Below are positions 1-41,518 of a DNA stretch of 41,518 nt, piece after piece. Made by a program: the position numbers and the translations under genes. The notes under the pieces were generated by a model that saw only the letters and a program-made list of their open reading frames with translations, made no database searches and was not told the DNA's origin. Location: assembly GCA_937949245.1 (NCBI GenBank), contig CALEEC010000040.1:1-41518 (forward strand). Direction: 5' to 3'. Source of the stretch: an uncultured Gemmataceae bacterium (GTDB lineage: Bacteria; Planctomycetota; Planctomycetia; Gemmatales; Gemmataceae). Numbering within the stretch: position 1 is the stretch's first letter; every line of letters starts with the position of its first letter.

Positions 1-300
1 GGGCGACTCCCCGCCCCAGAAGCGACACATGCGAATTTCTTCGCGTCCCGCATGGACAATCACCAAACGTCCCGGATCGATGATCAACGGCCAAAACTTA
101 TCCAACGAACCGATCCCCAGCGGATCGATCAAGAACAACGCACTTTCCGTGGCGATTTGCACGAGGCACAATTGCGGTTGATAACGGTCTTCGCCGATGA
201 ATTCGGTATCCAGTCCGATGCGTGGCGAACGCGCGATGGCTTCTAGGCATGCCGGAAGGTCGGCCGCTCTTTGAACGACAATCTCAGGCAATGCAAGCAT
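1..300 (-). CDS. rnd: Ribonuclease D (DEDD 3'-5' exonuclease), N-terminal part, truncated by window edge
   Basis: Translating the minus strand from the ATG at 298-300 gives 100 uninterrupted codons that run off the window start. The protein begins MLALPEIVVQRAADL and contains IGLDTEFIGEDRYQPQLCLV, the Exo I motif of RNase D (D-x-E with Asp and Glu as metal ligands). This is followed by QIATESALFLIDPLG, as in the RNase D/3'-5' exonuclease family. RNase D trims the 3' ends of tRNA and other structured RNAs in the cytoplasm. The C-terminal two thirds, including Exo II/III and the HRDC domain, lie outside the window. A G-rich stretch (AAGGTGGGG on the minus strand, 306-314) precedes the ATG and could be the ribosome-binding site. 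It lies in a small hairpin (CCCCA/TGGGG, 306-318). Confidence 0.88.
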   Translation of the reverse strand, partial: MLALPEIVVQRAADLPACLEAIARSPRIGLDTEFIGEDRYQPQLCLVQIATESALFLIDPLGIGSLDKFWPLIIDPGRLVIVHAGREEIRMCRFWGGESP

Positions 301-322
301 GACCACCCCACCTTGGGGAACC

Positions 323-359
323 TAATTGTCAAAAAGGAGAGGTTCACTATCGACAATTA
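323..359. promoter_or_regulatory. Perfect 8-bp dyad upstream of rnd
   Basis: TAATTGTC (323-330) and its exact reverse complement GACAATTA (352-359) are separated by 21 bp in the 87-bp gap between the P450 stop and the rnd start. The arms are AT-rich and the spacing suits a protein-bound operator or a long-looped stem in the rnd leader. No T-run follows, so an intrinsic terminator is unlikely. Confidence 0.3.
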
Positions 360-387
360 ACGCTTAGCGAGGGCGAGTTTTTCTATG

Positions 388-1767
388 TCAGTTTCCATGC
401 TTTTCGTTGGCCCGCAGATGGACATGTAGACCGTTCTCCGGGCGTAACGTCACCGCAGGCCAGATGCGTACCGGACGATCCGCCTGCAATGCGAAGCGGA
501 ACCGTCGGCCAATCGTGGCCACAATCAGCGGTAACTCCATGAGCGCGAAGTGATTACCGATGCATGTGCGTGGTCCGCCGCCGAAGGGGAAGTAGGCATA
601 TTTGGGCAACCGCTTGATGAATCCGTCGTTCCAGCGTTCTGGACGGAAAGTTTCGGCGTCGGCGTAGAAGCGTTCATCGCGGTGGACGACCCAGGGACTC
701 ATTAGCAGCGTGGTTCCCTTGCGAATGGGGTGGCCGGCAATGATGCAGTCTGCGCAGGCTTCGCGACCAATCAGGTACGCTGGGGGGAAGAAACGCAAGG
801 CTTCGTAGATCACATTCCGCGTGTAAGGCAAATGTTCGAGGTCGTCGGCTGTCACAGGACGATCGCCCAACACGCGACGCCATTCGTCCTGCAGTTGTTC
901 TGCCACTTGCGGATGCTGTGCCAACAGATACCAGGTCCAGCACAAGGCATTGGCTGTCGTGCCGTGACCGGCGAGGAACAAAGTCATGACCTCGTCCCGC
1001 AATTGTTGTTCGCTCATGCCGCTGCCATCGACTTCGTCGCGAGCGTGCAGCAAGACGGACAGCAGATCGTCTCCCTGGGGACTATTCCTGCTACGACGTT
1101 CCGCGATCAGTTGGGTGATGATGCGTTCGATGTGTTGGATCGATCGACGCAGACGCACATTGCTGAGGGTCGGCAGCCACAACGGCAGGGGCAAGAAACG
1201 CCCAAAACGCGAATTGCTCTCTCGCAACGCCACGCGCAGACTGTGGAACACGCCGGCAGCATCCGCAGACGGGTCGGTGTCGAACAAGGTCTTGCAGGCG
1301 ATGGCTAAGGTCAAATGCGACATCTCCGCGTGCAATTCGCGTGCTTGGCCGTCTTGCCAAGCGGCGATGTGACGTTCGGCGAATTCGACCATTGTCGCTG
1401 CGTAACGAGCGACTCGCCGGGGGACAAACAGCGGTTGCATCAATTTCCGCTGCTGTGTCCATCGCTCCCCCTCGGCCGTCAGCAAGCCTTCTCCCAGGAT
1501 CGGACGGAAGAAACGCAAGGCGTAATGTTTCCGCATCCATCGGCTTTGGCGAACCAATACTTCCTCGATGGCGTCGGGATGGCTAAGCAAAACGATTCTT
1601 TTCGGGCCGAGGCGAAAGTAGGCGAAATCGCCTTGTTCGCGGGCGCAGCGCGTCAAGAAGCCGAGTCGATCGCGATTGAACTCGGCCAGGTGTCCCCAAA
1701 ACCAGTGCCCCCGTGGGACGCGTTGCAGTGTGGGCATCGCCGCGACTTGCTCTCGGATCGGAAACAT
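388..1767 (-). CDS. Cytochrome P450
   Basis: A haem-thiolate monooxygenase of about 459 residues. All P450 signatures are present: the I-helix oxygen-binding motif AGHGTT, the K-helix ExxR in EALRFFPPAY, the PERW motif (FRPERWNDGF), and the haem-binding loop FPFGGGPRTCIG with the cysteine ligand. No membrane anchor is evident, so it is probably soluble and dependent on a separate ferredoxin/reductase, which is not seen here. Substrate cannot be read from the sequence. The reading frame stays open upstream to an ATG at 1863, but the extra 32 residues have no P450 similarity and atypical codon use. I prefer the ATG at 1767 (MFPIREQ); MPTLQRVPRG at 1737 is also possible. No start has a good Shine-Dalgarno sequence. 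A TATACT hexamer lies about 20 bp before the 1767 start. The gene is divergent from the DUF1559 gene. Confidence 0.93.
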   Translation of the reverse strand: MFPIREQVAAMPTLQRVPRGHWFWGHLAEFNRDRLGFLTRCAREQGDFAYFRLGPKRIVLLSHPDAIEEVLVRQSRWMRKHYALRFFRPILGEGLLTAEGERWTQQRKLMQPLFVPRRVARYAATMVEFAERHIAAWQDGQARELHAEMSHLTLAIACKTLFDTDPSADAAGVFHSLRVALRESNSRFGRFLPLPLWLPTLSNVRLRRSIQHIERIITQLIAERRSRNSPQGDDLLSVLLHARDEVDGSGMSEQQLRDEVMTLFLAGHGTTANALCWTWYLLAQHPQVAEQLQDEWRRVLGDRPVTADDLEHLPYTRNVIYEALRFFPPAYLIGREACADCIIAGHPIRKGTTLLMSPWVVHRDERFYADAETFRPERWNDGFIKRLPKYAYFPFGGGPRTCIGNHFALMELPLIVATIGRRFRFALQADRPVRIWPAVTLRPENGLHVHLRANEKHGN

Positions 1768-1898
1768 CGTGCAATATCTGGTATTCAGTATAGGGCTTTC
1801 GGAGAAGATCGGCCAAAGGTTATTGCCAACGCAGTCTGCAAACGGGCGTAGAACTTCGTTCATCCACTTGAGCCTATAGAATTCTTGGAATAACTCGG

Positions 1899-1920
1899 TA
1901 TAATCATTTCGGAATCATTT
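1899..1920 (+). promoter_or_regulatory. Candidate -10 element and overlapping direct repeat upstream of DUF1559 gene
   Basis: A perfect TATAAT lies at 1899-1904, 37 bp before the DUF1559 start codon. No good -35 is at the usual distance. AATCATTT occurs twice with an 11-bp period (1902-1909 and 1913-1920), overlapping the -10 and expected start point, which could be a regulator site. Confidence 0.35.
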
Positions 1921-1940
1921 TGCACCGGGAGACTATTGCT

Positions 1941-2648
1941 ATGTTCGGCCGGCACAGTTGGGGGCGACGCCTAGGATTTACGCTGATCGAATTACTCGTG
2001 GTCATCGCCATCATTGCGGTACTGATCGGCCTGCTGCTGCCCGCGGTGCAGAAGGTGCGGGAAGCGGCGCAACGCCTCCGTTGTCAGAACAATCTCAAGC
2101 AGATCGGCTTGGCCATTCACAATTTTGCCGATGTCAACAACGGCCGATTTCCCGAATCGAGCCACACGGTAGGGGTGGACATTCACAAAGCGTGGGTGTA
2201 CACCTTGGCCCCTTATCTGGAGAACGTGGACCAAATCCGCATTTGCCCTGCCGACCCGAAAGCCCAAGAACGCCTCGCGGCCAAATCGACCAGTTATGTC
2301 ATGAACGAATACATCGTGGTTCCTGGTCCAGATTCGGTCCTCAACTTGTACCAAATGCGTGCGACGTCGCGAAGCATCATCGTGTTCACGATCTCCGACC
2401 AAAAAGGCGTCTCGGCATACAACGATCATACGCATTCGTATGGCTGGTTTTTGGTTCCCGCCTTGGCCTGGACGCGGATTTGCCAGGACATTCAACCGGA
2501 TCGCTTTGGGGGATCGCCTACGTCGACCAATCGGGCAGCGGGGACGGCCAACTATCTGTATGCGGATGGCCATGTGGAATCGATCCCCGGTCAGCAGATC
2601 AAACAATGGGCCGACACCGGCTTCAATTTTGCCAAACCCGCAGAGTAA
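1941..2648 (+). CDS. DUF1559 domain protein (planctomycete pseudopilin-like)
   Basis: A 235-residue protein with a type IV pilin-like N-terminus: a short basic leader ([11 protein letters not shown]) and the prepilin site [10 protein letters not shown], followed by a hydrophobic helix ([16 protein letters not shown]) and the DUF1559 signature [20 protein letters not shown]. The C-terminal H-x-DG-type motif is seen as [10 protein letters not shown]. The prepilin peptidase would cleave after the Gly, and the protein is expected at the cell surface or in a pseudopilus-like assembly. Planctomycetes carry many such paralogues and their exact role is unknown. This copy is shorter than the usual length of about 300 residues or more. 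The ATG at 1941 has GGGAG 9 bp upstream; a TTG at 1920 in frame is less likely. Confidence 0.93.
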
Positions 2649-2740
2649 ACCACGCAATGCGGCTGCAACTGCAGAATCCACCACGCTGATGGTGCCAAGC
2701 CACGAAGTGGGATGACACAATGAGGCGAAGCCAGGGGGCT

Positions 2741-2802
2741 ACAACGCGATTTTGCCAGATCCCTAGAATAGACAACACCATTTTGCCAGCTCACGGGGTA
2801 AG
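2741..2802 (+). repeat. Two 31-bp imperfect tandem units echoing the end of the DUF1559 gene
   Basis: Units 2741-2771 and 2772-2802 match at about 22 of 31 positions and share ATTTTGCCAG. The same ATTTTGCCA core opens the last 23 bp of the DUF1559 coding region (2626-2648), and each unit also carries a stop-like TAG/TAA at the equivalent place. They may be remnants of duplicated 3' gene ends. Confidence 0.4.
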
Positions 2803-2811
2803 ACAACGCGA

Positions 2812-2874
2812 AAAGCTCGATGGTTCTCCGAAAATTCTGCTGAAATTCTCCAAGTTCCCGAAAAATCGAGCTTT
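2812..2874. other. 10-bp perfect inverted repeat with 43-nt loop
   Basis: AAAGCTCGAT (2812-2821) pairs exactly with ATCGAGCTTT (2865-2874). The loop holds AAATTCT twice. It lies between the DUF1559 gene and the first FG-GAP gene, and the 3' arm runs into a pyrimidine-rich tract. It could be a transcript 3'-end structure for the DUF1559 gene or a leader element of the next gene. Confidence 0.35.
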
Positions 2875-2983
2875 CTCCTCTTGTCGATTGTCACTCAGTG
2901 GGCTTAAATGATTTCTATGGGGTAATACGATATTTCATGCAGAGCTAACCAGATTCACTCATGCTCTTTGGGCCGAGGTCACG

Positions 2984-5215
2984 ATGTCGCACTCTGTCGC
3001 ATGTGGTAGTCATCGTCCATTGTCCCCCGAACGACTGCGGTTGCTCGTCTTGGAAGATCGCACCACCCCGACGTTTTTCAATCCGGTCTACAACACGGAA
3101 CACGTCGATTTACGTTTCGACTATGTCGGTGGGTCATGGGCGTTGCAGTCATACAACGGCGATACGAACGCTCTTTCGCCTGCGGGTAAGGCGCTGCATT
3201 ACGCTGCCCCGGCCGCCAAGGTGATTCGCCCCAGCGATGCTAAATGGAACTTTCTCGGCGTATCTGCAGGGGCACCCGTGTATGTCCTACCGCAGACGCA
3301 GAATCCAGCACTGCTGTATTTGGGAGCCTCCGCTGAGGGAACTGCTCCGTCATCACTGAAAGCCTGGTTGCCCAGCGATCCGCGGGTCAGTGCCACGACC
3401 GAATGGATTCGGGTTGATGTGGTCGGCTTTCGTGGACCGGGGCAGATGTCGGTTTACGATGTCGATTCCGGAGGCAATCCGCGGGTGTGGATAGCCACAG
3501 CTGACGGCTTGTCAGTCCAAGATCTGCTGTTCGTACCTGCGGGGGGACACCTGCATTTCAACTGGGCGTTCACCGCACGCGGGGTCTATGAGTTGGACGT
3601 GCACGCGACGGCATACCTCGGCCCTGGCCAGACCAACCCAACCACCAGCGGCGTTGCGACCTACTTCTTCTCAGTCGATCCTCCTCCTCCCTCGCAAACC
3701 CTCCCGGCGACGCAGACGACGTTCCTCAACACGCCGATGGCATTCTCGGCCGCGAACAACAATGCTATCACCGTCAGTGCTATCACGACAAGCCCCGCTC
3801 CGTTGCAAGTTCGGCTCGATGCCTTGGGCGGGGTACTCTATCTGGGCGAAAACACCAGTGGAGTCCACATTAAAGCCGGTGCCGAAGGGAGCAATAGCCT
3901 CACCATCGAAGGTAAAGATCATCAGATCAACACGGCCTTGAACGGGTTGGTCTTCAAGCCGGATCCGGGATTCAGTGGAACGGCTCGACTGACCGTGACG
4001 ACGGACGATCAAGGAGCCTACAAACCAGCTCCGAACAATGTCCAATCGGTGGTCGGCGAAGTGACGATTAATGTCAACGGCATCGCTCCGCCGGGGTTCG
4101 TGCCTCCGGGGGTGCGTCCATTGCCGACCGATCCTCCCGGCGACGGGGGTAGCAACGGGGGAGGCATCGGCGGGGGGGGAATGCCTCCCGGTGGAGGAGG
4201 AACCGGCGGAATGCCCTTGCCTCCGCCTCCCAGCAACGCACCGATTTTGCTGAATACCTCCCGCATCGTGGTGCTGGCCAACGATGCCGGTGCCGAGCCG
4301 CGGGTGCGTGTCTTCGATGCGCAGACGGGGGCCGAGTATTACAACTTCCTGGCTTACGAACGGACCTTCCGCGGCGGCGTGCAAGTCGCGGTCGGTGATG
4401 TCAACGGCGATGGCATCCCCGACATCGTGACCGCGGCCGGCAACGGGGGCGGACCTTTGGTCAAAATCTTCGATGGCAAGACGGGAACCCTGCTGCGCGC
4501 GTTTTTCGCTTACAATCCGAGTTTTCGCGGTGGGGTCCAAGTCGCCTTGGGCGATGTCAATCGCGACGAAGTCCCCGATCTGGTCGTCGGAACTGGTAGC
4601 GGCGGGGGACCGCATGTTCGGTTGTTCGATGGGCGCACTGGGGCCGATCTGGGATCGTTCTTCGCCTTCGATCCGGCTTTCCGTGGCGGGGTGAATGTCG
4701 CTTTGGGAGATCTCGACGGTGACGGCTATGCTGACGTGATTGCCGGGGCAGGAGTCGGCGGAGGACCGCATGTGCGGGTCTTCAGCGGTCGCAACGGCCA
4801 ACTGATTGGCAATTTCTTGGCGTATGATCCGAACTTCCGCGGTGGGGTTCACGTTGCGGTGGGCGATGTCCATGCGGATGGCAAGCTCGATCTGATCACC
4901 GGCGCTGGTCCCGGTGGTGGACCTCATGTACGCATCTTTGCCCACGGAACCTTGGCTCCGCTGACCAGTTTCTTCGCGTTCACTCCCGAAGACAACGTTG
5001 GCAAAGCCGCGATGGATGTAGCGTGGTACACGGGGGTCCGCGTGGCTGCGGTCGATCGCCTTGGCACGGGCCGAGCCTCGGTGCTGACCGCGAAAGCCTC
5101 CGGCAAATCCTCCCTGATCGGTTTCTACAATGTGCTAACGGGAATGGAAGAACGCAGCTTCGGTAGCTTGGCCGAGGATACGCTTGTCGGCGTTTACGTC
5201 GGCGGTTCGTGGTAG
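2984..5215 (+). CDS. Surface protein: choice-of-anchor-M-like domain, Ig-like domain, FG-GAP repeats
   Basis: A 743-residue exported protein. The N-terminus has the planctomycete-type motif LVLEDRTTPTF (residues about 20-30) instead of a classical hydrophobic signal. Residues about 35-235 resemble the choice-of-anchor M/actinobacterial surface-anchored domain: VDLRFDYVGGSW, YVLPQTQNPALLYLG, then GGHLHFNWAFTARGVYEL with the conserved HxHxNW motif. Residues about 240-365 look like an Ig/cadherin-like beta domain (LTIEGKDHQINTALNGL). A Gly/Pro-rich linker follows (about 366-420). Four to five FG-GAP/VCBS repeats of about 58 residues come next, each with a calcium-loop motif such as GDVNGDGIPD and the phrase GGGPHVRVF, as in integrin-like propellers. 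GAGG-type ribosome-binding sequence (GAGG, 2975-2978) precedes the ATG. It is paralogous to the next gene. Ligand and partner are unknown; binding of metal or matrix is inferred. Confidence 0.85.
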   Translation: MSHSVACGSHRPLSPERLRLLVLEDRTTPTFFNPVYNTEHVDLRFDYVGGSWALQSYNGDTNALSPAGKALHYAAPAAKVIRPSDAKWNFLGVSAGAPVYVLPQTQNPALLYLGASAEGTAPSSLKAWLPSDPRVSATTEWIRVDVVGFRGPGQMSVYDVDSGGNPRVWIATADGLSVQDLLFVPAGGHLHFNWAFTARGVYELDVHATAYLGPGQTNPTTSGVATYFFSVDPPPPSQTLPATQTTFLNTPMAFSAANNNAITVSAITTSPAPLQVRLDALGGVLYLGENTSGVHIKAGAEGSNSLTIEGKDHQINTALNGLVFKPDPGFSGTARLTVTTDDQGAYKPAPNNVQSVVGEVTINVNGIAPPGFVPPGVRPLPTDPPGDGGSNGGGIGGGGMPPGGGGTGGMPLPPPPSNAPILLNTSRIVVLANDAGAEPRVRVFDAQTGAEYYNFLAYERTFRGGVQVAVGDVNGDGIPDIVTAAGNGGGPLVKIFDGKTGTLLRAFFAYNPSFRGGVQVALGDVNRDEVPDLVVGTGSGGGPHVRLFDGRTGADLGSFFAFDPAFRGGVNVALGDLDGDGYADVIAGAGVGGGPHVRVFSGRNGQLIGNFLAYDPNFRGGVHVAVGDVHADGKLDLITGAGPGGGPHVRIFAHGTLAPLTSFFAFTPEDNVGKAAMDVAWYTGVRVAAVDRLGTGRASVLTAKASGKSSLIGFYNVLTGMEERSFGSLAEDTLVGVYVGGSW

Positions 5216-5227
5216 TTCATGGAATTA

Positions 5228-5259
5228 CCGATCGTCGAAGGCTCGACGATCGGATTTTT
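5228..5259 (+). terminator. Rho-independent terminator of the first FG-GAP gene
   Basis: A perfect 11-bp stem, CCGATCGTCGA (5228-5238) and TCGACGATCGG (5243-5253), encloses an AGGC tetraloop and is followed by ATTTTT. It starts 13 bp after the stop codon, so the two FG-GAP genes are probably transcribed separately. Confidence 0.9.
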
Positions 5260-5342
5260 CAGCAAGGAAATCGTTATATTTTGTAGGATGAGATGCTTAC
5301 AGCGTTTTCCTTGATCTTCTCCCAGAATTCGAGATTCGCATC

Positions 5343-7034
5343 ATGATGACTCGCACGCTTAGTTTTCGCAACCTCGATCTGTTGTCGTTGGAACAACGTC
5401 TGACTCCTCACAGCGACGGAGGCATTGCCGGGGTGTTGTCGCAAGGACACTACGACGTCTTCGAGGTCCACTACGACAACGGACAATTAGAGATCAAGAT
5501 TCACGATCATAGTTCCGGCAAAGATTTTTCGCCCTCGGGAGCGGTGCTGTTTGCCAAACCCGAGTCGAAACAAAGTCGGCCGACTAGTACCGCGTTCGAC
5601 TTCATCGGTGTTGCTGCAGGGCAGCCGGTGTGGATTCTGCCGCAAACCCAGAATCCTAATCTGCTGTATGCAGGAATTGCGTCAGAGACCATCCAAGCAG
5701 GTACTTTCGCTGTTTGGGACACCAAAGACGCACGATTGACGTCCTCAGTGGGCGAATACATTCGCATTGAGTTAGTCGAAGTCGATGGCCCCGGCGCGTT
5801 CTCGCTGTGGAGCAACGATTCGTTCGGCACGCCAACCGCTTGGTTTGCCAGTGCCGATGGCATCGATGCGAAAGACGTGGTGTACACGGAGGTGGGTTCG
5901 CACGATCACTACAATTGGGGCTTCACCGCAGCGGGAACTTACAAGATCCAAGTGCGGGCCACGACCTTTTCGGCAGCTGATCCCAGTCAAGCTATCACGA
6001 GCGAGATTGTCGAATATCGCTTTGATGTCGATGAACTTGGGCCGAACCTCCCGGAACCGACTCCAGTGATTCCTCCTTTCATCGTCGTGGGGGCTGATGC
6101 CGGAGGTGGGCCGAACGTGAGGGTGTTCCATCGCGAAACCGGCCAACTGCTGTCGAGTTTCTTTGCTTATGAAACCACTTTCACCGGGGGCGTCTTAGTT
6201 GCTCAGGGCGACCTCGATGGCGATGGCGTGATGGAAATCGTCACAGTGCCCGGCAACGGTGGTGGGCCGTTGGTCAAAGTCTTCGACATGATGGGCAACC
6301 TGAAAAACGCGTTTTTGGCTCTCGATGCCAAGTTCCGCGGCGGATTGACTGTCGCGACTGGCGATATCGATGGTGACGGCAAAGCGGAAATCCTGATCGG
6401 TACGGGCAACGGCGGTGGACCGATCATTCAGGTGCTCACGGGGCAAGGGAAAAACCTGTTCGGCTTCTTCGCTTACGATGTGAACTTCCGCGGGGGCGTC
6501 AACGTCGCGGCTGGCGATCTCGACGGTGATGGCAAAGCGGAGATCGTCACCGGGGCCGGCATCGGCGGAGGACCGCACGTCCGGGTCTTCGATGCCGCGA
6601 CCAAAGCCGAGTTGCGTAGTTTCTTCCCGTATGATTCCGGCTTCCGCAACGGCGTGTTCGTCGCGACCGGCGATGTCAATGGCGATGGCATCGCGGATAT
6701 CATCACCGGAGCCGGCGTTGGAGGCGGGCCGCACGTTCGGGCTTTCGATTTCAAGTTCAAGATTGAGGTCGCCTTGGCCGATTTCTTCGCCTACGATAGT
6801 AATGCTCGCGGCGGCGTCCGTGTCGCGGGCTTACCGGTCATGCACGACGACCATCAGGGCCATGACCACAATCATGACGATGACCATCATCATCATGGGC
6901 ACATCATCACCTCGTCTGGTCCGGGCGATGCCGTGCTGGTGAAGATCTTCAAGACGGAGTCTGGGCAAGCCACCGAGGAGAAGGCGTTTGCCGCCTTTGA
7001 GCCGCCGTTCCTTGGCGGTGCTTGGGTGGGGTAA
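5343..7034 (+). CDS. Surface protein: choice-of-anchor-M-like domain, FG-GAP repeats and His-rich tract
   Basis: A 563-residue paralogue of the preceding gene. The N-terminus carries LLSLEQRLTP, the same class of planctomycete N-terminal motif. Residues about 30-230 match the anchor-M-like domain of the first protein (YDVFEVHYDNGQLEI, WILPQTQNPNLLYAG, GSHDHYNWGFTAAGTYKI). The Ig-like domain and Gly/Pro linker are missing, and FG-GAP repeats follow directly (about 245-495; GDLDGDGKAEIVTGAG, GGGPHVRVF). Residues about 498-518 form an Asp/His tract with ten His in twenty residues (DNA 6838-6903), a likely zinc, nickel or copper ligand patch. The C-terminus (FLGGAWVG) mirrors the first protein (VYVGGSW). 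ATGs occur at 5343 and 5346, with no strong ribosome-binding site. The anchor-M family is associated in Actinobacteria with metal ABC transporters; a metal role here is inference. Confidence 0.85.
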   Translation: MMTRTLSFRNLDLLSLEQRLTPHSDGGIAGVLSQGHYDVFEVHYDNGQLEIKIHDHSSGKDFSPSGAVLFAKPESKQSRPTSTAFDFIGVAAGQPVWILPQTQNPNLLYAGIASETIQAGTFAVWDTKDARLTSSVGEYIRIELVEVDGPGAFSLWSNDSFGTPTAWFASADGIDAKDVVYTEVGSHDHYNWGFTAAGTYKIQVRATTFSAADPSQAITSEIVEYRFDVDELGPNLPEPTPVIPPFIVVGADAGGGPNVRVFHRETGQLLSSFFAYETTFTGGVLVAQGDLDGDGVMEIVTVPGNGGGPLVKVFDMMGNLKNAFLALDAKFRGGLTVATGDIDGDGKAEILIGTGNGGGPIIQVLTGQGKNLFGFFAYDVNFRGGVNVAAGDLDGDGKAEIVTGAGIGGGPHVRVFDAATKAELRSFFPYDSGFRNGVFVATGDVNGDGIADIITGAGVGGGPHVRAFDFKFKIEVALADFFAYDSNARGGVRVAGLPVMHDDHQGHDHNHDDDHHHHGHIITSSGPGDAVLVKIFKTESGQATEEKAFAAFEPPFLGGAWVG

Positions 7035-7065
7035 AGTTGTGTTCGTTGATGTAGACGGTGCTGTT

Positions 7066-7200
7066 GACCCCGCCCATTTGCGTGGGCGGCTCTCAAGCAA
7101 GAACCGACGATGCGAGTCGTCGGGGTTGCGGCACAAAAGAGCCGACGATGCGAGTCGTCGGGGTTGCATTGAAACCCGCCCACTTGCGTGGGCGGCTCTT
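7066..7200. repeat. Cluster of four REP-like hairpins (two families)
   Basis: Between the convergent FG-GAP and ppdK genes lie four hairpins of identical 7-6-7 geometry. CCGCCCA-N6-TGGGCGG occurs at 7070-7089 and 7176-7195; CCGACGA-N6-TCGTCGG occurs at 7104-7123 and 7142-7161. The outer pair flanks the inner pair. All are bordered by GAGCC-like (or GAACC) and GGGG-like sequence. Copies of the second family recur at 31.8 kb and 35.6 kb. The rest of 7035-7399 holds no gene that I can support. Confidence 0.8.
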
Positions 7201-7344
7201 GAGCGGTTTTCATTGTGGAAGACTCTGCATTCCTGGCAGCACAGCAAACTCGAAACTGCTCAAGCCATTCCTGCATCATCCGGCTGGATCGGTGGTTCAA
7301 GAACCGCTTCAGTCTGCTTCATTCCCGCGAAACAATGGTGGAAG

Positions 7345-7372
7345 GTCCGGTAGACCTACCTGCCTACCGGAC
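7345..7372. other. 9-bp perfect hairpin downstream of ppdK
   Basis: GTCCGGTAG (7345-7353) and CTACCGGAC (7364-7372) pair around a 10-nt loop, 27 bp beyond the ppdK stop. No T-run follows on either strand, so it may be a transcript 3'-end stabiliser rather than a classical intrinsic terminator. Confidence 0.45.
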
Positions 7373-7399
7373 GTGAAGCGAAGCACGAAGTACAGTCGA

Positions 7400-10129
7400 C
7401 TACTTCTTCTTGGCATTCTCTTCTAGCACCGCTTGAGCTGCCGCTAAGCGAGCGACCGCCACCCGGAACGGGGAACAACTGACGTAATCCAGGCCAATGC
7501 GATGACAGAACTTCACGCTGGCCGGATCTCCCCCGTGTTCGCCACAGATACCAATCTTCAGGTTCGCACGGGTGCTGCGTCCTTTCTCAACGCCGATCTT
7601 CATCAAGGCACCGACGCCCTCTTGGTCGAGCGTCTCAAACGGATCGTTGGCGATAATGTCGGCTCGTTTTGGATCGGTGTACGCCGAGATAAACGGCCCG
7701 TAATCGTCGCGGCTCATGCCTAGGGTCGTCTGGGTCAGGTCGTTGGTGCCGAAGCTGAAGAATTCGGCCGACTCGGCGATCTGATCCGCGACTACGGTCG
7801 CTCGCGGAATCTCGATCATCGTGCCGACCAAATACTTCACCCGTACCCCTTGTTCAGCGAAGACCTTCTCGGCTACCTCGCGGACGATCTTCTCTTGGTG
7901 CTGGAGTTCTTTCTTGAAGCCGACAAGAGGAATCATCACCTCCGGCTCGACCTCGATGCCTTCCTTCTTGACAATGCAGGCGGCCTCGAAGATGGCACGC
8001 GCTTGCATGGCCGTGATTTCGGGGTAGACGATCCCCAAACGACAACCACGGTGCCCCAGCATGGGGTTGGCTTCGTGCAACTCTTCCACACGGCGTTTGA
8101 TGGCCTCCAGGCTCTTGCCCAGCACCTTGGCCATTTCGGCTTGGCCCGCTTCTTCTTGTGGCAAAAATTCATGCAACGGCGGATCGAGCAAGCGGATGGT
8201 GACCGGCAAGCCTTTCATCACGCGGAACAGTCCGGCGAAGTCGTCTCGCTGGTAGGGGAGCATCTTGGCCAGGGCCGCTTCCCGCTCTGCGGTCGTGGTG
8301 GCCATGATCATTTCCCGCATTTCGGTGATGTGGTCGAAGAACATGTGCTCGGTGCGACACAAGCCGATTCCCTCGGCACCGAAGGCCAACGCCTCGGCCG
8401 CTTGGTTCGGCAGGTCGGCATTGGTGCGGACCCGCAATTTGCGGTGCTTCTCTGCCCAGTCCATCACCCGTTTGAAACGCGAGTAAACTTCCGACTTTTC
8501 CGGGGCGAGGTCTTTCTTGATGAGCACTTGCACGACTTCGCTCGGATGCGGTTCGATATGGCCGCTGAACACTTCGCCGGTGAAGCCGTCGATCGAGATG
8601 TCGTCCCCCTCTTTGATGACTTTCGTCCCGACGCGAACCACCCCGGCGGCATAGTCGATTTCCAGTTCCCCCGCACCGACGATGCAGACTTTCCCCATCT
8701 GCCGACTGACCAAAGCCGCGTGCGACGACACCCCACCGACTGCCGTCAAGATGCCGTTGGCCGCCTTCATCCCCCGAATGTCTTCCGGGGTGGTTTCCTT
8801 GCGCACCAAAATCAGTTGCACCTTCGGATCGGCTTGTTTCCATTCCTCGGCTCGGCGGGGATTGAGCACCACTTTCCCCGTCGCTGCCCCTGGACCCGCG
8901 GGAATGCCCTTGGTCAGCAACTTGCCTTCCTTGGTGGCCGCTTTCTTGGCATCGGGAGCGAATAGCGGTTGCAGCAATTGATTCAAGTCTCCCGGCGGAA
9001 TGTAGCGAGCCGAGATCGCCTCATCGGGAGAAATCAGACCTTCATCGACCAGGTCCACCGCGACGCGAACGGCCGCGAATCCCGTTCGCTTAGCGTTGCG
9101 GGTTTGCAGCATGTAGAGGTGATTGCGTTGAATGGTGAACTCGATGTCTTGCATGTTGCGGTAGTGCTTTTCGAGTTTCCGGCACACCTCGACGAGTTCT
9201 TTGTAAGCCTGGGGCATATCGATAGCCAAGGTCTCTTCGATGCGTTTGGTCGGTCGCGAACCATTGACCACGTCTTCCCCTTGGGCGTTGATCAGATAAT
9301 CGCCATTGACTCCAGGGAAACCCAACGACCCGTCCCGGGTCAAAGCGACCCCTGTGGCGCAATCGTCGCCGAGGTTGCCGAACACCATCGCCATGACGTT
9401 GCAAGCGGTGCCCCACTCGTCGGGAATGCCGTATTGCCGACGATAGACCGTGGCGCGGTCGTTCATCCAACTGCCGAAGACGGCCGCGATCGCTCCCCAG
9501 ATTTGATCCAGGGGTTCCATCGGGAATTCTTTGTTGGTGTATTTCTTGATGGCCGCCTTGTATTGCTCGCACAGCTTTTTCAGATCATCCGCGTCGAGTT
9601 CATTGTCGAGCTTGACGCCCTTTTTCTCCTTCATGTGGTGCAGGGCGGACTCGAACGGATCATCTTCATGACCTTTCAACCCCATCACCACGTTGCCGTA
9701 CATGTGCATCAGTCGGCGATAGCTATCGTAGGCGAATTTCTCGCTCCCCGACTGCTTGGCCAAGGCGATCACGGTGGTATCGTTCAGGCCGATGTTCAAC
9801 ACTGTGTCCATCATCCCCGGCATGGATTCTCGCGAACCGGAGCGGCAAGCCAACAGCAGTGGATTGGTGGCATCGCCAAATTTGGCTCCCATGACCCGTT
9901 CGACATGGGCCAGCGCTTCGTTGACTTGGTCATGCAGTTCTGGCGGATATTTCTTGCCGTTTTTGTAAAAGTAGGTGCAAACTTCGGTCGATAGGGTGAA
10001 GCCGGCGGGCACGGGCAGACCGATCTTACACATCTCCGCGAGGTTTGCGCCCTTGCCACCGAGCAGATCTCGCATCGAGGCGTCCCCATCGACTTGATCT
10101 TGGCCAAAGTAGTAAACGTATTTTTTCAT
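7400..10129 (-). CDS. ppdK: Pyruvate, phosphate dikinase
   Basis: A 909-residue enzyme interconverting pyruvate + ATP + Pi and PEP + AMP + PPi in the cytoplasm, serving gluconeogenesis or PPi-linked glycolysis. Domains appear in the family order. The N-terminal ATP-grasp nucleotide-binding part has [29 protein letters not shown], and [19 protein letters not shown]. The phosphohistidine domain has [15 protein letters not shown] with the swivelling His at about residue 470. The C-terminal PEP/pyruvate barrel has [33 protein letters not shown] and [12 protein letters not shown] with the catalytic Cys. Length matches bacterial PPDK. The ATG at 10127-10129 is the only sensible start ([10 protein letters not shown]). 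It is a single gene, convergent with the FG-GAP gene and divergent from the polysaccharide-export gene. A promoter candidate lies about 100 bp upstream. Confidence 0.98.
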
Positions 10130-10232
10130 GATGGATCCGAGAGGCTACCAGTCAGCGCCCAGCGGTCGACAATTGCCAGATCCGAATCACACGGTGCGAC
10201 CGGATGGTGCAAAGGCGCTAGAATCGTCGGCT

Positions 10233-10261
10233 AATTTATGGTTGAATCGCGGCAATGTCCA
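10233..10261 (-). promoter_or_regulatory. Candidate sigma-70-type promoter for ppdK
   Basis: On the minus strand TGGACA (10256-10261, 5/6 to consensus) is followed after exactly 17 bp by TAAATT (10233-10238, 4/6). This predicts a 5' leader of about 95 nt for ppdK. The remaining divergent region 10130-10479 shows no gene or clear plus-strand promoter. Confidence 0.35.
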
Positions 10262-10479
10262 ATCCCCTCAGCGGCTAGCGACGGCATTGCCGGGATTTCC
10301 CGCGATACCGGTTCTACCGATTCAAGCTCCTCCCTCATTTCAACCGATCTTTCCCCTACGAGCTAAGTCAGATTCTGGGACTGGTCGAGCGTTGCGATGG
10401 TTGGAATCGGCTCACTCCATCTAAAACTGCATGGCCAATATCGCCACGCCAGGGCAAGCCGATGGCGGGGGGGTAGAGG

Positions 10480-11247
10480 ATGATCGGCTGCGCCGGGGCA
10501 AGACGATGGCGTGGGTGGATGGTAACGGGCTGCGTCCTGATCGTTTCGCTGACCTCCGGTTGTGGAGTCACCAAGACCCTAATCGACAACACGAAACGCG
10601 ACGCGAAGAATCCCTCCGTCGTCGAGCCTTACGTTCCCGAGACATATGTACTCACCTGTCCCGACCAAGTCGCGATTCGGGTCCGCGGTCGACCCGACTG
10701 CACTGCGACGGTGACGGTCGATGCCGAAGGCAAGATTACGCTGGGACCATTCGGCCCGATCCGCGTCGAAGGAATGTCGGCAGAGACGTTAGCCGAAATC
10801 ATCGCGCGTATCGCGAATGTAGATGAAACCGATGTTCACGTCCAAATCGTTGGGTATCAGAGCCGCAAAATCTACCTGTTTGGGCCAGTCAACGGGGTGC
10901 CTCGGGCGGTGGATTATCGCGGTCCCGAGACAGTCACGGAATTGTTGCAGCGTACCGGCGGTCTGCGGCCTGGAGCTGCCATCGACGAAATCCACATTGT
11001 GCGTCCGGGGATTGCTTCGGGCTTCAAACCTCAGATCTTTCACATCCAAATCGATGCGAAGGGCGAACCACAGAATCCAGCCGAACAACTGCATCTGCAA
11101 CCGTATGACGAAGTCTACATCGGTGAAACTCGTCGGTCGATGCTGACCAAAGCAATTCATCCACTGCTCAAGCCATTTTGGAAGGCCATCAACGGTTTGC
11201 TACCGCGACAAAGGCCAGTCGTCGCTTCCGCTCAACATGGAGGTTAA
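10480..11247 (+). CDS. Polysaccharide biosynthesis/export lipoprotein (Wza-like, SLBB)
   Basis: A 255-residue outer-envelope protein. The N-terminus has a basic start, a hydrophobic stretch (MVTGCVLIVSLTSGC) and a lipobox LTSGC with the lipidated Cys at about residue 28. Residues about 50-130 form the poly-export domain (YVLTCPDQVAIRVRGRPDC, VTVDAEGKITLGPFGPIRVEG, TLAEIIARIANVD). Residues about 130-225 form a SLBB-like domain (KIYLFGPVNGVPRAVDYRG, TVTELLQRTGGLRPGA, LQPYDEVYIGE). Such proteins form the export channel for exopolysaccharide. No glycosyltransferase, tyrosine kinase or chain-length gene lies beside it, so it is an orphan here. The ATG has a G-rich ribosome-binding stretch (10467-10473) and GAGG adjacent. 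The C-terminus lacks the amphipathic helix of E. coli Wza. The gene converges with the beta-propeller gene. Confidence 0.86.
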   Translation: MIGCAGARRWRGWMVTGCVLIVSLTSGCGVTKTLIDNTKRDAKNPSVVEPYVPETYVLTCPDQVAIRVRGRPDCTATVTVDAEGKITLGPFGPIRVEGMSAETLAEIIARIANVDETDVHVQIVGYQSRKIYLFGPVNGVPRAVDYRGPETVTELLQRTGGLRPGAAIDEIHIVRPGIASGFKPQIFHIQIDAKGEPQNPAEQLHLQPYDEVYIGETRRSMLTKAIHPLLKPFWKAINGLLPRQRPVVASAQHGG

Positions 11248-11465
11248 CAAGTCGCCGCAGTCGTTTCGGTTTGAGGAAGCGACCAAGGCAAATAATCCCT
11301 TGCGTTCGAAAGGGAACGGAAACGGTAGCCGAAGTAGTCGTCATACAACGGGAGACGGACGCGGTTGCCTTCGGACTATCCGTTCTCAAGCGAAAACGCC
11401 AGCCGAGCAGAGCCTGGCACGCCGGGCGGGGCAAGGCTGGGACCACAACCGGCGTGACTCCTTGC

Positions 11466-14400
11466 TCAACTCGCGGGCATCGTCGAAAAGCCAGGAATCG
11501 GTTGCATGCGTCCGCCCAAGTTGAAGACGTAGATCGGCCAATTCGACGAGGTACACCACTGACGGAACTGCAGCCAGATCGATTCATTCACGATCTGTTC
11601 GATGGTCTTGTTCGGTCGGCCGAGGTTGCTGGCAGAAAAACGAGTATCTTTGAGAAACGTCTTGTGGCTGTAAATCTGCCGACCTTGGGAATCGGTGATC
11701 GTGATAGAAGCATCGATATCCTTCAGAACGACACGATCGTTCCCCGGTGAGGGAGGCGGATTCAACGCACCTGCCGGGAAACCGATGCGGGGCGGGCTAT
11801 CGACACGCTCCAACACCACATCGGACTCTTTCTCTTGTCCCGAAATAACCATGCGGAGGGAGGCATTGTTGGCCACCGTAAAGCCTTCTTGAGCAAGGCG
11901 ATTGGTCAGGTCCGACAGAATCTGCGACCGCAAGACATTCGCATCGGCAACCGACGGTGCGATTTGCAAGTCGATGGCCAGCGACATCCCCGGTTTCAGC
12001 ACCACCTGGGCTGGATCGTGTTGGTCGATCATGGCTAAGACGGATGCCGTCGCCGTGTCCGGTAATCGAACGCCTTGCAGTGTCGGTTGGCCAACCGTCT
12101 TCATCTGCCATAGTCTGCCATCCAGACTATGACGGAACCCACCTAAGGGATTGATATAGGTCCACACGACCATTTTCTGCTTCAGATCGATCAACCGCGA
12201 GTGATCGGCCAGGAGGTAGCGGTCGTTACAAAAGATCAGCGCGCCGTTGGAGATGCTCGGCGTAGGGAACATCGTGGTCACTTTCCCATCTTCCAGGTTG
12301 CCCACAGCCGTGACAGGGCGCGTGTTCGCTTGACCACTGATGGCGAACCGCTTGCCATTGGGGCTGAACGCGAAGGCGCTAACTTTGCCGTTGCCGTACA
12401 TGCCGGTTACGGTCGTGACGCCGATCGCACCGCGACTTTCGCCGGTCATCGGGTCGAGCAAATCCCAACGGGTGCCGAGGAAGACCGCTAAAATCTTCCG
12501 ATTCGGGCTGAACGTCGGCACCAAGCAGGCCGTCTGCATTTGATACAGGGCTTTGGCCTCGGCGATGGACCACAGCGTGAGTTTGCCGTTTTTGTCTAAC
12601 GTCAGTAGGCGTTGGTCATCGATGAAGCCAAGCCATTCCAACTTCGCCTTGGGATCTTCGGCAGGGATGAAACCAACCAGGTGTTTCCCATCGTTGGCAG
12701 ACCAAACATCGATGCGTTGGGGAGCATTGGGATCGGTGCAGACAAAGAGTTTGCCGGAGGGACTCAAGTCGGCAACGACGCGGAGCGATTCGGCACCCCC
12801 ACGAACTGGATAGGCTAAATCATTGACATAAGCGAGCCGACCATCGCTCCATTGGTACACCTCCAAGCGAAACGTCCGCCGCTGGGCGGATTTGCTCTCG
12901 CCGATACGCAAAGCGGCCAACCGCGGATCGGGAGGACAAGACAAGGCCACGGCATTGACCGGATCATTGGTTTGGAGCAGAAACGGAGTGAGTCTCAATG
13001 GTTCGGCAGGATCGGGCTTAACGCTCCAACGCGGGTTGCCGTCGACGACAATGGTTTTCACAGCTGAGCGATCGACTGCTTTCGCTGCCGGCAAGTTCGC
13101 TACTGGTGGGGTCGTCGGGGACGTTACAACGGTTTCGAGCCGTTGGCGATCGATGTCGCGCAAAGTCAGGGTGTAGTTCAAGCCCGTGCCTTGCACGACT
13201 TCCAACATTTGCCAATTCGGCAGCATCCGTGGAGGCGTATCTCCCAATCCGGTCATGCGTTGGCTCAACCGGGGAATCGACAACAGCGTGGCACCATCGC
13301 GTGGGTCGATGATTGTCGTGCCACGCACCAGCAGAGCCTTGCTATCGGGGGTAAACTGCAAAGCAAGTTCTTGGTGCCGATAGAACTGATTCTTCAGCAA
13401 TGGGGTGATGTCCCCCGTGCCGATGACCTTTTGCGTCTTGAGATCCCAGGTGGTGACCTGAAATGCATCGCTCAGCAATTGCGAAGCAAAGATGCCGGCT
13501 AAGTACCGTCCATCGGGGGAAAACGCCAATTGCAGCGTCTCCATTCCTAAGTGGAAGGCCCGTTCGGACTCCGGGAGTTGCGGGCAGGGCAGAACGCCGA
13601 TCAAATCGCCGTTCAGACAGGAATAGAAATACAACAAATCTCGTCCATGCGTGACCAAAAACTGCCGGGATGGATGGAGTGCCACCTTGAGAAAAGGTGT
13701 ATGTTTCGTAAACTCCCAAGCCACGGCAAACTTGCTCTCACCATTGCTAAGCGAAACGGCGTGAAATGTCAGTTGAGCACCTTGGCGACGGACATAAACG
13801 ACGTTGTTCTCCGCCCCGAAATCGAAAAATTGGATGGAGTTCCACGGAGTATTCGGAATTTCGAGGTCGGCCGACATCTTGTCCAACGACCACACTTCCA
13901 GATTGCTTCGACCCTGCAACAACAACCGTTTGCCATCGGGATGCAGGACCATGTTCCTCCAAGTCCCTTGGGTTTGCGGTTGGATTTTCAGCACCGTCGG
14001 TTTGCCTTTGGTCACGTCCCACAATGCGAGAGGTTGCCGAAGGTTGCCCGGTCGCCCTAGCAAGACATACGGGCTGGGCGTCGTGGGGAAGGTGACCGTC
14101 TCGTTGAATAACGTCAGGGTGGCTTTGAGTTTCTCCGGCAGTTCCACTTTGGGCACTTCCGGGAGAGGGACTTTCCATGCCGTCGAACCAAACTGAGCCA
14201 GTTCCTGCGATTCGATTTTTCGGCTAGCACCAGGGGCTTCTCGACCGAACGGATGTTCAGGAATGGGCGGAACATCCGGCAAATTCGTCGGTAGCAGTTC
14301 GGTTACGGGAACCGTGGGATTTCCTCCGGGAGGACGCAGCGGTGGGTTGCCTCCGATACCGACCGGATTGCCGGTTTGGGGATTTTTGGGTGGAATGTCG

Positions 14401-14840
14401 GGGAAAACGGAAGCATCACTCGGCGGCTGCGTCGCGGAAGATGTGCCGCTCTCGGGGCGTTTCAGCGAAGATTCCGCAGTATTGGCTGGAGCGACCGCCG
14501 AATCGCGTTTTTTACCATCGCCCATCAAAGCAAAAATCAAACCAGCGACGATCAATAGCCCCCCCACGCCAATGCCAGCATAAATCAAGGTGGTGTTGCC
14601 GTCGGCTGTGCGATCGTCTCCATCGTCGTCCCGCAACCGACGTCGCCGCGGAGGGAGATCCCTCGCGTCGGTTGCAGTGGCAGTGGTGGCACCACGCGAC
14701 GATCGCAAGGCTCGTTCTTCCTCTTGCTCAGGCACCAACACGATAGCTTGGCAGGAACGACAACGAATTTTGCGTCCGCGGACTGCTTCGGAGAAAGTCA
14801 CCTGCTCACCGCATTCGGGGCAAGGCATGTACATGGGCAT
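11466..14840 (-). CDS. Zinc-ribbon / single TM / beta-propeller protein, function unknown
   Basis: A protein of about 1124 residues. It opens with a zinc ribbon (CPECGEQ, then CRSCQAIVLV; two CxxC pairs) like the MJ0042-type finger common in planctomycetes. A basic/acidic linker and one TM helix follow (TLIYAGIGVGGLLIVAGLIF). Next is a Pro/Thr-rich spacer, then about 750 residues of WD40/YVTN-like propeller blades (for example LAFSPDGRYLAGIFAS, FAFSPNGKRFAISGQ). The last 180 residues form a separate alpha/beta region (ILSDLTNRLAQEGF, NASLRMVISGQ). The finger is probably cytoplasmic and the propeller extracytoplasmic. The frame is open to 15023, but the ATG at 14840 (MPMYMPCPE) has AGGA at a good distance and starts just before the zinc ribbon. 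It is the last gene of the seven-gene minus-strand block. It may be a sensor or scaffold, but that is not shown. Confidence 0.82.
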   Translation of the reverse strand: MPMYMPCPECGEQVTFSEAVRGRKIRCRSCQAIVLVPEQEEERALRSSRGATTATATDARDLPPRRRRLRDDDGDDRTADGNTTLIYAGIGVGGLLIVAGLIFALMGDGKKRDSAVAPANTAESSLKRPESGTSSATQPPSDASVFPDIPPKNPQTGNPVGIGGNPPLRPPGGNPTVPVTELLPTNLPDVPPIPEHPFGREAPGASRKIESQELAQFGSTAWKVPLPEVPKVELPEKLKATLTLFNETVTFPTTPSPYVLLGRPGNLRQPLALWDVTKGKPTVLKIQPQTQGTWRNMVLHPDGKRLLLQGRSNLEVWSLDKMSADLEIPNTPWNSIQFFDFGAENNVVYVRRQGAQLTFHAVSLSNGESKFAVAWEFTKHTPFLKVALHPSRQFLVTHGRDLLYFYSCLNGDLIGVLPCPQLPESERAFHLGMETLQLAFSPDGRYLAGIFASQLLSDAFQVTTWDLKTQKVIGTGDITPLLKNQFYRHQELALQFTPDSKALLVRGTTIIDPRDGATLLSIPRLSQRMTGLGDTPPRMLPNWQMLEVVQGTGLNYTLTLRDIDRQRLETVVTSPTTPPVANLPAAKAVDRSAVKTIVVDGNPRWSVKPDPAEPLRLTPFLLQTNDPVNAVALSCPPDPRLAALRIGESKSAQRRTFRLEVYQWSDGRLAYVNDLAYPVRGGAESLRVVADLSPSGKLFVCTDPNAPQRIDVWSANDGKHLVGFIPAEDPKAKLEWLGFIDDQRLLTLDKNGKLTLWSIAEAKALYQMQTACLVPTFSPNRKILAVFLGTRWDLLDPMTGESRGAIGVTTVTGMYGNGKVSAFAFSPNGKRFAISGQANTRPVTAVGNLEDGKVTTMFPTPSISNGALIFCNDRYLLADHSRLIDLKQKMVVWTYINPLGGFRHSLDGRLWQMKTVGQPTLQGVRLPDTATASVLAMIDQHDPAQVVLKPGMSLAIDLQIAPSVADANVLRSQILSDLTNRLAQEGFTVANNASLRMVISGQEKESDVVLERVDSPPRIGFPAGALNPPPSPGNDRVVLKDIDASITITDSQGRQIYSHKTFLKDTRFSASNLGRPNKTIEQIVNESIWLQFRQWCTSSNWPIYVFNLGGRMQPIPGFSTMPAS

Positions 14841-14864
14841 GGGCAAGATTCCTAGCGAATTGCT

Positions 14865-14954
14865 GAGGTGCAGAGAGAGGAGGTGCGGATGGGCACCTCG
14901 TCGCTTATATCCGCCATGTATCATTAGAGCATCTAGCCTACCATGATGGTAGGC
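14865..14954 (-). promoter_or_regulatory. Leader of the beta-propeller gene: palindrome, hairpin and -10-like box
   Basis: A 19-bp palindrome, GCCTACCATGATGGTAGGC (14936-14954, 9-1-9), looks like a dimeric regulator site about 95 bp upstream of the start. A minus-strand TATAAG lies at 14904-14909. GAGGTGC occurs twice (14865-14871 and 14880-14886) and both copies can pair with GCACCTC at 14893-14899, giving alternative stems in the leader RNA. Confidence 0.4.
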
Positions 14955-15110
14955 CAGATCGACGTCGGCAGAAATATTCACAGGGGAAATTGCCCCGAGT
15001 TTCATTCTCCCTCCCGAATTCATCAGGCAATCGCTTGGAGTTGTCGTAGCAGAGCCGGAATTCAGGGGGAGAGCAGGGGGATTGCCTCCATCGCGCTAAT
15101 CGGTCTTCAT

Positions 15111-17276
15111 TCAAATGCGATCGAGAGAATCCATCCAGCGGGCGAGTTTGCGGAGCAACTCCACATCGGCATTGAGATACTCTTTGCCCATGTTCGGCGA
15201 AACTTCCAGAATCACCGGATGTTTCTTTTCGCTGAGTTGCTTTTGGCTTTCCGCAATGTCTTTGGCGATCGGATCTTTCTGGCCAGCAACGACAAAGAAC
15301 GAGACGCGCTGCGTGGGAATCGTTTCTTTGGGGTTGTTGGCCAAAATGGCACCGACCGTGGCCACTCCGCGAATGGTCTCCCGAGCATTGAACCCCATGT
15401 AAAAGGCGAGCTGACCGCCGATTCCCATACCGTGGACGATGATGCGTTGCTGATCCACCGTGTAGGTGTCCATCACTTCCTTCAGATCTTGCAGCACCAG
15501 TTCCGTTTCGCTGGCGGCCCAACCGTCGTTGCTTTGCGCTTTGGGGCCGAGCAGGATGAAGTGATGATCCTCACAAAAATCGGCCCACAGATCCACCATA
15601 TCGTTGAAATCGCGTCCGCCACGACCTGCCGGATGCAACCAGATGATCACCCCATAAGAGATGTTGGGGTCGTAATTTTCGGGGACAAACAGGGAATATT
15701 CGCGGCGTAACGCGGGATTGGTCTTTTTCAGCACCCCGGTTTCTACCTCTTGCATCGGCGCTTTGGGATCTTCCTTCTTCGGTTCGGGCTTGGCCTCTTC
15801 TCTGTCTTTAGGCTTCGGCCCAATCGGCTTCGGTTTTTCTAGAGCTTTCTTGGCAGTTGAGTTGGCAGGCAGACGATCCGGTACATCGTCCGGCATGGGA
15901 GCCAATCGGAGTTTCACCACATCAACAGCGCCGCCGGCTTTGCGTTTGACTTGCAGTTGAATTTCTATGCCGGCTTGCAGACGAGCCATTAGAGCCAGCA
16001 ATTGATCGCGACCGCTGAATTGTTGGAAAAACGTTGGGTTCGCCATCGGTAGTTTAGGCATTGGCTTGGGCGCTGGCCGGGCTGTGACCGGGGCGATGCC
16101 GAGAATCCGGTCGCCGACTTTCAATCCCGCCTGATCCGCGGGGCTTTTCGGATACACATAGCGAATTTCCACCCCCGGTTCGGGGTCATCGCGCATCGGC
16201 AGAATGCCCAGGAAGGGAAAGGCATACGCCGTGGTTTGTCCGGTCAGAACGATGTTGGCCTTTTCGATTTCCTCTTTGCCACGGAGAATTTTCACCGAAA
16301 TGACCGTATTCTCATACATGGGCCGCAGAATGTGCAGCACTTGGGCCATATTCACCACGGGTTGGCCGTTGATGGCCAGGATCTTGTCTCCAGGGCGAAT
16401 ATCCGCTTTCGCGGCCGGTGAGTCGGGGGTCACCGTGCCAATGATCGGCTCCGCGCCGTACATGTCGGCACTTTGGGGAACCACACCGAGGATGCCCGGT
16501 TTGAGATCTTTCCCTTCCTTCAATTTCGGCAGGACCGCGAGAATGTCCTCGAAAGGAATGGCGAAGCCAATTCCCGAATCATACCACTCCACTCCGGCGG
16601 TTTCATCTTGCCCTTGGGGAGAAGCCGGCACCAGAATGCCTTGGATGCGGCCATCGATCGAGATGATCGGACCTCCATAATTGACAGGAGAAACTTTGGC
16701 ATCGGTCTGAATAGCTTTGCCCCAGATGCGGTTGACCGCGCTGATGATACCGATCGAGATCGACGGCGGATGATTCACATTCGGATCAATGGTTCTGCCT
16801 AGAGAAATCGACCACTGCCCCACTTGGATGTCCTTGCGTGGCACCGCCTGCGGGACGGGCAGTCCATCGACATCGGCCAATTTCAGCAAGGTGATCATCC
16901 GGGTCAAGTCCGTGGCGACTTCCTTGGCCGTGGCCCGTTTACCGCCGGGAATACTCACGGTGATGTCGGTCGGTTTGTTGACAAAGTTGAAAGCGCTCGA
17001 AACGACATAGCCATCCGCGCTGACAATGACGCCGGTGGTTGGCCCGACGACTTTACGGATCTGCTTTCCGGTGGCAGGATCGACCCATACCACTTTGTCG
17101 TTGCCGCCGGCCGTTTCGATCCGAACGATGCACGGTGCCACCCGTGCCACAGCAGCTTTGATGGCCGCCTCGGTTTCTTCGTTGATGTCAGGAGCCGGGG
17201 CTTGGGCTTGCACCAAGCAAGGGCATCCCAGTACGAAACCCGCCCATACGACCATCGCAACCCAGGGTTGTTTCAT
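15111..17276 (-). CDS. Inactive HtrA-like protein with two PDZ domains fused to an inactive alpha/beta-hydrolase
   Basis: A 721-residue secreted protein with a signal peptide (MKQPWVAMVVWAGFVLGC...QAQA). Residues about 35-250 are a trypsin-like HtrA fold whose catalytic positions are replaced: His by Phe96 (VVSSAFNF), Asp by Met127 (RMITLLKL), Ser by Tyr200 (SPVNYGGPI where active enzymes have NPGNSGGP). Two PDZ domains follow (about 262-345 and 355-460). A Lys/Pro/Glu-rich linker (470-510) leads to an alpha/beta-hydrolase of the esterase/PHB-depolymerase type (about 525-721; VIIWLHPAGRGG). Its nucleophile elbow reads HGMGIGG, with Gly618 where Ser is expected, and the usual C-terminal His region reads NMGKEYL. 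Both enzymes therefore look dead. AAGGA precedes the ATG. It sits 121 bp downstream of another inactive homologue. Confidence 0.85.
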   Translation of the reverse strand: MKQPWVAMVVWAGFVLGCPCLVQAQAPAPDINEETEAAIKAAVARVAPCIVRIETAGGNDKVVWVDPATGKQIRKVVGPTTGVIVSADGYVVSSAFNFVNKPTDITVSIPGGKRATAKEVATDLTRMITLLKLADVDGLPVPQAVPRKDIQVGQWSISLGRTIDPNVNHPPSISIGIISAVNRIWGKAIQTDAKVSPVNYGGPIISIDGRIQGILVPASPQGQDETAGVEWYDSGIGFAIPFEDILAVLPKLKEGKDLKPGILGVVPQSADMYGAEPIIGTVTPDSPAAKADIRPGDKILAINGQPVVNMAQVLHILRPMYENTVISVKILRGKEEIEKANIVLTGQTTAYAFPFLGILPMRDDPEPGVEIRYVYPKSPADQAGLKVGDRILGIAPVTARPAPKPMPKLPMANPTFFQQFSGRDQLLALMARLQAGIEIQLQVKRKAGGAVDVVKLRLAPMPDDVPDRLPANSTAKKALEKPKPIGPKPKDREEAKPEPKKEDPKAPMQEVETGVLKKTNPALRREYSLFVPENYDPNISYGVIIWLHPAGRGGRDFNDMVDLWADFCEDHHFILLGPKAQSNDGWAASETELVLQDLKEVMDTYTVDQQRIIVHGMGIGGQLAFYMGFNARETIRGVATVGAILANNPKETIPTQRVSFFVVAGQKDPIAKDIAESQKQLSEKKHPVILEVSPNMGKEYLNADVELLRKLARWMDSLDRI

Positions 17277-17397
17277 CGATGAGAATCCTTACAAAGAGGC
17301 TCCAATCTCATCTGATAATGCACAAGCATGCATCAGCCAATGTCTTGTTGTCTCGGTTGAACCACGGTTTCCATCGGTTAAGCCCCACCAGTGGAAC

Positions 17398-18495
17398 TCA
17401 CTTCGGTGGGTTGGCGGCTGGTTTCGATTCGACACGCAATTCGATCGGCACCAATTTCGTGCCGCGACGCACTTCTAATTTCAAAACGGTGGTGCCTGGT
17501 TGGGCACGGCGGACAATTTCCTGAAAGGTGGCGATGCTCGTGAGAGGCTCTCCATCGACATACGCGATCAAATCATCGGGTTGAAGCCCCGCTTTCTCGG
17601 CGGGCGAATTGGGTTCGACTTCTTCGATGTATGCCGGCGTTCGGTCAATTACCTTGGGCACAAACACGATGCCGGTGTAGCCGCCGTAGCCCACTTTCTT
17701 CTCTTGCTTGGGAGTCGGCTTGTATTTGCCTTGCATCCCGAGTAGGACAAAATCGCTGAGCGTTCGCGTAACGACTTGTTCCCCCTCGCGAACTTCAATT
17801 TTGGCCGTCAACGGCATCGCGTAGTTGATCCAAGTATCGGACAAGGTGTTGCGTAGTTCGCGACCGATGATACCGATCAACTCGCCTTTGCGATTGGTAA
17901 GCGCTCCACCGGCAGACCCCGGATTGTTGGTGATGGCATCCAGGAAATACACATCGCCGTTGTAGGGAGCTTCAAAGATTCCCCGTCGACCCGCGAGTTT
18001 GGCAACCGCAGCGATCACACCATGTTGCACCGTCATCGGTTCATCTCGGGTGGCAATTTGGAACTGATTGCTGAAGGCCAACACCCAGTCTCCGGCCGAA
18101 GCCATGGGGCGTTTCGCGGCCTGGACGATGTCAAAGTAGGGGAGGTCGAGTTCTTCTTGGTCGTTGTCGCTTTTCACTTTGACCAAGGCGACATCGAGCG
18201 CCGGTTCCATGACCACCAGGGTGGCTTTCATGCGTCGGCCATCGGCCAAATGCACTTTCAGATCGGGCGTATCCAACAACTGCGAAGCCAAGGTCAGAAT
18301 ATGCCCTTGAGGTGACACCACGATGCCGGTGCCGTAGCCTTCGACGCCGCGTACCCCCCCGGAGCCGAACAATTTCACCATGCGGGCGTTGACTTCTTCT
18401 TGCACTTGCCGATAGGGAATCTGCGCGTGCAGCGCAACGGCAGTGCCCAACAGCATCGCCCAACCCCCTAGCCATGACCAAACACACCGCTTCAT
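17398..18495 (-). CDS. HtrA-like pseudoprotease with PDZ domain
   Basis: A 365-residue secreted protein (signal peptide MKRCVWSWLGGWAMLLGTAVALHA). Residues about 50-240 form a trypsin-like domain: YGTGIVVSPQGHILTLASQLL, where the catalytic His position holds Ser71; LDVALVKVK with Asp101 kept; and TNNPGSAGGALTNRKGELIGI, where Ala195 replaces the nucleophilic Ser. Residues about 265-355 form one PDZ domain (GYTGIVFVPK, VEPNSPAEKAGLQPDDLIAYVDG). With two of three triad residues lost it should bind but not cleave. GGGGAG lies 11 bp before the ATG. The gap to the upstream active protease gene is only 50 bp, so co-transcription is likely. Confidence 0.85.
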   Translation of the reverse strand: MKRCVWSWLGGWAMLLGTAVALHAQIPYRQVQEEVNARMVKLFGSGGVRGVEGYGTGIVVSPQGHILTLASQLLDTPDLKVHLADGRRMKATLVVMEPALDVALVKVKSDNDQEELDLPYFDIVQAAKRPMASAGDWVLAFSNQFQIATRDEPMTVQHGVIAAVAKLAGRRGIFEAPYNGDVYFLDAITNNPGSAGGALTNRKGELIGIIGRELRNTLSDTWINYAMPLTAKIEVREGEQVVTRTLSDFVLLGMQGKYKPTPKQEKKVGYGGYTGIVFVPKVIDRTPAYIEEVEPNSPAEKAGLQPDDLIAYVDGEPLTSIATFQEIVRRAQPGTTVLKLEVRRGTKLVPIELRVESKPAANPPK

Positions 18496-18545
18496 AGTAG
18501 GTCTATCTCCCCGCTGCGAATCCGAGCTGCAAACGCCCCGTTCGC

Positions 18546-20366
18546 TTACTTGGCTGCTGCCAATTGATACGACTTGATCTTCAACAAGGTATAGCGTTTG
18601 TCGCCATGGCGCACTTCGATTAGGAACGGCAACTGGCGACCTTCCCCAATGGGACGATAGTCGTGCAGATACACTTCGCAGGGATCGGTTTCTTTGGCAA
18701 CCGTGATTTCAAATCCCAACAACCGCTGATCCTTCTGCGAGAAGTACCATTTGCCCTGAACCGCGGCATGTTCGGTGCGAAGCACGTCGGTGTCGATGCG
18801 TAGGTCTTTCAGCGACTTGGGTTGGGAGCCGTCCACGGGGAACGGATAAAACGGTTCGGTGCCACCGTGGCTGAAGCCCAATTCAAAGCCCTTGGGGCCG
18901 CTCGTGAGCAGTCGGCGATAGTGGTACATCGCCATCAGCAAGCCACCGCTGTTGGCCGGTTCCATCAGATCGGCATCAGACTGATCCGGTTTGAGGGGTT
19001 CCAGTTCATAGTCCACGTTGAGCTTCATTTGTACGATAGTGCGAGTTTCTTTGCTATCAGCGGCCGTGAAGTTTTTGATGTGCAGTTTCATCGGCCCCGA
19101 ACGATTTTCACTGACGAATTCTCCATCGACGATCCAATCGCCTGTCAGGGTCGAAAAATCCCCCCATTTCGCGAAGCCCGCTAGCAACTTCTGTTGCTGG
19201 AGTTCGTTGAAATAGTAGTTGGCAAACCCTTTCTTCTCCTTGAACAACTTGCTTGCGGGCGAATCCACTTTCGGAGTCGGAGGAACCGGACGAGGCCCCC
19301 CCGGATTCATCGGTTGTCGTTGTACCGAGGGCAGATAGGGCGCTAAACGGACCAAGACTTCTTTGCGTTCGCTCTTCTTGCGGATGGTGACGGGCACCCG
19401 CCATTCCTTGGGGAAGATGCCGAGGATGTTTTTGAACTGATTCACGCTCGAAATCGGACGTCCCGCAAAGGCGATCAACTCGTCGCCTTCTTCGATGCCC
19501 CGCCGTGCGGCGTCGCTCTCTTCTAAAACCACCTTCACCACGACCGCAGACAGATCGGCATCATCTCCCTGCATATCGACGGCAGCTCCCAATGTGGCAT
19601 GATCGGTATCGATGCCGGCTCGCAGGTGACCTAGGAAGTTTTTGATCTGATTGATCGAGATCGCGTAGCCGACGCCCGAATTGATGCGGAAACGTTTATC
19701 TTGAGCAAACGACCCTCGACCGTTGATGCCAATCAGTTCTCCTTGCATGTTGAACAGCGGGCCACCGGAGTTTCCAGGATTGATGGTCGTATCGAATTGG
19801 ATGCAGTCGGTATATTCAAGCAAGCCCCCTTCCGGGTACTGATACCGATTCACCCCACTGATCAGCCCAAAGCTCACCGAGGGCGTGAAATCCGTGGCCA
19901 ACAGGAAGGGATTCCCCATCGCCAGCGACCAATCCCCCACCCTGACTTGGTCGGAGTCCCCCATTTTCGCGAAGGGGAAGGGGGTTCCCACTTTCTTGGG
20001 CAGAAGTTTAATCAACGCGACATCCCCGACCTTGTCTAACCCCACCAAAACAGCATCGTACAGGATGCCATCAGGCAGGCCACATTTCATAACGGGGCCA
20101 CTGCCGGCGACGACGTGGAAGTTCGTTAATGCATAACCTTCGGCATCGATCAGAACGCCGGAACCTCCGCCTTGCCCTCCGGCTCCGAAGACAGCGACTA
20201 CCGAGGGACGTACTTGGTTGATGACCGCGATACGTTGGGCTTCTGTTTCTCGAACCCGAGGCGAGACTTCCGCCGTTTGGCCCCACGGCGCGTTGCCCCA
20301 GGTGAGAATCAAGCCTCCTACCAAGGCGAGTGCCCCAGTGAGCCATCGTTGATAGTGCCAACTCAT
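18546..20366 (-). CDS. HtrA/DegP-like serine protease with PDZ and unique C-terminal domain
   Basis: A protein of about 606 residues with a signal peptide (WLTGALALVGGLILTWGNA). The trypsin-like domain has a complete triad: His84 (YALTNFHVV), Asp115 (VGDVALIKL) and Ser200 (TINPGNSGGPLFNMQGELIGI). A PDZ domain follows (about 270-355; VVLEESDAARRGIEEGDELIAFAG). A Pro-rich linker leads to about 215 residues that I do not recognise (GDFSTLTGDWIVDGEFVSE, ending DKRYTLLKIKSY). The fold of that part could be a lipocalin-like or beta-sandwich module. HtrA proteases act in the periplasm on misfolded proteins. The start is the ATG at 20366, which has AAGGGA six bases upstream; the in-frame ATG at 20387 has none. 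It is the only catalytically complete member of three adjacent homologues. Confidence 0.9.
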   Translation of the reverse strand: MSWHYQRWLTGALALVGGLILTWGNAPWGQTAEVSPRVRETEAQRIAVINQVRPSVVAVFGAGGQGGGSGVLIDAEGYALTNFHVVAGSGPVMKCGLPDGILYDAVLVGLDKVGDVALIKLLPKKVGTPFPFAKMGDSDQVRVGDWSLAMGNPFLLATDFTPSVSFGLISGVNRYQYPEGGLLEYTDCIQFDTTINPGNSGGPLFNMQGELIGINGRGSFAQDKRFRINSGVGYAISINQIKNFLGHLRAGIDTDHATLGAAVDMQGDDADLSAVVVKVVLEESDAARRGIEEGDELIAFAGRPISSVNQFKNILGIFPKEWRVPVTIRKKSERKEVLVRLAPYLPSVQRQPMNPGGPRPVPPTPKVDSPASKLFKEKKGFANYYFNELQQQKLLAGFAKWGDFSTLTGDWIVDGEFVSENRSGPMKLHIKNFTAADSKETRTIVQMKLNVDYELEPLKPDQSDADLMEPANSGGLLMAMYHYRRLLTSGPKGFELGFSHGGTEPFYPFPVDGSQPKSLKDLRIDTDVLRTEHAAVQGKWYFSQKDQRLLGFEITVAKETDPCEVYLHDYRPIGEGRQLPFLIEVRHGDKRYTLLKIKSYQLAAAK

Positions 20367-20419
20367 GATGTTCCCTTCAGTCTTCATCGGAGCGGAAGTT
20401 GAGCGCTGAATCCTGATGT

Positions 20420-21703
20420 CTACTTCAACAACTTGGCATCTGCTAAAATCAATTGATGTCCCAGTTCGATGCCGTCGGCTTCTACCACGATTCGCAATTG
20501 TTTGACGTTCCTGACATCGATCGTCAACGGTTTCGGCCTATCTCGACGACGAATCACTTCATTAAAAATAACACGCCCATCGAGGTCGATAATCAAGCGG
20601 GCGGCGGTATCGTTTTCGACACTGTCATCGACTCCGACGATGCATTTGAACTCTTTGAAATCTCCTTTGAGTTCATAGGCCAAAGCGGTTCGGGCAAGCA
20701 AGCCGATCCCGCGGGGATACTCTTTCCCCTCGATACGGATAGGGTCGCCATCGAGGTTTTTGTCGCGGGTATGGCGAGCGAGCCGATCGAGGGAGTTTTC
20801 TTCTTCGGTAGCGATCGGATCGGCTTCCGACAGATAGAGCAGTTTTCCCGAGGTAAAATCTAATTTGGCCACTTCCGTGGTTAATGCATATTCCATCGTC
20901 AAACCGCAGACAGTGACCACACGGAGGCGATTGTCGGTCAGGGTGAGTTCGGCCGCAGTCAGTATGTTGCGGTGTGTATCGTAGACTCGGCAGATCGTAG
21001 GTTTGACCACGCCGATGGGCGGTTGGTTGAAGATCATTCCTTGCAATCGCGAGATTTTGACGGGGATCTTCTTACCGGAGAGCAATTCAAATTCGATGGT
21101 TTCGCCGGACTCGTCGCCGAGACCGAAAAATCCCTCGGCTCCGTCTAGGCCGCTGCCTTTGCGCATGACGAATACATCGCGTTTGCCACGCTTTGCCACG
21201 AAGTTCCGCCATTCTTGCAGGGCTTTGGGATCTTGAGCGTCGCGTCCGATGGTGAACAACGCGGAAGCGGGAATCGTTACGGTCGGCGTAGGTTTGCCTT
21301 CACCAACCCACAGATCGATCTCGGCCGTCTTGCCTTTGATGCGAAATTTAAGAGCGTGGAGAAGCGATCCATCGACTAGTTCAATCTGATAGATGCGATT
21401 CATCCCTGCCGCGAGGTTCGCGGGAATCGGTTGCAGGTCGAGAATTTGAATATCGGCACTCGCGGCACGTTCTTCACCATGGGCGGTCTTGAGCCGCACT
21501 TCCGCCGAGGTGAGAGCTATCAACTCCCCAACGAGGCGTTTGCCGTTGAGTAACGTCAAATCGGCGGCCTGACTCGAGGAGGCGATCGGGCCAAGAAGCA
21601 TAAATGCCCAGCCGATTACTACAGCAGCCCATCTGCTAGACGAGTTCCAACGACCTCGTGGAACCGCTGGAAACGCACAGGAGTCCTTGGGGAAGGAACG
21701 CAT
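20420..21703 (-). CDS. NPCBM/NEW2 domain secreted protein
   Basis: A protein of about 427 residues with a signal peptide (RWAAVVIGWAFMLLGPIASSSQA). Residues about 48-110 are a small beta domain (DLTLLNGKRLVGELIALTSA), and similar strand-rich modules follow (FELLSGKKIPVKISRLQGM). The C-terminal 120 residues resemble the NPCBM carbohydrate-binding fold: IEGKEYPRGIGLLARTALAYEL, FKCIVGVDDSV, RVIFNEVIRRRDRPKPLTID, KQLRIVVEADGIELG. NPCBM domains bind glycans and often accompany extracellular enzymes. The ATG at 21703 (MRSFPKDS) is preferred over a TTG at 21733 given by the open frame. It lies 53 bp upstream of the active HtrA gene, suggesting one transcript. Confidence 0.82.
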   Translation of the reverse strand: MRSFPKDSCAFPAVPRGRWNSSSRWAAVVIGWAFMLLGPIASSSQAADLTLLNGKRLVGELIALTSAEVRLKTAHGEERAASADIQILDLQPIPANLAAGMNRIYQIELVDGSLLHALKFRIKGKTAEIDLWVGEGKPTPTVTIPASALFTIGRDAQDPKALQEWRNFVAKRGKRDVFVMRKGSGLDGAEGFFGLGDESGETIEFELLSGKKIPVKISRLQGMIFNQPPIGVVKPTICRVYDTHRNILTAAELTLTDNRLRVVTVCGLTMEYALTTEVAKLDFTSGKLLYLSEADPIATEEENSLDRLARHTRDKNLDGDPIRIEGKEYPRGIGLLARTALAYELKGDFKEFKCIVGVDDSVENDTAARLIIDLDGRVIFNEVIRRRDRPKPLTIDVRNVKQLRIVVEADGIELGHQLILADAKLLK

Positions 21704-21740
21704 AGGATTCTCGACACAGTTACTCAGAAACAATCTACAG

Positions 21741-21778
21741 GATCAAGCAAGATCAAGAGATCAGCTAGGATCAGCTAG
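21741..21778 (-). promoter_or_regulatory. Array of GATCA-core direct repeats upstream of NPCBM gene
   Basis: Four GATCA-beginning units occur in a row at 21741, 21751, 21759 and 21769 (spacing 10, 8, 10 bp). The last two are identical (GATCAGCTAG). They end about 38 bp upstream of the start codon. Near-helical spacing suggests cooperative protein binding, or they may be simple slippage repeats. Confidence 0.3.
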
Positions 21779-21840
21779 GAGGCCGACCGCCACGGAACAT
21801 CCGACGCCGTCATGGGACTGGCCACGCCAAAGAACGCCAA

Positions 21841-21907
21841 CCGCCTTCGCGGGCCGACGACGCAAAGGGAATATCCCTTCCGATGTCGATACGAGGAGCG
21901 AAGGCGG
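21841..21907 (-). other. Intercistronic two-hairpin structure
   Basis: A perfect 10-bp outer stem (CCGCCTTCGC 21841-21850 with GCGAAGGCGG 21898-21907) encloses an inner hairpin AAGGGA-ATA-TCCCTT (21865-21879). It lies 29 bp after the stop of the upstream gene (21937). No T-run follows, so it may be an RNA processing or stability element. Confidence 0.45.
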
Positions 21908-21936
21908 GGAGCATCGATGGCATCTGCCGTGAGATT

Positions 21937-23028
21937 TTAGCGAGACGGTTTCCCTTCGGACAACGACTTGAAGTAGGCTTCGATCACCTCGCGATAACGG
22001 GGGGGTAGATCACGGGTCATTTCTTGCAGAGCTTCCTTGCGTTTGTGTTCCGGCATGTTCCCCCAGTTGGCGGCATATTCTTGGATTTTCTTTTCCGTCA
22101 CTTCCCCTTTACCGCCGTTGGTTGCGATGTTGCTATCTTGCATGGGGTTGGGGCCTTGGCCTCCGCCGGGTTTCTGGGCTTGGCCACCTTCGGGGCAATT
22201 TCCACCATTCTTGCCCTGGCCTCCTCCACCGCCTTGCTTTTGCTGATTTTCCTTTTCCTTGATTAGTTCATCCAAGCGGAAGATCACTTTCTTTTGCAAT
22301 TCTTGGGTCTTCTCACCGCCCCGAGCCAGGCCGAGTCGGCGTTCGATGTTTTCCATCATCCGAGCGATGTTATTCAGATCGCGTTCTTCTTTTTTCCACG
22401 AACGCATGTCGAAATACATCAACGTAGCCAGGATCTTGTAGCGGTCTGGAGCATCGACCACATCATCGAGCAACCGAACAATCGTTTTGTTGGCGTCGTC
22501 TTTCAGCATCATTGCGTGTTCGGCGACGGCTTTGTGGAACAGATACGAGGCGGGATCCACCACCGCTTCGGGGCGAGTCGTCTTGAGCGTATCGAGGGCC
22601 ACTTCGTAATCTCGTCGGGTGGTCAGTGCTTTGGCATAGGCTACCGCGAGATTCGAGCGGAAAAACGGCGACAACTTTTCGTCGAGGAAGATCGGAGGAA
22701 CGGTTTTCGGGGCAGGTTGTTCTGGGTCGCGGGCTGCTTGCAATAGTTGATCGACTTCGGGATGGCCCATCGCCAAGCTACGGATGGTTCGGTCGAGTAC
22801 CGACAACGATTCTTTGCTCCACACCTTGTAGAATTCAGAATCGTTCATCTTTCCAATCGAACGCAGCCATTCGGCCGCTTGATTGCGTGCTTCTTCCACA
22901 CTAGCCGTTCGCAACGCACCGAAATGGGTGGGAACCGTTTTGCGTTCTGCCGCGGCAGCAGAGTAGTTCCCAGAAAGTATCAACCCAATGCCTAACGCCA
23001 GACCAGCAAGCCATTTCCGAGAGTTCAC
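21937..23028 (-). CDS. Secreted protein of unknown function, GTG start
   Basis: About 363 residues. The GTG at 23026-23028 is preceded by GGAGGAG at 7 bp and yields a proper signal peptide (VNSRKWLAGLALGIGLILSGNYSAAAA). The frame also contains an ATG at 23082 and a TTG at 23127, but both lack a ribosome-binding site and would bury the signal. Residues about 30-240 are helical and resemble TPR-like packing (SNLAVAYAKALTTRRDYEVALDTL). A Gly/Gln/Lys-rich segment follows (QQKQGGGGGQGKNGG), then a conserved-looking end (PEHKRKEALQEMTRDLPPRYREVIEAYF). I do not recognise a named family. It is the second gene of the block, after the coiled-coil repeat protein. Confidence 0.8.
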   Translation of the reverse strand: MNSRKWLAGLALGIGLILSGNYSAAAAERKTVPTHFGALRTASVEEARNQAAEWLRSIGKMNDSEFYKVWSKESLSVLDRTIRSLAMGHPEVDQLLQAARDPEQPAPKTVPPIFLDEKLSPFFRSNLAVAYAKALTTRRDYEVALDTLKTTRPEAVVDPASYLFHKAVAEHAMMLKDDANKTIVRLLDDVVDAPDRYKILATLMYFDMRSWKKEERDLNNIARMMENIERRLGLARGGEKTQELQKKVIFRLDELIKEKENQQKQGGGGGQGKNGGNCPEGGQAQKPGGGQGPNPMQDSNIATNGGKGEVTEKKIQEYAANWGNMPEHKRKEALQEMTRDLPPRYREVIEAYFKSLSEGKPSR

Positions 23029-23172
23029 AGCCAAGCTCCTCCGCGAAAGATTGATGCGATGAAATAGTGGTTCCGATGTCATGTCTAGGGAAACTCTCTC
23101 GACGTTCTTGGGGCGAAAGCCAGCCAAGTTCGCGTCGAGGGCAGAAAGTTTCAGCGAGGCTAACCGGGTCGG

Positions 23173-24981
23173 TTATTGGTTGTTGCCTTGACCGATGTTT
23201 TTGGTCATGCCGTAGATTTTTTCTTGACGTTCCGCCAGTTCACGGAGTTCGTCGCGAATTTGCTTGTCGTCGGCTTGTTCGCCGGTGTAGCGTTTGGAGT
23301 ATTCGATCGTGCGGGTGTTCAGCCGCAGTTGCAGCGAACGGATCATCTTCAGTTCAGCCAGTTGATCGATCAAGGGTTGTTGTTTCGGGCCACCGCCCCC
23401 ACCGCCTCCGCCGCCCGATTGCGGTTGCGAATTCTTGGCATCCTGCTTCGCTTTCTGCAAAGCAGCGATCATTTCTTGCAGAGCATCGATAATTTCTTGC
23501 TCGATGGCTTGGGTGTCCGACTCGACGCGAACATTGTCGAGGCGTTTTTGCACGTTGATCATGTCCTTGCGGACTTCTTCAAACACTTGCGGGAAGGCCA
23601 CTGCAGAGCCTTCGGTTTCCAGCAACCGCAGGACGATATCTGCGCGTTTGACGATAGCCCCTTCTTTTTCCGCTTGTTCCTTGGCCAAGCGAATGTCGCG
23701 GGAGTCAGGTTTCTTGTCCGCTGTAGCTTGGATGCTTTGGTCAATGCTCTTGGTAGCTTCCTTCACTTTGATCTGTTCACGGAGCATCCAATCGCAATGT
23801 TCTTCGAGCTTCGCTAACAATGCCAGCATCTCTTCTTTGCGGAGTTGATGCAAGCGTTTTTCGAGTTCTCGTTGGGCTTCTTCCAGTTTTTCGATGGCTT
23901 TGTCTTGATTTTTAGCGGCTTGTTCACGGTCGTTCTTAGCAATGTCTTCGGCTGCCTTCTTTTGGTAAGGGACAGCTTCTTGAACTTGTTTCTGACCGAT
24001 GTTATTTCCATCATTCTTCTGGGGTTGCTGAGATTGATTGCCTCCTTGGGAATCTCCTCCCTTGGAGTCGCCGCCTTTAGAATCTCCTCCCTTGGAGTCA
24101 CCGCCTTTAGAATCTCCTCCCTTGGAGTCGCCGCCTTTAGAGTCGCCTCCCTTGGAGTCTCCACCTTTGGAGTCGCTTCCTTTCGGATCGCTATTTTTGG
24201 GGTCGCCGCCTTTGGAGTCGCCGCCCTGAGAATTTTTGCCTTTGGGGTCGCCGTCTTTGGAATTCCCGCCCTTGGGATCTTTCGAGTCTCCCCCTTTAGG
24301 ATCGCCTCCCTTAGAGTCTCCTCCCTTGGAATCGCTTCCTTTGGCATCGCCTTTGGCCGGTTTTTCTCCGCCGAGTTCTCGCGACAAATTGTCGGTCTTC
24401 TTGGCCAAGCCTTCTTGCTCGCGGCTGAGGCGGTTTTTATCGGTTTTTCCAGCTTCCGTCCGAGCGCGAGCGATTTTCTGTTCGCGGATCAGTTTTTTCA
24501 GATCTTCCAGCAGTTTGGTCGTGCGGGCGATTTCTTCCTTACGGTCGTCGATATCGTCGCGTTGCAACAACTCGAAGAGTTTGTCGAGTTTGTTGACAAG
24601 ATCTTGGTTCTTGTCGAGGGCATCTTTGAGATCGAAGGAATTGGGGTTGTCGCTTTTGGCGAGCCGCTCCATCAGGTCGTCGAGCTTACCGAAGCGGGCG
24701 CGAACGCTCTCTTCATTCTTACCACCGCTGGCCTCTTCAAGCACGCGTTTGAGAACGCGATACTTCTTCTGATCTTCGGGATTGTCACTACTCTTGTAGT
24801 AGTTGGCAAGATTGATCAGAGCCTTTTCCAGCTCTTTGTATTCGTTGGAGGTGCCTTTTTGCTTTTTGAGCAACTCGCTGGGGTTGGTTTTGATCGGTGG
24901 CGTATCCTTCGGCGGATCTGCCTGGGCCGATAGTAAGAATGCCGTGGCCAGACCAAACGTGGCCAGCACGCGACGGAGCAT
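23173..24981 (-). CDS. Secreted coiled-coil protein with GGDSK repeat region, function unknown
   Basis: A 602-residue protein with a signal peptide (MLRRVLATFGLATAFLLSAQA). Residues about 25-205 are highly charged helix, probably coiled coil (LEDLKKLIREQKIARAR). Residues about 212-320 are a flexible tract of GGDSK-type pentads. Residues about 330-540 are again coiled coil (KAIEKLEEAQRELEKRLHQLR). A ten-Gly run precedes a final helical part (PLIDQLAELKMIRSLQLRLNTRTIEYSKRY). AGGAGGT lies 7 bp before the ATG, the strongest ribosome-binding site in the block, and this is its first gene. Paired direct repeats lie upstream. No family function is known to me; a structural or scaffold role in the envelope is inferred. 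Confidence 0.82.
   Translation of the reverse strand: MLRRVLATFGLATAFLLSAQADPPKDTPPIKTNPSELLKKQKGTSNEYKELEKALINLANYYKSSDNPEDQKKYRVLKRVLEEASGGKNEESVRARFGKLDDLMERLAKSDNPNSFDLKDALDKNQDLVNKLDKLFELLQRDDIDDRKEEIARTTKLLEDLKKLIREQKIARARTEAGKTDKNRLSREQEGLAKKTDNLSRELGGEKPAKGDAKGSDSKGGDSKGGDPKGGDSKDPKGGNSKDGDPKGKNSQGGDSKGGDPKNSDPKGSDSKGGDSKGGDSKGGDSKGGDSKGGDSKGGDSKGGDSKGGDSQGGNQSQQPQKNDGNNIGQKQVQEAVPYQKKAAEDIAKNDREQAAKNQDKAIEKLEEAQRELEKRLHQLRKEEMLALLAKLEEHCDWMLREQIKVKEATKSIDQSIQATADKKPDSRDIRLAKEQAEKEGAIVKRADIVLRLLETEGSAVAFPQVFEEVRKDMINVQKRLDNVRVESDTQAIEQEIIDALQEMIAALQKAKQDAKNSQPQSGGGGGGGGGPKQQPLIDQLAELKMIRSLQLRLNTRTIEYSKRYTGEQADDKQIRDELRELAERQEKIYGMTKNIGQGNNQ
24051..24170 (-). repeat. 30-bp tandem repeat inside the coiled-coil protein gene
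   Basis: Four 30-bp units start at 24051, 24081, 24111 and 24141. The first three differ at a single base (position 24100), and the fourth at a handful. Each encodes two GGDSK pentads. Degenerate 15-bp relatives continue to about 24350. The near identity indicates recent expansion by slippage or recombination. Confidence 0.85.
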
Positions 24982-25030
24982 AGATCCGACCTCCTGGCAA
25001 GGCGAATGGGCATGAGTGTTTTCAGTAGGA

Positions 25031-25069
25031 TCGGAAAACTCATCCGATCTGTCGGAAAAACCATCTGAT
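25031..25069 (-). promoter_or_regulatory. Paired 18-bp direct repeats upstream of the seven-gene block
   Basis: TCGGAAAACTCATCCGAT (25031-25048) and TCGGAAAAACCATCTGAT (25052-25069) match at 15 of 18 positions with a 21-bp period, two helical turns. They lie about 50-90 bp upstream of the first gene's ATG. A weak minus-strand promoter (CTGACA, 18 bp, TAATAA) lies further upstream, so the repeats could be a downstream operator. Apart from these and the next inverted repeat, 24982-25302 is empty. Confidence 0.4.
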
Positions 25070-25141
25070 TACTCAGACGACTGAGGCAGTTCTTTTCAAC
25101 ATCTTATTAACCGAAAGCACTTTTCTGTGTCAGTAGCGCTC

Positions 25142-25190
25142 GCCCATGCTTTGAGCAGATTTTGTCCAACTTGCAGGCGAAAGCATGGGC
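25142..25190. other. 11-bp perfect inverted repeat between DUF2784 gene and the block
   Basis: GCCCATGCTTT (25142-25152) pairs with AAAGCATGGGC (25180-25190) around 27 nt. It lies downstream of the DUF2784 gene and upstream of the seven-gene block, so it may end the former's transcript, although no T-run follows. Confidence 0.4.
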
Positions 25191-25302
25191 TATATCGCTT
25201 TGAAGATCAAGCTGCAAATACAGCACCAAACCTCAACGGTGTGACATCCCCGGGATGGTCAGTCATTGGATGTCGTAGGTGAGCGGCTTCAGCACAACAG
25301 CA

Positions 25303-25719
25303 TCAGCTAAGGGAGCGATGCGAATGACCACAGCATTGGGGGCGATGTGGGGGAATGAACAGAAAAGTGGCGATCACAAGAATCGCAAAGCCGAGATGGA
25401 GCCAAGTGAAGACCCAAGGTTCCCATTCGTAAAACATGATCGAGTGAATCAACCGGCTTAGGAAGGTGTCACCACTGAATGGTTGCCCGGCCTGAGTGCG
25501 GAAAAATTCTTCCCAGATCGTCAGCGGGCAGCGCCAGTCGGCCAATTCTTCTAAGGCTACGATGCCGATTGCGGCTAAATGAGCCAAGCGGAACCAAAAA
25601 TAGCGAATCCAATTCCAACCGAGAATCGCACCGCTAAGAATCAGCACTTGCCCTACCACGACGAAGGCGACGTAGCTGAAGTGAATCACCACCGTCAGGT
25701 CAGCGAGAAATTCCCACAT
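25303..25719 (-). CDS. DUF2784 family membrane protein
   Basis: A 138-residue integral membrane protein with three to four TM helices (LADLTVVIHFSYVAFVVVG, VLILSGAILG, LAHLAAIGIVALEEL, WLHLGFAILVIATFLFI). The DUF2784 hallmark CPLTIWEEFFRTQAG is clear, followed by SRLIHSIMFYEWEPW. The function of the family is unknown. The start is the ATG at 25719 with AAAGGAA six to seven bases upstream; the open frame upstream to 25761 lacks a ribosome-binding site. The C-terminus (HRPQCCGHSHRSLS) adds Cys/His residues not typical of the family. It appears to be a single gene. Confidence 0.85.
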   Translation of the reverse strand: MWEFLADLTVVIHFSYVAFVVVGQVLILSGAILGWNWIRYFWFRLAHLAAIGIVALEELADWRCPLTIWEEFFRTQAGQPFSGDTFLSRLIHSIMFYEWEPWVFTWLHLGFAILVIATFLFIPPHRPQCCGHSHRSLS

Positions 25720-25841
25720 AGGCGTTCCTTTTTCCGAGTTGGTTGCCACCGTTGAGGACAAGAAACGCCGATCGATCGGTCATTTGAGATGATCCCCGAA
25801 AGACTGCTTTTATTCCAGGACAACGCTAGAATTCGACCAAA

Positions 25842-25880
25842 CAAAAACCGCTTTGCCGTGAGCGGGTTCGGCAAAGCGGT
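25842..25880 (-). terminator. Rho-independent terminator of the DUF1549/DUF1553 gene
   Basis: On the minus strand a perfect 12-bp stem, ACCGCTTTGCCG and CGGCAAAGCGGT (25847-25858 with 25869-25880), encloses a 10-nt loop and is followed by a TTTTTGTTT tract. It begins 44 bp after the stop codon. Confidence 0.9.
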
Positions 25881-25924
25881 CCGGTCAACAGTCGTTCCGC
25901 AAGTCAGGGAAGCGGTCAAGTCGA

Positions 25925-27799
25925 TTAGTGATTGAGAATGAACTCATTCGAGTTGAGCAGTGCCCAGAAGACATCTTCCAAGTAGGCTTTGTATCCTACC
26001 GAAGACATGAACTTCGGATCGGTCGCCATCGCCTTTTTCAGTTCGTTGAGGATGATGTCCAACTCGCTGCTCATGTACTTCTTCTTGGTCTTGGGATCGA
26101 CCACCGGGATATTCGCCACCCGTTTAACGTGGCGTCCGAGTGCAGAGAGATATAGTTCGTCGATGGCGAGCACTATCTTCTCGGCATCGTTTTTTCCGAG
26201 TTTGTTGGCACGGTCCATCGCCACTTGGACGGCACTGTTCTTTTCACGGCGGAGTTGGCTGTTGAGTTCTCGACCATTCATCATCAACAGCGCTTGCACG
26301 ACCGTTCCGTTGAAGCTCATTTCGTTGCCTTCATCGTCGCCGAAGTTGCGGACGAGTTTGTTCAACCAAGTATTCTTCAGGGCTTTGCGTTCGTCCGCCG
26401 ACATGGCTTTTTCCGAGTCCGATTTGGTGGCTTCCATCAGGGACTCGAACAATTGTTCGGGCGACATCGCTTTGAGTGGCATACGGCTGAAGAAGGGTTC
26501 TGCTTCAGGCTTGTTGTTCGTTTCGTTGGCAACGTAGCTGAGTTGGTAGGCTTCGCTGTTGCAGATCCATTCGAGCAGCAGTTTTTGATCGTAGTTGTAT
26601 TTCGCGAATTCGGCACCGAGGTATTCCAGCAGTTCTTCGTGGACCACCTTATTGTGTTCGCCAAAGTCATCGACACTGGGTTGTTCGTTCATGCCCCGGC
26701 CGAACAGGTGGCCCCAGATCCGATTCACATAAGCTTTGCTGAAGTTGTCGTGGGTGACCACAAACTTGGCCAAGGCTTCGCGACGGGACTTGGCATCTTT
26801 GGGCAGCAGTTTCCGCTTTTCAGGATCGGTGCTGTCGGCATCTTTGAGGTCTTTAAGGAACACCGCACGCGTCGGTACGACCATGGCGTTGCGGCGTTCG
26901 TAATAGACGGTGCCGGAAGTGTTGACGCTCGGGTCATCTTTCAGTTCGACTTGAGCGACTTGCATCATCATGTCTTGTTGCCGATTGGGGGGCGGAGTCG
27001 GGGTTTTGTCCCGAGCGACTTGGCGGAAAAAGACATTGACGCCCCAGAAATCGGACTGCTTCCACGATGGATTGAACGGATGGTCGTGACATTGCGTGCA
27101 TTGGGTTTGCAAGCCCAGGAATAGTCGGGTGGTGCGGGAGGTGATGGGCACCATGTCGAAATAGCCTTCTTTATCGCGGCTGCCGGCAGGGGTACTTTCG
27201 CCCATTTGATGCAGGATGTAATTCACTGCCCCGTTGTCGTTGGTTTTTCCTTTGGCGGTGAGCAACTCTTCGACGATTTGCTTGTGCGAAGCCCCTTCCG
27301 CGATCTTCTCTTGCAACCAGAGTTGCATTTGATCGCGGTAGACCGGATGGGTATTGTTGCGGGACATCAGCCAGACAGTCCAAAGATTGGACCACATCTG
27401 GGCGTACTCTTGGGCATAGTTCCGGGTGATTTTCCCGGTTCGTCCTTCGGGGATTTCGTATTTCTTTTCGCGGAGCAAGCGATTGATGACGATCTGACGC
27501 TTGTTGGGTTGCGTCATTTTTTCAAAATCGCGGACTTCGTCGGAAGAGGGGATGCGACCGATCAGATCGAGGAAAACACGGCGGAGGAACTCATAGTCGT
27601 TGGCGCGAGGCGATGGTTTCAAGCCGTTGTCTGCCCAGGCCTTTGCCAGCAATTCATTGATCTTCGCCGTTTGCGGGAAGGGAGCCGGCGCGGTGTTTTG
27701 AGCCATCGCGGAAGCGGTGAAGACCCCTCCGAATAGCAAAACACCCAGCGACCAACGGTTCAGTCGTTGTCGCATGGTCAATGCCCAAGTATGTGTCAT
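25925..27799 (-). CDS. DUF1549/DUF1553 domain secreted protein
   Basis: About 624 residues. A signal peptide (RWSLGVLLFGGVFTASAMAQ) precedes the DUF1549 domain (INELLAKAWADNGLKPSPRAN, DYEFLRRVFLDLIGRIPSSDEV). A CTQCHDHP motif with a CxxCH haem-like signature follows (about residue 255). The C-terminal DUF1553 domain has ALAKFVVTHDNFSKAYVNRIWGHLFGRG, then NGRELNSQLRR and a final YLEDVFWALLNSNEFILNH. The planctomycete-expanded family is of uncertain function and is often partnered by a DUF1501 gene. None follows here, because a strong terminator lies directly downstream. The ATG at 27799 has GGAG about 9 bp upstream and is preferred over the longer open frame. A good promoter lies about 100 bp upstream. 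Confidence 0.92.
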   Translation of the reverse strand: MTHTWALTMRQRLNRWSLGVLLFGGVFTASAMAQNTAPAPFPQTAKINELLAKAWADNGLKPSPRANDYEFLRRVFLDLIGRIPSSDEVRDFEKMTQPNKRQIVINRLLREKKYEIPEGRTGKITRNYAQEYAQMWSNLWTVWLMSRNNTHPVYRDQMQLWLQEKIAEGASHKQIVEELLTAKGKTNDNGAVNYILHQMGESTPAGSRDKEGYFDMVPITSRTTRLFLGLQTQCTQCHDHPFNPSWKQSDFWGVNVFFRQVARDKTPTPPPNRQQDMMMQVAQVELKDDPSVNTSGTVYYERRNAMVVPTRAVFLKDLKDADSTDPEKRKLLPKDAKSRREALAKFVVTHDNFSKAYVNRIWGHLFGRGMNEQPSVDDFGEHNKVVHEELLEYLGAEFAKYNYDQKLLLEWICNSEAYQLSYVANETNNKPEAEPFFSRMPLKAMSPEQLFESLMEATKSDSEKAMSADERKALKNTWLNKLVRNFGDDEGNEMSFNGTVVQALLMMNGRELNSQLRREKNSAVQVAMDRANKLGKNDAEKIVLAIDELYLSALGRHVKRVANIPVVDPKTKKKYMSSELDIILNELKKAMATDPKFMSSVGYKAYLEDVFWALLNSNEFILNH

Positions 27800-27895
27800 A
27801 AGTCGCGTCTCCTCGAAGAAGGTGCTAACGTACATTCGGTAGCAAGCAAGCCGAGTCGATTGCAAGGGTTCGTTGCGTTCGGTGGTCGAAACCTG

Positions 27896-27925
27896 ATCTT
27901 AGAGCCGTCCGCCTTAGCGTGTCAA
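27896..27925 (-). promoter_or_regulatory. Sigma-70-type promoter for the DUF1549/DUF1553 gene
   Basis: On the minus strand a consensus TTGACA (27920-27925) is followed after 18 bp by TAAGAT (27896-27901). This predicts a leader of about 90 nt. The same TAAGAT hexamer occurs in the candidate der promoter. Confidence 0.5.
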
Positions 27926-28026
27926 ATGGCTACAATGTCGAGAAGTCGATTTTTTCCGAAAGCAACATCGGCGTTACTCGTTTGACGCACGAGCGGTTCG
28001 GAAGGTTCCCAAACTCTTAAGCACCG

Positions 28027-28386
28027 ATGCATCTGGATTTGGAACGGGTACTGCACAACGTTCGCGCTGCAGATACGGAAGATCTCCTCGATCGAGCGAC
28101 GGTGTACCGCAATGGGATGGAACCCGCAGCTTTGGACCTCATCGAGTCGGAGTTAGCGAATCGTGGCGTCACCCAAGAGCACCTACAGCAATACTTTGAG
28201 ATGCGACGGCAAGAGGTACTCTTTTTCCCCGATGGCACCGCGATGATGTGTTCGCGCTGCCGACGCCCTGCCGTGACTTGCGAATGGCAGTGGCATCGGC
28301 TGTTCGGGCTGGTGCCGATCTTTCCGCAACGGGTACGCTTGTGCCAGATCCATCGAACGCCGACCACGGATGCCGGTATGGAATGA
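28027..28386 (+). CDS. Small Cys-containing protein, function unknown
   Basis: 119 residues. The N-terminal half is helical (LERVLHNVRAADTEDLLDRATVYRNGMEPAALDLIE, SELANRGVTQEHLQQYFEM). The C-terminal half has CSRC, a further Cys in AVTCEWQWHRLFGLVPIFPQ and a final LCQIH, giving four possible Cys plus His metal ligands, like a small zinc ribbon. I do not recognise a named family. There is no strong Shine-Dalgarno sequence before the ATG. An antisense frame of similar length (28017-28391) exists but lacks protein-like features. The gene is divergent from the DUF1549 gene and 183 bp upstream of the lactate permease. Confidence 0.72.
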   Translation: MHLDLERVLHNVRAADTEDLLDRATVYRNGMEPAALDLIESELANRGVTQEHLQQYFEMRRQEVLFFPDGTAMMCSRCRRPAVTCEWQWHRLFGLVPIFPQRVRLCQIHRTPTTDAGME

Positions 28387-28456
28387 CACAACTGTTGGCA
28401 CCGGATGATCTTCCGATGTCATGATCGTCTTGCTATGCCGTGCTTCATCTTGTTCG

Positions 28457-28490
28457 GGGCGGGATTCTTTATTCCGTTTGGGCGGGATTC
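28457..28490 (+). promoter_or_regulatory. Direct repeat upstream of lactate permease gene
   Basis: GGGCGGGATTC occurs exactly twice (28457-28467 and 28480-28490) with a 23-bp period, about 80-115 bp before the permease start. It could be a regulator site; no convincing promoter hexamers accompany it. Confidence 0.25.
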
Positions 28491-28569
28491 GCTCGTGCCC
28501 TCTTGCGTTCGTTCCGCAGCGTGGTAGCATCGCCGAATCTATCCTCTCCCCAATGGAAGGTTACGAAAT

Positions 28570-30417
28570 ATGCTGTGGGCGGTCGCTTATCAACAGAATT
28601 TGAATCCGCTGGGGCATCGACTTCTTTCGACGGTCGTGGCGGCTTTGCCGGTGTTGGTGTTGTTTTACTTGTTGGTGCCGCGGCGTTGGTTGGCATCGAA
28701 AGCGGGGGCTGCCGGTGCGGTGACCGCGATTCTGATTGCGTGGCTGATCTATCAGATGCCGTTGGAGATGGCTTTGTGGTCGTTTGGGCATGGGGTCGCC
28801 TTTGGCTTATTGCCCATCGGCTGGACCGTATTCAACGCGATGTTGCTTTACAATCTCACGTTGGAGACAGGGCAGTTTCGCAATATTCGCCGTTCGGTTG
28901 CTGGGGTATCGGGAGATGCGCGCATCCAAGCGATTCTGATTGGTTTTGCCTTCGGAGCTTTCCTCGAAGGCGCGGCTGGGGCCGGCACGCCGATCGCCGT
29001 CTGTGGGGCAATGTTGGTCGGATTGGGCTTTCATCCGATCTTGGCCGCCGTGGTCTGTTTGATTGCCAATACGTCTCCGGTGGCTTACGGTGGCTTGGGC
29101 ACACCTATTATCACCTTGGCTAGTGTCACCGATCTGTCGGGAGACAAAATCAGTGTCATGGCTGGACATCAACTCCCGTTTCTGTCGTTCATCGTGCCAT
29201 TTTACATGGTCAAAATTCTCTGCACTTGGCGACAACTTTGGGAGGTCTGGCCCGCTTTGGTCGTTGGAGGGGGATCGTTTGCCCTGTTTCAGTATGTTTT
29301 TGCGACGATGCACACCTGGATTCCCGGGGCTGTGGTCTGGTATATGACGGACATCGGAGGCGGATTGTTTGCCTTGCTGGTCTTGGCAATTTTTCTCCGT
29401 TTTTGGCGACCGAAAAACGAATGGCACTACGACACGCCACCGACAGCGACCTCTCCTGCTGAGAAAACCGATGCTGCGGCGATGATGAAACCTCTCGATG
29501 AGCTTGATGAGCAGCAACAAGAAGCTGTCGAAGAGGCAAAAACCATGCTCGAAGATGTTTCCCCCATCACAGATACTCGGCCGCTGACGCGGTGGGAAAT
29601 ATTCAAAGCCTGGTCGCCGTTCCTGCTGATGTCGCTGTTCATGGTAGGCACCAGTTTCATCCGCGAGCAAGAAAGCAAAGGGGTGGTGCCTTTAGGGCCG
29701 ATTCAGACCTTGTACGCCATTGAAATACCGACGTTGCACAAGCAAGTCGAGCGTGCCAAGGAATTACAGAAGCCCCATCTGTTGGAACCCGAGAGAGAAG
29801 ACGCCATCTTCAAGTTTGCTTGGTTGACAGCGCCGGGGTCGCCGGTGTTTCTGGCTGCCGTGGTTTCGATGGTGCTGTTCCGCATGAGTCGCGCACAGAT
29901 CGTCCGTGTCGTGGCCAAGACTTGCATCCAAATGCGGGTTCCGATTCCGACGATTGCTTGTATGTTGGGGCTAAGTTATGTCACTCGCTATGCGGGGATG
30001 GATGCGACCTTAGGAGTCGCGTTCGCCGAGACAGGCTTTTTGTATCCCTTTTTCGCCGCGATGCTCGGCTGGCTCGGGGTGTTCCTGACCGGCACCGATG
30101 CGGGGAGCAACGCTTTGTTCGGCAGTCTGCAAAAGATCACGGCCGATCGATTGCATCAAATGGGGGTGCTCTCGGCTTTGGAACCGGAGCAGGCACGCAT
30201 CTTGATTTGCACGGCCAACAGCACCGGTGGCGTCATGGGGAAGATGATCGATGCCCAGAGTATCTGTGTCGCGACGGCGGGAACCAACCAGATCGGCAAA
30301 GAGGCCGATATTTTCAAAGCGGTCGTCTGGCACAGTGTGTTTTTGGCAAGCATCGTCGGCTTGATGACGTTGCTGCAAGCCTATGTTTGGCCGTTCACCG
30401 CGATGGTGCCGGATTGA
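28570..30417 (+). CDS. lctP: L-lactate permease family transporter
   Basis: A 615-residue inner-membrane transporter of the LctP (lactate permease) family, which imports lactate or related 2-hydroxy acids, probably by proton symport. Family landmarks are FGAFLEGAAGAGTPIAVCGAML, NTSPVAYGGLGTPIITLA, the FFAAMLGWLGVFLTGTDAGSNALFG stretch, and ICTANSTGGVMGKMIDAQSICVATA. About 13 TM helices are visible. A hydrophilic loop rich in Glu/Asp (about residues 290-345) is longer than usual. GGAAGG lies about 11 bp before the ATG. The ATP-grasp gene begins about 20 bp downstream, so the two may share a transcript. Actual substrate is not proven by sequence; glycolate is an alternative. Confidence 0.93.
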   Translation: MLWAVAYQQNLNPLGHRLLSTVVAALPVLVLFYLLVPRRWLASKAGAAGAVTAILIAWLIYQMPLEMALWSFGHGVAFGLLPIGWTVFNAMLLYNLTLETGQFRNIRRSVAGVSGDARIQAILIGFAFGAFLEGAAGAGTPIAVCGAMLVGLGFHPILAAVVCLIANTSPVAYGGLGTPIITLASVTDLSGDKISVMAGHQLPFLSFIVPFYMVKILCTWRQLWEVWPALVVGGGSFALFQYVFATMHTWIPGAVVWYMTDIGGGLFALLVLAIFLRFWRPKNEWHYDTPPTATSPAEKTDAAAMMKPLDELDEQQQEAVEEAKTMLEDVSPITDTRPLTRWEIFKAWSPFLLMSLFMVGTSFIREQESKGVVPLGPIQTLYAIEIPTLHKQVERAKELQKPHLLEPEREDAIFKFAWLTAPGSPVFLAAVVSMVLFRMSRAQIVRVVAKTCIQMRVPIPTIACMLGLSYVTRYAGMDATLGVAFAETGFLYPFFAAMLGWLGVFLTGTDAGSNALFGSLQKITADRLHQMGVLSALEPEQARILICTANSTGGVMGKMIDAQSICVATAGTNQIGKEADIFKAVVWHSVFLASIVGLMTLLQAYVWPFTAMVPD

Positions 30418-30440
30418 TCGCAGGAGAGAACGGTTTGTCG

Positions 30441-31745
30441 ATGGCCTCGTTCGATGTCATTCTCGTGGGAGCGAGCGTGCGTGCCGCGGCCATGTCGGCC
30501 CGTCGTGCCGGGCTTCGTCCTTATGGCATCGATCTGTTCGCCGTTGTGGATCTCTCCGCCATCGCTCCGGTACGCTTATGTCCCATCGAACGCTACCCAG
30601 AGGACTTGCCGCGATTGTTGGCCGAGGCTCCGCAAGTGCCTTGGATCTACACCGGCGGATTGGAAAATCACCCCGATTTGATCGAAGAATTGGCCGAAAT
30701 CCGGCCTTTGTGGGGGAATCCCGGGCGCGTGCTTCGATCCCTACGTTCGCCGATCGAACTGGCTCGGCTGCTGTCCGCTTGGGGGTTCCGCATGCCGGAA
30801 ACTCGTCCCCTGTCATCTTTGCCGCTCGAACGAGAAGAACTGCGCGATTGGTTGATCAAACCCTTTCGTAGTGCTGCTGGACTGGGAATTTGTCGAGCCG
30901 AGCAGTTGTCTTCCCTCAGCGATCCACAGAAACGAAGCAGTTATTGCCAACGCTACGTCGTCGGTGTTCCCATGTCGACGCTCTATTGTTCGGATGGTAC
31001 GCCAGGGGGAACACAGTGGATCGGCAACACTCGGCAACTGATCGGGGAGCCTTGGTGCAACGCGCCCGAGTTTCGCTATTGTGGAAACATCGCGCCGATC
31101 GATCTTCCCCCGATGTTGGCGTTGCGGTTTGGCTCGCAAGCGTTGCAGTCTGGTTCGCCGTGTCGGTCGGGGGCAGCGACGAAGTTGCCAGCGGAGAATC
31201 TAGGGGCGGTGTTGGTCCGCGAATTCGGTCTGCGAGGTCTATTTGGCGTCGATTGGCTGCTAGATGCCTACGGAGAGTCTTGGATTCTCGAAGTGAATCC
31301 GCGTTACACGGCCTCGCTGGAGTTGCTTGAGTTCGCGACGGGCCGAGCGTGGCTGCTCGACCATGCCGAGGCGTTTTCTGCCAAGAAGGTACGCCGAACT
31401 TCCTCTGGGCTGCAACAAGATCATCGCGATGACTCCCGATCCCCTGGCACATCCTCTCGGTGCTTCGGCAAGTCTTCAAGATCCCTCGGCACATCCTCCC
31501 GATGCTTCGGCAAAGCCATCGTTTATGCTCGTGATTCCGGGGAGGTTCCGTTGTCGGGACTGTGGAACGTCGCTGCTGCGGACGCAGACGATCCCTGGCA
31601 TTGCCCCACTTACGCCGATATCCCTCATCCAGGGACACGGATGGAAGCCGGGTGGCCCGTCCTATCTGTCCTCGCTCAAGCTCCGACGTTTGAGGAGGTA
31701 TTGCGCGCGTTGCAGTGGCGCCGGCAAGCGTTACCGATGGGCTGA
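30441..31745 (+). CDS. ATP-grasp domain protein (predicted carboligase)
   Basis: About 434 residues. The N-terminal part is a Rossmann-like preATP-grasp domain (MASFDVILVGASVRAAAMSARRAG, YGIDLFAVVDLSA). The central ATP-grasp core has LIKPFRSAAGLGI (ATP-binding lysine), QRYVVGVPMSTLY and FGVDWLLDAYGESWILEVNPRYTASLELLE with the metal-binding Glu/Asn. ATP-grasp enzymes join a carboxylate to an amine or thiol. Similar proteins occur with tetrahydromethanopterin C1 genes in planctomycetes and methylotrophs, but no C1 genes are seen here, so that link is weak. A 42-bp duplicated, Ser/Arg-rich insert interrupts the C-terminal region (about residues 333-358). AGGAGAG (30422-30428) fits the TTG at 30435 slightly better than the ATG at 30441; either is possible. 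Confidence 0.82.
   Translation: MASFDVILVGASVRAAAMSARRAGLRPYGIDLFAVVDLSAIAPVRLCPIERYPEDLPRLLAEAPQVPWIYTGGLENHPDLIEELAEIRPLWGNPGRVLRSLRSPIELARLLSAWGFRMPETRPLSSLPLEREELRDWLIKPFRSAAGLGICRAEQLSSLSDPQKRSSYCQRYVVGVPMSTLYCSDGTPGGTQWIGNTRQLIGEPWCNAPEFRYCGNIAPIDLPPMLALRFGSQALQSGSPCRSGAATKLPAENLGAVLVREFGLRGLFGVDWLLDAYGESWILEVNPRYTASLELLEFATGRAWLLDHAEAFSAKKVRRTSSGLQQDHRDDSRSPGTSSRCFGKSSRSLGTSSRCFGKAIVYARDSGEVPLSGLWNVAAADADDPWHCPTYADIPHPGTRMEAGWPVLSVLAQAPTFEEVLRALQWRRQALPMG
31438..31514 (+). repeat. 42-bp in-frame tandem duplication in the ATP-grasp gene
   Basis: A 35-bp segment at 31438-31472 recurs at 31480-31514 with about five mismatches. It encodes two copies of a SRSxGTSSRCFGK-like motif. Low-complexity Ser/Arg/Cys sequence is unusual in an enzyme core and probably forms a surface loop. 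Confidence 0.75.
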
Positions 31746-31773
31746 ACCTCAACTGGGGGTGAATCTCCATCCC

Positions 31774-31899
31774 CCGACGACGCGAGCCGTCGGCTCCCGA
31801 GTTGGTTCGCACGACGATAAGAGCCGCGGACGCTACTCCACGGGTATTCGAGATTTTCTCGACGACTGGAGGTGAATCCCCGACGAATGGCGTTGTCGG
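31774..31899 (-). repeat. Two REP-like hairpins between ATP-grasp gene and large membrane protein gene
   Basis: Copies of the 7-6-7 hairpin lie at 31774-31793 (CCGACGA/CCGTCGG, one mismatch) and 31880-31899 (CCGACGA/TTGTCGG, one G-T pair). By their flanks both read on the minus strand: each is preceded on the plus strand by a GGTGAATC sequence within about 20 bp. No gene is supportable in 31746-32062. Confidence 0.6.
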
Positions 31900-32062
31900 C
31901 CTTTCGCCTCTTCGGTGAACCTTGGCAGCACCGCGATGGGATATCGGCGGGGCCGTAGTTGGATTGCGACCATACTCGGCAGACTGGTCATTTCCGAATA
32001 CAACGATTGCATGAGTTCGCTGTCCAGAACCGTAGACGCACAAGCTCGGGTTCAGGTGCCGA

Positions 32063-35000
32063 ATGCATCCATCTATGATCGACTCGCTCAAAGCGACTCT
32101 CGTTGCTGTTGATCCTAGCATCCGGTTTGTGTCGCCTCGATGGATGAGACGAATCATCAAACTGGCTCGCGCCGAACAAGGGCTTGGTGGTCGTATCGTA
32201 CACGACTTTTGCTACTGTGCCCCACGGCGTATCGTCGAATCGTTCTTGCCTCAGCAGAAGTTCCCCTCCGATTCAGCGGCTCTCTCGGAAACAGAGACGG
32301 TTTTGCTCTTGCCCGACATCGATGAAGATCGTTTGGAGGTGATGCCGCCTTCGGCCGTGCTGACCGAGTATTGGAAATGGTTATTTCATGCCGAGATCGA
32401 CCGGCAGATTGACCAGCAGATTGCCACGGGACGTTTGGGCGAAGCGGAACTGCAACAACGTATCGTCGCGTTGGGGGTAAGCACGTTCCACGAGGCCGAC
32501 GTGGTGCTGCATGCCGAGAAACGCTTGTTCGCAGGTGCGACGCCGCTCGAAGTCTGGCGTGAGTTCGTGGCCACTTTCTTGGAATTGCACCGCTTCGCAC
32601 CGCAGCGATTGCCGATTTGGTTTCCTTCGATCGCATCGGTAGATCAGCTGCTGTCGTTGCTCGAACGAGATTTGGACATCGAAGCCATTGCCGCCAAGAC
32701 TCGGCCGACAGGGGCCGATGACCACGAGTTTGTTCATCCTCCAGTGGAAGATTATGAGAAGGAGGTGACAGATACCGACGACGAATCGACCGATAAGCCG
32801 ACATTGCTTCGACAAGCGGAACAGGAACACGCCCTGGGGAATGTCGTTCGCGCGGCGATTCTGCGTTGCCGAGCTGGGGTGCATGCGAATAAGCAACTCG
32901 ACGCGTTGGTGGAACGTTTGCGGCCCGCGTTGCATCTGGATGCGGAAACGGCCCGAAGTTGGCGTAAGGCGGTGCAGGCGTTGACCCCAGCTTTGCCGCG
33001 GGGCATTCGTTCGCATGCGGCCCGATTGCTGCTAGATCTGCAAAAAATCTGCACGGATCACGAGCGCGATATTTACACGGCCGACCTGGTCGAATGGGCG
33101 TGGAGTCTGGGCCGACGGCCCATTCGGCGAAAATTGGAGATGCCCAAAGTCGTGCGTCCGTTGTTGCAGTTGCGTTCGGCGCTGAAACATCTGGAAAAGG
33201 TCAAATTGTCTGACCGCGATCATCAACGGCTATTCCATCTGTTGGAGGTGGCCTTGCATCAAGCCGACGAGCGGATGCGTCAGACGATACGTCCGGTGTT
33301 GGTCCGGATGTTGGACGAAGTAGGGTTGCTGCCGCAGTCGCACGTCGAGGCGGTATCGCGGGAGAAGTTGGTCGAAGAGTTGCTCGATCGCATCCGTGAG
33401 CGGGGGTTCTTGCAGATGAGCGATTTGCGAGATGCGGTCGCTCGCAATCAGTTGAAGCTCAGCGACTTGGCCGGCCCGATGACGTTTCTTCGCGGCGACG
33501 CGATTTTGCAGGCCAACGCCAAGCTCGCGATCGAACTCGACGGCGTGTATCATCGGGGCGAAATCTATCTGCGGTGGCTGCAGCGCTTCACCTCGTTGTT
33601 GTTCGGCACCCGTTTCGGACGCGTGTTCTGCCTTTACCTAGCCGCTCCGTTCGGCGGGGCATTCATGCTGCTGGAATTCCTTCAGCATATGTCGCATTCT
33701 TTCTTAAAAATTTTTGGGCTTCTTGCGAGCTTCCTTACCCTATCTCGCCCGATCAAGATCGATGAACCTTCTCCCCTAGCCGAGGATAGCGACATTGGCG
33801 ATTATGCCTTGGAATTGATTGCCGACACTCAAGATACGGCAACCACTTTATTCACTGCCACGGCAGAACCTCATATCGAACTGGTCAGCCTTCCATCAGT
33901 CTTGATATTCGGTTGCTTCCTATTAGGTTTGTTGCATTCGCCATTATTTCGCCGATGGGTGGGACGTGGATTACGATTCATCTTCCAGGTACTGCGGTTC
34001 TTGTTGATCTCGGGACCGCGGTGGTTGTTGCAGCAACCGTGGATGAAACCATTGTTAGACAACCCGGTAGCGCGTTTCATCGGATCGTATCTCTTGCTGC
34101 CGTCGCTGTTTGCTTTGATCGCGGGGGTGAGTTTTCATCTTTGGCGTTGGGATTGGCCGACCACGCTGCGGGGGGCAGCGATCGTCTTCGCCTTGACGAC
34201 GTTGCTTCTGAACAACCGCTGGGGCCGCGAAGTTCAGGAGTGGCTCGTCGAAACCGTGCGCTACGAAGGTTGGAAAGCCCTAGGGCGTTTCGTACTCGCC
34301 GTTCTGGATGTGATTATGACCTTCTTCAAACGGCTCGTCGAGCGGGTCGAACGGCTGATTTACACTGTCGATGAATGGCTGTGTTTTCGCGAGGGGGATT
34401 CATCAATTTTGTACAGGGCGAAACTATGTCTTGGCGTGGTATGGTTCTTCATCACCTACATCGTGCGATTCGGCTTCAATCTGTTACTTGAACCCCAAAT
34501 CAATCCCATAAAACATTTCCCCACCGTGACCGTATCTCACAAATTGTTGCTACCGATGATTCCAGGATTGGCGGAAGTGTTTGGTACGTCGGAAGCCACG
34601 ATGGCACTGATTGTCAGTGGCATTCCGGGGATCTTCGGTTTTCTGATGTGGGAGCTGAAAGAAAATTGGAAGCTGTATCGTGCTAATCGGTCACCGAACT
34701 TGGGGCGAGTGATGATCGGTTCGCACGGCGAATCGATGCCGCGATTGTTACGTCCCGGCTTCCATTCCGGTACGATTCCCAACTTGTTCAGCAAATGGCG
34801 GAAAGCCGACCGCCATGCCGCTCAAACGGGCGATCATCAACGATTGGCCAAGGTGCTCCACGACTTTGAACACCTCCGCGAAAGTTTGCAACGATTTTTC
34901 GACCGCGAATTGCTCAACCGACTGCATCGCTGCGAAGCCTGGGGCGGGTTCCGGCTGCGTCTCGGAGAACTGCGATTGACCACGAATCGAATCGAAGTGG

Positions 35001-35470
35001 AGATTCGCAGCAGTGACCAGGACACCAGTTTGCGATTACGTTTCGAGGAGCAAGGCGCCTGGCTCATCGTTGAAATTGCCCAGGACGGTTGGCTCGCAAG
35101 TTTATCCGAAGCCCAACGCGATCGCTGCCGTGGTGCCTTGCTGGGACTTTACAAACTGGCCGGCGTCGATCTGATCCGCGAAGCATTGAACTACCCTTGG
35201 GGCCGACAAGCTATCTGGTACATCCACAATTCTCGGCTGCATGTCTGGCCTCATCCGGGGACCGGGGAACAGATCTTGTACGATCTCTATGCGGAACCTT
35301 TGCTGGTTCCCAGTCCCTTCTCTTCGGAAGGCCCGACTTTATGCCGGGAAGCGGTTCTATTTTGCGAAGTGCCTCTCCCGTGGACTGCTTGGCAAGCCTA
35401 TTGGGAAACCAATGGCTCGGAGACGACATTGCTCCCCGCAGTGGAGGTGCTGCCAAAGACGGTATCGTGA
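32063..35470 (+). CDS. Large multi-pass membrane protein, function unknown
   Basis: 1135 residues. The first 500 or so are soluble and helical (ALTEYWKWLFHAEIDRQ-like charged helices; LLRQAEQEHALGNVVRAAILRC). Residues about 505-870 contain six to seven hydrophobic helices (FCLYLAAPFGGAFMLLEFL, LPSVLIFGCFLLGLLHS, FIGSYLLLPSLFALIAGV, GAAIVFALTTLLL, LCLGVVWFFITYIV, ATMALIVSGIPGIFGFLM). The last 260 are soluble again (RLGELRLTTNRIEVEIRSSDQ). I do not recognise a family. AGGTG is four bases before the ATG at 32063. A patch at about 33690-33920 is AT-richer than the rest and sits between helices. No neighbour hints at a role. Confidence 0.85.
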   Translation: MHPSMIDSLKATLVAVDPSIRFVSPRWMRRIIKLARAEQGLGGRIVHDFCYCAPRRIVESFLPQQKFPSDSAALSETETVLLLPDIDEDRLEVMPPSAVLTEYWKWLFHAEIDRQIDQQIATGRLGEAELQQRIVALGVSTFHEADVVLHAEKRLFAGATPLEVWREFVATFLELHRFAPQRLPIWFPSIASVDQLLSLLERDLDIEAIAAKTRPTGADDHEFVHPPVEDYEKEVTDTDDESTDKPTLLRQAEQEHALGNVVRAAILRCRAGVHANKQLDALVERLRPALHLDAETARSWRKAVQALTPALPRGIRSHAARLLLDLQKICTDHERDIYTADLVEWAWSLGRRPIRRKLEMPKVVRPLLQLRSALKHLEKVKLSDRDHQRLFHLLEVALHQADERMRQTIRPVLVRMLDEVGLLPQSHVEAVSREKLVEELLDRIRERGFLQMSDLRDAVARNQLKLSDLAGPMTFLRGDAILQANAKLAIELDGVYHRGEIYLRWLQRFTSLLFGTRFGRVFCLYLAAPFGGAFMLLEFLQHMSHSFLKIFGLLASFLTLSRPIKIDEPSPLAEDSDIGDYALELIADTQDTATTLFTATAEPHIELVSLPSVLIFGCFLLGLLHSPLFRRWVGRGLRFIFQVLRFLLISGPRWLLQQPWMKPLLDNPVARFIGSYLLLPSLFALIAGVSFHLWRWDWPTTLRGAAIVFALTTLLLNNRWGREVQEWLVETVRYEGWKALGRFVLAVLDVIMTFFKRLVERVERLIYTVDEWLCFREGDSSILYRAKLCLGVVWFFITYIVRFGFNLLLEPQINPIKHFPTVTVSHKLLLPMIPGLAEVFGTSEATMALIVSGIPGIFGFLMWELKENWKLYRANRSPNLGRVMIGSHGESMPRLLRPGFHSGTIPNLFSKWRKADRHAAQTGDHQRLAKVLHDFEHLRESLQRFFDRELLNRLHRCEAWGGFRLRLGELRLTTNRIEVEIRSSDQDTSLRLRFEEQGAWLIVEIAQDGWLASLSEAQRDRCRGALLGLYKLAGVDLIREALNYPWGRQAIWYIHNSRLHVWPHPGTGEQILYDLYAEPLLVPSPFSSEGPTLCREAVLFCEVPLPWTAWQAYWETNGSETTLLPAVEVLPKTVS

Positions 35471-35564
35471 AACCTGCACAACCAAGCTCGGACGTGTTCA
35501 TGCCAGCACAATACGGTGGGTTCGACAAAAGGTCGATCTCGCGAAAATGTCCGGGGGCCAAGAG

Positions 35565-35648
35565 CCGACGACGCGAGTCGTCGGGGGATTCCAACCTCCG
35601 GTCACTGACGTTCCCGGCTCGCCTGGAGCCGACGACGCCAGTCGTCGG
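35565..35648 (+). repeat. Two REP-like hairpins upstream of the aminotransferase gene
   Basis: CCGACGA-N6-TCGTCGG occurs at 35565-35584 and 35629-35648, both preceded by GAG. A half copy (CCGTCGTCGG) lies at 35661-35670. They are in the 437-bp gap between the membrane protein and aminotransferase genes, which otherwise holds only a weak -10-like TAGAAT at 35850-35855. Confidence 0.75.
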
Positions 35649-35907
35649 GTGGTTTTGGGTCCGTCGTCGGTTGGTTCACCCCCCCTCGTCGATTCCTGAG
35701 ATCGGTTCGCCATGAAGCGGCGTTCGGCCGCAGAATCCACCGCAGGGCATCGATTTCCCGCTTCCTTCCATCGAGATAGTGTCGAGGTGAACATCGTGAG
35801 AAAATTCACAATCTACAGTGGCATGATGGTCGAAGTCGGGGGGCGGTCTTAGAATACGCTGAGAACGCGAAAGATTACTTGCCTCCCAGGTGAAGGAAAG
35901 CACGATC

Positions 35908-37041
35908 ATGAAGCCCCGCTTGCTGACGCCAGGTCCGACGCCGGTGCCGGAAGAAACGCTGCTCGAATTGGCCAAACCGGTGACGTTTCACCGTTCGGCC
36001 GAATTTCGTCAGACGTTGGCCGAACTGCAAGAAGACCTGAAATACGTTTTTCAGACGACCAGCCCGGTCATCACGCTGACCAGTTCGGGCACCGGCGGGA
36101 TGGAAGCAGCGGTGTCGAATGTCTTGACCCCCGGGCAAAAGGCGATTGTATGCGTTGCCGGTCGCTGGGGGGAACGCTGGCGTGGCATCTGCAAGGCGTT
36201 CGGTGTGGAGATCGTCGCTGTCGAGGTGCCCTACGGCAAAGCGGTGGAACCGAGTCAGTTGGCCGACGCCTTGGCCAAACACCCCGACGCCGTGGCAGTG
36301 TACACTACTTTGAGCGAAACTTCGACGGGCGTGGGGCACGACATCCGTGCTTTTGGCGAAATTGTGGCCAAGACGCCGGCTTTGTTGGTGGTCGATGCCA
36401 TTAGCGGCTTGGGGGTGATGGAATTGCGGATGGACGATTGGAAGGTCGATATCTGCGTCACCGGTTCGCAAAAGGCGCTGATGCTTCCGCCGGGATTGGC
36501 TTACGTCGCGGTGTCGGACAAAGCGTGGAAATGCATCGAGGCCAACACCGCCAGCCGGACCTTTTATTTCGACCTCAAGAAATATCGGGCCAAACTCGCC
36601 GAGAGCGACACCCCCTACACTCCTGCCAATACGCTAATCAAAGCCCAACGGTTGAGCTTGAAACGCCTACGCAGCGAGGGGTTGGAAAGCGTCTGGGCAC
36701 GTCATGCGAAAATGGCCGCGGCCGCTCGTGCTGGAGTGACCGCTTTGGGATTGGAGTTGTTTGCCGAAAAACCCAACAATGGCCTGACGGTGATCAAGGT
36801 GCCCGCCAATGTCGATGGCAACGCCGTGCTGTCGAAACTGGAGAAGAAATTCGGCATCAAATTGGCTAACGGGCAAGACAATCTCAAAGGGAAGATTTGG
36901 CGTATGGCCCACATGGGGTACATCGATCAGTTCGAGGTTCTAGCCGCGATTTCGGCGCTGGAACTGGTCTTGTTGGAATCCGGCTACAAACTCGAACCAG
37001 GAACTGGAGTCGCAGCAGCCCAACGGGAACTGGCGAAATAA
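35908..37041 (+). CDS. Class V PLP-dependent aminotransferase (alanine/serine-glyoxylate type)
   Basis: About 377 residues. It begins with the family signature LLTPGPTPVPEETLLELAKPVTFHR. The cofactor-binding region has TSSGTGGMEAAVSN, TLSETSTGVGHDI, VVDAISGLGVMELRMD with the Asp that contacts the PLP ring nitrogen, and VTGSQKALMLPPGLAYV with the PLP lysine. These enzymes transfer amino groups between serine, alanine or aspartate and glyoxylate or pyruvate. Substrate cannot be fixed; planctomycete members may also serve in serine synthesis, but no serA neighbour is present. The ATG at 35908 has AAGGA ten bases upstream; the open frame begins with a GTG at 35890. It appears to be a single gene. 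Confidence 0.93.
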   Translation: MKPRLLTPGPTPVPEETLLELAKPVTFHRSAEFRQTLAELQEDLKYVFQTTSPVITLTSSGTGGMEAAVSNVLTPGQKAIVCVAGRWGERWRGICKAFGVEIVAVEVPYGKAVEPSQLADALAKHPDAVAVYTTLSETSTGVGHDIRAFGEIVAKTPALLVVDAISGLGVMELRMDDWKVDICVTGSQKALMLPPGLAYVAVSDKAWKCIEANTASRTFYFDLKKYRAKLAESDTPYTPANTLIKAQRLSLKRLRSEGLESVWARHAKMAAAARAGVTALGLELFAEKPNNGLTVIKVPANVDGNAVLSKLEKKFGIKLANGQDNLKGKIWRMAHMGYIDQFEVLAAISALELVLLESGYKLEPGTGVAAAQRELAK

Positions 37042-37314
37042 GCCGCGTTCACCTTCAGGATGCGGCCAACGCTCATCGTGCATAGGGCGGGCGTGCATTG
37101 GGGTCGGTGCGAGAACCTCGGTGTGCCACGCTTTGCCCGATCGCGGTGCGATGTGCTGGTCGTCGGCTGCAATAAGCCCGATGGAAGCATCTTAGTCCGC
37201 TCGAGGCATGTATTCTGCCGTTCTTCGTGCGGCTCCAACGTTCCATCTTCCGAATTGGTCGTTCAGGTCGGCCGAACCTAGAGATGCGGAAGCACCATCG
37301 CTTGTGATACCCGA

Positions 37315-38520
37315 ATGAATCCCGATTCGCCCATCGCTGCTTCTGTGGTTCCCGCCGCGTGGTCCTCGGTGTTTCGCGGTCGGCGGGTGCTATTGACCGG
37401 ACACACCGGATTCAAAGGAACTTGGCTGGCACTGTGGCTGTGTCGGATGGGAGCGATCGTCGATGGTCTGGCATTGGAGCCGCGAACCACACCGAATTTA
37501 TACGAGGCGATCGACTTGCGTTCCCGATTGCGTTCCGATCGACGTGTCGATATCCGTGACTGGCCACGCGTGTGCGAGCAGGTTGCAGCCTGCGATCCCG
37601 AACTGATCGTTCACTTGGCCGCCTTGCCGTTGGTGCGTGAAAGTTATTCGCACCCTCGCGAGACGTTTGAAACCAATGTGCAAGGCACCTGCAACGTCTT
37701 AGAAGCCGTCCGTCAGCGACGTCAACCTTGTGCCGTGATCGTTGTCACCAGCGATAAATGCTACGAAAATCGAGAACAGGTCTGGGGCTACCGCGAATGC
37801 GATGCCATGGGCGGGTCCGACCCGTATAGTGCGAGCAAAGGAGCGGCCGAACTCGTTGTAGCTAGCTATCGTCGGTCGTTCTTTCCCCCGTCACGGTGGC
37901 ACGAACACGGTGTGCAGTTGGCGAGTGTACGAGCCGGAAACGTGATCGGGGGAGGCGATTGGTCAGCGGATCGAATCATTCCCGACGCAGTGCGTAGCCT
38001 GGTGCTTGGCCAACTGGTGCCAGTGCGCAATCCAACTGCGATTCGACCGTGGCAGCATGTGTTGGAACCATTGTCCGGCTACATCACGTTGGCGGCACGA
38101 ATGCTGACGCAACCATCGGCATGTTGGTGCGATGGCTGGAATTTTGGCCCGGTTCCCGGAGAGGAAGCCACTGTGGCGGAACTCGTCACGGCATTCTGCC
38201 AGGCTTGGGGAAACAGCGCCGCTTGGACGGATCAACGTTCGCCCCAAGCACCTCAGGAGGCGCACTGCTTACGCTTGAGCATCGACAAAGCCATTACCGA
38301 ACTCGGTTGGAAACCGCGTTGGAGCTTTGCGGAGACGATTCGCCGAACGGCCCATTGGTATCGGCAGTTCCACAGCACAGCCGATTCCGCGACTACTCTG
38401 TGCGAAAACGATATCGACGCTTATTCTTCGTTGTTGCTGACTGCCGATCGCGGATCGTCAGATGCCGATCGCGGTTCGCCGACAACTGTCGATCGCGGAT
38501 CGTTGGGTGCTGATCGATGA
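37315..38520 (+). CDS. rfbG: CDP-glucose 4,6-dehydratase with repetitive C-terminal tail
   Basis: A 401-residue NAD-dependent short-chain dehydrogenase/reductase that makes CDP-4-keto-6-deoxyglucose for surface polysaccharide sugars. The nucleotide-binding site is VLLTGHTGFKGTWLALWL. The active site has TSDKCYENREQVWGYRE, MGGSDPYSASKGAAELV (YxxxK) and VRAGNVIGGGDWSADRIIPD, diagnostic of RfbG. The last 27 residues form a repeat (TADRGS, DADRGS, TVDRGS, GADR) not expected in the family and encoded by GATCGCGG-containing DNA units. No other sugar genes (rfbF, rfbH) are adjacent. There is no good ribosome-binding site before the ATG. The final 100 bp overlap the opposite-strand gene. Confidence 0.93.
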   Translation: MNPDSPIAASVVPAAWSSVFRGRRVLLTGHTGFKGTWLALWLCRMGAIVDGLALEPRTTPNLYEAIDLRSRLRSDRRVDIRDWPRVCEQVAACDPELIVHLAALPLVRESYSHPRETFETNVQGTCNVLEAVRQRRQPCAVIVVTSDKCYENREQVWGYRECDAMGGSDPYSASKGAAELVVASYRRSFFPPSRWHEHGVQLASVRAGNVIGGGDWSADRIIPDAVRSLVLGQLVPVRNPTAIRPWQHVLEPLSGYITLAARMLTQPSACWCDGWNFGPVPGEEATVAELVTAFCQAWGNSAAWTDQRSPQAPQEAHCLRLSIDKAITELGWKPRWSFAETIRRTAHWYRQFHSTADSATTLCENDIDAYSSLLLTADRGSSDADRGSPTTVDRGSLGADR

Positions 38521-38855
38521 TAGGCTAGCGGGTACTCCACCAGAGCAAGCCCTGAGGTGGGTAACTTCTGCAACCAACGCCAGGCTTCGGTGATGCGACA
38601 TTCTTCGGCAAGGACGAAATCGCGGTCGAAGCCCTCTTTGGCGAAACAACCCTCGACCTGGACCGGCGGAAAATTGTCATCGACGATGTACTGCGCGACC
38701 ACCGGATTGCAGCGGATATGGCGTTCCGGCAATCGATGCAACCATTCCAACGTCACTTCGCCGAGGACATAACGCAAGTAAAGATCCGAATCGGTGATAC
38801 TTTCGACATCTTCCCCACAAACTTCGCAGCGATAGCCTTCGTCACATCGTGCCAT
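38421..38855 (-). CDS. Small conserved-looking Cys protein, overlaps rfbG tail-to-tail
   Basis: 144 residues. The N-terminus MARCDEGYRCEVCGEDVESI has three Cys in a ribbon-like arrangement, followed by SDLYLRYVLGEVTLEWLHRLPERHIRCNPVV and DDNFPPVQVEGCF. The style matches small planctomycete hypothetical proteins, but I cannot name a family. The C-terminal 30 residues (SAPNDPRSTVVGEPRSASDDPRSAV region) are low complexity and are encoded by the same repeated DNA as the rfbG tail on the other strand. Without the repeat the two genes would probably end without overlap. The ribosome-binding site is weak (CGGAA). Confidence 0.72.
   Translation of the reverse strand: MARCDEGYRCEVCGEDVESITDSDLYLRYVLGEVTLEWLHRLPERHIRCNPVVAQYIVDDNFPPVQVEGCFAKEGFDRDFVLAEECRITEAWRWLQKLPTSGLALVEYPLAYHRSAPNDPRSTVVGEPRSASDDPRSAVSNNEE
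38445..38516. repeat. 21-24-bp degenerate repeat in the overlap of two convergent genes
   Basis: CGATCGCGG occurs at 38445-38453, 38466-38474 and 38490-38498, and a partial copy (GATCG) near 38512. It is read as DRG(S) in the plus-strand protein and as DPRS in the minus-strand protein, so one repeat builds both tails. Confidence 0.7.
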
Positions 38856-39149
38856 ACCACTGTTCCGAGACGCTCAACGTTCATCGCTTCCTAATATCCT
38901 CTGCGCTATAATATGAATTAGACATGTGGAATGCGCTAGAAAATGGTATTCTTCTCCTTCGACATGGAAAGATGCTAGCGAACTTGCATCCCCGAAGCCC
39001 GACACAGGTAGAGAAGAGATACTGCCAATCAGGAGGGATATTTGGGATTGGTGAAATTTTGGGCAGCCCCATGAGGAGAATGAGAGATGTACAGAGGGAG
39101 AAAGATGCGTCAAGGCGGGGAACCGACTAGTAACGATGGATAAATGCTA
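38856..39149. other. AT-richer intergenic stretch without a supported gene
   Basis: The region between the small Cys protein and the der promoter is AT-richer and purine-biased on the plus strand (about 39015-39118). It contains a plus-strand TATAAT at 38907-38912 with no -35. GTCAAGGCGG occurs at 39109-39118 and 39152-39161. A 68-codon frame at 38924-39130 lacks a ribosome-binding site and protein-like composition. I see no RNA gene. Confidence 0.4.
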
Positions 39150-39178
39150 TTGTCAAGGCGGCGAATAATCTCTAAGAT
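39150..39178 (+). promoter_or_regulatory. Candidate promoter for der
   Basis: TTGTCA (39150-39155, 5/6) is followed after exactly 17 bp by TAAGAT (39173-39178). Transcription would start near 39185, giving a leader of about 110 nt to the preferred GTG start of der. Confidence 0.45.
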
Positions 39179-39294
39179 TTGTGGTTTTCGGTTTTGCAGG
39201 AATTATTTTGGTTTCGTGAACCGACAGGGTGTGTAATATGGACGGTAACGCCACTCTCCTCTCTCGCGATTCAGGTTCCGAAAGGAGCTCGCCT

Positions 39295-40830
39295 GTGGCG
39301 CATCCGATCGTAGCCATCGTTGGCCGACCGAATGTCGGGAAGTCGTCGCTATTCAACTGGCTGGTGGGACGACGCATTAGTATCGTCGATCCGACGGCCG
39401 GCGTGACCCGGGACCGCGTGTCCGCTCATGTGTCGGTGGCTGACCGCCATTTTGAATTGGTCGATACGGGCGGTATCGGCATCGAGGACTCGGACAATCT
39501 CACCGAACAAGTCGAGCATCAGATCTACTTGGCGATCGACCAAGCGGCTCTGATTCTTTTCGTCGTCGATACCCGAGCCGGGATCACCCCCCTCGACCTG
39601 GAAGTTGCTGAACGCCTTCGCGGGGTGGACAAACCGATTTTGCTGGTGGCCAACAAAACCGATACGGACGAACTGGCAACGCAAAGTGGCGAATTCTTCC
39701 GCTTAGGCTTCACCGATTTGGTGTTGGTCAGTGCAGAGCAGAACCGCGGAAAACGCGAATTGGTTTTGGAAATCCTCAAACGTCTGCCCGCTGGGGCGTT
39801 AGTTCCCAAGGTGCCTCAAGCGGAACTCCATATCGCCATCGTGGGCCGACGAAACGTCGGCAAAAGCACCTTCATCAACGCTTTGGCCGAGGAGGAACGT
39901 GTCATCGTCTCGGAGGTTCCAGGAACCACCCGCGATAGCATCGATGTCCGCTTCCAACGCGACGGCAAAACCTTTGTGGCGATCGATACCGCGGGAGTAC
40001 GGCGTAAGTCGAAGCTGGCCAACGACATCGAATTTTACAGCATGAATCGTGCCGAAAAATCGATTCGTCGCGCGGATGTCGTGCTGCACCTTTTCGACGC
40101 GCGCTTGCGGGTCAGTCGTGTCGACAAACAATTGACGGACTACATCCTTCAGCATCACAAGCCCGCCATCTTCGTTATCAACAAATGGGATTTGGCTCAG
40201 GATCTAATTCCTACGGAACGGTACGTCAAATACTTCCGGGCGATGTTCCCGATGCTGCACTTTGTGCCGATCGTGTTCATCACCGCCAAAGAGGGACGCA
40301 ACGTCTTTCGCTTGTTGAATTTGGCGCAGCACTTGGCCAAGCAAGCTGCTCGGCGAGCCAACACGGGAGAACTAAACAAAGTCATTCGCGAGGCGGTTTT
40401 GTCGAATCCGCCTCCCGTGCGATTGAATCGTACCCCGAAAATCTTTTATGCCACCCAGACCGGAGTTTCTCCCCCCACGATTGTTCTGTTTACCAACGGC
40501 CCCGAGTTGTTCGACGATGCGTACCGGCGTTATCTGCTGAGTTATCTTCGGCGGCATATGCCGTTCCGCGAAGTGCCGATCCAACTGATCCTGCGAGCGC
40601 GGCATGGGGGAGGAGGAACAGAAACATCGCCTCCGTCTCGGGAAACGATTGACGAAGCACCATCGTCACCTTTCAGAAACGATACCGACACCGATGCGGA
40701 ATTGCTGTTGCCTGAAACTTCGCAGGAAGCACCCGCGATGGAAGATGCGCCCAATCCTGCCCCCAAGCCCAAAGCACCACGCAAAGGCTCCGGCAAGTCC
40801 AGTAGCCCGGGGTTGTGGAAGGATGTCTAA
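39295..40830 (+). CDS. der: Ribosome-assembly GTPase Der (EngA)
   Basis: About 511 residues. Tandem GTPase domains: the first has GRPNVGKSSLFN (G1), DTGGIG (G3) and NKTD (G4); the second has GRRNVGKSTFIN, DTAGVRRKSK and NKWD. A KH-like domain follows (PKIFYATQTGVSPPTIVLFTN). Der is needed for 50S ribosomal subunit maturation. The C-terminal extension of about 75 residues beyond the KH-like domain is acidic then basic (DTDTDAELLLPETSQ; APRKGSGKSS) and longer than in E. coli. I choose the GTG at 39295 because AAAGGAG lies 7 bp upstream and the protein then begins MAHPIVAIVGRPN like other Der proteins. An ATG at 39238 with AGGG upstream would add 19 residues. Confidence 0.95.
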   Translation: MAHPIVAIVGRPNVGKSSLFNWLVGRRISIVDPTAGVTRDRVSAHVSVADRHFELVDTGGIGIEDSDNLTEQVEHQIYLAIDQAALILFVVDTRAGITPLDLEVAERLRGVDKPILLVANKTDTDELATQSGEFFRLGFTDLVLVSAEQNRGKRELVLEILKRLPAGALVPKVPQAELHIAIVGRRNVGKSTFINALAEEERVIVSEVPGTTRDSIDVRFQRDGKTFVAIDTAGVRRKSKLANDIEFYSMNRAEKSIRRADVVLHLFDARLRVSRVDKQLTDYILQHHKPAIFVINKWDLAQDLIPTERYVKYFRAMFPMLHFVPIVFITAKEGRNVFRLLNLAQHLAKQAARRANTGELNKVIREAVLSNPPPVRLNRTPKIFYATQTGVSPPTIVLFTNGPELFDDAYRRYLLSYLRRHMPFREVPIQLILRARHGGGGTETSPPSRETIDEAPSSPFRNDTDTDAELLLPETSQEAPAMEDAPNPAPKPKAPRKGSGKSSSPGLWKDV

Positions 40831-40861
40831 AGCTCCGCAGAAATGGCTCTTGTGGCGAACC

Positions 40862-40949
40862 TCCGACGTTCCGTCGATGGACGTCGGACGGCTCGCATGG
40901 TCGCTGAAACTCCGTCTTATCTCTCAGAGCGGCGGGCGTTAGCCCGCCG
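40862..40949. repeat. Two hairpins downstream of der
   Basis: TCCGACGT (40862-40869) pairs with ACGTCGGA (40881-40888) around 11 nt, and CGGCGGGC (40930-40937) pairs with GCCCGCCG (40942-40949) around a GTTA tetraloop. Neither has a T-run. The first resembles the REP family elsewhere in the window but with a longer loop. The rest of 40831-41072 holds no gene. Confidence 0.65.
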
Positions 40950-41072
40950 TGCCTAAATCTCCCCATCGATGGCTCGCCTTCGCTGCGGCACTTCCGTCAT
41001 ATCAAACCAAAGTTCGTTTGCTCCTGCCATTTCATCAGGCTGTACTAGACAACCGCAGGGGAGCCGACTACC

Positions 41073-41111
41073 ATGAGAGAGAAGTTGGTCATACAAAGTT
41101 ATCCTTGCTGA
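41073..41111 (+). CDS. Possible 12-codon leader peptide before the metal-binding lipoprotein
   Basis: MREKLVIQSYPC followed by TGA. AGGGGAG (41057-41063) lies 9 bp before its ATG, and its stop codon (41109-41111) overlaps the GAGGG ribosome-binding site of the next gene. It is in the same frame as that gene. The arrangement suits translational coupling or a leader peptide, but it is short enough to be chance. Confidence 0.3.
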   Translation: MREKLVIQSYPC

Positions 41112-41120
41112 GGGCACACG

Positions 41121-41518
41121 ATGCTAGCACTAGCACGACGATTCGCCTATGGGTGGTTGATGCTGACAGTCCCCCTACTGACCAGTGTTGCGGGGTGTGG
41201 CAAGAAGCCGTCGCCTTGGCAAGATCAACCGGGGCCGAAGGTGCTGGTGTCGTTCGCCCCGATTTACAGTTTCGTCAAGAGCGTGGCGGGAGATCGTGGC
41301 CAAGTCGAGATTTTGATGACGACCAATGGACCGCATGAAGCCAAAGATCCCGGCGACATCGAACTTCGGTTGGCTGCCGAAGCCGATCTGCTGTTCCACA
41401 ACGGATTGGAACTGGACGATGCCTTCTGCACCAAACTCAGCAAAGCCGCGGGCAACAGTCGCCTGAAACTGGTCGCTTTGGGCACGGCGATTCCCGAGTC
41501 CGATTTGTTGGAAGGTGC
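41121..41518 (+). CDS. Metal ABC transporter substrate-binding lipoprotein (ZnuA/TroA family), 5' part
   Basis: 132 codons are visible before the window ends. The protein has a basic start, a hydrophobic segment (WLMLTVPLLTSVAGC) and a lipobox ending in Cys at about residue 27. The mature part matches cluster A-I metal-binding proteins: KVLVSFAPIYSFVKSVAGDRGQVEIL, then TNGPHEAKDPGDIELRLAAEADLLFHNGLELDD, where the His of GPH is the first metal ligand. These lipoproteins deliver Zn or Mn to an ABC importer. GAGGG (41110-41114) is a good ribosome-binding site. The permease and ATPase genes should follow outside the window. No His-rich loop is seen in the visible part. Confidence 0.9.
   Translation, partial: MLALARRFAYGWLMLTVPLLTSVAGCGKKPSPWQDQPGPKVLVSFAPIYSFVKSVAGDRGQVEILMTTNGPHEAKDPGDIELRLAAEADLLFHNGLELDDAFCTKLSKAAGNSRLKLVALGTAIPESDLLEG

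Follow-up and report, generated by a model that had tools for sequence, protein, structure and literature searches.

Why should a bacterium keep three adjacent HtrA-type genes when two of them lack the residues needed for proteolysis? The question was raised by a locus of an uncultured Gemmataceae bacterium, analyzed here within a window of 41,518 nucleotides (contig CALEEC010000040.1, assembly GCA_937949245.1). HtrA proteases appear in textbooks as homo-oligomers. The original prediction had read the locus as one active protease followed by two copies with stepwise loss of the catalytic triad, kept as subunits of a mixed oligomer.

Domain architecture and catalytic residues

The three open reading frames were all found at their predicted positions and on the minus strand:

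18546..20387, minus strand: T1, HtrA protease with Trypsin_2 and PDZ-like domains, an intact triad and a C-terminal beta-rich domain of ~235 residues (alternative start 20366)
17398..18495, minus strand: T2, pseudo-HtrA with Trypsin_2 and PDZ domains, oxyanion glycine kept, His and Ser absent
15111..17276, minus strand: T3, pseudo-HtrA with Trypsin_2, two PDZ domains and a putative C-terminal alpha/beta-hydrolase-like domain

The predicted trypsin-like plus PDZ architecture held for location, strand and Trypsin_2, which exceeded the Pfam cut-off in all three proteins. The PDZ cut-off was also passed by T2 and T3; T1 fell short of it (22.3 against 27, and 21.7 against 23.2), but the predicted structure of T1 has a PDZ-like module following the protease domain, and its alignment to DegP spans protease and PDZ. 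T1 scored 203 bits against NCBIfam TIGR02037, below the cut-off of 416, and by sequence is a divergent HtrA rather than a standard Do protease.

Codons were read on the DNA for the residues listed below, and for T2 Asp101 (GAT), T3 Phe96 (TTC) and T3 Met127 (ATG). T1 had originally been numbered from the second ATG (20366); counted from the first one (20387), its triad is 91/122/207.

20115..20117, minus strand: T1 catalytic His91 (His84 from the second ATG), CAC
20022..20024, minus strand: T1 catalytic Asp122 (Asp115), GAT
19767..19769, minus strand: T1 catalytic Ser207 (Ser200), TCC
18283..18285, minus strand: T2 Ser71 at the His position, TCG
17911..17913, minus strand: T2 Ala195 at the nucleophile position, GCC
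16677..16679, minus strand: T3 Tyr200 at the nucleophile position, TAT (Tyr in 123/123 orthologues)
16683..16685, minus strand: T3 Val198 replacing the oxyanion-hole glycine, GTC (Gly in 0/123 orthologues)

The trio was aligned with solved DegP, DegQ and DegS, and the substituted T2 and T3 residues fell on triad positions; at the His position of T3 the alignment was ambiguous between Phe96 and Phe98, neither of which is His. The predicted residue calls (T1 intact, T2 with Asp only, T3 with none) were thus borne out by both codons and alignment.

Three features were additional to those originally described: the C-terminal domain of T1, and the second PDZ and C-terminal domain of T3. The T1 domain gave no Pfam match, and its top 50 Foldseek matches were HtrA-family proteins only. 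The T3 domain was located as follows:

15114..15764, minus strand: T3 alpha/beta-hydrolase-like domain (about residues 505-721), elbow H-G-M-G-I-G-G, weak match to NF050058

The assignment combines low-scoring sequence hits (DLH and Abhydrolase below cut-off; NF050058 at 43 of 150 bits) with the predicted strand and helix pattern; Foldseek with full-length T3 returned HtrA matches only. Gly618 (15423-15425) occupies the Ser position of the nucleophile elbow, where GMGIG replaces GxSxG, and this column holds Ser in 1 of 92 rows. The domain resembles, on these weak matches, an alpha/beta-hydrolase that has also lost its nucleophile.

Conservation and joint inheritance

Planctomycete genomes were searched for the triplet, which recurred in the same order across Planctomycetota with its substitutions conserved. 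The T1 His, Asp and Ser were present in all complete orthologues checked (Ser in 116/116), and a full triad was found in 0/125 T2 and 0/123 T3 orthologues, so that neither a lack of conservation nor relatives with intact T2 or T3 triads spoke against the original prediction. T2 kept the oxyanion Gly in 124/125; its Asp was retained by most class-level orthologues and absent in many deep-branching genomes, and its His and nucleophile positions were free to vary, with residues such as A, G, Q, Y, P, H and F. T3 had neither His nor oxyanion Gly in its 123 orthologues. Because the same or equivalent substitutions recur in >120 orthologues each of T2 and T3, the loss of the triad is far beyond chance, and assembly or reading error was ruled out as their source on the same ground.

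The conserved Gly and commonly retained Asp of T2, and the invariant Tyr200 of T3, might indicate unconventional catalysis, for example by another nucleophile or at a site elsewhere in the domain. This is very unlikely given the free variation of the T2 His and nucleophile positions and the T3 active site, devoid of both His and oxyanion Gly.

In a phylogenetic tree T1, T2 and T3 each formed a monophyletic, phylum-wide clade (support 0.98, 0.99 and 1.0), and T2 and T3 grouped together with modest support (0.84), giving no ladder. The proposal that activity was lost in steps along the operon, in the order T1, T2, T3, agrees with the residue counts of this one genome, but it is opposed by three ancient separate clades, by the grouping of T2 with T3 and by loss of the T2 Asp in deep lineages as well; we regard it as highly improbable, and this part of the original prediction was dropped.

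Values of dN/dS were mostly 0.01-0.1 for T1, T2 and T3 alike. Ordinary duplication and decay, with T2 and T3 as pseudogenizing copies of little function, would account for the missing catalytic residues, but it is refuted by the phylum-wide clades, the invariant T3 Tyr, the low dN/dS and the full-length reading frames with PDZ domains, and its probability is close to nil. The trio is not a product of local decay; pseudogenes were ruled out by conservation and dN/dS.

Co-occurrence was tallied by hand from listed matches in a sample of 294 genomes of the phylum. T2 was present in 46 and T3 in 47, with 46 shared, and the long form of the upstream gene G5 was present in 45, all within that set. 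T1, T2 and T3 were jointly absent from twelve genomes of family f3 and from the tested genomes of families f7 and f8. Genomes G050, G094, G096 and G078 retained all three genes, although T1, T2 and T3 did not all lie at one locus there, and some genomes kept T3 at a distant position. The trio genes are thus gained, lost and retained jointly, even when scattered over the chromosome. Two exceptions were seen: G091 kept a divergent T2 without T1 or T3, and G299, a fragmented assembly, yielded T1 and T3 but not T2. Second-tier T3-like HtrAs were matched in other genomes (G124, G123, G271, G307 and others).

Gene block, fusions and MoxR neighborhood

The trio stands at the end of a conserved block, G6-G5-NPCBM-T1-T2-T3. 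It was found whole at 76 loci, and most of the remaining loci had a truncated or near-identical version. Its upstream members in the window were:

20420..21733, minus strand: NPCBM-domain gene, conserved directly upstream of T1
21937..23127, minus strand: G5, probably exported repeat-like protein with the conserved C-terminal motif WGxxPxxxR...PxRYRxxIExYxKxL
23173..24981, minus strand: G6, probably exported coiled-coil-type protein with SKGGD repeats

Intergenic gaps were small (median 1 bp for T1-T2 and 12 bp for T2-T3), and in four genomes (loci L266, L269, L275 and L278) T1 and T2 were fused in one open reading frame. The fusions favor physical contact, short of proof. The claim that the dead copies are kept stood in that T2 and T3 are under selection alongside active T1, as seen in gene order, co-occurrence, low dN/dS, dispersed retention and the fusions; the stepwise history attached to it did not.

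As in MoxR-DUF58-Bat (VWA) operons, genes for MoxR (AAA_3), DUF58 and BatA (N-terminal domains) were found upstream, preceding the block in most of 20 relatives examined; unlike in those operons, the six-gene block with the trio follows. This link is not universal in position, since in the window's own genome the BatA and c0 homologues sit on another contig (C3), apart from the trio. Among the papers searched, none was found to link MoxR-DUF58-Bat operons to an HtrA set. The downstream WD40 gene (11466-15023) was rejected as a module member: next to the trios of other genomes, no relative of it turned up. The original prediction did not mention the six-gene block, the MoxR-DUF58-BatA cluster or the pseudo-hydrolase domain of T3.

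Proposed role and known systems

Triad loss, conservation, co-inheritance, selection, T1-T2 fusions and gene neighborhood were observed, and the trio probably constitutes a phylum-wide planctomycete module in which an exported, active T1 is steered by obligate pseudo-HtrA partners, T2 and T3, in periplasmic quality control. N-terminal sequence suggests export, and we infer that the three proteins associate physically, that T1 is controlled and that the module is functionally linked to MoxR. T2 and T3 retain a chymotrypsin fold and PDZ domains but cannot cut. They would most likely bind T1, with their PDZ domains taking up substrates or peptide signals, and so switch or direct T1 activity non-catalytically, by analogy with MamO and MamE. 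In the periplasm, the trio would serve the MoxR-DUF58-BatA chaperone-type gene cluster as its proteolytic arm. Because the dead copies have been kept so long and so strictly, and are sometimes fused to T1, they are probably needed for its control.

Alternatively, T2 and T3 may be binding proteins that work independently of T1 in the same pathway and never touch it, serving as scaffolds, chaperones or peptide sensors; the HtrA fold would then be reused for substrate or peptide binding only. A binding role is what T3 points to, lacking triad and oxyanion Gly and carrying an extra PDZ and a pseudo-hydrolase domain; its retention at distant loci and the lone T2 of G091 also fit. The T1-T2 fusions, near-zero intergenic gaps and near-perfect co-occurrence weigh against such independence, which we consider unlikely, if the most serious of the alternatives. 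A common pathway could explain the shared operon even if the three proteins do not touch.

For partners that steer T1, the fusions make a mixed oligomer plausible, and a 1:1:1 trimer or stacked homotrimers may be candidate assemblies. A stronger form, an obligate heteromeric HtrA (e.g., a 1:1:1 T1-T2-T3 trimer) with a single active site gated by two pseudo-subunits, serving a MoxR-linked periplasmic machine in the whole phylum, is put forward tentatively. An ancient, phylum-wide set of one working and two permanently inactive members, one of the latter bearing an invariant active-site Tyr, would offer a natural system for studying the control of a live protease by dead subunits. Planctomycete cell envelope biology is unusual, and the widespread, poorly understood MoxR-VWA cluster would be linked to extracytoplasmic protein quality control in these bacteria.

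No description of the T1-T2-T3 trio was found in the literature search. It is like DegP, DegQ and DegS (Do/HtrA, MEROPS S1C) in fold, in Trypsin_2 plus PDZ architecture, PDZ-like in T1, and in the T1 triad, and unlike these homo-oligomers of active subunits in its triad-less T2 and T3. Arabidopsis DEG5 and DEG8 are two HtrA paralogues in one complex, with hetero-oligomers formed from homotrimers at 1:1 (PMC4877387); the trio likewise comprises different HtrA paralogues, which may share a complex, and unlike DEG5/DEG8 it has three genes, two of them triad-less.

The closest precedent is MamE/MamO of magnetotactic bacteria. MamO is a pseudo-HtrA encoded with the active HtrA MamE; its presence, not its triad, is required for proteolysis, and it has a TauE-like transporter domain, binds metal and carries a residue other than Gly at position 193 of the oxyanion hole (PMC4794232). 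MamO and inactive MamE copies arose separately in magnetotactic taxa (PMC4794232). The NCBIfam models for MamE and MamO (NF040960/NF040961) scored far below cut-off against the trio. As with MamE/MamO, active and triad-less HtrA genes are kept together, and T3, like MamO, has a non-Gly residue at the oxyanion position; unlike the two-member MamE/MamO set, the trio is three-member and phylum-spanning, belongs to a MoxR-linked operon and includes PDZ as well as pseudo-hydrolase domains.

Active-site residues of the three HtrA-type genes

Three neighbouring HtrA-type genes were considered, each a complete reading frame with a Trypsin_2 match above the Pfam cut-off.

18546-20387, minus strand: T1, ORF, first in order
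17398-18495, minus strand: T2, ORF, second in order
15111-17276, minus strand: T3, ORF, third in order

The original prediction, of one intact protease followed by two homologues with altered triads, was borne out in place, strand and residues. Codons on the DNA gave His91/Asp122/Ser207 for T1 numbered from the first ATG (84/115/200 when counting starts at the second ATG, position 20366), Ser71/Asp101/Ala195 for T2 and Phe96/Met127/Tyr200 for T3, and these residues fell at the triad positions when aligned to solved DegP, DegQ and DegS chains. T2 and T3 cannot be classical serine proteases.

Orthologues were first searched for in 119 relatives, which yielded strong T2 and T3 matches in the window's own family, order and class, and triad columns were read from ~130 fetched loci. 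The triplet, with the same or equivalent substitutions, was found in other planctomycete genomes. At class level, each of the 87 T1 rows with residues at these columns had the complete His-Asp-Ser triad, and Ser was kept in 116/116 overall. The full triad was present in none of 125 T2 sequences (two carried Ser at the nucleophile column and one carried His at the His column, but no sequence had both), and the T3 nucleophile position was Tyr in 123/123. T3 also lacked the oxyanion-hole glycine throughout (0/123; Val, Ala, Ile, Thr, Asn, Leu, Ser, Glu or Met instead), as does MamO, whose non-glycine at position 193 is argued by its authors to forbid the active conformation (PMC4794232); T2, unlike T3, kept this glycine in 124 of the 125.

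Gene order, co-occurrence and selection

The dominant order was G6-G5-NPCBM-T1-T2-T3 (the first three being the operon neighbours upstream of T1), complete in 76 loci, with median intergenic gaps of 1 bp (T1-T2) and 12 bp (T2-T3). Co-occurrence was tallied by hand in a 294-genome phylum sample: T2 occurred in 46 genomes, T3 in 47 and both in 46. The long form of G5 was found in 45 genomes, each of them within the T2/T3 set. T1, T2 and T3 were all absent from twelve genomes of family f3 and from the f7 and f8 genomes tested. Four genomes (G050, G094, G096 and G078) had dispersed genes yet contained all three. Exceptions were G091, with only a divergent T2 adjoining G6-G5-NPCBM and neither T1 nor T3, and G299, a fragmented assembly with T1 and T3 in which T2 was not found. 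In comparisons of close genome pairs, the protease domains of T2 and T3 had dN/dS values of mostly 0.01-0.1, comparable to those of T1 or a little higher; one pair gave 0.2 for T3, with almost no synonymous change. T2 and T3 are co-inherited with active T1 under purifying selection, and the proposed retention of the inactive copies alongside the active one agrees with the low dN/dS, conserved order and co-occurrence.

T1 and T2 lay in a single reading frame in four genomes of three families (L266, L269, L275 and L278); sequencing error is an unlikely cause, since two fusions share family and architecture. These fusions speak for contact between the two proteins. T2 and T3 are probably non-catalytic partners that would direct or gate T1 and use their PDZ domains to bind substrate or signal peptides. 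The main rival, in which they are binding proteins of T1's pathway that never touch T1, is considered improbable. As HtrA proteins are built on trimers, a 1:1:1 T1-T2-T3 heterotrimer is an attractive special case of the partner reading, offered as a rather doubtful guess. Hydrophobic N-termini, read by eye, suggest export to the periplasmic space.

Active/inactive HtrA pairing is already known from MamE/MamO, for which selection was inferred by the authors (PMC4794232). Inactive serine protease homologues were counted in an early survey (PMC2605481), inactive Deg peptidases were noted in two cyanobacteria (PMC4877387), and planctomycetes are rich in PDZ proteins (PMC6411480). A literature search of limited reach returned no description of the trio, nor any that connects it with MoxR-DUF58-BatA clusters.

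Age of the module and additional domains

The block was also present, by orthology, in phylum genomes outside the window's class, where T1 was intact, T3 carried Tyr and T2 mostly had Gln, Pro, Tyr or Phe instead of Ser; from this distribution the module is judged older than the class. In a protease-domain tree T1, T2 and T3 were each monophyletic (support 0.98, 0.99 and 1.0), which argues that they separated before the sampled lineages did. T2 and T3 grouped together (0.84), a grouping that long branches may affect. Stepwise loss of activity along the operon, as originally proposed, gained no support from these three separate clades.

Features beyond the original prediction were two PDZ domains in T3, a beta-rich C-terminal domain in T1 (confident structure model) and a C-terminal alpha/beta-hydrolase-like domain in T3 (weak profile matches, confident structure model) with GMGIG at the nucleophile elbow. 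The last looks like a later addition, because nearly all T3 orthologues outside the class lack it. Two G5 orthologues (L255 7033-8754 and L263 1235-3289) had an N-terminal alpha/beta-hydrolase-like region weakly matching this domain, which hints that it moves between module members.

Surroundings and other HtrA-like genes

In most of the 20 relatives examined, the genes upstream of G6 encoded a MoxR AAA_3 ATPase, a DUF58 protein, a BatA-type protein, a VWA membrane protein and a large protein, c0. The window's genome had BatA and c0 homologues on another contig (C3, 18,547 bp), unlinked to the trio. Weaker c0-like matches also occurred in f3 genomes, which lack the trio, so the MoxR-linked genes seem to be distributed more widely than the HtrA genes. 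The corresponding place in the window is occupied by a small ORF (25303-25761) and a large same-strand ORF (25925-27865) resembling, by eye, a DUF1549/DUF1553-type planctomycete protein. Directly downstream of T3 lies a large same-strand WD40/zinc-ribbon gene (11466-15023), whose position next to the trio is not shared by relatives.

A further ORF of 823 aa, in G000 (contig C505, L285 393-2864), matched Trypsin_2 twice within a single frame and is not an orthologue of T1, T2 or T3. A second tier of T3-like HtrA genes (G124, G123, G359, G271, G156, G382 and G307), some with another HtrA nearby, may represent further active/inactive sets.
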